Source of the DNA: Desulfobacterales bacterium
GTDB lineage: Bacteria; Desulfobacterota; Desulfobacteria; Desulfobacterales; JANQIE01
NCBI GenBank assembly: GCA_028282295.1
Contig: JANQIE010000282.1
Span: 1 to 37,404 of the forward strand
DNA length: 37,404 bases
Reading direction: 5' to 3'
In this document: positions 1-37,404 of the stretch, piece by piece
How the letters are laid out: each line of letters starts with the position of its first letter
Numbering within the stretch: position 1 is the stretch's first letter
Made by a program: the position numbers and the translations under genes
The notes under the pieces: model-generated
What the model was told of the DNA's origin: nothing
The model's input: only the letters and a program-made list of their open reading frames with translations
Database searches by the model: none

Positions 1-98
1 GCCATTCACGTTCTTGCGACATAGCCCGCTATGCCTGCGGTTTTAAAAATGCTCGGGCCTTGCCGGGAACCAAAATCTACTATTTCCGGATGGGCACT
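1..98 (-). repeat. R1a: long palindromic repeat, partial copy
   Basis: This is the reverse complement of the repeat that begins at 37307: the two match over about 80 bases from the end facing GTG(T/C)CCATCCGGAAATAG, then diverge. It belongs to a family of about 143-bp imperfect palindromes with copies at 5243-5385, 29145-29286 and 37307-37404, plus relatives at 21251-21305 and 35138-35275. It has no coding potential. It lies just downstream of the response regulator's stop and directly abuts a second repeat (R2a). The left part is either diverged or recombined. Confidence 0.8.
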
Positions 99-100
99 AC

Positions 101-146
101 CTAAGGGTTCGCGCAAAAAATGTGATTTTTTTTGCGCGGACCCTAA
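101..146. repeat. R2a: short palindromic repeat (CTTAGGG-CGCGC type)
   Basis: This is a hairpin with arms CTAAGGGTTCGCGCAAAAAA and TTTTTTGCGCGGACCCTAAG around a short TGTGA-type centre. Related copies lie at 21168-21206 (left half), 31347-31382 (right half) and 32131-32176 (full). It sits immediately 3' of the response regulator gene and could act as a bidirectional terminator, because the stem is flanked by internal A and T runs. That role is inferred. Confidence 0.75.
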
Positions 147-179
147 GCGGCACGGATATGAAAAAAGAATAAAATGCGT

Positions 180-1403
180 TTACCTGAAATGCTGCGCCAC
201 TTCCTGAATAACCGACTCGAGCTTCATTTTGCCCATGGCCAGATTGCTGTCCCGGTTGAGAATCAGGACCATGTGAATGTGGGCCTTGCCGGGCGAAGTA
301 ACGGAAAAATCGGTGGCTTCATTCAACGAACGCGCGATCAGATGGGCTTTGCCGGTTTCAACGTGAATCTGCTGTCCGCGGCCGATATCCATGATTTCGG
401 TGGTCTTTTGCGACTTTAGAAGAATGTCGTTGGCCAACGCGCCGATTTCGCTCAGGTTCATCCCGTTGGAACTGCTTTCCGCCACGATTTCGCCGTTGGG
501 GGTAAAAACGCCCACGGCCTGGAAACCTTCGATCATTTTAAATTTGTCGAGACAATCCGTAATTTGCTGCATTATGTTATCTCCTTTCAGGGTTGTAAGA
601 ATATTGGTAGGCGCCGGAGCCGGCCGGACCTCCTGATCGGAGGCCGTGTCGGCAGTAGGCGCCTGATCGGCGTTCGAGGCGATCTTCAGATCCGCGGCTT
701 GACCGGCGGCCGCTTGTTCCTGCGCCGCGGTTTCGTCCTTGAGGCGGGCACCTTCCATCAGCAGCGACATCAGGCCCATGTCGATCTGCTTTGCTATCTG
801 TGGATCGGGTAAATCGCTGATCTTGATTTTAACATCTTCGAGCGCCAACAACCGGATAGCCGCCTCCTTGCCGGCGAATTGGCCGAAGTGAGCATCGTGG
901 ATGTCGCCGTTGACGAAGAATATCTGACCGCCGATGTTGTCGGCGGTGTGCACTTCCATCAAACAACTGCTGGCCTCCATTTCGATCAACTGCATGAAAT
1001 TGGACAAAGACATGCCCGAGACCGTGCCACCCGGATAGCCGTTTTTCAGCCCCTTGCGGATCGCCGTTGCCAGTTCGTCGAAATCCAGCGGTTTTTCCAA
1101 CAACTGGATCCCCGCGTTGTCCTTGAAGCGGTCCTCGATCTGCGGTGTGTTGAAGGCTGTCATGATGATCGCCGGCAGTTGCGAATAATGCGTCTGCAGA
1201 TGGGCCAGCAACTCAAAGCCGTTCATGTTGGGCATCTTTAAATCGGTGACAACGATATCCACCTGGTGATCCGCCATGATTTTCAGGGCTTCGCGGCCGT
1301 CCTGCGCCGTTAACACCGCGTAGCGGTCAACATGGGTGGCAAGACCTTCTTCGATTGAAAGCAATAACGACTTTTCGTCATCTACGAGAAGAATCGTTTT
1401 CAT
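180..1403 (-). CDS. Response regulator with DUF4388 (PATAN) and roadblock/LC7-like domains
   Basis: The 407-residue protein is a two-component receiver joined to protein-interaction domains, with no DNA-binding output. Residues 1-120 form a REC domain with acidic pocket D8/D9, phospho-acceptor D54 and a KP motif in LLEKPLDF. Residues about 130-230 resemble DUF4388 (SNFMQLIEMEASSCLMEVHTA, then FFVNGDIHDAHFG). An Ala/Asp-rich linker follows. The last 130 residues resemble a roadblock/LC7 fold (MIEGFQAVGVFTPNGEIVAES). I chose the ATG at 1403; the frame extends to a TTG at 1454, but MKTILLVDDE is the normal start of a receiver. DUF4388 and roadblock domains commonly occur with small GTPases (MglA-like) in deltaproteobacteria, but no GTPase is encoded nearby. 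A role in polarity, gliding or signalling is inference. The partner kinase is unknown. Confidence 0.85.
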   Translation of the reverse strand: MKTILLVDDEKSLLLSIEEGLATHVDRYAVLTAQDGREALKIMADHQVDIVVTDLKMPNMNGFELLAHLQTHYSQLPAIIMTAFNTPQIEDRFKDNAGIQLLEKPLDFDELATAIRKGLKNGYPGGTVSGMSLSNFMQLIEMEASSCLMEVHTADNIGGQIFFVNGDIHDAHFGQFAGKEAAIRLLALEDVKIKISDLPDPQIAKQIDMGLMSLLMEGARLKDETAAQEQAAAGQAADLKIASNADQAPTADTASDQEVRPAPAPTNILTTLKGDNIMQQITDCLDKFKMIEGFQAVGVFTPNGEIVAESSSNGMNLSEIGALANDILLKSQKTTEIMDIGRGQQIHVETGKAHLIARSLNEATDFSVTSPGKAHIHMVLILNRDSNLAMGKMKLESVIQEVAQHFR

Positions 1404-1644
1404 GGGTTTCCCGATTTTTTTATTATGGAAGTTCTGCAGTAAAAAATACAGCAAGTTTGGTGCCAGAGGTCGAAGTTTAAAAGTTTAATCATTACAGGCG
1501 ATTGCAAAATCAAAATTACTCGGTGCGCTAAAATGGGTGTACTATTTTAAGGCGGTGGTTCATTTTAGGGCAGTAAACGTGATGGTTTGAACGAAGGTTG
1601 ATCTTCGGAAGAAATAGAAGAAAAGCGGATGGGATCATCAGATC
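1404..1644. other. Non-coding stretch upstream of the response regulator
   Basis: About 240 bases contain no convincing gene. An imperfect direct repeat is visible (TATTTTAAGGCGG near 1542 and CATTTTAGGGCAG near 1561), possibly a fragment of a mobile element. The promoter of the response regulator should lie here, but I could not pick out clear -35/-10 boxes. Confidence 0.4.
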
Positions 1645-1960
1645 TGGATTCCGGCCTTCGCCGGAATGACGCAGAAAAATACTCCGGCGCCCCCCCGGAC
1701 CCGAGCCGGAATTCGCCGCAATGACGCAGAAAAACATCCCGTCACCACGGCAAAGGCCGGACCCGAGCCAGGGCTCGCCGCAATGGCGCAGAAAAACACA
1801 CCGTCACCACGGCAAAGGCCGGACCCGAGCCGGGGCTCGCCGCAATGGCGCAGAAAAACACACCGTCACCACGGCAAAGGCCGGCCCCAAGTCAGGATTC
1901 ACCGCAACGACGCAGGAATTCACCCCGTCACCCCGGCGAAGGCCGGGGTCCAGAATCTAA
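1645..1960. repeat. R3: tandem array of GC-rich 62-bp repeats
   Basis: The first unit holds the perfect hairpin ATTCCGGCCTTCGCCGGAAT. The motif (GAC/GGC)GCAG recurs at 1668, 1723, 1785, 1847 and 1909, giving spacings of 55, 62, 62 and 62 bp. The middle units are nearly identical (AAAAACACACCGTCACCACGG, then CAAAGGCCGGACCCGAGC). The array ends with CCCCGGCGAAGGCCGGGG followed by TCCAGAATCTAAACGACAGG, the same end as the solitary copy at 12056-12106. Short Arg/Pro/His-rich frames read through it but are repeat-derived. No similar-length unique spacers are present, so it is not a CRISPR array. Confidence 0.85.
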
Positions 1961-2061
1961 ACGACAGGATACCTTAATTCTTAATTCTTAATTCACAATT
2001 CTCACTTCTCAATCCCCCACGCTCTTTTGCGCGAAACCGTCCAATTCCTTGGAAACATTTT

Positions 2062-4989
2062 TCATACTTCACTTTTCTCTTCTTTGCTTTTAAGTATTTG
2101 TTCCCAAATCCTCTGCACGGTTTGCTGAAAGTTCCGGTAGAATTCGGTATCGACCCTGGCGGCCAATTGCTGCAGACTCTTGCGGTGAATAACACTTCGG
2201 TAGATAAGATAGGCCCGTCGAAGATAGTGGGCAATGGACGTGTCGATAACACCGGTCTCGGCCAGCGCTTGCAGCAGGCGCACATTGTCGGTCCATTGCT
2301 GGAGCGCCGCAAAGCGGTGAGCGTGTCCCAGCACCAAATACTGCACCAGAAATTCAATGTCGATCAAACCGCCGAAATCTTCCTTGATGTCAAACCAGCC
2401 GTCCTTTTTCTCCAGGCGCGTCCGGCGCATTTTGGCCCGCATTTGGCGCACCTCGCGGCGCAGTTGCGCGTGCGCACGCTTGCGCCCGAGCGTCGCCGCC
2501 CGGATGTGTTCGAATTGCCGGGCCAGGGCCGGATCGCCGGCGATGGGCCGGGCCTTGAGCAGGGCCTGGTGTTCCCAGGTCCAGGCCTCGTTGCGCTGAT
2601 AATCCGCAAAGGCATCGATGTGGCTGACCAGAACACCGGAACTGCCGCTGGGGCGCAGGCGCATATCGACTTCGTAGAGTGCACCGGCGCGGGTGTGGGC
2701 GGTTAAAATATGAATCACTCGCTGCCCCAGACGGGCAAAAAACTGAGGGGTATCGATCGGCCTGGCGCCTCCCTGGGTTTGCCCCGGCGTGCCGGCGTGT
2801 AAAAAGACAAGGTCCAGATCCGAGCCATAGCCGAGTTCAAGCCCACCGAGTTTGCCGTAGGCGATGACGGCAAAGCCGCGTTCACACGTGTGGCCGGTCA
2901 AGCGACATTGCGCGGTGCCGTGCTTGGCCGCCAAGTGCTGCCACGCCATGTCGAAGACCGCGTCGAGCACAATTTCGGCGATGGCGGACAGGTAGTCACT
3001 GACCCGCATGAGCGGCATGGCCCCGGTGATATCCGCCGCCGCAACCCGCAGGATATGCACCTGTTTGAAAATACACAGGGCTTCGATCTGCTGCTCCAGG
3101 TCATCCGGATCGGTACGTTGCAGGCGGCGGTGCAGGGTGTCGACCATTTCGTCGCGTTCCGGCGGCACGTAAAGGGTGCGCGGATCGAGCAGTTCATCTA
3201 AGAGAACCGGGTGCTTGGCCAAAAACGTGACAATCCAGGAGCTGGCGGTGGCCAGTTTAACCAAATGGGCCACCGCCGGCGGGTTCTCCAGGAGCAGTGC
3301 CAGGTAGGCTGTGCGTTGCTGGATGGTGCGGATCAAATCGATGATGCGGCCCAGGGCCACGGCCGGTTCTTCGGATTGGCCCACCTGCGCCAATAAAATT
3401 GGTACCAGACGTCCCAAACGCTCCTGGCCCTCGGCGCTCATGGTTCGGGTGCGTTGATCGTTTTTCAGGTGATCGATCAACTGCCAGGCTTTATCCGTCA
3501 GTTTGAAACCGGCTTGGGCCAGCAACTCGCAGCCTTTGGATTTATCGACCCGTTGGTGCCATACTGCGCCCAGATCCGCCAAACGGATGTCACCGGCCTC
3601 CGCCGGAGATGGAGACGCTGTTTTGTCGCGGCCGGTGTCGGTTTGCAGCAGTTCGGCGAAATGGCGGTGCACCCGGTCGCGATGCGCTTGCAACTGTTGG
3701 TGGAAGGTATCCCAATCCGCATAGCCCATGGCGGCTGCCAGCCTGAGACGGGATAATTCCCCGGTGGGCAGGGTGTGGGTCTGCTGGTCGGCATGGGCCT
3801 GTAAACGATGTTCGGTGTGGCGCAGAAAAATGTAGGCGGCGGTCAACTCCCGGCACGCCACCGGTGGAGCCAGCCCTTCACGCGCCAGAAGATCGAGCAC
3901 GTGCCGGATGCGGCGCGCTTGCAGGTCCGGCAGCACCCCGCCGCGGATAAGTTGAAACATCTGCCCGAAAAATTCGATTTCACGGATACCGCCGGCGCCT
4001 AGCTTGATGTGGTCCTGCATGTCGCGCCGCTTGACTTCCTGCATGATCATCTGCTTCATCGCGCGCAACGAGTCAAAGGCGCCGAAATCGAGATAACGGC
4101 GGTAGATAAACGGTTTGAGCATGGCCAGCAGTTCTCGGCCGGCCTCCAGATCACCGGCCACCGGCCGCGCCTTGATCCAGGCATAGCGCTCCCACTCGCG
4201 CCCCTGGCTCTGGTAGTAGGTTTCCAGGCTGTCGAAGCTCATGACCAGCGGGCCGCTGTCGCCGTAGGGCCGCAGGCGCATGTCGACCCTGAAGACAAAG
4301 CCGTCGGCGGTCTGCGCACCGATGGTTTGGATCAGCTCGCGTCCCAGGCGGGTGAAAAACTCCTCGTTGGTCAGTTCACGGGGGCCGTTTTGGGTGACGC
4401 CGGTATTGGGGTAGGCAAACAGCAGGTCGATGTCCGAGGAGAAATTCAACTCCCAGGCGCCCAGTTTGCCCATGGCGATGACCACCATTTGCTGCGGTTG
4501 GCCGGCTGTGTCGGTGGGGGTGCCCCATTTGTCGCAATGCCGGCGGTACAGATACGCAAGCGCCTGTTGCAGGCACGTCTCGGCCAGGGCGGTCAGATCG
4601 GCGGTGGTGGTGTTCAGGTCCGACCAGCCGGCCAGATCGCGCCAGGCAATGCGGATCATCTCCCGGCGGCGAAACAAGCGCAACTTCGCACTAAGCTGCG
4701 ACGGGGCGTCGAGGGATTTTAAATGCGCCTGCAACCTTTGGGAATAATAGCTGTCGCCGGCAGGCGCTTGCAGATCGCCGCTTTGCACCAGATCGACCAA
4801 CACCTGCGGATTTTTACAGCAGGCTTGAGCCACAAACGTGCTGGCCGCGAACACGTCCCTGGCCGACGCAACCAGCGCTTGCCCGGCCGGCGGTTCAAGA
4901 TCGGCGGCTTGGGCCGCTGTGAGAAACAGTGTCCATTTTTCATCGCCTTGCCCGGCCAACTCGGGCGGCAAGGGGTGGTAAAAGGTCAT
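2062..4989 (-). CDS. glnE: Bifunctional glutamine synthetase adenylyltransferase / adenylyl-removing enzyme
   Basis: GlnE adds AMP to glutamine synthetase and removes it, under control of PII signalling, to match GS activity to nitrogen supply. The 975-residue protein has the diagnostic two-lobed layout. One nucleotidyltransferase domain near residue 190 has MGKLGAWELNFSSDIDLLFA, and a second near residue 700 has YGKLGGLELGYGSDLDLVFL. Each carries the GSDLDL/SSDIDL metal-binding aspartates and is followed by its helical GlnD-like segment (KLGAGGIREIEFF; KEDFGGLIDIEFLVQ). Length fits the family. I favour the ATG at 4989; the frame extends to a TTG at 5046 with no clear ribosome site. It is divergent from the glutamate synthase genes, so nitrogen regulation and assimilation are adjacent. 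No PII or GS gene lies in the window. Confidence 0.95.
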   Translation of the reverse strand: MTFYHPLPPELAGQGDEKWTLFLTAAQAADLEPPAGQALVASARDVFAASTFVAQACCKNPQVLVDLVQSGDLQAPAGDSYYSQRLQAHLKSLDAPSQLSAKLRLFRRREMIRIAWRDLAGWSDLNTTTADLTALAETCLQQALAYLYRRHCDKWGTPTDTAGQPQQMVVIAMGKLGAWELNFSSDIDLLFAYPNTGVTQNGPRELTNEEFFTRLGRELIQTIGAQTADGFVFRVDMRLRPYGDSGPLVMSFDSLETYYQSQGREWERYAWIKARPVAGDLEAGRELLAMLKPFIYRRYLDFGAFDSLRAMKQMIMQEVKRRDMQDHIKLGAGGIREIEFFGQMFQLIRGGVLPDLQARRIRHVLDLLAREGLAPPVACRELTAAYIFLRHTEHRLQAHADQQTHTLPTGELSRLRLAAAMGYADWDTFHQQLQAHRDRVHRHFAELLQTDTGRDKTASPSPAEAGDIRLADLGAVWHQRVDKSKGCELLAQAGFKLTDKAWQLIDHLKNDQRTRTMSAEGQERLGRLVPILLAQVGQSEEPAVALGRIIDLIRTIQQRTAYLALLLENPPAVAHLVKLATASSWIVTFLAKHPVLLDELLDPRTLYVPPERDEMVDTLHRRLQRTDPDDLEQQIEALCIFKQVHILRVAAADITGAMPLMRVSDYLSAIAEIVLDAVFDMAWQHLAAKHGTAQCRLTGHTCERGFAVIAYGKLGGLELGYGSDLDLVFLHAGTPGQTQGGARPIDTPQFFARLGQRVIHILTAHTRAGALYEVDMRLRPSGSSGVLVSHIDAFADYQRNEAWTWEHQALLKARPIAGDPALARQFEHIRAATLGRKRAHAQLRREVRQMRAKMRRTRLEKKDGWFDIKEDFGGLIDIEFLVQYLVLGHAHRFAALQQWTDNVRLLQALAETGVIDTSIAHYLRRAYLIYRSVIHRKSLQQLAARVDTEFYRNFQQTVQRIWEQILKSKEEKSEV

Positions 4990-5046
4990 GGTATCGGCAG
5001 CCTTCAAGCGGATCTTCCTTTCCGAGTTTTGTTTCACAGGATGCAA

Positions 5047-5242
5047 CGCGCGGCCCCAATCAAAGCAAATGTTGCCGGCACCCGCAACCCCTAAGCGCGT
5101 TGCGGTTTAAAGGTTGCATTGCCTTATTGATTCGTGTACTAATGCTGACTAAATGTATCTGCATAAGGTTATTGGGGGATGAACGAAAAATTTCCAGTCA
5201 TTTTAACTACCTACCGTTTTACCGGGGCAACTTTCCGAACTA
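5047..5242. other. Intergenic region between glnE and R1b
   Basis: With R1b and 5386-5553 this makes a gene-free gap of about 500 bases between divergent genes. It must hold the glnE promoter. I see no confident sigma-70 or sigma-54 box. Short frames in this stretch do not look like proteins. Confidence 0.4.
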
Positions 5243-5385
5243 GTGTCCATCCGGAAATAGTAGATTTTAGTCCAGGCCAAGGCCGCAGCGAATTTGAAAC
5301 CGCAGGCGTAGCAAGGCTACGTCGAGGATTTCAAATTCGTAAAAACGCCGGCCTGGGCCCAAAGATGCTATTTCCGGATGGACAC
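5243..5385. repeat. R1b: full long palindromic repeat
   Basis: A complete 143-bp copy. The outer arms are GTGTCCATCCGGAAATAG and CTATTTCCGGATGGACAC, a perfect inverted repeat of 18 bases. Inner arms include GAATTTGAAA/TTTCAAATTC and GCGTAGC/GCTACG, so the unit can fold into one long interrupted hairpin. The left end is preceded by CTA, forming CTAG at 5240-5243. It lies between divergent glnE and glutamate synthase. No transposase is encoded, so it is a non-autonomous or REP/MITE-like element. Confidence 0.88.
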
Positions 5386-5553
5386 GAACCGGGCGAAAAA
5401 CGTACGGTCCGAAGTGTTCACCAACCCGCACCTTGAAATAACTCAAAAAATCCTTTTAACATACCGGTTGGACCGACATCGAAAGCAATTGCGTTTTCGG
5501 GCCGTCCGGAAGGATTAAACTGCCGGTTCGGCAGCCAAACAAGGAGAAGCCAT

Positions 5554-6690
5554 ATGTGCCGTTTATTTGCCATTACCAGCAAAGAGCCCTTATCACCGAT
5601 GGTGGCCGTCCAGGCCCTGGACGTGATGCGCGAGGGGCACGACGGTTCCGGAGTAGGCCTGTTTTTGCGCGATTTGGGCGGACCCTTCGAAGACATCAAG
5701 GACGCACCGATCCTGTCGGGCATTTTCAGTGACAAGGGCCTCAAGCGTCTGGACACTTACATGATGGACATCGGATTCATGACCAAGTACAAATTGTCCA
5801 TCAAGGTCCCTAAAAAACCGCCGGCCGGTATTCCGCGCCGGGACGTCTACCTGGTGCGGGCCTATGAATACCCCGAAGACTGGGATGACATGCCGACGGC
5901 GGAAAAATACGAACAACTCGTCAGCATCCGCCTGGAGCTGCGCCGCATGGGACTGGAGAAGGATGACATGAAAGTCTTCTCCTTCTGGCCCGATGTGATC
6001 ATGATCAAGGAAATCGGCGATCCCTGGAAGGTGGCCCAGCACCTGAAGCTGGACCGCAAGGAGTTGCGCGCCCGCGTGATCATGGCCCAGGGCCGGCAAA
6101 ACACCAACTACGACATCAATTTATACGCCTGCCATCCGTTCTTCCTGCAGGGATACTCGACCATGACCAACGGCGAAAACACCGCCTTTGTGCCGATCAA
6201 GGAATACCTCATGGGCCGCAATGTCAAAGGCTATATCGGCTATCAGAGCGACTCGGAGGTCTTTACCCATATCCTGCACTACACCCAGCACGTGCTGGGA
6301 CTCGATATCGAAAACTACAAACACGTGATCACACCGCTGCAGGACGCCGACCTGGTCAAGCATCCCAACGGTGATTTTCTGCGTCATCTGAAAAACAGTT
6401 GCCGGCGCCTGATCATCGACGGACCCAATTGCGTCATCGGCTGTCTGCCCGATCACAGCCTGTTCATGGTCCAGGACCGCAAAAAGCTGCGGCCCGGCGT
6501 CGTGGGCGGCAAGCCCGGTATTTATGCGTTTTCATCTGAAATTTGCGGTCTGGACGCCGCGATTGCGGAACGCGACAAGTCCAAAGATTTTCAACCGATG
6601 CATCTGGATACGGTTATCGTGGGGCCGGATCGTCAGGAGGTTAAAGTATGCTGCCAAACCGAAGCATTACCCCATCAACTCTCTGCGTAA
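5554..6690 (+). CDS. Glutamate synthase glutamine-amidotransferase subunit (split, archaeal-type alpha-1)
   Basis: The 378-residue class II glutamine amidotransferase domain would hydrolyse glutamine and pass ammonia to the FMN subunit encoded next door. After removal of Met the protein starts with Cys2 (MCRLFAI), the N-terminal nucleophile of Ntn amidotransferases. GHDGSGVGLF and NGENTAF match the glutamine-site and oxyanion regions of this class. In classical GltB this domain is the N-terminus of a roughly 1500-residue polypeptide; here it is a separate gene, as in many archaea and anaerobes. The start is supported by AAGGAG eight bases upstream. Its 3' end overlaps the next gene by 43 bases, so the two are probably translationally coupled. 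Confidence 0.88.
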   Translation: MCRLFAITSKEPLSPMVAVQALDVMREGHDGSGVGLFLRDLGGPFEDIKDAPILSGIFSDKGLKRLDTYMMDIGFMTKYKLSIKVPKKPPAGIPRRDVYLVRAYEYPEDWDDMPTAEKYEQLVSIRLELRRMGLEKDDMKVFSFWPDVIMIKEIGDPWKVAQHLKLDRKELRARVIMAQGRQNTNYDINLYACHPFFLQGYSTMTNGENTAFVPIKEYLMGRNVKGYIGYQSDSEVFTHILHYTQHVLGLDIENYKHVITPLQDADLVKHPNGDFLRHLKNSCRRLIIDGPNCVIGCLPDHSLFMVQDRKKLRPGVVGGKPGIYAFSSEICGLDAAIAERDKSKDFQPMHLDTVIVGPDRQEVKVCCQTEALPHQLSA

Positions 6691-8282
6691 AAGACCTGCC
6701 CTGGCAGATCTTATGGAGCAAAGACAAATGCACCCTGTGCGGGCGCTGTACCGCCACCTGTCCGGTCAACGCCATCGAACTGGGGGTTTTTCGCAAACGA
6801 ACATTGCAAACCGCCCTTAACCTGACCGGGACGCCGGGCAATGTGCTTGCCGTTTATCACGGCATCCGCCAGAAAACCGATCCGGCCTATGCCTGCATCG
6901 GTTGCGGCATGTGCAATCTGGTCTGTCCCAACGACGCCATCATCCCGGCCCGTAGCGACGAGTTCGACAAATTGCGCTACCACATCGACCGGGGTGGCCA
7001 GCCGCGCCGCCGCGGCGGCCGTCGTAACGACGCCGGCGGCGTCCTCGACAAAATCAAGTTCATCCGCATCTCCATGCTCACCGACCCGGCCCTGGACGCC
7101 GGCCGGCATGAATTTGAAATGCGCACCCTTTTAGGCCGGGTGTTGCCGCCGGAAAAAAGCCTGCAATTCCAGCAGGAAAACGGCTGGATTCCCCCGGTGC
7201 GTGAAATTTATCCTTTAATCATCGGCGGCATGTCCTTCGGGGCCATGTCGCCCAATATGTGGGAAGGGCTGCAACTGGGCGTCACCTACCTGAACGAGGA
7301 ACTCGGCATCCCGGCCCGCATCTCCACCGGCGAGGGCGGCTGCCCGCCGCGCCTTTTGAAAAGCCGGTTTCTAAAATACGTTATCCTGCAGATCGCGTCG
7401 GGTTATTTTGGCTGGGACGAAATCATTCACGCCATTCCGCAAATGAAGGAAGACCCCTGCGCCATCGAGATCAAATACGGCCAGGGCGCCAAACCCGGCG
7501 ACGGCGGTTTGTTGATGTGGTACAAGGTCAACAAGCTGATCGCCGCCATTCGCGGGGTGCCCACCGGTGTCAACCTGCCGAGCCCGCCGACCCATCAAAC
7601 CAAATATTCCATCGAGGAATCGGTCGCCAAGATGATCCAGTCGATGTACATGGCCTGGGGTTTCAGGGTGCCGGTCTATCCGAAGATTTCGGCCACCTCG
7701 ACATCGCTGGCCGTGCTCAACAATCTGACCCGCAATCAATACGCGGCCGGGCTGGCCATCGATGGTGAAGACGGCGGCACCGGGGCGGCCTACAACGTCT
7801 CCATGAACCACATGGGGCACCCCATCGCCAGCAGTGTGCGCGATTGCTACCTGAACCTGGTCAAGGTCGGACAGCAAAACGAGATTCCGCTGTTTGCCGG
7901 TGGCGGGGTCGGCAAAACCGGCAATCTGGCCGCCAACGCCGCGGCCCTGATCATGCTCGGCGCCAGTGGCATTCAGATGGGCAAGTACATCATGCAGGCT
8001 GCCGCAGGCTGCCTGGGATCGGAAAACGATCGCTGCAATATCTGCAACATCGGTCTGTGTCCCAAGGGGATCACCTCCCAGGATCCGCGGTTGTACCGCC
8101 GGCTGGACGTGGACGAGGTTGCCCAGCGCGTGGTCGATGTCTATCTGAGTTTCGATACCGAACTGAAAAAAATCGTGGCCCCGCTGGGACGTTCGACGTC
8201 GCTGCCCATCGGTATGTCCGATGCTTTGGGCATCGACGACGCGGCCGCGGCCGAGCGGCTGCAAATCAAATATGTGGTTTGA
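6648..8282 (+). CDS. Glutamate synthase FMN/Fe-S catalytic subunit with N-terminal 2x[4Fe-4S] ferredoxin domain
   Basis: The 544-residue synthase subunit reduces 2-iminoglutarate, formed from 2-oxoglutarate and channelled ammonia, to glutamate on FMN. Residues about 25-100 carry two ferredoxin motifs (CTLCGRCTATCPVNAI; CIGCGMCNLVCPNDAI). From about 180 onward lies the TIM-barrel FMN domain, with IGGMSFGAMS, STGEGG, IKYGQGAKPGDGG and IDGEDGGTGAA. The cluster ligand region CNICNIGLCPKGIT matches the 3Fe-4S loop of glutamate synthase. The ATG follows AGGAGG by seven bases (GTCAGGAGGTTAAAGTATG), which fixes the start inside the upstream gene. The architecture is the archaeal or anaerobe type, with ferredoxin modules feeding the flavin. 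Confidence 0.92.
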   Translation: MLPNRSITPSTLCVKDLPWQILWSKDKCTLCGRCTATCPVNAIELGVFRKRTLQTALNLTGTPGNVLAVYHGIRQKTDPAYACIGCGMCNLVCPNDAIIPARSDEFDKLRYHIDRGGQPRRRGGRRNDAGGVLDKIKFIRISMLTDPALDAGRHEFEMRTLLGRVLPPEKSLQFQQENGWIPPVREIYPLIIGGMSFGAMSPNMWEGLQLGVTYLNEELGIPARISTGEGGCPPRLLKSRFLKYVILQIASGYFGWDEIIHAIPQMKEDPCAIEIKYGQGAKPGDGGLLMWYKVNKLIAAIRGVPTGVNLPSPPTHQTKYSIEESVAKMIQSMYMAWGFRVPVYPKISATSTSLAVLNNLTRNQYAAGLAIDGEDGGTGAAYNVSMNHMGHPIASSVRDCYLNLVKVGQQNEIPLFAGGGVGKTGNLAANAAALIMLGASGIQMGKYIMQAAAGCLGSENDRCNICNIGLCPKGITSQDPRLYRRLDVDEVAQRVVDVYLSFDTELKKIVAPLGRSTSLPIGMSDALGIDDAAAAERLQIKYVV

Positions 8283-8315
8283 TACGACGACTGAAAATTA
8301 ATCCTGGAGTTACAC

Positions 8316-10646
8316 ATGTCCGCTAAAAAATATCATCAACTATCCGGCCTTGAAGACGGCGTGCGCATCGAGTCACGCGTTCTGGAAGAGCGGCTGCAGG
8401 CCGCCGTGGTTCAGGGCCACCGTAATCTGCATATCAAAGCGTTCGGGCAGCACGGCATCGGCGGCCGTCTATGGCCGGCCGGCAATGAAGCCGTGCATAT
8501 TAAAATCGACGGCCATCCCGGTCAGCGGGTCGGCAGCATGGGCTTTGCCAACACCCGCATCGATATTTACGGCCCGGCCTCGGACGACGTAGGCTGGCTG
8601 AATGCCGGCGCGCATATCGTGATCCACGGCAATGCCGCCAACGGCTGCGGCAACGCCATGGCCCAGGGCAAGGTCTATGTGGGCGGCAATATCGGCGCCC
8701 GCGGCATGACCATGACCAAGGCCAATCCGCGCTTTGCTCCGCCTGAACTGTGGGTGCTCGGTTCGGCGGGCGATTATTTCGGCGAATTCATGGCCGGCGG
8801 GACCGCAGTGGTCTGCGGACATGAGCCCCAGAATGAAGACAACATCCTCGGCTACCGCCCCTTTGTCGGCATGGTGAGCGGACGGGTGTTTTTCCGCGGG
8901 CCCCACGACGGCTTCAGTCAACCGGATGCCCGCATGGCCCCCATCAGCGACGCCGACTGGCAATGGCTGCTCCAGAACATGAAGGTCTTTCTGGAAAATA
9001 TCCACCGGCCCGAGCTGCTGGAAAAATTCAGCGCCCGCGCCGAGTGGCAGCTTCTGGTGGCCCGCACCCCCCAGGAGAAACTGACCACCCGGCGCCGTTC
9101 CATGCAGGCGTTTCGCACCGACGTCTGGGATCGGGAACTTGGCCGGGGCGGGCTTATCGGCGATCTGGACGACAAGGACCGCGACCCGATTCCGATGGTT
9201 GTCAGCGGTGAGTTGCGGCGATTTGTACCGGTCTGGGAAAACCGCAAATATGCCGCGCCGTGTGAGGCCACCTGCCCCACCGGTATCCCGGTGCATGAAC
9301 GCTGGCGGCTGGTTCGTGAGGGCCGTGTTGATGAAGCCGTGGATCTGGCGCTGGCCTACACACCGTTTCCGGCCACGGTCTGCGGCTATCTGTGTCCCAA
9401 TCCATGCATGCAGTCGTGCACCCGTCAGATCATGGCCATGCCGCCGGTGGACATCACCCAACTGGGACAAGCCAGCATCGCCGCCACCCTGCCGGAACTC
9501 CCCTCGGTGACCGGCAAAAAGATCGGGGTGATCGGCGCCGGACCGGCCGGCATCTCCGTGGCCTGGCAATTGCGCCAGCAGGGGCATGAGGCGATCATCT
9601 ACGATATGGCCAAGACCCTGGGCGGCAAGATCAGTTCCGTGATCCCCAGCACCCGGATTCCCAAAAAGATCGTCGACCAGGAACTGGCACGGGCCGCGAA
9701 AGTGATCCCCCATGTGAATCTGCAACAGAACCTGACCCGGGAAGATGTGGCCCGCCTGCGTGAAGACCACGATTATCTGGTCCTGGCCACCGGCGCCCAG
9801 AAACCGCGCATCATCCCGGTTCCCGGCAAAGAGCGGATGATTCCGGCCAATGACTTTCTGGCCGCCGCCAAAGAGAATCAAGCGAAACCGGGCAAACGGG
9901 TGGTGGTTATCGGCGCCGGCAACGTGGGCTGCGACGCGGCCACGGAAGCAGCGCGGCTGGGGGCGGACGATCTGTTGCTGATCGATGTGCAGGAACCGTT
10001 GTCTTTTGGCAAAGAGCGCGAGGAGGCTGAAAAAGCCGGCGCCAAATTCCGCTATCCCTGTTTTACCGAGAAGGTCACCGCCGAGGGCGTGGTGCTCAAC
10101 ACCGGCGAACTGCTGCCGGCCGACACCGTGATCATTTCCATCGGCGATGCCCCGGACCTCGACTTTTTACCCGACGGCATCGACACGGATCGCGGCTATG
10201 TAAAAGTGAACGATCATTTTCAAACCAGCGACGCCAAAATTTTCGCCATCGGCGATCTCGTCAAACCCGGCCTGCTCACCGACGCCATCGGCGCCGGCCG
10301 CAAAGCCGCCGCCGCCATCGGTGAACTGGCTGCCGGCCGCACCCCGGCCGGCCTGCAGCGCGAGATGATCGACAGACAGCGCGTTTCGCTGGAATATTTT
10401 GATCCGCGCATCGAGCAATTTGACGATGTCGATCACTGCGGCAGCCAGTGTTCTTCCTGCGGCGCCTGCCGGGATTGCGGCGTGTGCATCGCCGCCTGCC
10501 CCCAAACCGCCATCAGCAAGACTGAAAAGGGCGGCAGCGAGTACGAATACGTGGTCGATCCCGACAAGTGCATCGGCTGTGGCTTCTGTGCCGGGGCCTG
10601 TCCTTGCGGGGTTTGGAATTTGGTGGAGAATGAGCCGTTAGTTTAG
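8316..10646 (+). CDS. Fused glutamate synthase GXGXG (alpha-3) domain, GltD-like NAD(P)H oxidoreductase and C-terminal ferredoxin
   Basis: The 776-residue fusion has three parts. Residues 1 to about 245 form the GXGXG beta-helix of glutamate synthase (repeats around YGPASDDVGWLNAG, VYVGGNIGARG). Residues about 310-700 match GltD: an N-terminal Fe-S segment (CEATCPTGIPVHERW, CGYLCPNPCMQSC), an FAD-binding IGVIGAGPAGIS near 405, a second Rossmann motif VVVIGAGNVGCD near 530, and FAIGDLVKPGL at the FAD end. The C-terminus carries two ferredoxin clusters (CSSCGACRDCGVCIAACP; CIGCGFCAGACP). It would take electrons from NAD(P)H or ferredoxin and deliver them to the FMN subunit. CTGGAG lies upstream of the ATG, 33 bases after the previous stop, so it belongs to the same operon. 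Which cofactor is used cannot be read from the sequence. Confidence 0.9.
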   Translation: MSAKKYHQLSGLEDGVRIESRVLEERLQAAVVQGHRNLHIKAFGQHGIGGRLWPAGNEAVHIKIDGHPGQRVGSMGFANTRIDIYGPASDDVGWLNAGAHIVIHGNAANGCGNAMAQGKVYVGGNIGARGMTMTKANPRFAPPELWVLGSAGDYFGEFMAGGTAVVCGHEPQNEDNILGYRPFVGMVSGRVFFRGPHDGFSQPDARMAPISDADWQWLLQNMKVFLENIHRPELLEKFSARAEWQLLVARTPQEKLTTRRRSMQAFRTDVWDRELGRGGLIGDLDDKDRDPIPMVVSGELRRFVPVWENRKYAAPCEATCPTGIPVHERWRLVREGRVDEAVDLALAYTPFPATVCGYLCPNPCMQSCTRQIMAMPPVDITQLGQASIAATLPELPSVTGKKIGVIGAGPAGISVAWQLRQQGHEAIIYDMAKTLGGKISSVIPSTRIPKKIVDQELARAAKVIPHVNLQQNLTREDVARLREDHDYLVLATGAQKPRIIPVPGKERMIPANDFLAAAKENQAKPGKRVVVIGAGNVGCDAATEAARLGADDLLLIDVQEPLSFGKEREEAEKAGAKFRYPCFTEKVTAEGVVLNTGELLPADTVIISIGDAPDLDFLPDGIDTDRGYVKVNDHFQTSDAKIFAIGDLVKPGLLTDAIGAGRKAAAAIGELAAGRTPAGLQREMIDRQRVSLEYFDPRIEQFDDVDHCGSQCSSCGACRDCGVCIAACPQTAISKTEKGGSEYEYVVDPDKCIGCGFCAGACPCGVWNLVENEPLV

Positions 10647-10702
10647 CTGGCCCACGACGATTTTATCCGGCGGGGCCAGCAGATAGCGTGGGCCGTGCCC
10701 AC
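10646..10702 (+). promoter_or_regulatory. Mutually exclusive hairpins between the gltS operon and carA
   Basis: GCTGGCCC (10646-10653) can pair with GGGCCAGC (10673-10680). The overlapping GGCCCACG (10649-10656) can instead pair with CGTGGGCC (10687-10694). That last arm can also fold on itself as GTGGGC-CGT-GCCCAC (10688-10702). No U-run follows, so it is not a standard terminator. It may be an RNA end-structure or a leader switch before carA; both are inferred. Confidence 0.4.
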
Positions 10703-10890
10703 CGATTTGATGATTTTCAGATGCGGTTACCCTGCACCAGGGTTCAAGCAGACTTGACTATTGTCGCGGATCGATATAATCCAGACTCAAATTTTCGAAA
10801 ACGCGGTTATCGACATACGATGGATGACGCTGGCGTCTGTAAAATGGCCTCATCGAATTTCAAAACCACAAACTTCGAGTTTCAAATCCC

Positions 10891-12045
10891 ATGAAAGCCT
10901 TACTCGCATTAGAAGATGGTCGCACGTTTGCCTGCCGCAGCTTTACCGGTCCGGGTGAAGCCACCGGCGAGGTCGTTTTCAACACCAGCATGACCGGCTA
11001 TCAGGAAGTGTTGACCGACCCGTCCTACAACGGTCAACTGGTGACCATGACCTACCCCTTGATCGGTAACTACGGGGTCAACCCGGACGATGTGGAATCG
11101 GAAAAGATTCAGGTGGCCGCGTTTATCGTACGCGAGTACCAGCCCTATCCGAACAATTTCCGGTCCACCGGCACGTTGGCCGAATACCTGCAGAAATACA
11201 ACATCCTGGGGGTCGAGGGGCTTGATACGCGGGCCCTGACCCGGCACATCCGGATGGACGGGGCCATGCGCGCGGTTTTATCCACCGAAGACCTGAATCC
11301 CGAATCTTTGGTGCAAAAGGCCAACCGGATTGCGCCCATGGACGGCCAGAATCTGGTGGACCCGGCCAGCACCGCCACCGCCTATCGCTGGCAGGACAAC
11401 CGGCCGGAGTACTTGCCCGCCGACACGCCCCTGAGCGCCGATGTCTGGCGGCAGCGGAGGCGCAAACACGCGGTGGTGGCCTTTGACTACGGCGTGAAGT
11501 TCAATATTTTGCGCTGGCTGAGCGAGGCCGGGTGTGAGGTTGTCGTTGTCCCGGCATCCACTGATGCCGACACCGTCAAAGCGATGCAGCCCGATGGCCT
11601 TTTCCTGTCCAACGGACCCGGCGACCCGGATGCCGTGACCCATGTGATCGGCACTATTCGGGCGCTTTTGGATTTCAGACCGATTTTTGGAATCTGCCTC
11701 GGCGTCCAGCTACTCGGCTTGGCCCTGGGCGGCAGGACCTACAAACTCAAGTTCGGCCACCGGGGCGGGAACCAGCCGGTCAAGGACCTGCGCACCGGCC
11801 GGGTGGAAATTACTTCGCAAAACCACGGCTTTGCCGTGGACATGCAAAGCCTGAACGCCGACGACATCGAAGTGACGCATATCAATTTAAACGATAACAC
11901 CGTGGAGGGTTTCCGGCACCGCAAGTTGCCCATTTTTGCCGTGCAATATCACCCCGAAGCCGCTCCGGGGCCGCATGACGCCCGGTATTTGTTCGAGGAG
12001 TTTGCCGAGGCGATGTCTACGCGGAAAGTGCCTGAAACGAGCTAA
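10891..12045 (+). CDS. carA: Carbamoyl-phosphate synthase small (glutamine amidotransferase) subunit
   Basis: CarA hydrolyses glutamine and sends ammonia through a tunnel to CarB for carbamoyl phosphate, the precursor of arginine and pyrimidines. The 384-residue length fits the family. The N-terminal CPSase small domain ([20 protein letters not shown]) is followed by a class I amidotransferase domain with nucleophile C269 in [16 protein letters not shown] and the His-Glu pair in [14 protein letters not shown]. The ATG at 10891 has only a weak ribosome site. The gene is followed by carB after a 72-base gap that holds a solitary R3 repeat. The 244-base upstream gap contains alternative hairpins. 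Confidence 0.97.
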
Positions 12046-12055
12046 AGCAGATAAA

Positions 12056-12106
12056 TATCCCGTCACCCCGGCGAAAGCCGGGGTCCAGAATCCAAACGAC
12101 AAGATA
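12056..12106 (+). repeat. R3 solitary copy between carA and carB
   Basis: CCCGTCACCCCGGCGAAAGC then CGGGGTCCAGAATCCAAACG match the last unit of the tandem array at about 1922-1960, including the tail AACGACA(G/A)GATACCTTA. CCCCGGCGAAAGCCGGGG is a short perfect hairpin with a GAAA tetraloop-like centre. It fills most of the 72-base carA-carB gap and ends 11 bases before the carB ATG, displacing any usual ribosome site. Confidence 0.8.
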
Positions 12107-12117
12107 CCTTACCCACT

Positions 12118-15100
12118 ATGCCGAAAAGAACCGACATCAACAAAATCCTGATTATAGGCGCCGGGCCGATTATCATTGGGCAGGCGTGTGAATTTGACTA
12201 TTCCGGTACCCAGGCTTGCAAGGCCCTGAAGGAAGAGGGCTATGAGGTGATCCTGGTCAACAGCAATCCGGCCACGATCATGACCGATCCTGAGATGGCC
12301 GATCGGACCTACGTGGAGCCGGTGACGCCCAAGGCGGTGGCCAAAATTATCAAGCGGGAACGTCCCGATGCGCTGTTGCCGACCCTGGGCGGTCAGACCG
12401 GGCTGAACACGGCCATTGAAGTGGCGCGGCAGGGCGTCCTGGATGAATATGACGTGGAGATGATCGGGGCCTCCACCGAGGCGATCAAAAAGGCCGAGGA
12501 CCGTGAACTGTTCCGCGACGCCATGAACCGGATCAACCTCAGGATTCCGCGTTCGGGTTTTGCCACGTCCATGGACGAGGCCCGCGCCATTGCCGGACAA
12601 ATCGGCTTTCCGATCATCGTGCGGCCCAGCTTTACCCTGGGCGGCACCGGGGGCGGGGTGGCCTACAATCCCGAGGACCTGGAAATCTGGGCCAAATCGG
12701 GTCTGGATGCCAGCCTGATCAACCAGATCATGATCGAAGAATCGGTGTTGGGCTGGAAGGAATACGAACTGGAAGTGATGCGCGATCACAACGACAACGT
12801 GGTGATTATCTGCAGCATTGAAAACATGGATCCCATGGGCATCCACACCGGCGACAGCATCACCGTGGCCCCGGCCCAGACCCTGACCGATCAAGAGTAC
12901 CAGATCATGCGCAACGCCTCGCTGGCCATCATGCGCGAAATCGGGGTCGATACCGGCGGCTCCAATGTTCAGTTTGCCGTGCATCCGGATACGGGTGAAA
13001 TGATCGTGGTGGAGATGAATCCGCGGGTGTCGCGCAGCTCGGCCCTGGCGTCCAAGGCCACCGGGTTCCCGATTGCCAAGATCGCCGCCAAGCTGGCCGT
13101 GGGGTACACCCTGGATGAAATCCCCAACGACATCACCGGCGAAACGCTGGCATCGTTCGAGCCGACCCTCGATTACTGTGTGGTGAAAATTCCGCGCTGG
13201 ACATTCGAGAAATTTCCCGAAACCGAGGATTACCTGACCACCGCCATGAAGTCGGTGGGTGAAACCATGGCCATCGGCCGTACCTTTAAAGAAGCGTTTC
13301 AAAAGGGGTTGCGGTCCCTGGAAATCGGCCGGTTCGGCTTCGGCGCCGACGGACGGGACCGGCTGGAGCAGGACGGACAACCGCCGGCCAAATCCGAAAT
13401 CGAACAAAAGCTGGCCGTAGCCAATTCGCAACGCATTTTCTACCTGCGTCACGCCCTGTTGCAGGACATGGCGATCGACGCGGTTTACCAGCTCACCGGG
13501 ATCGACCCCTGGTTTCTCCACCAATTAAAACAGATTGTCGACATGGAGCGGGAACTGGCGACCGCGCCGTTGGATGAGGACCGGCTGGCCCGGGCCAAAG
13601 CCCACGGCTTTTCCGATGCGCAATTGGCGCATTTGACCGGGCAGGGTGAAGACGACATTCGCCGGCTGAGACAAACGCAATCGCTACGGCCGGTTTACAA
13701 ACTGGTCGACACCTGCGCCGCCGAATTCGAGGCCGCGACGCCCTATTACTACTCGACTTACGAGATTGAAAATGAAGCCCGAATCAGCGACAACAAAAAG
13801 GTCATGATCCTGGGCGGCGGCCCCAACCGCATCGGCCAGGGGATCGAATTCGACTACTGCTGTGTGCACGCCTCCTTTGCCCTGAGCGAAGAAGGGATCG
13901 AAAGTATCATGGTCAACAGCAACCCGGAGACGGTGAGCACCGACTACGATACATCCGATAAACTTTACTTCGAACCGTTGACCAAGGAAGATGTGCTGCA
14001 TATCGTGGAGACTGAAAAGCCGATGGGCATTATTGTCCAGTTCGGCGGCCAGACTCCGCTCAATCTGGCCACGCCGCTGCTCAACGCCGGTGTGCCGATT
14101 CTGGGCACCCAACCGGCAAGCATCGACCGGGCCGAGGACCGTGAACAGTTTCAGGCCATGCTGCGCAAGCTGGACCTGGTGCAACCGGCCAACGGGACCG
14201 CCCTGTCCATCGAGGAAGCCAGGGCGGTGGCGGCCAGGATCGGCTACCCGGTCATTGTGCGGCCGTCGTTTGTGCTGGGCGGCCGGGCCATGAAGACGGT
14301 TTACGACGAAACCGAACTGGTCAATTTTACCCGGCTGGCCATGCTGGCCTCACCGGGCCATCCGGTTTTGATTGACAAGTTTCTGGAAAACGCGGTGGAG
14401 ATCGATGTCGACGCCATCAGCGACGGCAAGGTGACGGTCATCGGCGGCATCATGGAGCACATTGAGGAAGCCGGTGTGCATTCGGGCGACTCGGCCTGTG
14501 TGCTGCCGCCCTACAGCATCGCCCAATCCTTGTTGGACGAGATTGTGGCCGCCACCAAGGCCATGGCCGCCGAACTCGACGTGGTCGGGCTGATGAACGT
14601 CCAGTACGCTATCAAGGACGAACAGCTTTATGTAATCGAGGTCAACCCGCGGGCCTCACGCACCGTGCCGTTTGTCAGCAAGGCCACCGGCGTGCCGCTG
14701 GCCAAGCTGGCCACCAAGGTGATGATGGGCCGGACTTTGGCCGAACTGGGCTTGACCCGCCAGGTCATCCCGCCCCATGTGGCGGTGAAAGAGGCGGTGC
14801 TGCCGTTCGATCGCTTCCCGAATGTCGACACCCTGTTGGGGCCGGAAATGAAATCGACCGGCGAAGTCATGGGCATCGACACGGAATTCGGGGCCGCTTA
14901 TGCCAAGGCCCAGTTGGGGGCCCGACAGCACATTCCCACCCAGGGAACGGTTTTCATCAGCGTCAATGACAATGACAAGGAGAATGTTTTGCCGGTGGCC
15001 CGCAAGTTCGCGGCGCTCGGTTTCAATATTATGGCCACCGCCGGCACCAGCCGGTTTTTGGAACAACACGACATCGCCAACAAGATGGTCAACAAGGTGT

Positions 15101-15387
15101 CCCTGGGACGCCCGCATGTGGTCGACGCCATCAAAAACAGTGAGATCCAGTTGGTGATCAACACCGGTTCGGGCAGTGAAACCAAAAAGGACGGCTACAC
15201 GATCCGCCGCACGGCCCTTAAATTCGGCCTGCCCTACGCCACCACCCTTGCCGGCGCCATGGCGGTGTGCCGGGGTATTGAGAGCATGAAGCAGAAAGCC
15301 CTGACCGTGAAAACCATTCAGGAATACTGCACCCAGATCGATGGCTGCCGCCTTGACATGTCCACTGCATCGACGACCGATTCATGA
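12118..15387 (+). CDS. carB: Carbamoyl-phosphate synthase large subunit
   Basis: CarB phosphorylates bicarbonate and carbamate to make carbamoyl phosphate. The 1089 residues show the internal duplication: a first ATP-grasp half ([32 protein letters not shown]), an oligomerisation segment, a second ATP-grasp half near residue 560 ([31 protein letters not shown]) and a C-terminal MGS-like allosteric domain ([29 protein letters not shown]). Both halves have family-typical [20 protein letters not shown]-type motifs. There is no purine-rich ribosome site before the ATG because an R3 repeat occupies that space. The likely transcription unit continues into purF 91 bases downstream. Confidence 0.97.
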
Positions 15388-15478
15388 TTGTGCCGCAAAC
15401 CTGGATTTGGTATTTTTTAACACGTTTCAAACAAACGCGGATGCGTTCAGCCGCGTGTCCTGAAAAGTGAAGGATTCC

Positions 15479-16927
15479 ATGTCGATTGAAACCTCGTGGC
15501 CGGGTGATACGCCCCGCCGTTGTGACGACGAAAAACCCCGTGAAGCCTGCGGTCTGTTCGGTATCCACAGGCACTCCGAAGCATCCAAACTTACCTACTT
15601 TGGTCTTTACGCCTTGCAGCACCGGGGGCAGGAAAGCGCCGGTATCGCCGCCTATCAGAACAACCGGATCGTCGGTCACAAAGGGATGGGCCTGGTGCCG
15701 GAAGTTTTTGAAATGGACCACCTGAAGCAGCTTTTCGGCCACAGCGCCATCGGCCATGTGCGCTATTCCACCACGGGCAGTTCGATTCTGACCAATGCCC
15801 AGCCCTTTGTGGTCCAGCACAGTAAAAAGTCGTATGCCGTGGCCCACAACGGCAATCTGGTCAACGCCCATACCTTGAAAGCGGAACTGGAGGCCACCGG
15901 ATCGATTTTCCAGACCACCATGGATAGCGAAATTTTTCTGCACCTGTTCGTCAAAAATCTGGGTCTAGGCTTTGAAGAAGCCTTACGGGCCACGGTGGCG
16001 CGGCTAAAGGGGGCTTTCTCCTTTATCTTTTTGACCAGCCGGGGTGAAGTGGTCGGGATCAAGGATCCCAATGGTTTTCGCCCCCTATGTCTGGGTAAAC
16101 TCAACGGCAGTTATGTGCTGGCCTCGGAATCGTGCGCCCTGGATCTGGTTCAAGCCGAATTGATCCGTGAACTCGATCCGGGGGAGATCGTTATCATCAG
16201 CGATGACGGTGTGCGCAGCCTCAACGTGCCGGCCGCCGCAAATCAGTCATTTTGTATTTTTGAGTTCATTTATTTTGCCCGTCCGGACAGTACTTTCGGC
16301 AATTTGAACGTCTATCAAACCCGTAAGGCACATGGGCGCCGGTTGGCCCAGGAGGCGCCGGTGGAAGCCGATCTGGTCATGCCGTTTCCCGATTCGGGCA
16401 CCTATGCCGCCATCGGATATTCGGAACAGTCCGGCATTGCATTTGAAATGGGCATGATCCGCAACCATTATGTGGGCCGGACGTTCATTCAGCCGACGCA
16501 AAGCATGCGCGATTTCGGGGTGCGCATTAAACTTAACCCGGTCAAGGAACTGCTCAAGGGCAAGGATATCATTATTATCGAGGATTCCATCATCCGCGGC
16601 ACCACGGTGCGCACCCGTGTCAAGGCGTTGCGCGAGATGGGGGTGAACAAGGTGCATATGCGTGTCAGCGGCCCGGCCCACCGCCATCCGTGTCACTACG
16701 GCATCGATTTTACAACCAAGGACGAACTGATCGCCGCCAAAAAAAATCTGTCGGAATTGACGGCCCACCTGGGGCTCGATTCGCTGGCTTATTTGAGCTT
16801 GCGGGGACTTTTGGAGGCGACCGGCCTAGAAGCGCCGGAATCCAAGTTTTGTAAAGCCTGTTTTGACGGGTGTTACCCGGTCGAATTTGACGAAAACCTT
16901 TCCAAGGATTGCTTGGAAATGATTTGA
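15479..16927 (+). CDS. purF: Amidophosphoribosyltransferase
   Basis: PurF makes phosphoribosylamine from PRPP and glutamine, the committed step of purine synthesis. The 482-residue protein is the Bacillus-like type. A propeptide of about 23 residues precedes the nucleophile Cys24 (REACGLFGIHRH), which implies autoprocessing. The glutaminase domain has LQHRGQESAGI and AHNGNLVN. The PRPP site IIIEDSIIRGTTVR lies in the phosphoribosyltransferase domain. The C-terminus has CKACFDGCYPVEFDE, which with upstream Cys matches the 4Fe-4S ligands of this subclass. I chose the ATG at 15479 (GAAGGA four bases upstream) rather than the GTG at 15467. It probably shares a transcript with carAB and the next two genes. 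Confidence 0.96.
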   Translation: MSIETSWPGDTPRRCDDEKPREACGLFGIHRHSEASKLTYFGLYALQHRGQESAGIAAYQNNRIVGHKGMGLVPEVFEMDHLKQLFGHSAIGHVRYSTTGSSILTNAQPFVVQHSKKSYAVAHNGNLVNAHTLKAELEATGSIFQTTMDSEIFLHLFVKNLGLGFEEALRATVARLKGAFSFIFLTSRGEVVGIKDPNGFRPLCLGKLNGSYVLASESCALDLVQAELIRELDPGEIVIISDDGVRSLNVPAAANQSFCIFEFIYFARPDSTFGNLNVYQTRKAHGRRLAQEAPVEADLVMPFPDSGTYAAIGYSEQSGIAFEMGMIRNHYVGRTFIQPTQSMRDFGVRIKLNPVKELLKGKDIIIIEDSIIRGTTVRTRVKALREMGVNKVHMRVSGPAHRHPCHYGIDFTTKDELIAAKKNLSELTAHLGLDSLAYLSLRGLLEATGLEAPESKFCKACFDGCYPVEFDENLSKDCLEMI

Positions 16928-16956
16928 TCGACCGGCTAAAAAGGGGGCGCAACACT

Positions 16957-17454
16957 ATGATCGAATCAAAATTTTTAAAGGACAATATCCAGAACATTCA
17001 ACGTCTGCTGGCCATCCAGCCCCTGCGCCATTTTGAAACGAAGAATCTGCGTCAGCTCCTGCGCTTGAGTAAAATCAGGGAATACAACCAAGGAGAAATG
17101 ATCATCCGTGAGGGGGATCATGATCCGTACATCTATTTTTTACTCTCCGGCAAGGTCAAGGTCGAAAAAAAAGGCGTCGATATTGTGATCCTGGAAAAAC
17201 CGGGCGAATTGTTCGGTGAAATGCGAATCCTGGACGGCCTGGACCGCAGTGCTTCCGTACATGCCGAAACCCGCGTGGTCAGCCTGGCTGTGGAAACCAC
17301 CGCCACCGACCGCTACAGCACCGAAGACGAGCGGGCCGAATTCTTATTACTGCTGTATCGCATGTTTGCCGAGTATGTCACCATGCGCCTGCGGCTGACC
17401 AACGAAGAACTGGTCAAGTCCAAGCGGTTGGTGCAGCAGTTGATGGATGAGTAA
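16957..17454 (+). CDS. Cyclic nucleotide-binding domain protein without DNA-binding domain
   Basis: The 165-residue protein consists essentially of one Crp-type cNMP-binding beta-barrel: MIIREGDHDPYIYFLLSGKV, then LEKPGELFGEMRILDGLDRS, then a C-terminal helix. The usual Arg-Ser-Ala of cAMP binders appears as DRSASVHAET, so ligand binding is possible. No helix-turn-helix follows, so it is not a Crp/Fnr regulator by itself. I chose the ATG at 16957, preceded by GGGGGCG; the frame opens earlier at 16909 inside purF. It begins 29 bases after purF and ends 27 bases before a radical SAM gene, suggesting one operon. Its function is unknown; it may sense a nucleotide or act as a partner subunit. Confidence 0.75.
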   Translation: MIESKFLKDNIQNIQRLLAIQPLRHFETKNLRQLLRLSKIREYNQGEMIIREGDHDPYIYFLLSGKVKVEKKGVDIVILEKPGELFGEMRILDGLDRSASVHAETRVVSLAVETTATDRYSTEDERAEFLLLLYRMFAEYVTMRLRLTNEELVKSKRLVQQLMDE

Positions 17455-17481
17455 TTTAAATAGCTGATAACCAACACCCCG

Positions 17482-18498
17482 ATGCACAAGACCGTCTCTT
17501 TTACCCAGAACGCCACCAACGTATTTTTTCACATTCTGACGCAATGTAACCTTAAATGCCGCCACTGTTATATCAATCCTGAACAGCACGGCCGCAATAC
17601 ACTCGACATTGACACGATCAAAAACTGGCTGAAACCGTTTTCACAGCAAGCGGCCAGGGCCAATGTTATTTTCCTGGGCGGCGAACCCACTTTGCATCCC
17701 GAGCTGGCGGCCGCGGTCAAACATGCGCGCCGGCTGGGATACGGTTCCGTCACCATCGACACCAACGGGTATCTGTTCCATGATATTCTGGATAAGGTCA
17801 CCCCGGACGAGGTCGATTTTTTCAGTTTCAGTCTGGACGGGGCGACGGCGGCCACCAATGACGCCCTGCGGGGAACCGGCTCGTACGCCAAGTGCATCGA
17901 GGGGATCGGCCGCGCACGCCAAAAAGGGTTTGGCACCAGTCTTATTTATACGGTCAGCCAGGCGAATCTGCATGAGTTGGACGCCATGGGGCCGTTGTTG
18001 GCGCAACTGGGCATTGAACGGTTTTTTATTCAGGTTCTGGGACTGCGCGGGCATTCGATCAGGACCGGCGCCGGCGCCACGCCCCTGAAGCTGGTAACCC
18101 GAGGCAATTGGCAGGCCGTTATCCCCAAGGCCGCTGAAAACATTGCCCGGCGCGGGATCCGGGTCACCTATCCGCCGGTCTATCTGGCTCCCCGGATGCC
18201 TTTTGAATGCGCCGGCTTGGTGGCCCATAATTATTTTATATTTCCCAACGGCCGGGTGTACCGGTGTCCGCTGTGCGAGGACTATCCCATTCATGCCATG
18301 CGGTTTGACGGACAGGCCCTGCACGCCACCCCCCCAATCAATGAGGCGGATCTTTTTCGTCTCTCCATTGCCGAGGGCTGTGTCATGAACAAGCTGATCC
18401 ACCCGGAAAACCTTGACTATGATTCTGATAACCGGCCGGTCGGCCGGATTGCCTGCTGTATGTTGAAAACCGAAATTGAGCCGCCAAAGATCGATTGA
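17482..18498 (+). CDS. Radical SAM protein with Cys-rich (SPASM-like) C-terminus
   Basis: The 338-residue protein has the radical SAM cluster motif C22-x3-C26-x2-C29 (TQCNLKCRHCYINPE), the GGEPTLHPEL SAM-binding stretch and SFSLDGATAATND, typical of SPASM/twitch-type enzymes. The C-terminal third has further cysteines (FECAGLVAHNYFIFPNGRVY, then RCPLCED; GCVMN; IACCMLK), consistent with an auxiliary Fe-S cluster. The substrate is unknown. No small peptide precursor gene is evident next to it, so peptide maturation is not supported over other roles. It follows the cNMP-binding gene by 27 bases and is probably the last gene of the car-pur transcript. Confidence 0.85.
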   Translation: MHKTVSFTQNATNVFFHILTQCNLKCRHCYINPEQHGRNTLDIDTIKNWLKPFSQQAARANVIFLGGEPTLHPELAAAVKHARRLGYGSVTIDTNGYLFHDILDKVTPDEVDFFSFSLDGATAATNDALRGTGSYAKCIEGIGRARQKGFGTSLIYTVSQANLHELDAMGPLLAQLGIERFFIQVLGLRGHSIRTGAGATPLKLVTRGNWQAVIPKAAENIARRGIRVTYPPVYLAPRMPFECAGLVAHNYFIFPNGRVYRCPLCEDYPIHAMRFDGQALHATPPINEADLFRLSIAEGCVMNKLIHPENLDYDSDNRPVGRIACCMLKTEIEPPKID

Positions 18499-18678
18499 AC
18501 TTGGGTGAACTCGGGTGAAGCTGGGGGGAAACCGTGGGAGTGGATGAATCCGCAACGCCAACGCCATGCGAATAAAAAAAACCGGGCATCAATTTACAAT
18601 CGGCAATGATGATTCTATATTGGATTTTAAATCTGAAATAATCCTGGGCAGCTTTGGATCTGTTGGAGGCGTTAGCCG

Positions 18679-21171
18679 ATGATACATGTGGCTTTGGGGC
18701 AAGTTGAAGGAATCGACACCGATCAGACCATTTCGCGTGTCGTCGCGCAGTGCCGGCGCCAGATGGCCGGTCGACCGGTGGATGCGGGCCTTGTGTTCAT
18801 CAGCGCCGGTTTTGATGCGGCCCTGGTTGTAAAAGTCGTCAACGACGCTTTTCCCGGTATCGAGTTGGTGGGCTGCACCACCTCCGGCGAGTTTTCGTCC
18901 CAACTGGGTTTCAGCGATGATTCGATCTGCCTGGTGACGCTGGCTTCGGAGCAAGTTGAATTCAAGGCCGGACTCGGCTTGACCATGTCGGTCAATCCCG
19001 AAGCCGCGGCCGTCCAGGCGGTGGCCGCCGCCGGTCGTGAACTAAACGGCATTGCCCGTGTTTGTATTGCGTTGCCCGACGGCGCCGGTTCCAATTTCAA
19101 CCGCCTGATGGCGGCCTTTAGCAGTGAGCTCGGTTTGGAGTGCCCGGTCTTCGGAGGGTGTTCCAGCACTCAGGAAGCGCCCTTTGATCACCCGATCCGT
19201 CAGATCTACAAAACCACGCTGGTCAGTGATGCCGTACCGATTTTGTTGCTCGCCGGTCCGGTCGAGCACCGTTTCGCGGTGGCCAATAGCTGGCGGCCGG
19301 TGGGGCGGCGGGCCAAGGTTACCGATGTCGACGGCCCGATTGTGCGGCGCATTGGCGAGCGCAGCGCCATCGATTTTTATCGTCACTATCTGGGGGATCA
19401 TTCCCTGCCGGCCTTTGACTTTCCCCTGGCGGTCTACGAAAGCGGGGCCGACCGGTTTTACATGCGCGGTCTGTCCCGCTATGATCTGGCCGCCCAGAGT
19501 ATTCATTTTGCCGAAGCCATCCCGGTGGGCGCGACAGTGCAGTTAACCGAAGCGGTGCGTACCACGTTGCTGAACGACACGCGCAACTGCATGTCGGTTT
19601 TCAGTTCCGCCGTCAACTGTATAAATCCGGCGCTGGCGCTTTCGTTTTCATGCTCTTTGCGCAAGGAGGCACTAGGGACCCGCGCCATCGACGAATTGAA
19701 TATCATCACGCAGAACCTGCCGCGCGGTCTGCCGGTTTGCGGTTTTTTCGGTTATGGCGAAATCACGCCCCTGAATGACGGCGAGCCGAGTTTCTACCAC
19801 AATGCCACCCTGGCCACCGTCGTGCTCGGTACATCGAACCGGCGCGGCAACAGCGCCGCGATTACACTGTCAGGCGTCGACCTGGAACCGCAGGCACTTG
19901 TGCCGACGGGGGTCGAAAATCGAATTTTACAGCATAAGTTGGCGCGCTCCACCCAGTATCGGCGGCGCCTGGAGAACAGCCGGGCCTTTGCCAGCACCAT
20001 GTACCGGCGGATCGCCAGGGAGATCGATACAGCGCGGCGTGAAATTGCCGAAAAAGAAGCCCTCTTGCGCAAGAGTGAGGAGAAATACCGGCGCATTGTG
20101 GAAACCACCAGTGAAGGGTTTCTGCTGATGGATGAAAACCTGATGATCCACGATGTCAATGAAGCCTACTGCCGCATGGTCGGCTACACCAAGGAAGAAC
20201 TGCTCGGCAAGGCGGTGACGGACCTGGCCGAACCGGCTTACCGCCGGTTTCTGATCACCCATCGCGAAGAACTGCTGGCCAAAGAATCGCGCAAGACCGA
20301 GGGCCGGCTCATCGCCCGTGACGGGCACACGATTCCCATCCTGGTGCACGGCAATACTTTGCGTGACAGCCAGGGAGAGACTATCGGGCATATGACGTTT
20401 GTAACCGATATGACCGAGCCCAAGAAGGCCCTGCTGCTGGCCGCTGAAATCCAAAAAAATTTACTGCCGCACACCAAGCCCCAAATACCGGGCATCGACG
20501 TGGCCGGTCGCAGTATTTCCTGCCAGGAAGTCGGCGGCGACTACTACGATTTCCTATGGGGCCCGACCTACACCCAAAACCCGCTTAGCGTGGTGGTCGG
20601 CGATATTACCGGGCACGGCGTGGATGCGGCGTTGCTGATGACCTCGGCCCGGGCGTTTTTACGCATGCGGGCCGCGCAATCCGGCCCGATTGCCGATATC
20701 GTCACCGCCATGAACCGGCATCTTACGATGGATGTTTTGGATACCGGACGCTTTATGACGTTGTTTTATCTGACCATCGATCCGGCGCAAATGCAGTTGC
20801 GCTGGGTGCGCGCGGGCCACGATCCGGCGTGGGTGTACGATCCCGAAACGCAGCAATTTGATTTGCTCGGGGGCAGCGGGGTGGCATTGGGCCTGGATGA
20901 AAACGTTCGCTATACCGCCTACCAGAAAACAGGGGGGGCGCCGGGCCGGATCATCGTGCTCGGAACCGACGGGATTTGGGAAGCATTCAGTCCGCGGGGA
21001 GAGATGTTCGGTAAAAACCGGCTGGAGGAAGTGATTCGCGCCAACGCGCACCTGGACGCCCAGGCCATCCTCGATGCCGTTTATGCGAAAGTGGATGAGT
21101 TTACCGAGGGTACACCACCGGCGGATGATATTACGTTGGTAGTGATCAAATTGGCGGACACAAACGCTTAG
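18679..21171 (+). CDS. FIST sensor / PAS / SpoIIE-type PP2C phosphatase
   Basis: The 830-residue signalling protein has three parts. Residues 1 to about 400 form FIST_N and FIST_C domains (ELVGCTTSGEFSSQLGFSDD near 60; VCGFFGYGEITPLNDGEPSF near 355), which are thought to bind small ligands such as amino acids. Residues about 470-580 are a PAS domain (YRRIVETTSEGFLLMDENLM). From about 585 lies a PP2C/SpoIIE phosphatase (IQKNLLP, QEVGGDYYDF, VVGDITGHGVDAALLM, LGTDGIWEAFSP, ADDITLVVIK) with the metal-binding aspartates present. The ATG follows GGAGG. No transmembrane segment is visible, so it is likely cytosolic. By analogy to RsbU-like proteins it may dephosphorylate an anti-sigma antagonist, but none is encoded here. 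Its stop codon TAG is the first triplet of repeat R2b. Confidence 0.92.
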   Translation: MIHVALGQVEGIDTDQTISRVVAQCRRQMAGRPVDAGLVFISAGFDAALVVKVVNDAFPGIELVGCTTSGEFSSQLGFSDDSICLVTLASEQVEFKAGLGLTMSVNPEAAAVQAVAAAGRELNGIARVCIALPDGAGSNFNRLMAAFSSELGLECPVFGGCSSTQEAPFDHPIRQIYKTTLVSDAVPILLLAGPVEHRFAVANSWRPVGRRAKVTDVDGPIVRRIGERSAIDFYRHYLGDHSLPAFDFPLAVYESGADRFYMRGLSRYDLAAQSIHFAEAIPVGATVQLTEAVRTTLLNDTRNCMSVFSSAVNCINPALALSFSCSLRKEALGTRAIDELNIITQNLPRGLPVCGFFGYGEITPLNDGEPSFYHNATLATVVLGTSNRRGNSAAITLSGVDLEPQALVPTGVENRILQHKLARSTQYRRRLENSRAFASTMYRRIAREIDTARREIAEKEALLRKSEEKYRRIVETTSEGFLLMDENLMIHDVNEAYCRMVGYTKEELLGKAVTDLAEPAYRRFLITHREELLAKESRKTEGRLIARDGHTIPILVHGNTLRDSQGETIGHMTFVTDMTEPKKALLLAAEIQKNLLPHTKPQIPGIDVAGRSISCQEVGGDYYDFLWGPTYTQNPLSVVVGDITGHGVDAALLMTSARAFLRMRAAQSGPIADIVTAMNRHLTMDVLDTGRFMTLFYLTIDPAQMQLRWVRAGHDPAWVYDPETQQFDLLGGSGVALGLDENVRYTAYQKTGGAPGRIIVLGTDGIWEAFSPRGEMFGKNRLEEVIRANAHLDAQAILDAVYAKVDEFTEGTPPADDITLVVIKLADTNA

Positions 21172-21206
21172 GGCTCGCGCAAAAACAATTTCACATTTTA
21201 TGCGCC
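21168..21206 (+). repeat. R2b: left half of the short palindromic repeat
   Basis: CTTAGGGCTCGCGCAAAAAC then AATTTCACATTTTATGCGCC matches the left arm and centre of R2d (32131-32176). The right arm is replaced by a different hairpin. The TAG inside CTTAGGG is the stop codon of the upstream FIST-phosphatase gene. Confidence 0.7.
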
Positions 21207-21250
21207 CGGCTTCAGGTCAGATCGGACCAACCTGACCTGAAGCCGGGCGC
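21202..21250. terminator. Perfect 19-bp hairpin between convergent genes
   Basis: GCGCCCGGCTTCAGGTCAG (21202-21220) and CTGACCTGAAGCCGGGCGC (21232-21250) are perfect reverse complements around an 11-base loop. It separates the FIST-phosphatase gene (+) from the kinase gene (-). It lacks a U-run, so Rho-independent termination is uncertain. mRNA end protection or REP-like behaviour is equally possible. Confidence 0.6.
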
Positions 21251-21305
21251 CTGAGGCGAAAACGCCGCCCTGGGCCCAAAGATGCTATTTCCGAAGGGAC
21301 ACTAG
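21251..21305 (-). repeat. R1c: right arm of the long palindromic repeat
   Basis: CGCCCTGGGCCCAAAGATGC then TATTTCCGAAGGGACACTAG matches the right arm of R1b (CGGCCTGGGCCCAAAGATGC then TATTTCCGGATGGACACGA). Only one arm is present. The terminal CTAG supplies the TAG stop of the minus-strand kinase gene (21302-21304). Confidence 0.75.
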
Positions 21306-21934
21306 ACTATCGGGCAAGCGCTGCTGACAAGGGTGCAGACATAACTGGCGGCCTGGGTCATGCTCATTTTGCTCATATTGAGCACCAGATGATAGTGATA
21401 AGGTTTTTCAAAGTCTTCACGGCCGAATTTTTTGTATAGATTGGCACGTCGCCGGCTTTGACGGGTAACGACCTGTTCGGCGTGCATCCGCGGTAGATTG
21501 TAGTTTTCTTCCATGAATTTGATGCGGTCTTGCTTGCGGGCCACGAGAAAGACATGATAGACATCGTTGCTGTCGGCCAGCACATACTGACCGCCCCGCC
21601 CGATTATGACGGCGTTGTTTTCTTCAGCAATTTGCACGATGACTTTTTGCAGCATATCCACATAGACCTCTTCGTCGATATACCCCTGTTGATTTTCAAG
21701 TGCTTTTTCAACAAAAGACCTGCGAAAAGGCAGCAGTCCGGCCACAAAGCTTTGCAGACGCCCCTCGCCGTCACGCTCGATGGTTTTTACCCAACTGGTC
21801 GACACTTTAGCCATTGCGGCGACTTTTTGAATTATCTCTTCATCGAACAGGGTGTAGCCCAGGTTTTTGCTGACCAGTTTGCCCAGGGTTTTGCCGCCGG
21901 CACCAAATTGCCTGGAGATGGTGATCACAGCCAT
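21302..21934 (-). CDS. Cytidylate kinase-like P-loop protein
   Basis: The 210-residue protein starts MAVITISRQFGAGGKTLGKL, which has the P-loop GAGGKT and the ISRQFG signature of the cytidylate-kinase-like family (distinct from classical Cmk). Further motifs are IIGRGGQYVLAD and the basic lid region TRQSRRRANLYKKFG. It is expected to phosphorylate a nucleotide-like substrate, but the true substrate is unknown. The start is firm: AAGGAGG lies eight bases before the ATG on the minus strand. The C-terminal residues run to a stop contributed by repeat R1c, so the tail may have been altered when the repeat arrived. It is convergent with the FIST gene and divergent from panC. Confidence 0.82.
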   Translation of the reverse strand: MAVITISRQFGAGGKTLGKLVSKNLGYTLFDEEIIQKVAAMAKVSTSWVKTIERDGEGRLQSFVAGLLPFRRSFVEKALENQQGYIDEEVYVDMLQKVIVQIAEENNAVIIGRGGQYVLADSNDVYHVFLVARKQDRIKFMEENYNLPRMHAEQVVTRQSRRRANLYKKFGREDFEKPYHYHLVLNMSKMSMTQAASYVCTLVSSACPIV

Positions 21935-22035
21935 TTACGCCTCCTTGTTGACCGATTGGGAATAACGGAAATATTAAAAAAAAACAGCGCCATGGTCAAG
22001 CAAACGATTGGATTTAGCGCAATTTTAGCGGTTTG

Positions 22036-22064
22036 TTGACAATTGAAAACCGTTGGTTTAGAAA
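22036..22064 (+). promoter_or_regulatory. Candidate sigma-70 promoter for panC
   Basis: A perfect TTGACA at 22036-22041 is followed after 17 bases by TAGAAA at 22059-22064 (4 of 6 matches to TATAAT). It lies about 40 bases before the panC start, in the divergent gap with the kinase gene. Confidence 0.5.
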
Positions 22065-22103
22065 TGGCGAGTTTCACACGATTAAATACTGAGAATTGCG
22101 CAT

Positions 22104-22964
22104 GTGGGGGGTGACACCATCAAAGTCGTTCACACGATTCGCGACATGCAGTCGCATTCCCGCAGGCTTCGGCAGGACGGTCAACGCATCGGCTTTGTGC
22201 CGACGATGGGGTATCTGCACGAGGGCCATCTGGCTCTAATGCGCCTGGCGCAGGCCCATGCCGATGCCGTGGTGGTCAGCATTTTCGTCAATCCGACCCA
22301 GTTCGGCCCCAATGAGGATTTCGCGGCCTACCCCCGCGACTTGGACCGGGATTGTCGCCTGGCGGAAAAAGAAGGCGTGGCGGTGGTGTTTACCCCCGAA
22401 GCGGAAGCGTTCTACCCGCCCAATTACCAGACTTATATCAACCTGGAAGCATTGCCCCGACATTTATGCGGTGTATCGCGGCCGGGTCATTTTAGCGGTG
22501 TCGCTACCGTGGTTGCCAAATTGTTCCATTGCGTAACGCCGCACGCCGCGGTGTTCGGACAAAAAGATTATCAACAACTGGCGGTAATTCGGCAGATGGT
22601 GGCCGATTTGAACATGGATATCGAGATTATCGGTGCCCCCACGGTCCGGGAACCGGACGGACTGGCCATGAGTTCACGCAACGCTTACCTGCAACCTGAA
22701 CAACGGCCGGCGGCCCTTTCGCTGCACCGTTCTTTGATCCAAGCGAAACAAGCGGTCGCTGCCGGCACCCGGAATGTCTCCACACTCATCACCGCAGCCC
22801 GCGTTGAAATTCTTGCCCATCCGCAAACTGAAGTCGATTATATCGAGATCTGCAATCCGGTCACACTGGATTCCCTTGAAACGGTCACCGGGCCTGCCCT
22901 GATGGCGCTGGCGGTTAAAGTCGGGCAAACCCGTTTGATCGATAATATGCTGTTAACCGATTGA
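22104..22964 (+). CDS. panC: Pantothenate synthetase
   Basis: PanC condenses pantoate and beta-alanine using ATP to make pantothenate, the coenzyme A precursor. The 286 residues match the family length. The HIGH-type nucleotide-binding motif is PTMGYLHEGHLALM near residue 32, followed by SIFVNPTQFGPNEDFAAYPR, FGQKDYQQ and the KMSKS-equivalent loop MSSRNAYL. The start is a GTG; the usual family opening (K-x-x-HTI) begins at residue 7, which supports a start near here, though there is no strong ribosome site. panB and panD are not in the window. metK follows 50 bases downstream and may be co-transcribed. Confidence 0.95.
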   Translation: MGGDTIKVVHTIRDMQSHSRRLRQDGQRIGFVPTMGYLHEGHLALMRLAQAHADAVVVSIFVNPTQFGPNEDFAAYPRDLDRDCRLAEKEGVAVVFTPEAEAFYPPNYQTYINLEALPRHLCGVSRPGHFSGVATVVAKLFHCVTPHAAVFGQKDYQQLAVIRQMVADLNMDIEIIGAPTVREPDGLAMSSRNAYLQPEQRPAALSLHRSLIQAKQAVAAGTRNVSTLITAARVEILAHPQTEVDYIEICNPVTLDSLETVTGPALMALAVKVGQTRLIDNMLLTD

Positions 22965-23014
22965 AACACAGCCGTTTTTAATATTTTTCTTAATTCAAAA
23001 CCAAGGAGAACAGA

Positions 23015-24184
23015 ATGAGTGGCGAACAGTTTTTTTTCACTTCCGAATCGGTGACCGAGGGCCATCCGGACAAAGTGGCCGATGCGATTTCGGATTCGAT
23101 TCTCGATTCGATTCTGGCACAGGACAAAACCGGCCGGGTCGCATGTGAAACCCTGGTTACCACCGGGCTGGCTTTTATCGCCGGTGAGATCACCACCGAA
23201 TGTTACGTGGATATTCCCGAGATCGTCCGCAATACCATTCGTGAAATCGGCTACAGTTCTTCGCAAATGGGTTTCGATTATCAAACTTGCTCGGTGGTCA
23301 CAAGCATCGACCGGCAGTCCCCAGATATTGCCCAGGGAGTCAACACGGGCGAGGGCTTGTACAAGGAACAAGGGGCCGGTGATCAGGGCTTGATGTTCGG
23401 GTATGCGTGTGATGAAACGCCGGAATTGATGCCGATGCCGATCATGTATGCCCATCAACTGTGTAAACGCCTGGCCAAGGTCCGCAAGAACGGCGCCCTT
23501 GATTTTCTACGCCCGGACGGCAAATCCCAGGTCACCATCGAGTATGAAAACGGCACCCCCAAACGGGTCGATGCCGTGGTGGTTTCGACCCAGCACAAGC
23601 CGGACGTGACCCACGAGGATCTGCGTGACGCCGTGATTGAAAATGTAATTAAAAAAGTTATTCCCCAGGACATGGTCGACGGCGACACCCGCTATTTTAT
23701 CAATCCCACCGGCCGTTTTGTGGTCGGCGGCCCCATGGGTGACTGCGGGTTGACCGGACGTAAAATCATCGTGGACACCTATGGTGGTCACGGCAGTCAT
23801 GGCGGTGGTTGCTTTTCCGGCAAGGATCCCTCCAAGGTCGACCGAAGTGCCTCCTACATGGGCCGACACATCGCCAAAAATATCGTGGCTGCCGGGTTGG
23901 CCGGCAAATGCGAGGTTCAGATCGCTTACGCCATCGGCGTCGCCGAGCCGGTTTCGATCATGGTCGACTTGATGGGCACCGGCAAAATTCCCAAACCCAC
24001 AGTGAAAAAGATCATCCGTGAAATCTGGGATCTTCGCCCGGCCGCGATCATCGAATACCTGGACCTGCAACGTCCGATTTACCGCCCGACCGCCGCCTAC
24101 GGACATTTCGGACGCACCGAAGATACCTTCTCCTGGGAAAAAACCAATATGGCCGATAGAATTCGTGAAATGGCGGGGCTGTAG
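23015..24184 (+). CDS. metK: S-adenosylmethionine synthetase
   Basis: MetK forms S-adenosylmethionine from methionine and ATP. The 389 residues start [20 protein letters not shown], the ATP-binding signature, then [12 protein letters not shown] and [20 protein letters not shown], the phosphate-binding loop. Relative to the common GGM(A/G)xHGGGAFSGKDP, it has Cys in place of the Ala. The start is firm (AAGGAG seven bases upstream of the ATG). No SAM riboswitch can be recognised in the 50 bases upstream. With ahcY 77 bases downstream it forms a SAM-cycle pair: SAM supply and removal of its methyl-transfer product. Confidence 0.97.
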
Positions 24185-24261
24185 GGCGCGTATAATTATT
24201 TCTTAAACATACAAAGTATTTTTTTATGAACCCGACACCATAAAAAAACAGGAGTAAACCG

Positions 24262-25716
24262 ATGTCAATTGCTGAATTGAAGGAGGCCGGCGGCGAGTTG
24301 CTCGCCCTGGACCTGGATCTGCCCCATAAAGTTGCGGACCTTGATCAGGCCGATTTGGGCCTGAAGGAAATGCAATTGAGTGAAAACGAAATGCCGGGCC
24401 TCATGGCTGTGCGCGCCAAGTACGGGCCACAAAAACCGCTCAAAGGTTTGAAGGTGATGGGCAGCCTGCACATGACCATCCAAACTGCCATGCTCATCGA
24501 TTCGCTCAAGGAACTCGGGGCTGATATTCGCTGGGCCTCGTGCAATATCTTTTCAACCCAGGATCATGCGGCGGCGGCCATCGCCGCCAAAGGCTCGGCG
24601 GCGGTTTTCGCCTGGAAAGGTGAAACCCTGGCAGAATACTGGTGGTGCACCGAGCAGGCCCTGTTATGGCCGGACGGCAGCGGACCGGATTTGATTGTCG
24701 ACGATGGCGGCGACGCCACCATGTTTATTCACCAGGGGGTGGCGGTGGAAAAAGACCCGTCCCTGCTGGACCAGACCTTTGACAATCCGGATATGCAGTG
24801 CCTGATGGACCGGTTGAAAGCCGGTTATGCCGATGATCCGCAACGCTGGACCCGCGTGGCCGCCAAGATCAAGGGCGTTTCCGAAGAGACCACCACCGGC
24901 GTGCATCGTCTGTATCAATTGGAAAACACCGGCGAATTGCTGTTTCCGGCCATCAATGTCAATGATTCGGTTACCAAATCGAAATTCGACAATTTATATG
25001 GTTGCCGCGAATCGCTGGCCGACGGCATCAAGCGGGCCACCGATGTGATGATTGCCGGCAAGACCGTGGTGGTGGGCGGCTATGGCGATGTGGGTAAAGG
25101 TTGCGCCCAATCGATGCGCGGGTTCGGCGCCCGTGTCCTGGTCACCGAAATCGATCCGATCTGCGCCCTGCAAGCCGCCATGGAGGGCTATGAAGTCCGG
25201 ACCATGGATGAAGCAGCCCCCATCGGCGATATTTTCGTGACCGCCACCGGTTGTTGCGACGTGATTACCGGTGCCCACATGGAACAGATGAAAGACGAGG
25301 CCATCATTTGCAACATCGGCCATTTTGACAGCGAAATCCAGACGACCTACCTGCTCAACACCGCCGAATGCCGGTGCACAACGATCAAGCCGCAGGTGGA
25401 CAAATGGACCCTTAAATCCGGGCGCAGTATTATCTTGCTGGCGGAGGGACGGCTGGTCAATTTGGGTTGCGCCACCGGGCATCCGAGTTTCGTCATGAGC
25501 AACAGCTTCACCAACCAGTGCCTGGCCCAGATCGAACTGGCCCAGAAGGCCCATGAAAAGAAGGTGTACACCCTCTCCAAACAGATGGATGAAGAGGTGG
25601 CCCGTCTGCATCTGGCACGTCTGGATGCCCATCTGACCCTGTTGACCAAGCAGCAGGCCGATTATCTGGGCATTAGTGCCGAAGGGCCGTTCAAACCGGA
25701 GCACTACCGCTACTAA
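24262..25716 (+). CDS. ahcY: S-adenosylhomocysteine hydrolase
   Basis: AhcY (SahH) splits S-adenosylhomocysteine to adenosine and homocysteine, relieving inhibition of methyltransferases. The 484-residue length fits the long bacterial form. Motifs are [31 protein letters not shown], the NAD-binding [20 protein letters not shown] and the C-terminal FKPEHYRY ending. The start is supported by CAGGAG before the ATG. An intrinsic terminator follows directly, marking the end of the panC-metK-ahcY group. The 77-base gap before it shows no SAH-riboswitch-like core. Confidence 0.97.
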
Positions 25717-25741
25717 AAAGCACGGTTGGTCCAATCGAAAC

Positions 25742-25778
25742 AAAAAAAGCGAAGGCGTTGCGCCTTCGCTTTTTTTTA
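25742..25778. terminator. Bidirectional intrinsic terminator
   Basis: AGCGAAGGCG (25748-25757), loop TTG, CGCCTTCGCT (25761-25770), flanked by A7 on the left and T7 on the right. The stem is perfect and both strands end in a U-run, so it serves ahcY (+) and the 147-residue membrane protein gene (-), whose TAA lies at 25776-25778. Confidence 0.95.
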
Positions 25779-26219
25779 TATTTTTCTTTTAGATTTAACC
25801 AACTCCTCACAAATATCTATGGATCTGGTATATACTAATGTTTTTGCCAGTGCACTGACACCGCTGGCATTGCTACAATAGATATAATCGGCGTTTTCAA
25901 CTCGGGATTTGATCCACGACGATCCAATGAATCCGGATCCAAACAGAATAATAAATGTGACAATTGTGCTATAATTCAATAACCTGTTGTAAGTTTTAAT
26001 TAATTCTGGGTTAAAATATTCTACAATGGCTATAATGTGACCAAAAGGAACAATTAACCCTACAATAAAAAAACCAACCCTGTTGCCAAACTCTATAATA
26101 TCAGCCTGGTTGGTAATATACATCAATGTACGTTGGATCTCATGGTACCCGAACCAAAGACCTAAAAAACATAAAAGATCAAAGAAGATGATTATTAAAT
26201 GCGCAAGTTTTTTGTTCAT
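25776..26219 (-). CDS. Small membrane protein, candidate immunity protein
   Basis: The 147-residue protein has three hydrophobic segments at about 6-24, 48-66 and 82-100, then a soluble tail with Cys (DYIYCSNASG and SIDICEEL). The layout recalls DUF1240-type small inner-membrane proteins of enterobacteria, but I cannot confirm the assignment. It lies 55 bases downstream of a hydrophobic-helix protein on the same strand, the order typical of toxin then immunity genes. The DNA is visibly AT-richer than its neighbours (many AAA/ATT/TTA codons), suggesting acquisition by transfer. A function as immunity to the upstream protein is inference. Confidence 0.65.
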   Translation of the reverse strand: MNKKLAHLIIIFFDLLCFLGLWFGYHEIQRTLMYITNQADIIEFGNRVGFFIVGLIVPFGHIIAIVEYFNPELIKTYNRLLNYSTIVTFIILFGSGFIGSSWIKSRVENADYIYCSNASGVSALAKTLVYTRSIDICEELVKSKRKI

Positions 26220-26274
26220 TTAATATGCTTTTCTATAGAGACCGTATTATTAGAGTAAATGAATTATAAAAGAA

Positions 26275-27276
26275 CTAAAATGGCCCTCTGTAACCGGTCT
26301 GTCCTTGAATAAATCCTTTTAATCCACGATACGTTGACAGTTGGGCATCATCGATTCCATTTTTTGCAGCATTGGTGATTTGGTTGCTAAATTCTTCTAA
26401 GGCTGATGCAAGCCTTTCAGTTAAGTTGTACTGTTTGTCTAAAGCATTTAGGCCAATACCAACAACAACGCTAACGCCTATAGTGATAAATATCGGCAGA
26501 GCTGCAACAGTTACTGCTCCCCCGAACGCAATCCCTGCGATAGCACCCATTATGGCCGCAGTCCCGATTTTAAATAACTCCATAGCCAGATTGCCGAATA
26601 ATTGAAATCCGGTGTGGTGATCTTTGAGAAAGACTTCAAGTATGGTGAGCGGCACAGTGATGCAGATGGTCAGAACACCTCCTTTTGTAACCATATTTTT
26701 GATGCCCAGCGCACCAATAGCCATTGTAATAATTTTGCGGTTATTGGCTGAATAGATGGTGCCCGGAAACCTGGTTCTTAAGCCCGGATAACCTGAAAAG
26801 GCGATGTATTGGCGGCCTTTGATCACTTTGGGGATGGCCCTGCCGGTGATGCCTAGGTCTTTACATACAAGAGATAGTGTGGCGGTGTCCATGATGGGTG
26901 AAATATACGGAGCAACGTTTCTCTTGGCAAAGGAGACGGCGGCCAAAGCGTCCAGATCCTGGGTTGACAGGCGAACGGTCCGGTCGTGGCCATGGCAGGC
27001 GTTGGTGGAATATTCCGGGGCCGGTTTTATGGTTTTTGTAACATGGGACCGGTGGCACCTCACAGAGACGTGGCAGGGCATAAGCGCGGCCCTTTCATTG
27101 GGCGGTACCGAAAGGCGATACTCCTTGGGCACTCTGGAAAAATCAAAGCAACGACAACTACGGGATTTTTTTTCTCTTCTATGTCTCCATGCGGCCAACA
27201 GATCATCGGCGTCGGTAATATAAATGGTACGTTGATTGTTTTTCAGCTTTAATTTCAAATCTTCTGCAACGCTCAC
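26275..27276 (-). CDS. Candidate pore-forming toxin-like membrane-active protein
   Basis: The 333-residue protein is not assigned to a named family with certainty. Residues 1-150 are soluble and rich in Cys/His (C41, C43, C68-H69, C74-H75, H78, C94-H95-x-H97), a possible metal site. Residues about 155-180 have RQYIAFSGYPGLRTRFPGTI. Residues 182-278 are long Gly/Ala/Ile/Val-rich hydrophobic stretches, followed by GLNALDKQYNLTERLASALE and the terminus QTGYRGPF. This C-terminal pattern resembles hydrophobic-helix domains of polymorphic or contact-dependent toxins. The start is GTG, with GGGGAGG eight bases upstream. There is no signal peptide, PAAR, Rhs or VgrG element nearby. It could alternatively be a plain inner-membrane protein. 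Confidence 0.6.
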   Translation of the reverse strand: MSVAEDLKLKLKNNQRTIYITDADDLLAAWRHRREKKSRSCRCFDFSRVPKEYRLSVPPNERAALMPCHVSVRCHRSHVTKTIKPAPEYSTNACHGHDRTVRLSTQDLDALAAVSFAKRNVAPYISPIMDTATLSLVCKDLGITGRAIPKVIKGRQYIAFSGYPGLRTRFPGTIYSANNRKIITMAIGALGIKNMVTKGGVLTICITVPLTILEVFLKDHHTGFQLFGNLAMELFKIGTAAIMGAIAGIAFGGAVTVAALPIFITIGVSVVVGIGLNALDKQYNLTERLASALEEFSNQITNAAKNGIDDAQLSTYRGLKGFIQGQTGYRGPF

Positions 27277-27350
27277 CCTATATTCCTCCCCATCAATTAT
27301 GAAGTTATCACAAAGTTGCGGCTATGCGCCCCAATGAAACTTTCCAAAAA

Positions 27351-28142
27351 TCATTTCGTCGTGGTCACGGCTTCATCCAGTTTGTGATTCCAGCGCACCC
27401 AGTCGCTTTGATCCGCCTTGGCGGCGAACCGGAATGGACGCACGGCGCTGCCGCCGGGCCGAACCAGCGTGCGCTGCATCGCGGTGACCACGTAGGTCCA
27501 CTGGCGCACCCGGTCAGGCACAGGCATTGGACGGTTGAGCAATTTGTCCGCTTTGGCTTTTTTGTCCATTTTCAGCTTATCCGGCGCCACAAAACGGCTG
27601 AGCCAAACCTGTCCCTGATAAACGCTGACATCCGTTGTTTTGTCCTTGTGAAACTCGATTCGGCAGACGGCGTTATGGATTTCGATGGCCACCGACGGCG
27701 TCAGGACAACAAAGTGGCCCTTGACGGGCGGCGATTGGAAGTTGTGAACCCAGATTTTCCCCTGGGCCAATTCAACGACCACACGGCGGCTGTTACCGGC
27801 CTCGGCCACCTCCGCCGCCAAAAACCACAGTCGGCTCTGCTCGCCGACACGCAAGCGGCAGTTGCCGACGATATTAAGTGCAGCGCGTGATTTGGGTCCG
27901 GTGTGCAGAATTTCGCCGGGTGTCAGGGGATCACCGACAACCATGGGGCGCGGCACTAAACTGGGATCTTCAGCCGCGAGCGTAACCTGGCCTGTGACGC
28001 GCACCAGCTCCGGCGGGGTCTGCCGCACCCCCCAGGTATTGGCGGCTGCGTCCGGGGGGTGCAGGCCGCCATCACCGGCGAGAATCAGGCCGATCCATAG
28101 GATTCCGATTACTTTTAAAGGGGTGACAAGCTTTTTGCTCAT
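27351..28142 (-). CDS. FecR-domain secreted protein
   Basis: The 263-residue protein has an N-terminal signal or anchor (VIGILWIGLILAGDGG). Residues about 60-165 match a FecR-like beta fold: GDPLTPGEILHTGPKSRAAL, then a second segment of the form V-ELAQGKIWVHN and V-TPSVAIEIHNAVCRIEF. A basic, Lys-rich segment follows (KLKMDKKAKADK). Stand-alone FecR domains in deltaproteobacteria are periplasmic proteins of unknown role, often with envelope or secretion genes, unlike true FecR of iron uptake. It starts 12 bases after the upstream gene ends, so it is probably translationally coupled. No TonB receptor or FecI-type sigma factor adjoins it. Confidence 0.75.
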   Translation of the reverse strand: MSKKLVTPLKVIGILWIGLILAGDGGLHPPDAAANTWGVRQTPPELVRVTGQVTLAAEDPSLVPRPMVVGDPLTPGEILHTGPKSRAALNIVGNCRLRVGEQSRLWFLAAEVAEAGNSRRVVVELAQGKIWVHNFQSPPVKGHFVVLTPSVAIEIHNAVCRIEFHKDKTTDVSVYQGQVWLSRFVAPDKLKMDKKAKADKLLNRPMPVPDRVRQWTYVVTAMQRTLVRPGGSAVRPFRFAAKADQSDWVRWNHKLDEAVTTTK

Positions 28143-28154
28143 AACCGTCGGCCC

Positions 28155-29024
28155 TTAATCGAGGACGATCATCACGCGGCCCTTTTTCAGGAAGGATAAA
28201 TGTTCCGAAGTGCTGCGTAATTTGGACGCGTCCGGGTTGCTGATAACAATGTCGCATTTTGTAGGTCCAACGGTGCGCAGACCTTTGACCACCAGCGGAT
28301 TGGCATCGACACGGGTGTTGCTGCGGGCGAATTTTAAATTGCGGGTATATCCGGTCATGCCGTTTTGAACGGCAAATTCGCGGCTGACAAAGGCCGACCC
28401 GTAGACCTCCTTGCCGTCTTCATCCAGCACACGCGGGCTTAAGACGGCCTTGGCCGGCAGCCCCCGGGCATCGATGACAAGGCCGGTGTAAACCACTTGC
28501 GCTTGGGCCTTAACGGTTGCTGAATTCAAGGCCGGCGGCGATGGCGGCCCGCTGACCACCGGTTTGATTGACTCGATCTGCTGAATTTCACTGGGTAGAA
28601 TCAATTGAGCAAAACCGCCATAAAGGCTCATCTGCAGCGTTATGGCAACTGTACCGTCCGATAAAAATTCCTGCTGGGTGATCCGGGCTTGCTGCACCAT
28701 CAGGCCAAGTTCGGTGTTCAGTCTGCTATTCTGATTCAAAAATGACTCGACCCTGGAACCGTTATCGATGCGGATCTGCTTTAAGCCGGCAAGCAGATTT
28801 TCACGGGCTTGGGCTTCAGCCGAGGCCCGGGCGAGCTGGCGGGCTTGGGGGGTGTTGATCGTTCGAGGCGGCGGGGCGCCGATGCCTTGAGCCTGAATGA
28901 TCCCCTGGGTCCAGTTGACGCGGGTACCTTGCACTGTTTCGATAAGATCCCGGCGCTCAACCGTCTGACCGGTGGTTGCCCCGATCCAGCAGATCAACCC
29001 GATCAGGTAGAAAAACTGTTTCAT
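28155..29024 (-). CDS. Secreted LPP20-like envelope protein
   Basis: The 289-residue protein begins with a signal peptide (MKQFFYLIGLICWIGATTGQ). The segment RVNWTQGIIQAQGIGAPPPR, followed by ARQLARASAEAQARENLLAG, is the usual pattern of LPP20/flagellar-assembly-T-like proteins that act at the envelope. A second half (VVYTGLVIDARGLPAKAVLS; DEDGKEVYGSAFVSREF) is conserved in the same kind of protein. It lacks an obvious lipobox. The start ATG has GGGAGC nine bases upstream. It forms a two-gene operon with the FecR-domain gene. Function is unknown. Confidence 0.7.
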   Translation of the reverse strand: MKQFFYLIGLICWIGATTGQTVERRDLIETVQGTRVNWTQGIIQAQGIGAPPPRTINTPQARQLARASAEAQARENLLAGLKQIRIDNGSRVESFLNQNSRLNTELGLMVQQARITQQEFLSDGTVAITLQMSLYGGFAQLILPSEIQQIESIKPVVSGPPSPPALNSATVKAQAQVVYTGLVIDARGLPAKAVLSPRVLDEDGKEVYGSAFVSREFAVQNGMTGYTRNLKFARSNTRVDANPLVVKGLRTVGPTKCDIVISNPDASKLRSTSEHLSFLKKGRVMIVLD

Positions 29025-29144
29025 TCATTAGCTCCCGTTTGCGTATGCGATACGATCATTTCTTGAATTTATCGAATATAGCAGATGCCCCCCCTTTTAG
29101 GAAGAGGGCGTTCATCGCCAGCGCCCATCCGCAAATAGTAGCTC

Positions 29145-29286
29145 GTGTCCATCCGGAAATGGTAGATTTTGGTTTCCGGCAAGGCCCGAGCATTTTTAAA
29201 ACCGCAGGCATAGCAGGCTATGTCGAGGATTTTAAAAATGCGAGAACGCCGCCGGGGGCCAAAAGATACCATTTCCGGATGGGCAC
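29145..29286. repeat. R1d: full long palindromic repeat
   Basis: A 142-bp copy: GTGTCCATCCGGAAATGG on the left and CCATTTCCGGATGGGCAC on the right, with inner arms GCATTTTTAAAA / TTTTAAAAATGC. The middle segment GGCATAGCAGGCTATGTCGA is shared with R1a and R1f. A further partial arm (GCCCATCCGCAAATAGTAG) precedes it at 29123-29141. It fills most of the 383-base gap between the divergent LPP20-like and TauE genes. Confidence 0.85.
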
Positions 29287-29312
29287 AAGCTGGCTGTGAC
29301 AAATTGAGCCCT

Positions 29313-29346
29313 AAAGAGACGGACCGAGTGTTCGTCTCTTTTTTTA
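29313..29346 (+). terminator. Intrinsic terminator without an obvious upstream gene
   Basis: AAAGAGACG (29313-29321) and CGTCTCTTT (29333-29341) form a perfect 9-bp stem followed by T5. On the + strand there is no gene between 25717 and here, so it terminates either a leader RNA or read-through. It stands about 60 bases before the permease start and may be an attenuator. Confidence 0.65.
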
Positions 29347-29407
29347 TGGACGGCAATGCCATTCCGAGGTTGGTTTCGACAGATTGATTTGCTATGACGG
29401 TTACGTC

Positions 29408-30208
29408 ATGGAATTTGAGTCACCATTGATTTATCTGTTTTTGGGCTTGATCGGACTGGTGGCCGGTTTTGTCGATTCGATCGCCGGCGGCGGTGGGTTG
29501 ATTGCGCTGCCGGCGTTGTTGTCCATCGGCTTGCCGCCCCATGTGGCCCTGGGAACCAATAAGCTTCAAAGTTGTTTCGGTAGCTTCACGGCGGCCCTAA
29601 ATTATGCCCGCAAGGGATTGGTTGATTTCAGGGGCCTTGCCGCCGGTATCGGTTTTACCGCCTGCGGGGCGGTGCTGGGAACCTTTACGATTCAAATCGT
29701 GTCAACGCAAATTCTGCAGTATACCATTCCCCTGTTATTGCTCGCTGTGTTTATCTATATTTTGTTGGCGCCCAATTGGGGCGCTCATGATAGCCGCCAA
29801 CGGTTGCCCCGCGTGGTGTTTTACGGCGTTTTCGGTGTGATGCTTGGTTTTTACGATGGTTTTTTCGGCCCAGGCACCGGTTCGTTCTGGGCTTTGGGGT
29901 TTGTCGGGTGTTTGGGGCTCCATCTTAAGAAGGCCACGGCACATACAAAAATCACCAATTTCACAAGCAATCTGGCCTCGCTTGCAATGTTTTGGGCCGG
30001 GCAGCATGTTGTTGTCCCGGCTGGGATTGCCATGGGATTGGGGCAGGTCGTGGGGGCCTTTTTGGGGTCGCGGATGGTCATTTTAAAAGGGGTCCGCTTT
30101 GTGCGGATGTTTTTGTTGATTGTCATGGCGATCACGATTTTACGCTTGATCTTCGTTACCTTTGCAGGGCCGGATGTTGCGGCGACAGCCGGAGGGGTGG
30201 GCAAATGA
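29408..30208 (+). CDS. TauE/SafE (TSUP) family permease
   Basis: The 266-residue membrane protein shows the TSUP signature near its start: LIGLVAGFVDSIAGGGGLIA, then PALLSIGLPPHVALGTNKLQ. Hydrophobic segments fill most of its length, about eight helices, with a mid-protein FYDGFFGPGTGSFW motif. Members export or import sulfite, sulfoacetate or related organosulfur anions, and YfcA-like members are uncharacterised; the substrate here cannot be told. I chose ATG 29408; an upstream TTG at 29384 is possible, and neither has a strong ribosome site. An intrinsic hairpin terminator lies in its leader. Confidence 0.88.
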   Translation: MEFESPLIYLFLGLIGLVAGFVDSIAGGGGLIALPALLSIGLPPHVALGTNKLQSCFGSFTAALNYARKGLVDFRGLAAGIGFTACGAVLGTFTIQIVSTQILQYTIPLLLLAVFIYILLAPNWGAHDSRQRLPRVVFYGVFGVMLGFYDGFFGPGTGSFWALGFVGCLGLHLKKATAHTKITNFTSNLASLAMFWAGQHVVVPAGIAMGLGQVVGAFLGSRMVILKGVRFVRMFLLIVMAITILRLIFVTFAGPDVAATAGGVGK

Positions 30209-30373
30209 GTAAAGGCCCGGCCACGTCGGCCCCTTTTGCTTCGGGCACGGTTGCGGCTTTGCATCCATGCCGGATTTCTGATATCGGTCAAGGCGGTTTT
30301 GTCCCTGAAACATCGCTACATCTGCAGTGCGGCTGAGACCTTAACCTGAGAACGACAAAGCGATAATTGTCCT

Positions 30374-30973
30374 ATGGAAACCATAACCGTGAGTAAACAG
30401 GATACCGGCACTAATCCCGAAACGTGGGTCGATGCGTATGGCGATTATTTGTATCGTTTTGCGATTGCCCGGGTTGGTGATGCGCACACCGCGGCGGATA
30501 TTGTGCAGGAAACCTTCCTGGCAGCCCTCAAAGCGCGGAAAAATTTCAGCGGCCGCTCATCTGAAAAAACTTGGATTATTGCTATTCTTAAGCATAAGAT
30601 TATAGATCACTACCGTAAGAAATCGCGCTCGCAGCCGGTTGAGAATATGGACAATTTCACGGAAGCACTCGATGCCCAGTTCGATGACAAGAATCAATGG
30701 AAAATCAAACCCGGTGGTTGGGATAGTAATCCGTTGAAGGTTTATGAGCAAAAAGAATTTATTGACACACTTTACAAGTGTTTGGCGGACCTGCCTGAAC
30801 GGCTGGCACGCGTGTTTATTATGCGTGAGATTGAGGGCTTGAGTACCGAGGATATTTGTAAGGCCATGAAGATTACGGCGACCAATGTGTGGGTTATGCT
30901 CCATAGGGCGCGATCCGGCTTGCGTCGGTGCCTGGAGTCGAATTGGCTTGACGATACGTCGCCGGAAGGGTGA
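30374..30973 (+). CDS. ECF-type RNA polymerase sigma factor
   Basis: The 199-residue sigma factor has region 2 at about residues 20-85 (YLYRFAIARVGDAHTAADIV, then QETFLAALKARKNFSG, with TWIIAILKHKIIDHYRK) and region 4 at about 130-190 (LPERLARVFIMREIEGLSTE, then a helix-turn-helix ITATNVWVMLHRARSGLRRC). A linker of about 45 residues is longer than in minimal ECF factors. A small Cys-rich gene begins eight bases after the stop, the typical sigma/anti-sigma pairing. Its regulon is unknown; candidates include the DUF3179 gene downstream. Confidence 0.9.
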   Translation: METITVSKQDTGTNPETWVDAYGDYLYRFAIARVGDAHTAADIVQETFLAALKARKNFSGRSSEKTWIIAILKHKIIDHYRKKSRSQPVENMDNFTEALDAQFDDKNQWKIKPGGWDSNPLKVYEQKEFIDTLYKCLADLPERLARVFIMREIEGLSTEDICKAMKITATNVWVMLHRARSGLRRCLESNWLDDTSPEG

Positions 30974-30980
30974 AGTGAGG

Positions 30981-31244
30981 ATGTTATTTATACCCAGTTG
31001 CAAAGAGACAGCACGGCTTGTTTCCGATTCGATGGATCGCAAACTGCCATGGTGGCAGCGGTTGCCCCTCACCGTGCATCTGATGATGTGCACCTACTGT
31101 GCGCGCTTCAAACGTCAGCTTCAAATCATTCGCCGGGCCAGCCAAACCGATGCTGAAGGTTTGGAAAACGAAAGCACAAGCGTGCAAATGCCCGATGATG
31201 TGCGCCGTAAGATTAAAAAATCACTGCAGGATCATCTGTCCTGA
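30981..31244 (+). CDS. Small zinc-finger anti-sigma factor (ZAS-like)
   Basis: The 87-residue protein carries the H-x3-C-x2-C anti-sigma zinc motif in VHLMMCTYCARFKRQ, with upstream Cys in SCKETARLVSDSMD, the pattern of zf-HC2 domains. It lacks a transmembrane segment, so it is a soluble ZAS protein. The frame opens earlier, inside the sigma gene, but the ATG at 30981 gives the canonical start MLFIPSCKETARL. Spacing of seven bases to the sigma stop implies co-expression, and it should bind and inhibit that sigma factor, perhaps in a redox-sensitive way. Confidence 0.85.
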   Translation: MLFIPSCKETARLVSDSMDRKLPWWQRLPLTVHLMMCTYCARFKRQLQIIRRASQTDAEGLENESTSVQMPDDVRRKIKKSLQDHLS

Positions 31245-31346
31245 TCGAAAGGATCAATTTTTTTTGCGGTCAATTGACGGCGCGACACTCGGCAACCAAC
31301 CTGTGCCCGTCTGATCTTTTTGTTCCCTTCTTATTTTTTCCCCTTT

Positions 31347-31382
31347 AAAAAAATGTGAAATTATTTTTGCGCGAGCCCTTAG
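31347..31382 (+). repeat. R2c: right half of the short palindromic repeat
   Basis: AAAAAAATGTGAAATTATTT followed by TTGCGCGAGCCCTTAG matches the centre and right arm of R2d. It lies between the anti-sigma gene and the DUF3179 gene. Confidence 0.7.
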
Positions 31383-31493
31383 TGTGTTGTTCGTAAGGAA
31401 TACGACCAGCAGCCCGACCACTGAGCAACGGGTTCGTTAAAGCTGGTTTGATGCAGAATAACAGCCGACAGTCTTCAAATGGGAGGATTCGTT

Positions 31494-32126
31494 ATGATGT
31501 CTGAATTTAAACGGTGCATTGCCGTCATGCTATTGCTTTTGTTACCGGCTTGCGTGGCGTTCGGGCGCGTTTTGACGCTGAACGACAAAACCTACATTAT
31601 AGATCTGCATGGTGAGCGCTGGGATGTCACCCAGGCCATGACTCTGGGCTTCAAGCCGGCTCGTTTTCAGCACGGCATCGGCCGCCATGCCTTTACACCA
31701 TTGGATGATTCGTCCATGCAGTCCGGTGACCGGGGCGTAAGTGGGCGAACACGCGTCATCGGTATTGCCAGCGGCCGGGACGCCCGCGCCTACTCTGTAC
31801 CGAAGTTGTGGCGACACGAGATCGCGAATTCGAAAATAGGTGACGATCCGATTGCCGCCGGCTACTGACCGTTGGTCGATTTAGCGGCTGTGTACAGCCG
31901 CCAGATAGATGGGCGTGTGTTGACCATTGCACCGTCCGGGTGGACATACGACAACACGTTTGTGCTGTACGACCGGGAAACCGAAACGTTATGGTATCCG
32001 GATGATAAAGGGCTCAAGGGGATTCAGGGGAAGTACTTCGGTCGTGTGCTGCCTAAGCTGGACGCCGAGGATACCAATTGGGGTGAGTGGCGCCGGCGTC
32101 ACCCGGATTCCAGGATCTTGAAGTAG
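31494..32126 (+). CDS. DUF3179 protein with in-frame TGA: candidate selenoprotein (Sec125)
   Basis: The frame from ATG 31494 to TAG 32126 is open except for one TGA at 31866-31868 (codon 125). Both sides match DUF3179: TRVIGIASGRDARAYSVPKL, then WRHEIANSKIGDDPIAAGY, then the TGA, then PLVDLAAVYSRQIDGRVLTI, SGWTYDNTFVLYDRETETLW and the end WRRRHPDSRIL. The family has a conserved YCPLC motif; the TGA falls exactly on its first Cys, and the second Cys is Val. A perfect hairpin lies 15 bases after the TGA. The N-terminus is a signal peptide with a possible lipobox (LLPAC), so the protein is exported. The start has GGAGG seven bases upstream. The alternative is a nonsense-mutated pseudogene, but no frameshift or decay is visible. 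Translated with Sec it would be 210 residues. Confidence 0.82.
31884..31901 (+). promoter_or_regulatory. SECIS-like hairpin after the in-frame TGA
   Basis: GCGGCTG (31884-31890), loop TGTA, CAGCCGC (31895-31901): a perfect 7-bp stem. The apical loop starts 23 bases after the TGA and has a G at position two, in the range and style reported for bacterial SECIS elements. It lies inside the coding frame, as bacterial SECIS elements do. A bulged U in the stem is not seen. Confidence 0.6.
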
Positions 32127-32130
32127 TTTT

Positions 32131-32176
32131 TAAGGGCTCGCGCTAAAATGTGAAATTGTTTTTGCGCGAGCCCTAA
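32131..32176. repeat. R2d: full short palindromic repeat
   Basis: TTAAGGGCTCGCGCTAAAAT then GTGAAATTGT then TTTTGCGCGAGCCCTAAG. The arms AGGGCTCGCGC/GCGCGAGCCCT are perfect 11-bp complements. It lies between the convergent DUF3179 and YdcF-like genes and may act as a terminator. Its right-hand CTAAG contains the TAG stop (complement) of the YdcF-like gene at 32173-32175. Confidence 0.8.
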
Positions 32177-32928
32177 GAGAAGTGATAGTACAGCAATCCG
32201 ATGTATTCATGCATTGCGCGGGAAACGGTGCTCAGGCTGCCGGCGTTGGGCAGGTAGTGGTACCAGGCGTACCGGTTCACCGGTGAAGTGCGATAGTCGG
32301 CGGGGAAAAGTTGAATCGGTAAGCCTTGCTTTTGAAAGCTGAGGGCGGCGCGCCATAAGTGCCCCGCCGATGTGACGACCAACGGCCGGTTGAAGCCCCT
32401 GGCTTTGCAGATTTGATGCGAATAATAAGCGTTTTGGCGTGTGTCGCGGCTTTGCGATTCTGTAATGACCTGGTTTGCCGGCACGCCAAGATCGACGAGG
32501 ACACGCTTGGCGATCGGCGCTTCGGCCGGACGGTCGGCAAAAACCCGGCCGCCGCTGACGATGATCGGCACGTTTAATCTTTTTTGCAGGCGCGCGGTGG
32601 TGACGATCCGGGCCAGCATGGTGGTGGTGGGGACACCCTCGCCGTTTAGATCCGGGGCTTTGGATATGGACCCGCCGCCAAGCAGGATGATGACGTCACC
32701 TTGTGGATTGGCCGGCATTGGGTAGCGGTATTCCAATGGCTTCATCAGCGCATTGGATAGTGGTGCGATGGAGCACAACCAGAGTGCAATGGCCGCCAGG
32801 CCGCAGAATAGAGCGGCTTTTTTACGGCGCCGGGCAATCAGCCACAGGCCGGCAATGCCGAGGGCGACGATGAAGATGCCGGGGGGCAGGACAAAAGGGG
32901 TAATGATTTTTTTCAATGCAAACATCAT
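32173..32928 (-). CDS. YdcF/SanA-like DUF218 membrane protein
   Basis: The 251-residue protein has two N-terminal hydrophobic helices (residues about 10-30 and 38-58) and a DUF218 domain: DVIILLGGGSISKAPDLNGE, then VPIIVSGGRVFADRP, VLVDLGVPANQVITESQSRD and PLVVTSAGHLWRAALSFQKQ. The GGG...SRDTxxNA pattern is the family signature. ElyC/SanA-like members affect envelope integrity or peptidoglycan precursor handling, but the reaction is not established. The stop is contributed by repeat R2d. The ribosome site is weak. It is separated from the GlrR-like regulator by only about 30 bases on the same strand. Confidence 0.88.
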   Translation of the reverse strand: MMFALKKIITPFVLPPGIFIVALGIAGLWLIARRRKKAALFCGLAAIALWLCSIAPLSNALMKPLEYRYPMPANPQGDVIILLGGGSISKAPDLNGEGVPTTTMLARIVTTARLQKRLNVPIIVSGGRVFADRPAEAPIAKRVLVDLGVPANQVITESQSRDTRQNAYYSHQICKARGFNRPLVVTSAGHLWRAALSFQKQGLPIQLFPADYRTSPVNRYAWYHYLPNAGSLSTVSRAMHEYIGLLYYHFS

Positions 32929-32960
32929 AAACGGTGTAATGTCAGAGGGTTGTGCAAGTC

Positions 32961-34325
32961 CTAACGGTGCTCGGACGCATCGATGCCATATTTTTTGATT
33001 TTGTAGTGAATTGCCCGCCGGCTGATACCCAGCAGCTCGGCCGCATCTTTTTGGACACCTCCGGCCTGCTTGAGCGCCCGGATGATGGTGATCCGCTCGC
33101 TTTCCTCCAGGCTCAGGGGGGCTTCATCGGCCACCCGTGCCCCTGACGGGCGGGCCGGCTGTTCGGGCAGGCCTGCCAGTTGCAGATCGTCGGGTGTCAA
33201 CACGCCGTCCTTGCAGAGCACCACGGCCGCCTCCAGCGCATTTTTAAGTTCGCGCACATTGCCGGGCCACGGGTAGCGAACCAGCCAATTGATGGTTTCC
33301 TTTAGTAGTTCGACATCCTGGGTTTGGTGGGTTTTGCAAAACTGGCGGACAAAGTGTTGCGCCAGGGGGGGGATGTCTTCCTTGCGTTCATTGAGATTCG
33401 GAATTTTGATGGTAACAACCCGCAGCCGGTAGTATAGATCTTCCCGAAATTTTCCGGTCTCGATATCTTCAAGTAAATCTGAGTTGGTGGCGGCGATAAC
33501 GCGGCAATCCACCGGCACCTCTTTAATGTCGCCGATGCGCCGGATTTTGCGGTCTTCGAGAAAACGCAGCAAACGGATCTGCATTTCGGGCGAGATGTTG
33601 CCGATTTCATCCAGAAACAGCGTGCCGCCGTCGGCGGCCTCGATCAGACCTTTTTTGTCGCGAATTGCGTGCGTGAACGACCCTTTGACATGGCCGAACA
33701 GTTCGCTTTCCAGCAGGGTTGCCGGTGTGGCGCCGCAGTCGACGACCACCAGTGCTTCATCCTTGCGGGCCCCCAACTGATGGATCAGGCGGGCGACCCG
33801 TTCCTTGCCGACCCCGCTTTCACCTAAAATCAGAACGTTGACATTGCTGCCGGCCACCTTTTCGATGATCTCATAAAGTTTGCGCATCGCCGGACTTTTA
33901 GCCATAAACAGCCTGTCCGGTTGGCTATTTTTGGGGGAAGAGGTTTTGGCCGTGGGACCGGCGTTGATAACCCCGCGTAATTTATCCACCAGTTCACGTC
34001 CGTCAAACGGTTTTTGCAGGTAGTCGATCGCACCGGATTGAACCGCCGTAACCGCTTCGGGGATGGTGCCGTAGGCGGTTAGAAAGATCACCGGCAGGGT
34101 TGGATGCCGTTTGCGCGCCTCGGTGAGCAGTTCCATGCCGCCCATGCGGGGCATCTTCATATCCGAGATCATTAGATCAATCGGTTCCTTGTCCAGGACA
34201 ACGAGCGCGTCCTTGGCCGTGGTGGTTTTGTGCACCTGGTAACCGGATGACAAGAGACGGGCTTCCAGAACTTCTAACACATGCAGATCGTCATCGACGA
34301 TTAAAATGGTCTGTTTTGAACTCAA
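32961..34325 (-). CDS. NtrC-family response regulator (GlrR/QseF-like) with altered GAFTGA loop
   Basis: The 454-residue protein has a REC domain with phospho-acceptor D55, an AAA+ domain with Walker A GESGVGKE (168-175) and Walker B LFLDEIGN (D239/E240), and a Fis-type helix-turn-helix (KDAAELLGISRRAIHYKIKK). The sigma-54-contacting loop, normally GAFTGA, reads GSFTHA at residues 215-220. This may weaken or abolish sigma-54 activation. The start is TTG with AAGGAG seven bases upstream, so it is well supported. The gene order kinase, lipoprotein, regulator matches the GlrK-QseG-GlrR arrangement known in enterobacteria. Confidence 0.93.
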   Translation of the reverse strand: MSSKQTILIVDDDLHVLEVLEARLLSSGYQVHKTTTAKDALVVLDKEPIDLMISDMKMPRMGGMELLTEARKRHPTLPVIFLTAYGTIPEAVTAVQSGAIDYLQKPFDGRELVDKLRGVINAGPTAKTSSPKNSQPDRLFMAKSPAMRKLYEIIEKVAGSNVNVLILGESGVGKERVARLIHQLGARKDEALVVVDCGATPATLLESELFGHVKGSFTHAIRDKKGLIEAADGGTLFLDEIGNISPEMQIRLLRFLEDRKIRRIGDIKEVPVDCRVIAATNSDLLEDIETGKFREDLYYRLRVVTIKIPNLNERKEDIPPLAQHFVRQFCKTHQTQDVELLKETINWLVRYPWPGNVRELKNALEAAVVLCKDGVLTPDDLQLAGLPEQPARPSGARVADEAPLSLEESERITIIRALKQAGGVQKDAAELLGISRRAIHYKIKKYGIDASEHR

Positions 34326-34381
34326 CGAAACGCTCCTTATAACGATTTACGGCCAAGGGCGCGTAAATCGCCGGGAAACTA

Positions 34382-35086
34382 TCAGGGGGTAGTGAACTCT
34401 TTTTTCTTTTCTTGTATCTTTTGATCAATCGCCTCGAAGGTTTTTATCTGGTGTTGCAATAATTGAATCTGTTGCTGCAAGTCGGCAATTTCGGCGGTTT
34501 GCCTGGAAAGTTTGGCGATTTTGTTTTCCTTGTCGATCAGGCGGTTTTTCAGGGATTCGATTTCCTTTTCCTTGGCGCGTAACAATATCAACGAAAAACG
34601 ATCATTCTGACCGGCATCGGAGCGGGTTTGTTCCGGTCGTATTTTGCCGGGCAACAGTGGTTCGAGCATCCGCGGATCCTCCAGCCGAATACCGTGTGGC
34701 AGGCGTTTACTCCATGCCGTCCAAAGCTCGATAGCGGCATTGAACTGGCTTGTGTTTTCAGCCAAAACCAGGTTGGTGCAGGCCAAACCGTAAAGTGCCT
34801 GGCGACCGATCAGGTTATTTTCAGAATCGCGCAAATGTTCGAAGAGCTTTTGGGCCTTGTTGTAGTTGCCGGATTGAAATTCGGTCTGGGCTGTCGACAG
34901 CATAGCCCTGTCGTCGGTGCTGGTTTTGGCGTCTGTGATAAAATAGTCCCTGATCTGTGACCAACTGCAACCGCTCAACGCGAACCCGATCATACAAATC
35001 ATAAACACCGTAATGATTTGGGGCCGTCCCCGCCTGCTTGGCGCGTAAATTCCTGATTTTGGAGATATTTGTTTGTTAGTATTCAA
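34382..35086 (-). CDS. QseG-like lipoprotein with TPR and coiled coil
   Basis: The 234-residue protein has a basic segment (RRGRPQ) then a hydrophobic run ending in a lipobox, ALSGC, with Cys40. A TPR-like region (residues about 60-110: AQTEFQSGNYNKAQKLFEHL) is followed by a C-terminal coiled coil (LRAKEKEIESLKNRLIDKEN, then leucine/glutamine heptads). It lies between a histidine kinase and its regulator, as QseG (YfhG) does between GlrK and GlrR in enterobacteria, where it is reported to bind the kinase. The start is a TTG with no clear ribosome site; an internal Met at residue 29 would leave too short a signal peptide. The sequence is too divergent to be certain of orthology. Confidence 0.7.
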   Translation of the reverse strand: MNTNKQISPKSGIYAPSRRGRPQIITVFMICMIGFALSGCSWSQIRDYFITDAKTSTDDRAMLSTAQTEFQSGNYNKAQKLFEHLRDSENNLIGRQALYGLACTNLVLAENTSQFNAAIELWTAWSKRLPHGIRLEDPRMLEPLLPGKIRPEQTRSDAGQNDRFSLILLRAKEKEIESLKNRLIDKENKIAKLSRQTAEIADLQQQIQLLQHQIKTFEAIDQKIQEKKKEFTTP

Positions 35087-35137
35087 TATCGAATGGTTCC
35101 ATTTCTACGATTGATTTTCGGCTATTGGTTACCCCGC

Positions 35138-35275
35138 CCGCAAATTGTGGATTTCATGCGAGAGCAAAGCGGCCGACAAGTTTGAACCGTAGAAATATCA
35201 GGATATTTCAAGGATTCAAACTTGTCGGCCAGCGCGGATCTCGCATGAAAGGCGCTTTTTGCGGATGGACACTAG
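35138..35275. repeat. R1e: diverged long palindrome ending in CTAG
   Basis: The outer arms TTTCATGCGAGA (35152-35163) / TCTCGCATGAAA (35239-35250) and inner arms GGCCGACAAGTTTGAA (35171-35186) / TTCAAACTTGTCGGCC (35215-35230) are perfect. The right edge GCGGATGGACACTAG matches the R1 family. It lies between the kinase and lipoprotein genes of one operon and supplies the kinase stop codon (TAG within CTAG). Confidence 0.8.
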
Positions 35276-36714
35276 CGAACAGCGGGTATGGTGAATGCAA
35301 ACGTACTGCCTGTGCCGACGATACTTTCCACCCAGATTCGGCCCTGGTGCGCATCGATAATATGTTTGGAAATATTCAGACCCAGTCCGACACCGTCCAT
35401 GTGTCGGCGTACTCCTTGGCCCTGGTAATATTTTTTAAAAATAAGAGTATGCTCCTCTTGCGGGATTCCCGGTCCATTGTCGGCAATGGAAAATTTTAGC
35501 TGTTTATGGTTCGCTTCGGTTTCAACCTTTAGATTTATACGGCTGTCGGGTGCCGAAAACTTGATGGCGTTGCCTAATAAATTATGCAATACGCGCTGTA
35601 AGTGTTCCGGATCGGCTAACAGTTGCGGTACAATTTTGGGAATGGCGCTTTCAATATCGATATTTTTTTTGGCCGCCACCGGACTAAGCTGCTTAATGCA
35701 ATTTTCCACAAAAGGCGCGGTTTCAATCGGCCTCGGACTAACCTTGACAATGCCTGACTGAAGGCGTGACACCTGCATTAAGTGGTTGAGTAAACTATTG
35801 ATTCGGCCGATCTCGGAGCTGGCGATCTTTAAGAATTTGCGCTGGCGCGGATTGATCGTGCCCATCACTTCTTCGGCGATCATATTCACTGATTCGCGGA
35901 TTGAAGTCAAGGGAGTTCTGATTTCATGACTGAGCATGGAAATGAAATCCGACCGCATTTTTTCTTCCTCTTTCAACCACAACGCCATTTCGTTAAAGGC
36001 GCCGGCCAGTTCCCCGAATTCATCCTGGCTGCGAATCTGAATCGGTTTTTTAAATTTTTCCTGGGAGATGGAGCGGATCCCTTTTTGGAGTTCCTTTAAA
36101 GGACGTATCATCGAATAGGCCAGAAACATGATTCCGATCAAACCGACCAGGCTTGAAAAGCCCAACCCTACCAGGGCGTTACGGGCGAAACTCTGGCCAC
36201 GTCGATTCAAATCGCGGGTGGCCAAAACAATGTCCTGCTCATTTTCGCTCAAGGCGAGCGAGATTTTTTTGATCCATTCGTTCAGGACCGCTTCCGGTAT
36301 CCAATTGGCGGCCAGGCCGGTGGCCTCGTCGCCTGCCGGAATGGAGGAGACAAACAGCCGGTAACTCTCATACAGTTCTTTCCAGTGACTGCGAATCTCA
36401 AAACCGGTGGACTCCAGGCTCAGGATTTTTAACAGATTGTTTTTATACTCTTTTTGAGCTGATAGAAAAAAATTTAGATAGTCCTTTTTCTCCAGCAACC
36501 GGTATTTGTTTTCGCTTTCCTCCATATTGAGCAGGTTTTCAAGCATTTTCTTGGAGGTGGAGGCGATCTCATAGTTCTTGCTGACAATGTTTTCCGATAT
36601 TTCAACAATCTGCCTGACATTGATGTAAAGGATCAGCATGGTACCGTAAAAAAAGAGGACGAACAAAAAGAACCATGCGAATAATTTGCTGGTAATGCCG
36701 TATTTAGGTTTCAT
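35272..36714 (-). CDS. Sensor histidine kinase (GlrK-like)
   Basis: The 480-residue membrane kinase has TM1 at about 11-31, a periplasmic helical sensor region at 32-178, TM2 at about 180-202, HAMP at 203-255 (MIRPLKELQKGIRSI), a HisKA domain with phospho-acceptor H263 (SMLSHEIRTPLTSIRESVNM) and a HATPase_c domain (NLLGNAIKFS; DNGPGIP; GVGLGLNISKHII). It heads a three-gene operon with a lipoprotein and an NtrC-type regulator. The long helical sensor domain resembles GlrK/QseE. Its final codons (PAVR) are followed by TAG from repeat R1e. Confidence 0.93.
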   Translation of the reverse strand: MKPKYGITSKLFAWFFLFVLFFYGTMLILYINVRQIVEISENIVSKNYEIASTSKKMLENLLNMEESENKYRLLEKKDYLNFFLSAQKEYKNNLLKILSLESTGFEIRSHWKELYESYRLFVSSIPAGDEATGLAANWIPEAVLNEWIKKISLALSENEQDIVLATRDLNRRGQSFARNALVGLGFSSLVGLIGIMFLAYSMIRPLKELQKGIRSISQEKFKKPIQIRSQDEFGELAGAFNEMALWLKEEEKMRSDFISMLSHEIRTPLTSIRESVNMIAEEVMGTINPRQRKFLKIASSEIGRINSLLNHLMQVSRLQSGIVKVSPRPIETAPFVENCIKQLSPVAAKKNIDIESAIPKIVPQLLADPEHLQRVLHNLLGNAIKFSAPDSRINLKVETEANHKQLKFSIADNGPGIPQEEHTLIFKKYYQGQGVRRHMDGVGLGLNISKHIIDAHQGRIWVESIVGTGSTFAFTIPAVR

Positions 36715-37096
36715 TATGATAAGGTAGACTGTCTTTGGATCATCTTCTGGGCTTTTTTTGATCGCCCAGAAATAACAAATCGCATAGACCGAGTCAATCG
36801 ATCAGCCGCCGGGGATGTTGAAATTATGCGTGACGTCCCCCTGGTCGTTATTTTGTGCAAAATCCGTAATCCTGCTGCGCAATTTACGTAACCCCTCGTT
36901 TCAGCCTAAACCGTCACCATCGGAATTTGTTTTAAATTCAGCTTGATACAAACTGGCATGCCGCTTGCTCATCAAAATCGGGCAATTGCTCAGCCACGCG
37001 TCCTAAGCGATTGGGCTAATGGACGCCAGGCAATTCGGGCGAGCCGATTTTTTAGGGCATGCGATGTCGGCCGCTCCGTTTCGAGGAGGTTCTCAG
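36715..37096. other. Gene-poor region with possible gene remnant
   Basis: No intact gene. On the minus strand at about 36802-36960 one frame reads LYQAEFKTNSDGDGLG, a TGA, then NEGLRKLRSRITDFAQNNDQ and GDVTHNFNIPGG before a stop. NSDGDGLG resembles Ca-binding DxDGDG repeats, so this may be a decayed C-terminus of a secreted protein. No start is evident. The promoter of the kinase operon should lie near 36720-36780. Confidence 0.35.
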
Positions 37097-37303
37097 ATGA
37101 AAACACCCCATTATTACGGAGAATCCGTGCACATCGTGCCATTTGAAGACAACCGCCGTTCCACTGACAGGCGGCAGTTTTCATACTCCACACACATACC
37201 CGAACGACGCAAAAGCAATAGTCAGCACCGGCTATCACAGATGGGCGGCTATGGGGCGGGTGTCGGCGAACCGATGCGGCAAGGGCCGGTGCGTGCTGGT
37301 TAG
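37097..37303 (+). CDS. Small Arg-rich protein of unknown function
   Basis: The 68-residue protein has AGGAGG seven bases before its ATG, which favours a real start. Two similar basic motifs, DNRRSTDRRQFSYSTHIPER and RRKSNSQHRLSQ, form an internal repeat of a DRRQFSY...PERRKSN type. It has no membrane segment or signal peptide. Its stop (TAG) lies three bases before repeat R1f. Longer frames beginning at 37019 lack a ribosome site. Function is unknown. Confidence 0.6.
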   Translation: MKTPHYYGESVHIVPFEDNRRSTDRRQFSYSTHIPERRKSNSQHRLSQMGGYGAGVGEPMRQGPVRAG

Positions 37304-37306
37304 CAA

Positions 37307-37404
37307 GTGTCCATCCGGAAATAGTAGATTTTGGTTCCCGGCAAGGCCCGAGCATTTTTAAAACCGCAGGCATAGCGGGCTATGTCGAGGATTTTAAAAA
37401 TGCG
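37307..37404 (+). repeat. R1f: long palindromic repeat, cut by the window edge
   Basis: It begins GTGTCCATCCGGAAATAGTA and runs off the end inside the inner arm. It is inverted relative to R1a at the left edge, so the window happens to be flanked by inverted copies of this repeat. Confidence 0.85.

What the first reader, a model, noticed from the sequence alone, without database searches (positions are those of the whole stretch)
31494..32126. DUF3179 protein with TGA at its conserved cysteine: probable selenoprotein
One in-frame TGA (31866) interrupts an otherwise family-like DUF3179 frame with the same phase on both sides. It replaces the first Cys of the family's YCPLC motif. Nothing else in the frame shows decay: the start, ribosome site, signal peptide and C-terminus are intact. 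Cys-to-Sec replacement is the classic signature of selenoproteins, and sulfate-reducer-like deltaproteobacteria are known to be selenoprotein-rich. An automatic annotation would split this into two hypothetical genes. If Sec is inserted, an exported single-Sec redox protein of unknown function results.
Basis: partly seen in the sequence, partly recalled or inferred. Interest (0 to 1): 0.9.

Follow-up and report, generated by a model that had tools for sequence, protein, structure and literature searches.

The report
Cysteine-free short DUF3179 selenoprotein
A gene that looks split in two by a stop codon is really one intact gene for an exported protein carrying the rare amino acid selenocysteine; the protein family was already known to include selenoproteins, but this short branch, in which selenocysteine is the only redox-active residue and no cysteine version was found, differs from the described form.

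Summary
TGA at 31866-31868 interrupts a single DUF3179 frame (31494-32126) at the family's Cys column, and the selenoprotein reading is strongly supported. All 32 distinct short-form relatives in the tree, from many families of the same order, other lineages of the phylum and two Nitrospirota-labelled MAGs, carry TGA at exactly this codon; no Cys version was seen. Immediately downstream a stem-loop (31884-31901) is conserved at synonymous positions, as a bacterial SECIS element should be. The genome has selA, selB, selD and a tRNA-Sec with anticodon UCA. Pseudogene and sequencing error are excluded. The idea is not new: DUF3179 is already listed as a selenoprotein family (motif UxxC/T, attributed to Zhang & Gladyshev 2007), and RefSeq uses the name 'DUF3179 domain-containing (seleno)protein'. 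What appears new is the subfamily: about 210 aa, exported, motif UPLV/UPLA, no cysteine in the mature protein, and a well-supported clade that is all Sec (32 of 32). Function is unproven. My best inference is a periplasmic one-selenol redox enzyme resolved by an external thiol, with invariant His108 assisting. No usable fold was obtained and neighbouring genes are not conserved.

The parts
31494..32126 (+). DUF3179 short-form selenoprotein gene, 210 residues with Sec at position 125, stop TAG 32124-32126
   Evidence: translation with TGA read through; PF11376 E 5e-31; intact homologues with the same TGA
31481..31487 (+). Shine-Dalgarno-like GGGAGGA before ATG 31494
   Evidence: sequence
31494..31562 (+). 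export signal (MMSEFKRCIAVMLLLLLPACVAF); lipoprotein-type or signal peptidase I-type not settled
   Evidence: sequence; full-length relatives have a hydrophobic N-terminus, some with a clearer lipobox, e.g. L002 VGC and L003 IGC; inferred by eye, no signal-peptide program was available
31725..32123 (+). region matching DUF3179 (residues 78-210; profile positions 18-148 of 292)
31815..31817 (+). His108 codon, the residue invariant in short and long DUF3179 forms together with the Cys/Sec column
   Evidence: His 32/32 short and 46/46 long
31866..31868 (+). in-frame TGA, Sec125 codon
   Evidence: TGA in all 32 short-form rows of the tree
31884..31901 (+). SECIS-like stem-loop GCGGCUG-UGUA-CAGCCGC, 15 nt after the TGA
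   Evidence: fold of the region -25.1 kcal/mol, z -2.4; synonymous-site conservation; pair counts

Best explanation
The gene encodes an intact exported selenoprotein of the DUF3179 family. During translation the UGA at 31866 is decoded as selenocysteine by SelB and tRNA-Sec, directed by the stem-loop 15 nt downstream. The mature protein sits in the periplasm, possibly lipid-anchored, and has one Sec and no Cys. The most likely chemistry is a one-selenol redox reaction: the Sec selenolate, helped by invariant His108, attacks a peroxide- or disulfide-type substrate and is regenerated by an external thiol or a partner protein, because no resolving Cys exists in the chain. Shown here computationally: recoded frame, SECIS-like element, Sec machinery, Sec-only clade. 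Inferred: export, His assistance and redox chemistry. The confidence given is for the selenoprotein claim; for the one-selenol redox chemistry it is about 0.5.
For: One TGA in an otherwise intact DUF3179 frame. Five relatives from named MAGs all have TGA at this codon. In relatives of the same order every match covering the site has a TGA there. 32 distinct short forms make one clade (support 100/99), Sec in all; Cys forms occur only among long forms. Synonymous codon identity is 0.74 at codons +5 to +11 after the TGA against 0.39 at 45 other conserved codons; V+8 is GTG in all 32. The core stem pairs in 26-32 of 32 sequences per pair, and the long form puts a different stem (CGGGAGU...ACUCCCG) at the same place. 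tRNA-Sec 72 bits, anticodon tca; SelB 359 bits; SelA 602 bits; SelD 365 bits, itself with one in-frame TGA. No Cys other than the Sec site in the mature region of 32/32 short forms; His108 and the Cys/Sec column invariant, and N112, P126, G149, D160 largely conserved, across both forms.
Against: No protein-level proof. Covariation inside the short-form stem is thin: one pair with changes on both sides, and the region is also constrained by the protein sequence. tRNA-Sec was found in only 19 of the 27 short-form genomes of the order against 297 of 389 overall, so no enrichment was seen. One of those without a hit, G185, does have a SelB with 62% identity, which suggests missed tRNA genes. The enzymatic step is inference; the fold prediction failed (mean pLDDT 51) and gene neighbourhood gives no clear partner.
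Confidence: 0.93

Rival explanations
1. Pseudogene, or a sequencing or assembly error: the TGA is a recent nonsense change and the gene is broken.
For: A few partial DUF3179 matches in the order look like fragments or contig-edge pieces.
Against: The same TGA is found in 32 distinct relatives from separate genomes, with the part after the TGA as conserved as the part before it.
Confidence: 0.01
2. UGA is a real stop and the two halves are separate functional polypeptides.
For: Mechanical ORF calling splits the gene at the TGA.
Against: The family domain spans the TGA; long-form homologues read straight through with Cys at this column; synonymous sites right after the TGA are conserved.
Confidence: 0.02
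3. UGA is read by another route, such as a UGA suppressor tRNA that inserts Cys or Trp, rather than Sec.
For: None specific; some relatives lack a detected tRNA-Sec.
Against: The complete Sec machinery is in the genome; the SECIS-like element is conserved; the conserved in-frame UGA sits at the Cys column of the family.
Confidence: 0.03
4. Sec is present but acts as a metal ligand (with His108) rather than as a redox nucleophile.
For: The Sec/Cys and His108 columns are, with Gly149, the residues that never vary across short and long forms, and no second thiol exists in the short form. One relative, G136, lies near mer-like genes.
Against: No metal-binding motif was recognised and no structure is available; the mer-like neighbourhood is a single case and not statistically tested.
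Confidence: 0.2

Closest known systems
DUF3179 selenoprotein family (PF11376; UxxC/T in PMC9312934 and PMC13188914, attributed there to Zhang & Gladyshev 2007)
   Same: Same Pfam domain and Sec at the same conserved Cys column; UGA-encoded Sec in a deltaproteobacterial lineage.
   Different: Short form of about 210 aa matching profile positions 18-148 of 292; motif UxxV/A instead of UxxC/T; no Cys in the mature protein; a separate clade with no Cys version found.
Long-form Sec DUF3179 proteins (UPLT, UPLA, UPLS) in the same order and phylum
   Same: Homologous core with His, Cys/Sec, Pro, Gly and Asp conserved; Sec at the same place with a stem-loop just after it.
   Different: About 300 aa or more with a second half that the short form lacks; in the tree they lie with the Cys forms, outside the short-form clade.
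Cys-type DUF3179 proteins (CPLC, CPLT; e.g. Thiothrix and members of the same phylum)
   Same: Same domain; Cys at the Sec column.
   Different: Cys instead of Sec, often with a second Cys (CxxC).

Membership tests
DUF3179 (PF11376) | Pfam score above the gathering cut-off | tested here: met
   108.6 bits against a cut-off of 27
DUF3179 (PF11376) | match along the whole domain profile | tested here: not met
   only profile positions 18-148 of 292 are matched; the second half is absent in the short-form clade. Half-length members exist, so this lowers 'full-length DUF3179', not family membership
DUF3179 selenoproteins as described (UxxC/T) | Sec (in-frame TGA) at the conserved Cys column | tested here: met
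DUF3179 selenoproteins as described (UxxC/T) | Cys or Thr three residues after Sec | tested here: not met
   Val in 28 and Ala in 4 of 32 short forms; motif of the reviews
Bacterial selenoprotein | SECIS stem-loop shortly after the UGA | tested here: met
   stem-loop 15 nt after the UGA, fold z -2.4, synonymous-site conservation; covariation alone inconclusive
Bacterial selenoprotein | selA, selB, selD and tRNA-Sec in the genome | tested here: met
Bacterial selenoprotein | homologues with Cys in place of Sec | tested here: met
   Cys at this column in long forms; none within the short-form clade
Bacterial selenoprotein | selenium in the purified protein | not testable with these tools
   needs 75Se labelling or mass spectrometry
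Thioredoxin-like or other CxxC redox proteins | two redox residues in a CxxC-type motif | tested here: not met
   single Sec and no Cys in the mature protein of 32/32

The most novel reading that the evidence does not exclude
A lineage of exported proteins that is obligately selenocysteine-dependent and otherwise cysteine-free, in which a single selenol with an invariant His performs chemistry that Cys cannot replace, possibly metal-ligand or one-selenol peroxide chemistry rather than a dithiol exchange.
Probability: 0.3. Interest if true: 0.6.

Novelty: new variant of a known kind. Interest (0 to 1): 0.42.

Why it matters
Standard gene calling cuts this gene in half, so the subfamily is likely to be missed or described as two fragments. 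A clade with Sec in 32 of 32 members, no Cys version and no other thiol is a clean natural test of why Sec is kept instead of Cys, and it gives a small target for finding the still unknown function of DUF3179.

Tried and rejected
AlphaFold2 with six sequences gave mean pLDDT 51 and pTM 0.38, so no fold search was made. No related solved structure was found by sequence. Viral contigs gave no relatives. Gene neighbourhood of 44 stretches showed no conserved operon: synteny only among close relatives, ECF-sigma-like genes near 7 loci and FAD-dependent disulfide oxidoreductases near 6, of mixed subtypes; treated as weak leads only. NCBIfam has no model that hits the protein meaningfully. tRNA-Sec co-occurrence was tested and was not enriched (19 of 27 against 297 of 389); reading 1.2 Mb of one negative genome found SelB, so the negatives are probably incomplete detection. 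The original 2007 paper is not held, so whether it already contained short forms could not be checked.

Full report
Observation. The frame 31494-32126 on the + strand is open except for a single TGA at 31866-31868 and ends with TAG. Read with TGA as Sec it gives 210 residues, with a hydrophobic N-terminal export signal and residues 78-210 matching DUF3179 (PF11376) at 108.6 bits against a cut-off of 27. The TGA is in the motif GY[U]PLV, at the column that holds Cys in Cys-type DUF3179 proteins (YCPLC and similar). One addition: the second Cys of YCPLC is also missing here (Val), so this is not a simple exchange of one Cys of a CxxC pair.

Is the TGA conserved? Five relatives from named MAGs (58-70% identity in the aligned set) all have TGA at this codon. 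In whole-genome searches of the order, every match that covers the site has a TGA, and matches without a stop are fragments that do not cover it. Combining loci from the order and phylum, 32 distinct short forms have TGA and none has Cys. The set spans many families of the order, three further families of the phylum and two MAGs labelled Nitrospirota (the label of such MAG contigs may be wrong). A nonsense mutation or sequencing error cannot explain this.

Family picture. A maximum-likelihood tree of 82 rows puts the 32 short forms in one clade (support 100/99, branch 1.87), all Sec. Long forms are a mixture of Sec (UPLT, UPLA, UPLS, UPLC, and a divergent UVVC/UAEC group) and Cys (CPLC, CPLT, CPIT, CPTT); the fewest changes of the label on the tree is three. 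Four rows of that tree are spurious alignments (motifs such as EADS) and were left out of later counts. The tree's root is arbitrary, so the direction of Cys/Sec change is not settled.

SECIS element. The 66 nt around and after the TGA fold at -25.1 kcal/mol, z -2.4 against shuffles, with a core hairpin GCGGCUG-UGUA-CAGCCGC starting 15 nt after the TGA (31884-31901). Across 32 sequences the codons of this hairpin are frozen at synonymous positions: mean probability that two synonymous codons are identical is 0.74 for codons +5 to +11 and 0.39 for 45 other conserved codons; Val+8 is GTG in all, while other conserved Val codons score 0.25-0.32. Core pairs are standard in 26 to 32 of 32 sequences. 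Changes on both sides occur at the outermost pair only (G-C, A-U, U-A), so covariation within the clade is weak, and the protein also constrains this region. The long forms have a different stem at about the same distance (CGGGAGU...ACUCCCG), which supports a conserved structure rather than only a conserved sequence.

Machinery. The genome (100% complete by the tool's estimate, 326 contigs) has tRNA-Sec at C160 (72 bits, above cut-off; ARAGORN anticodon tca), SelB at C226, SelA at C151 and SelD at C192, which itself contains one in-frame TGA. Co-occurrence across the order was tested and gave no enrichment: 19 of 27 genomes with the short form have a detected tRNA-Sec against 297 of 389 overall (counted by eye from the lists); a closer search of the other eight found no clear tRNA-Sec, its best matches being Ser, Leu and Trp tRNAs. 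For one of these, a single-contig genome (G185), 1.2 Mb were read and SelB was found at 62% identity over 635 residues. The negatives are therefore best explained by limited detection, but this was shown for one genome only.

Anatomy and mechanism. In the mature region of all 32 short forms there is no Cys apart from the Sec site. The Sec/Cys column, His108 and Gly149 do not vary in 32 short and 46 long forms; Asn112, Pro126, Asp160 and Trp167 are nearly as constant. From this I infer a one-selenol active site with His assistance, resolved by an outside thiol or partner. A role of Sec as metal ligand is the main rival on chemistry. Neither is shown. Fold prediction failed for lack of alignment depth, no solved relative was found, and the gene has no conserved neighbours: in the window it follows a TauE-like exporter gene and an ECF sigma factor gene and precedes a DUF218 gene on the other strand. 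A Thiothrix plasmid has a Cys-type member next to thioredoxin-domain, GDCCVxC '(seleno)protein' and cytochrome c peroxidase genes, a redox context but a single case.

What is known. DUF3179 appears as a selenoprotein family with motif UxxC/T in two reviews, PMC9312934 and PMC13188914; the first gives its source as Zhang & Gladyshev 2007 on the Olavius symbiont. The 2007 paper could not be read. RefSeq already uses 'DUF3179 domain-containing (seleno)protein'. The short form fails the published motif (Val or Ala instead of Cys or Thr) and lacks the second half of the domain, so I file it as a new variant of a known kind, with the caveat that the 2007 set may have contained short forms.

Verdict. 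Selenoprotein: about 0.93. Novelty: new variant. Interest: moderate, for the cysteine-free, Sec-only clade.

Noticed in passing
window 31352-31379, 32147-32174 and 21170-21197: Copies of a repeat (AATGTGAAATTNTTTTTGCGCGAGCCCT) flank the gene; the genome holds 194 copies with up to 3 mismatches and none of the reversed control. Many copies occur as inverted pairs 153 bases apart, which looks like the ends of a small non-autonomous mobile element of about 180 bp.
   Followed up: partly
L131 (G136), 6299-8719, downstream of its short-form gene: Genes that look by eye like a MerR-type regulator, a MerT-like membrane protein and a MerA-like reductase follow a small secreted protein next to the DUF3179 gene; a possible link to metal or mercury handling, single case.
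   Followed up: no
L108, L114, L115, L116 and L117 (long, divergent DUF3179 relatives): A divergent group with motif F-U-x-x-C-N-[ST]-G-V (UVVC, UAEC, UPSC) also has TGA at the Cys column; the four members in the tree form their own clade.
   Followed up: partly
genomes G185, G150, G002, G163, G254, G271, G291 and G388: Genomes with the Sec-type gene but no clear tRNA-Sec hit; G185 has SelB, the others were not checked.
   Followed up: partly
L161, 4404-5846 (Halobaculum plasmid): RefSeq names this haloarchaeal gene a '(seleno)protein' although it reads Cys (CTLC) at the site.
   Followed up: no
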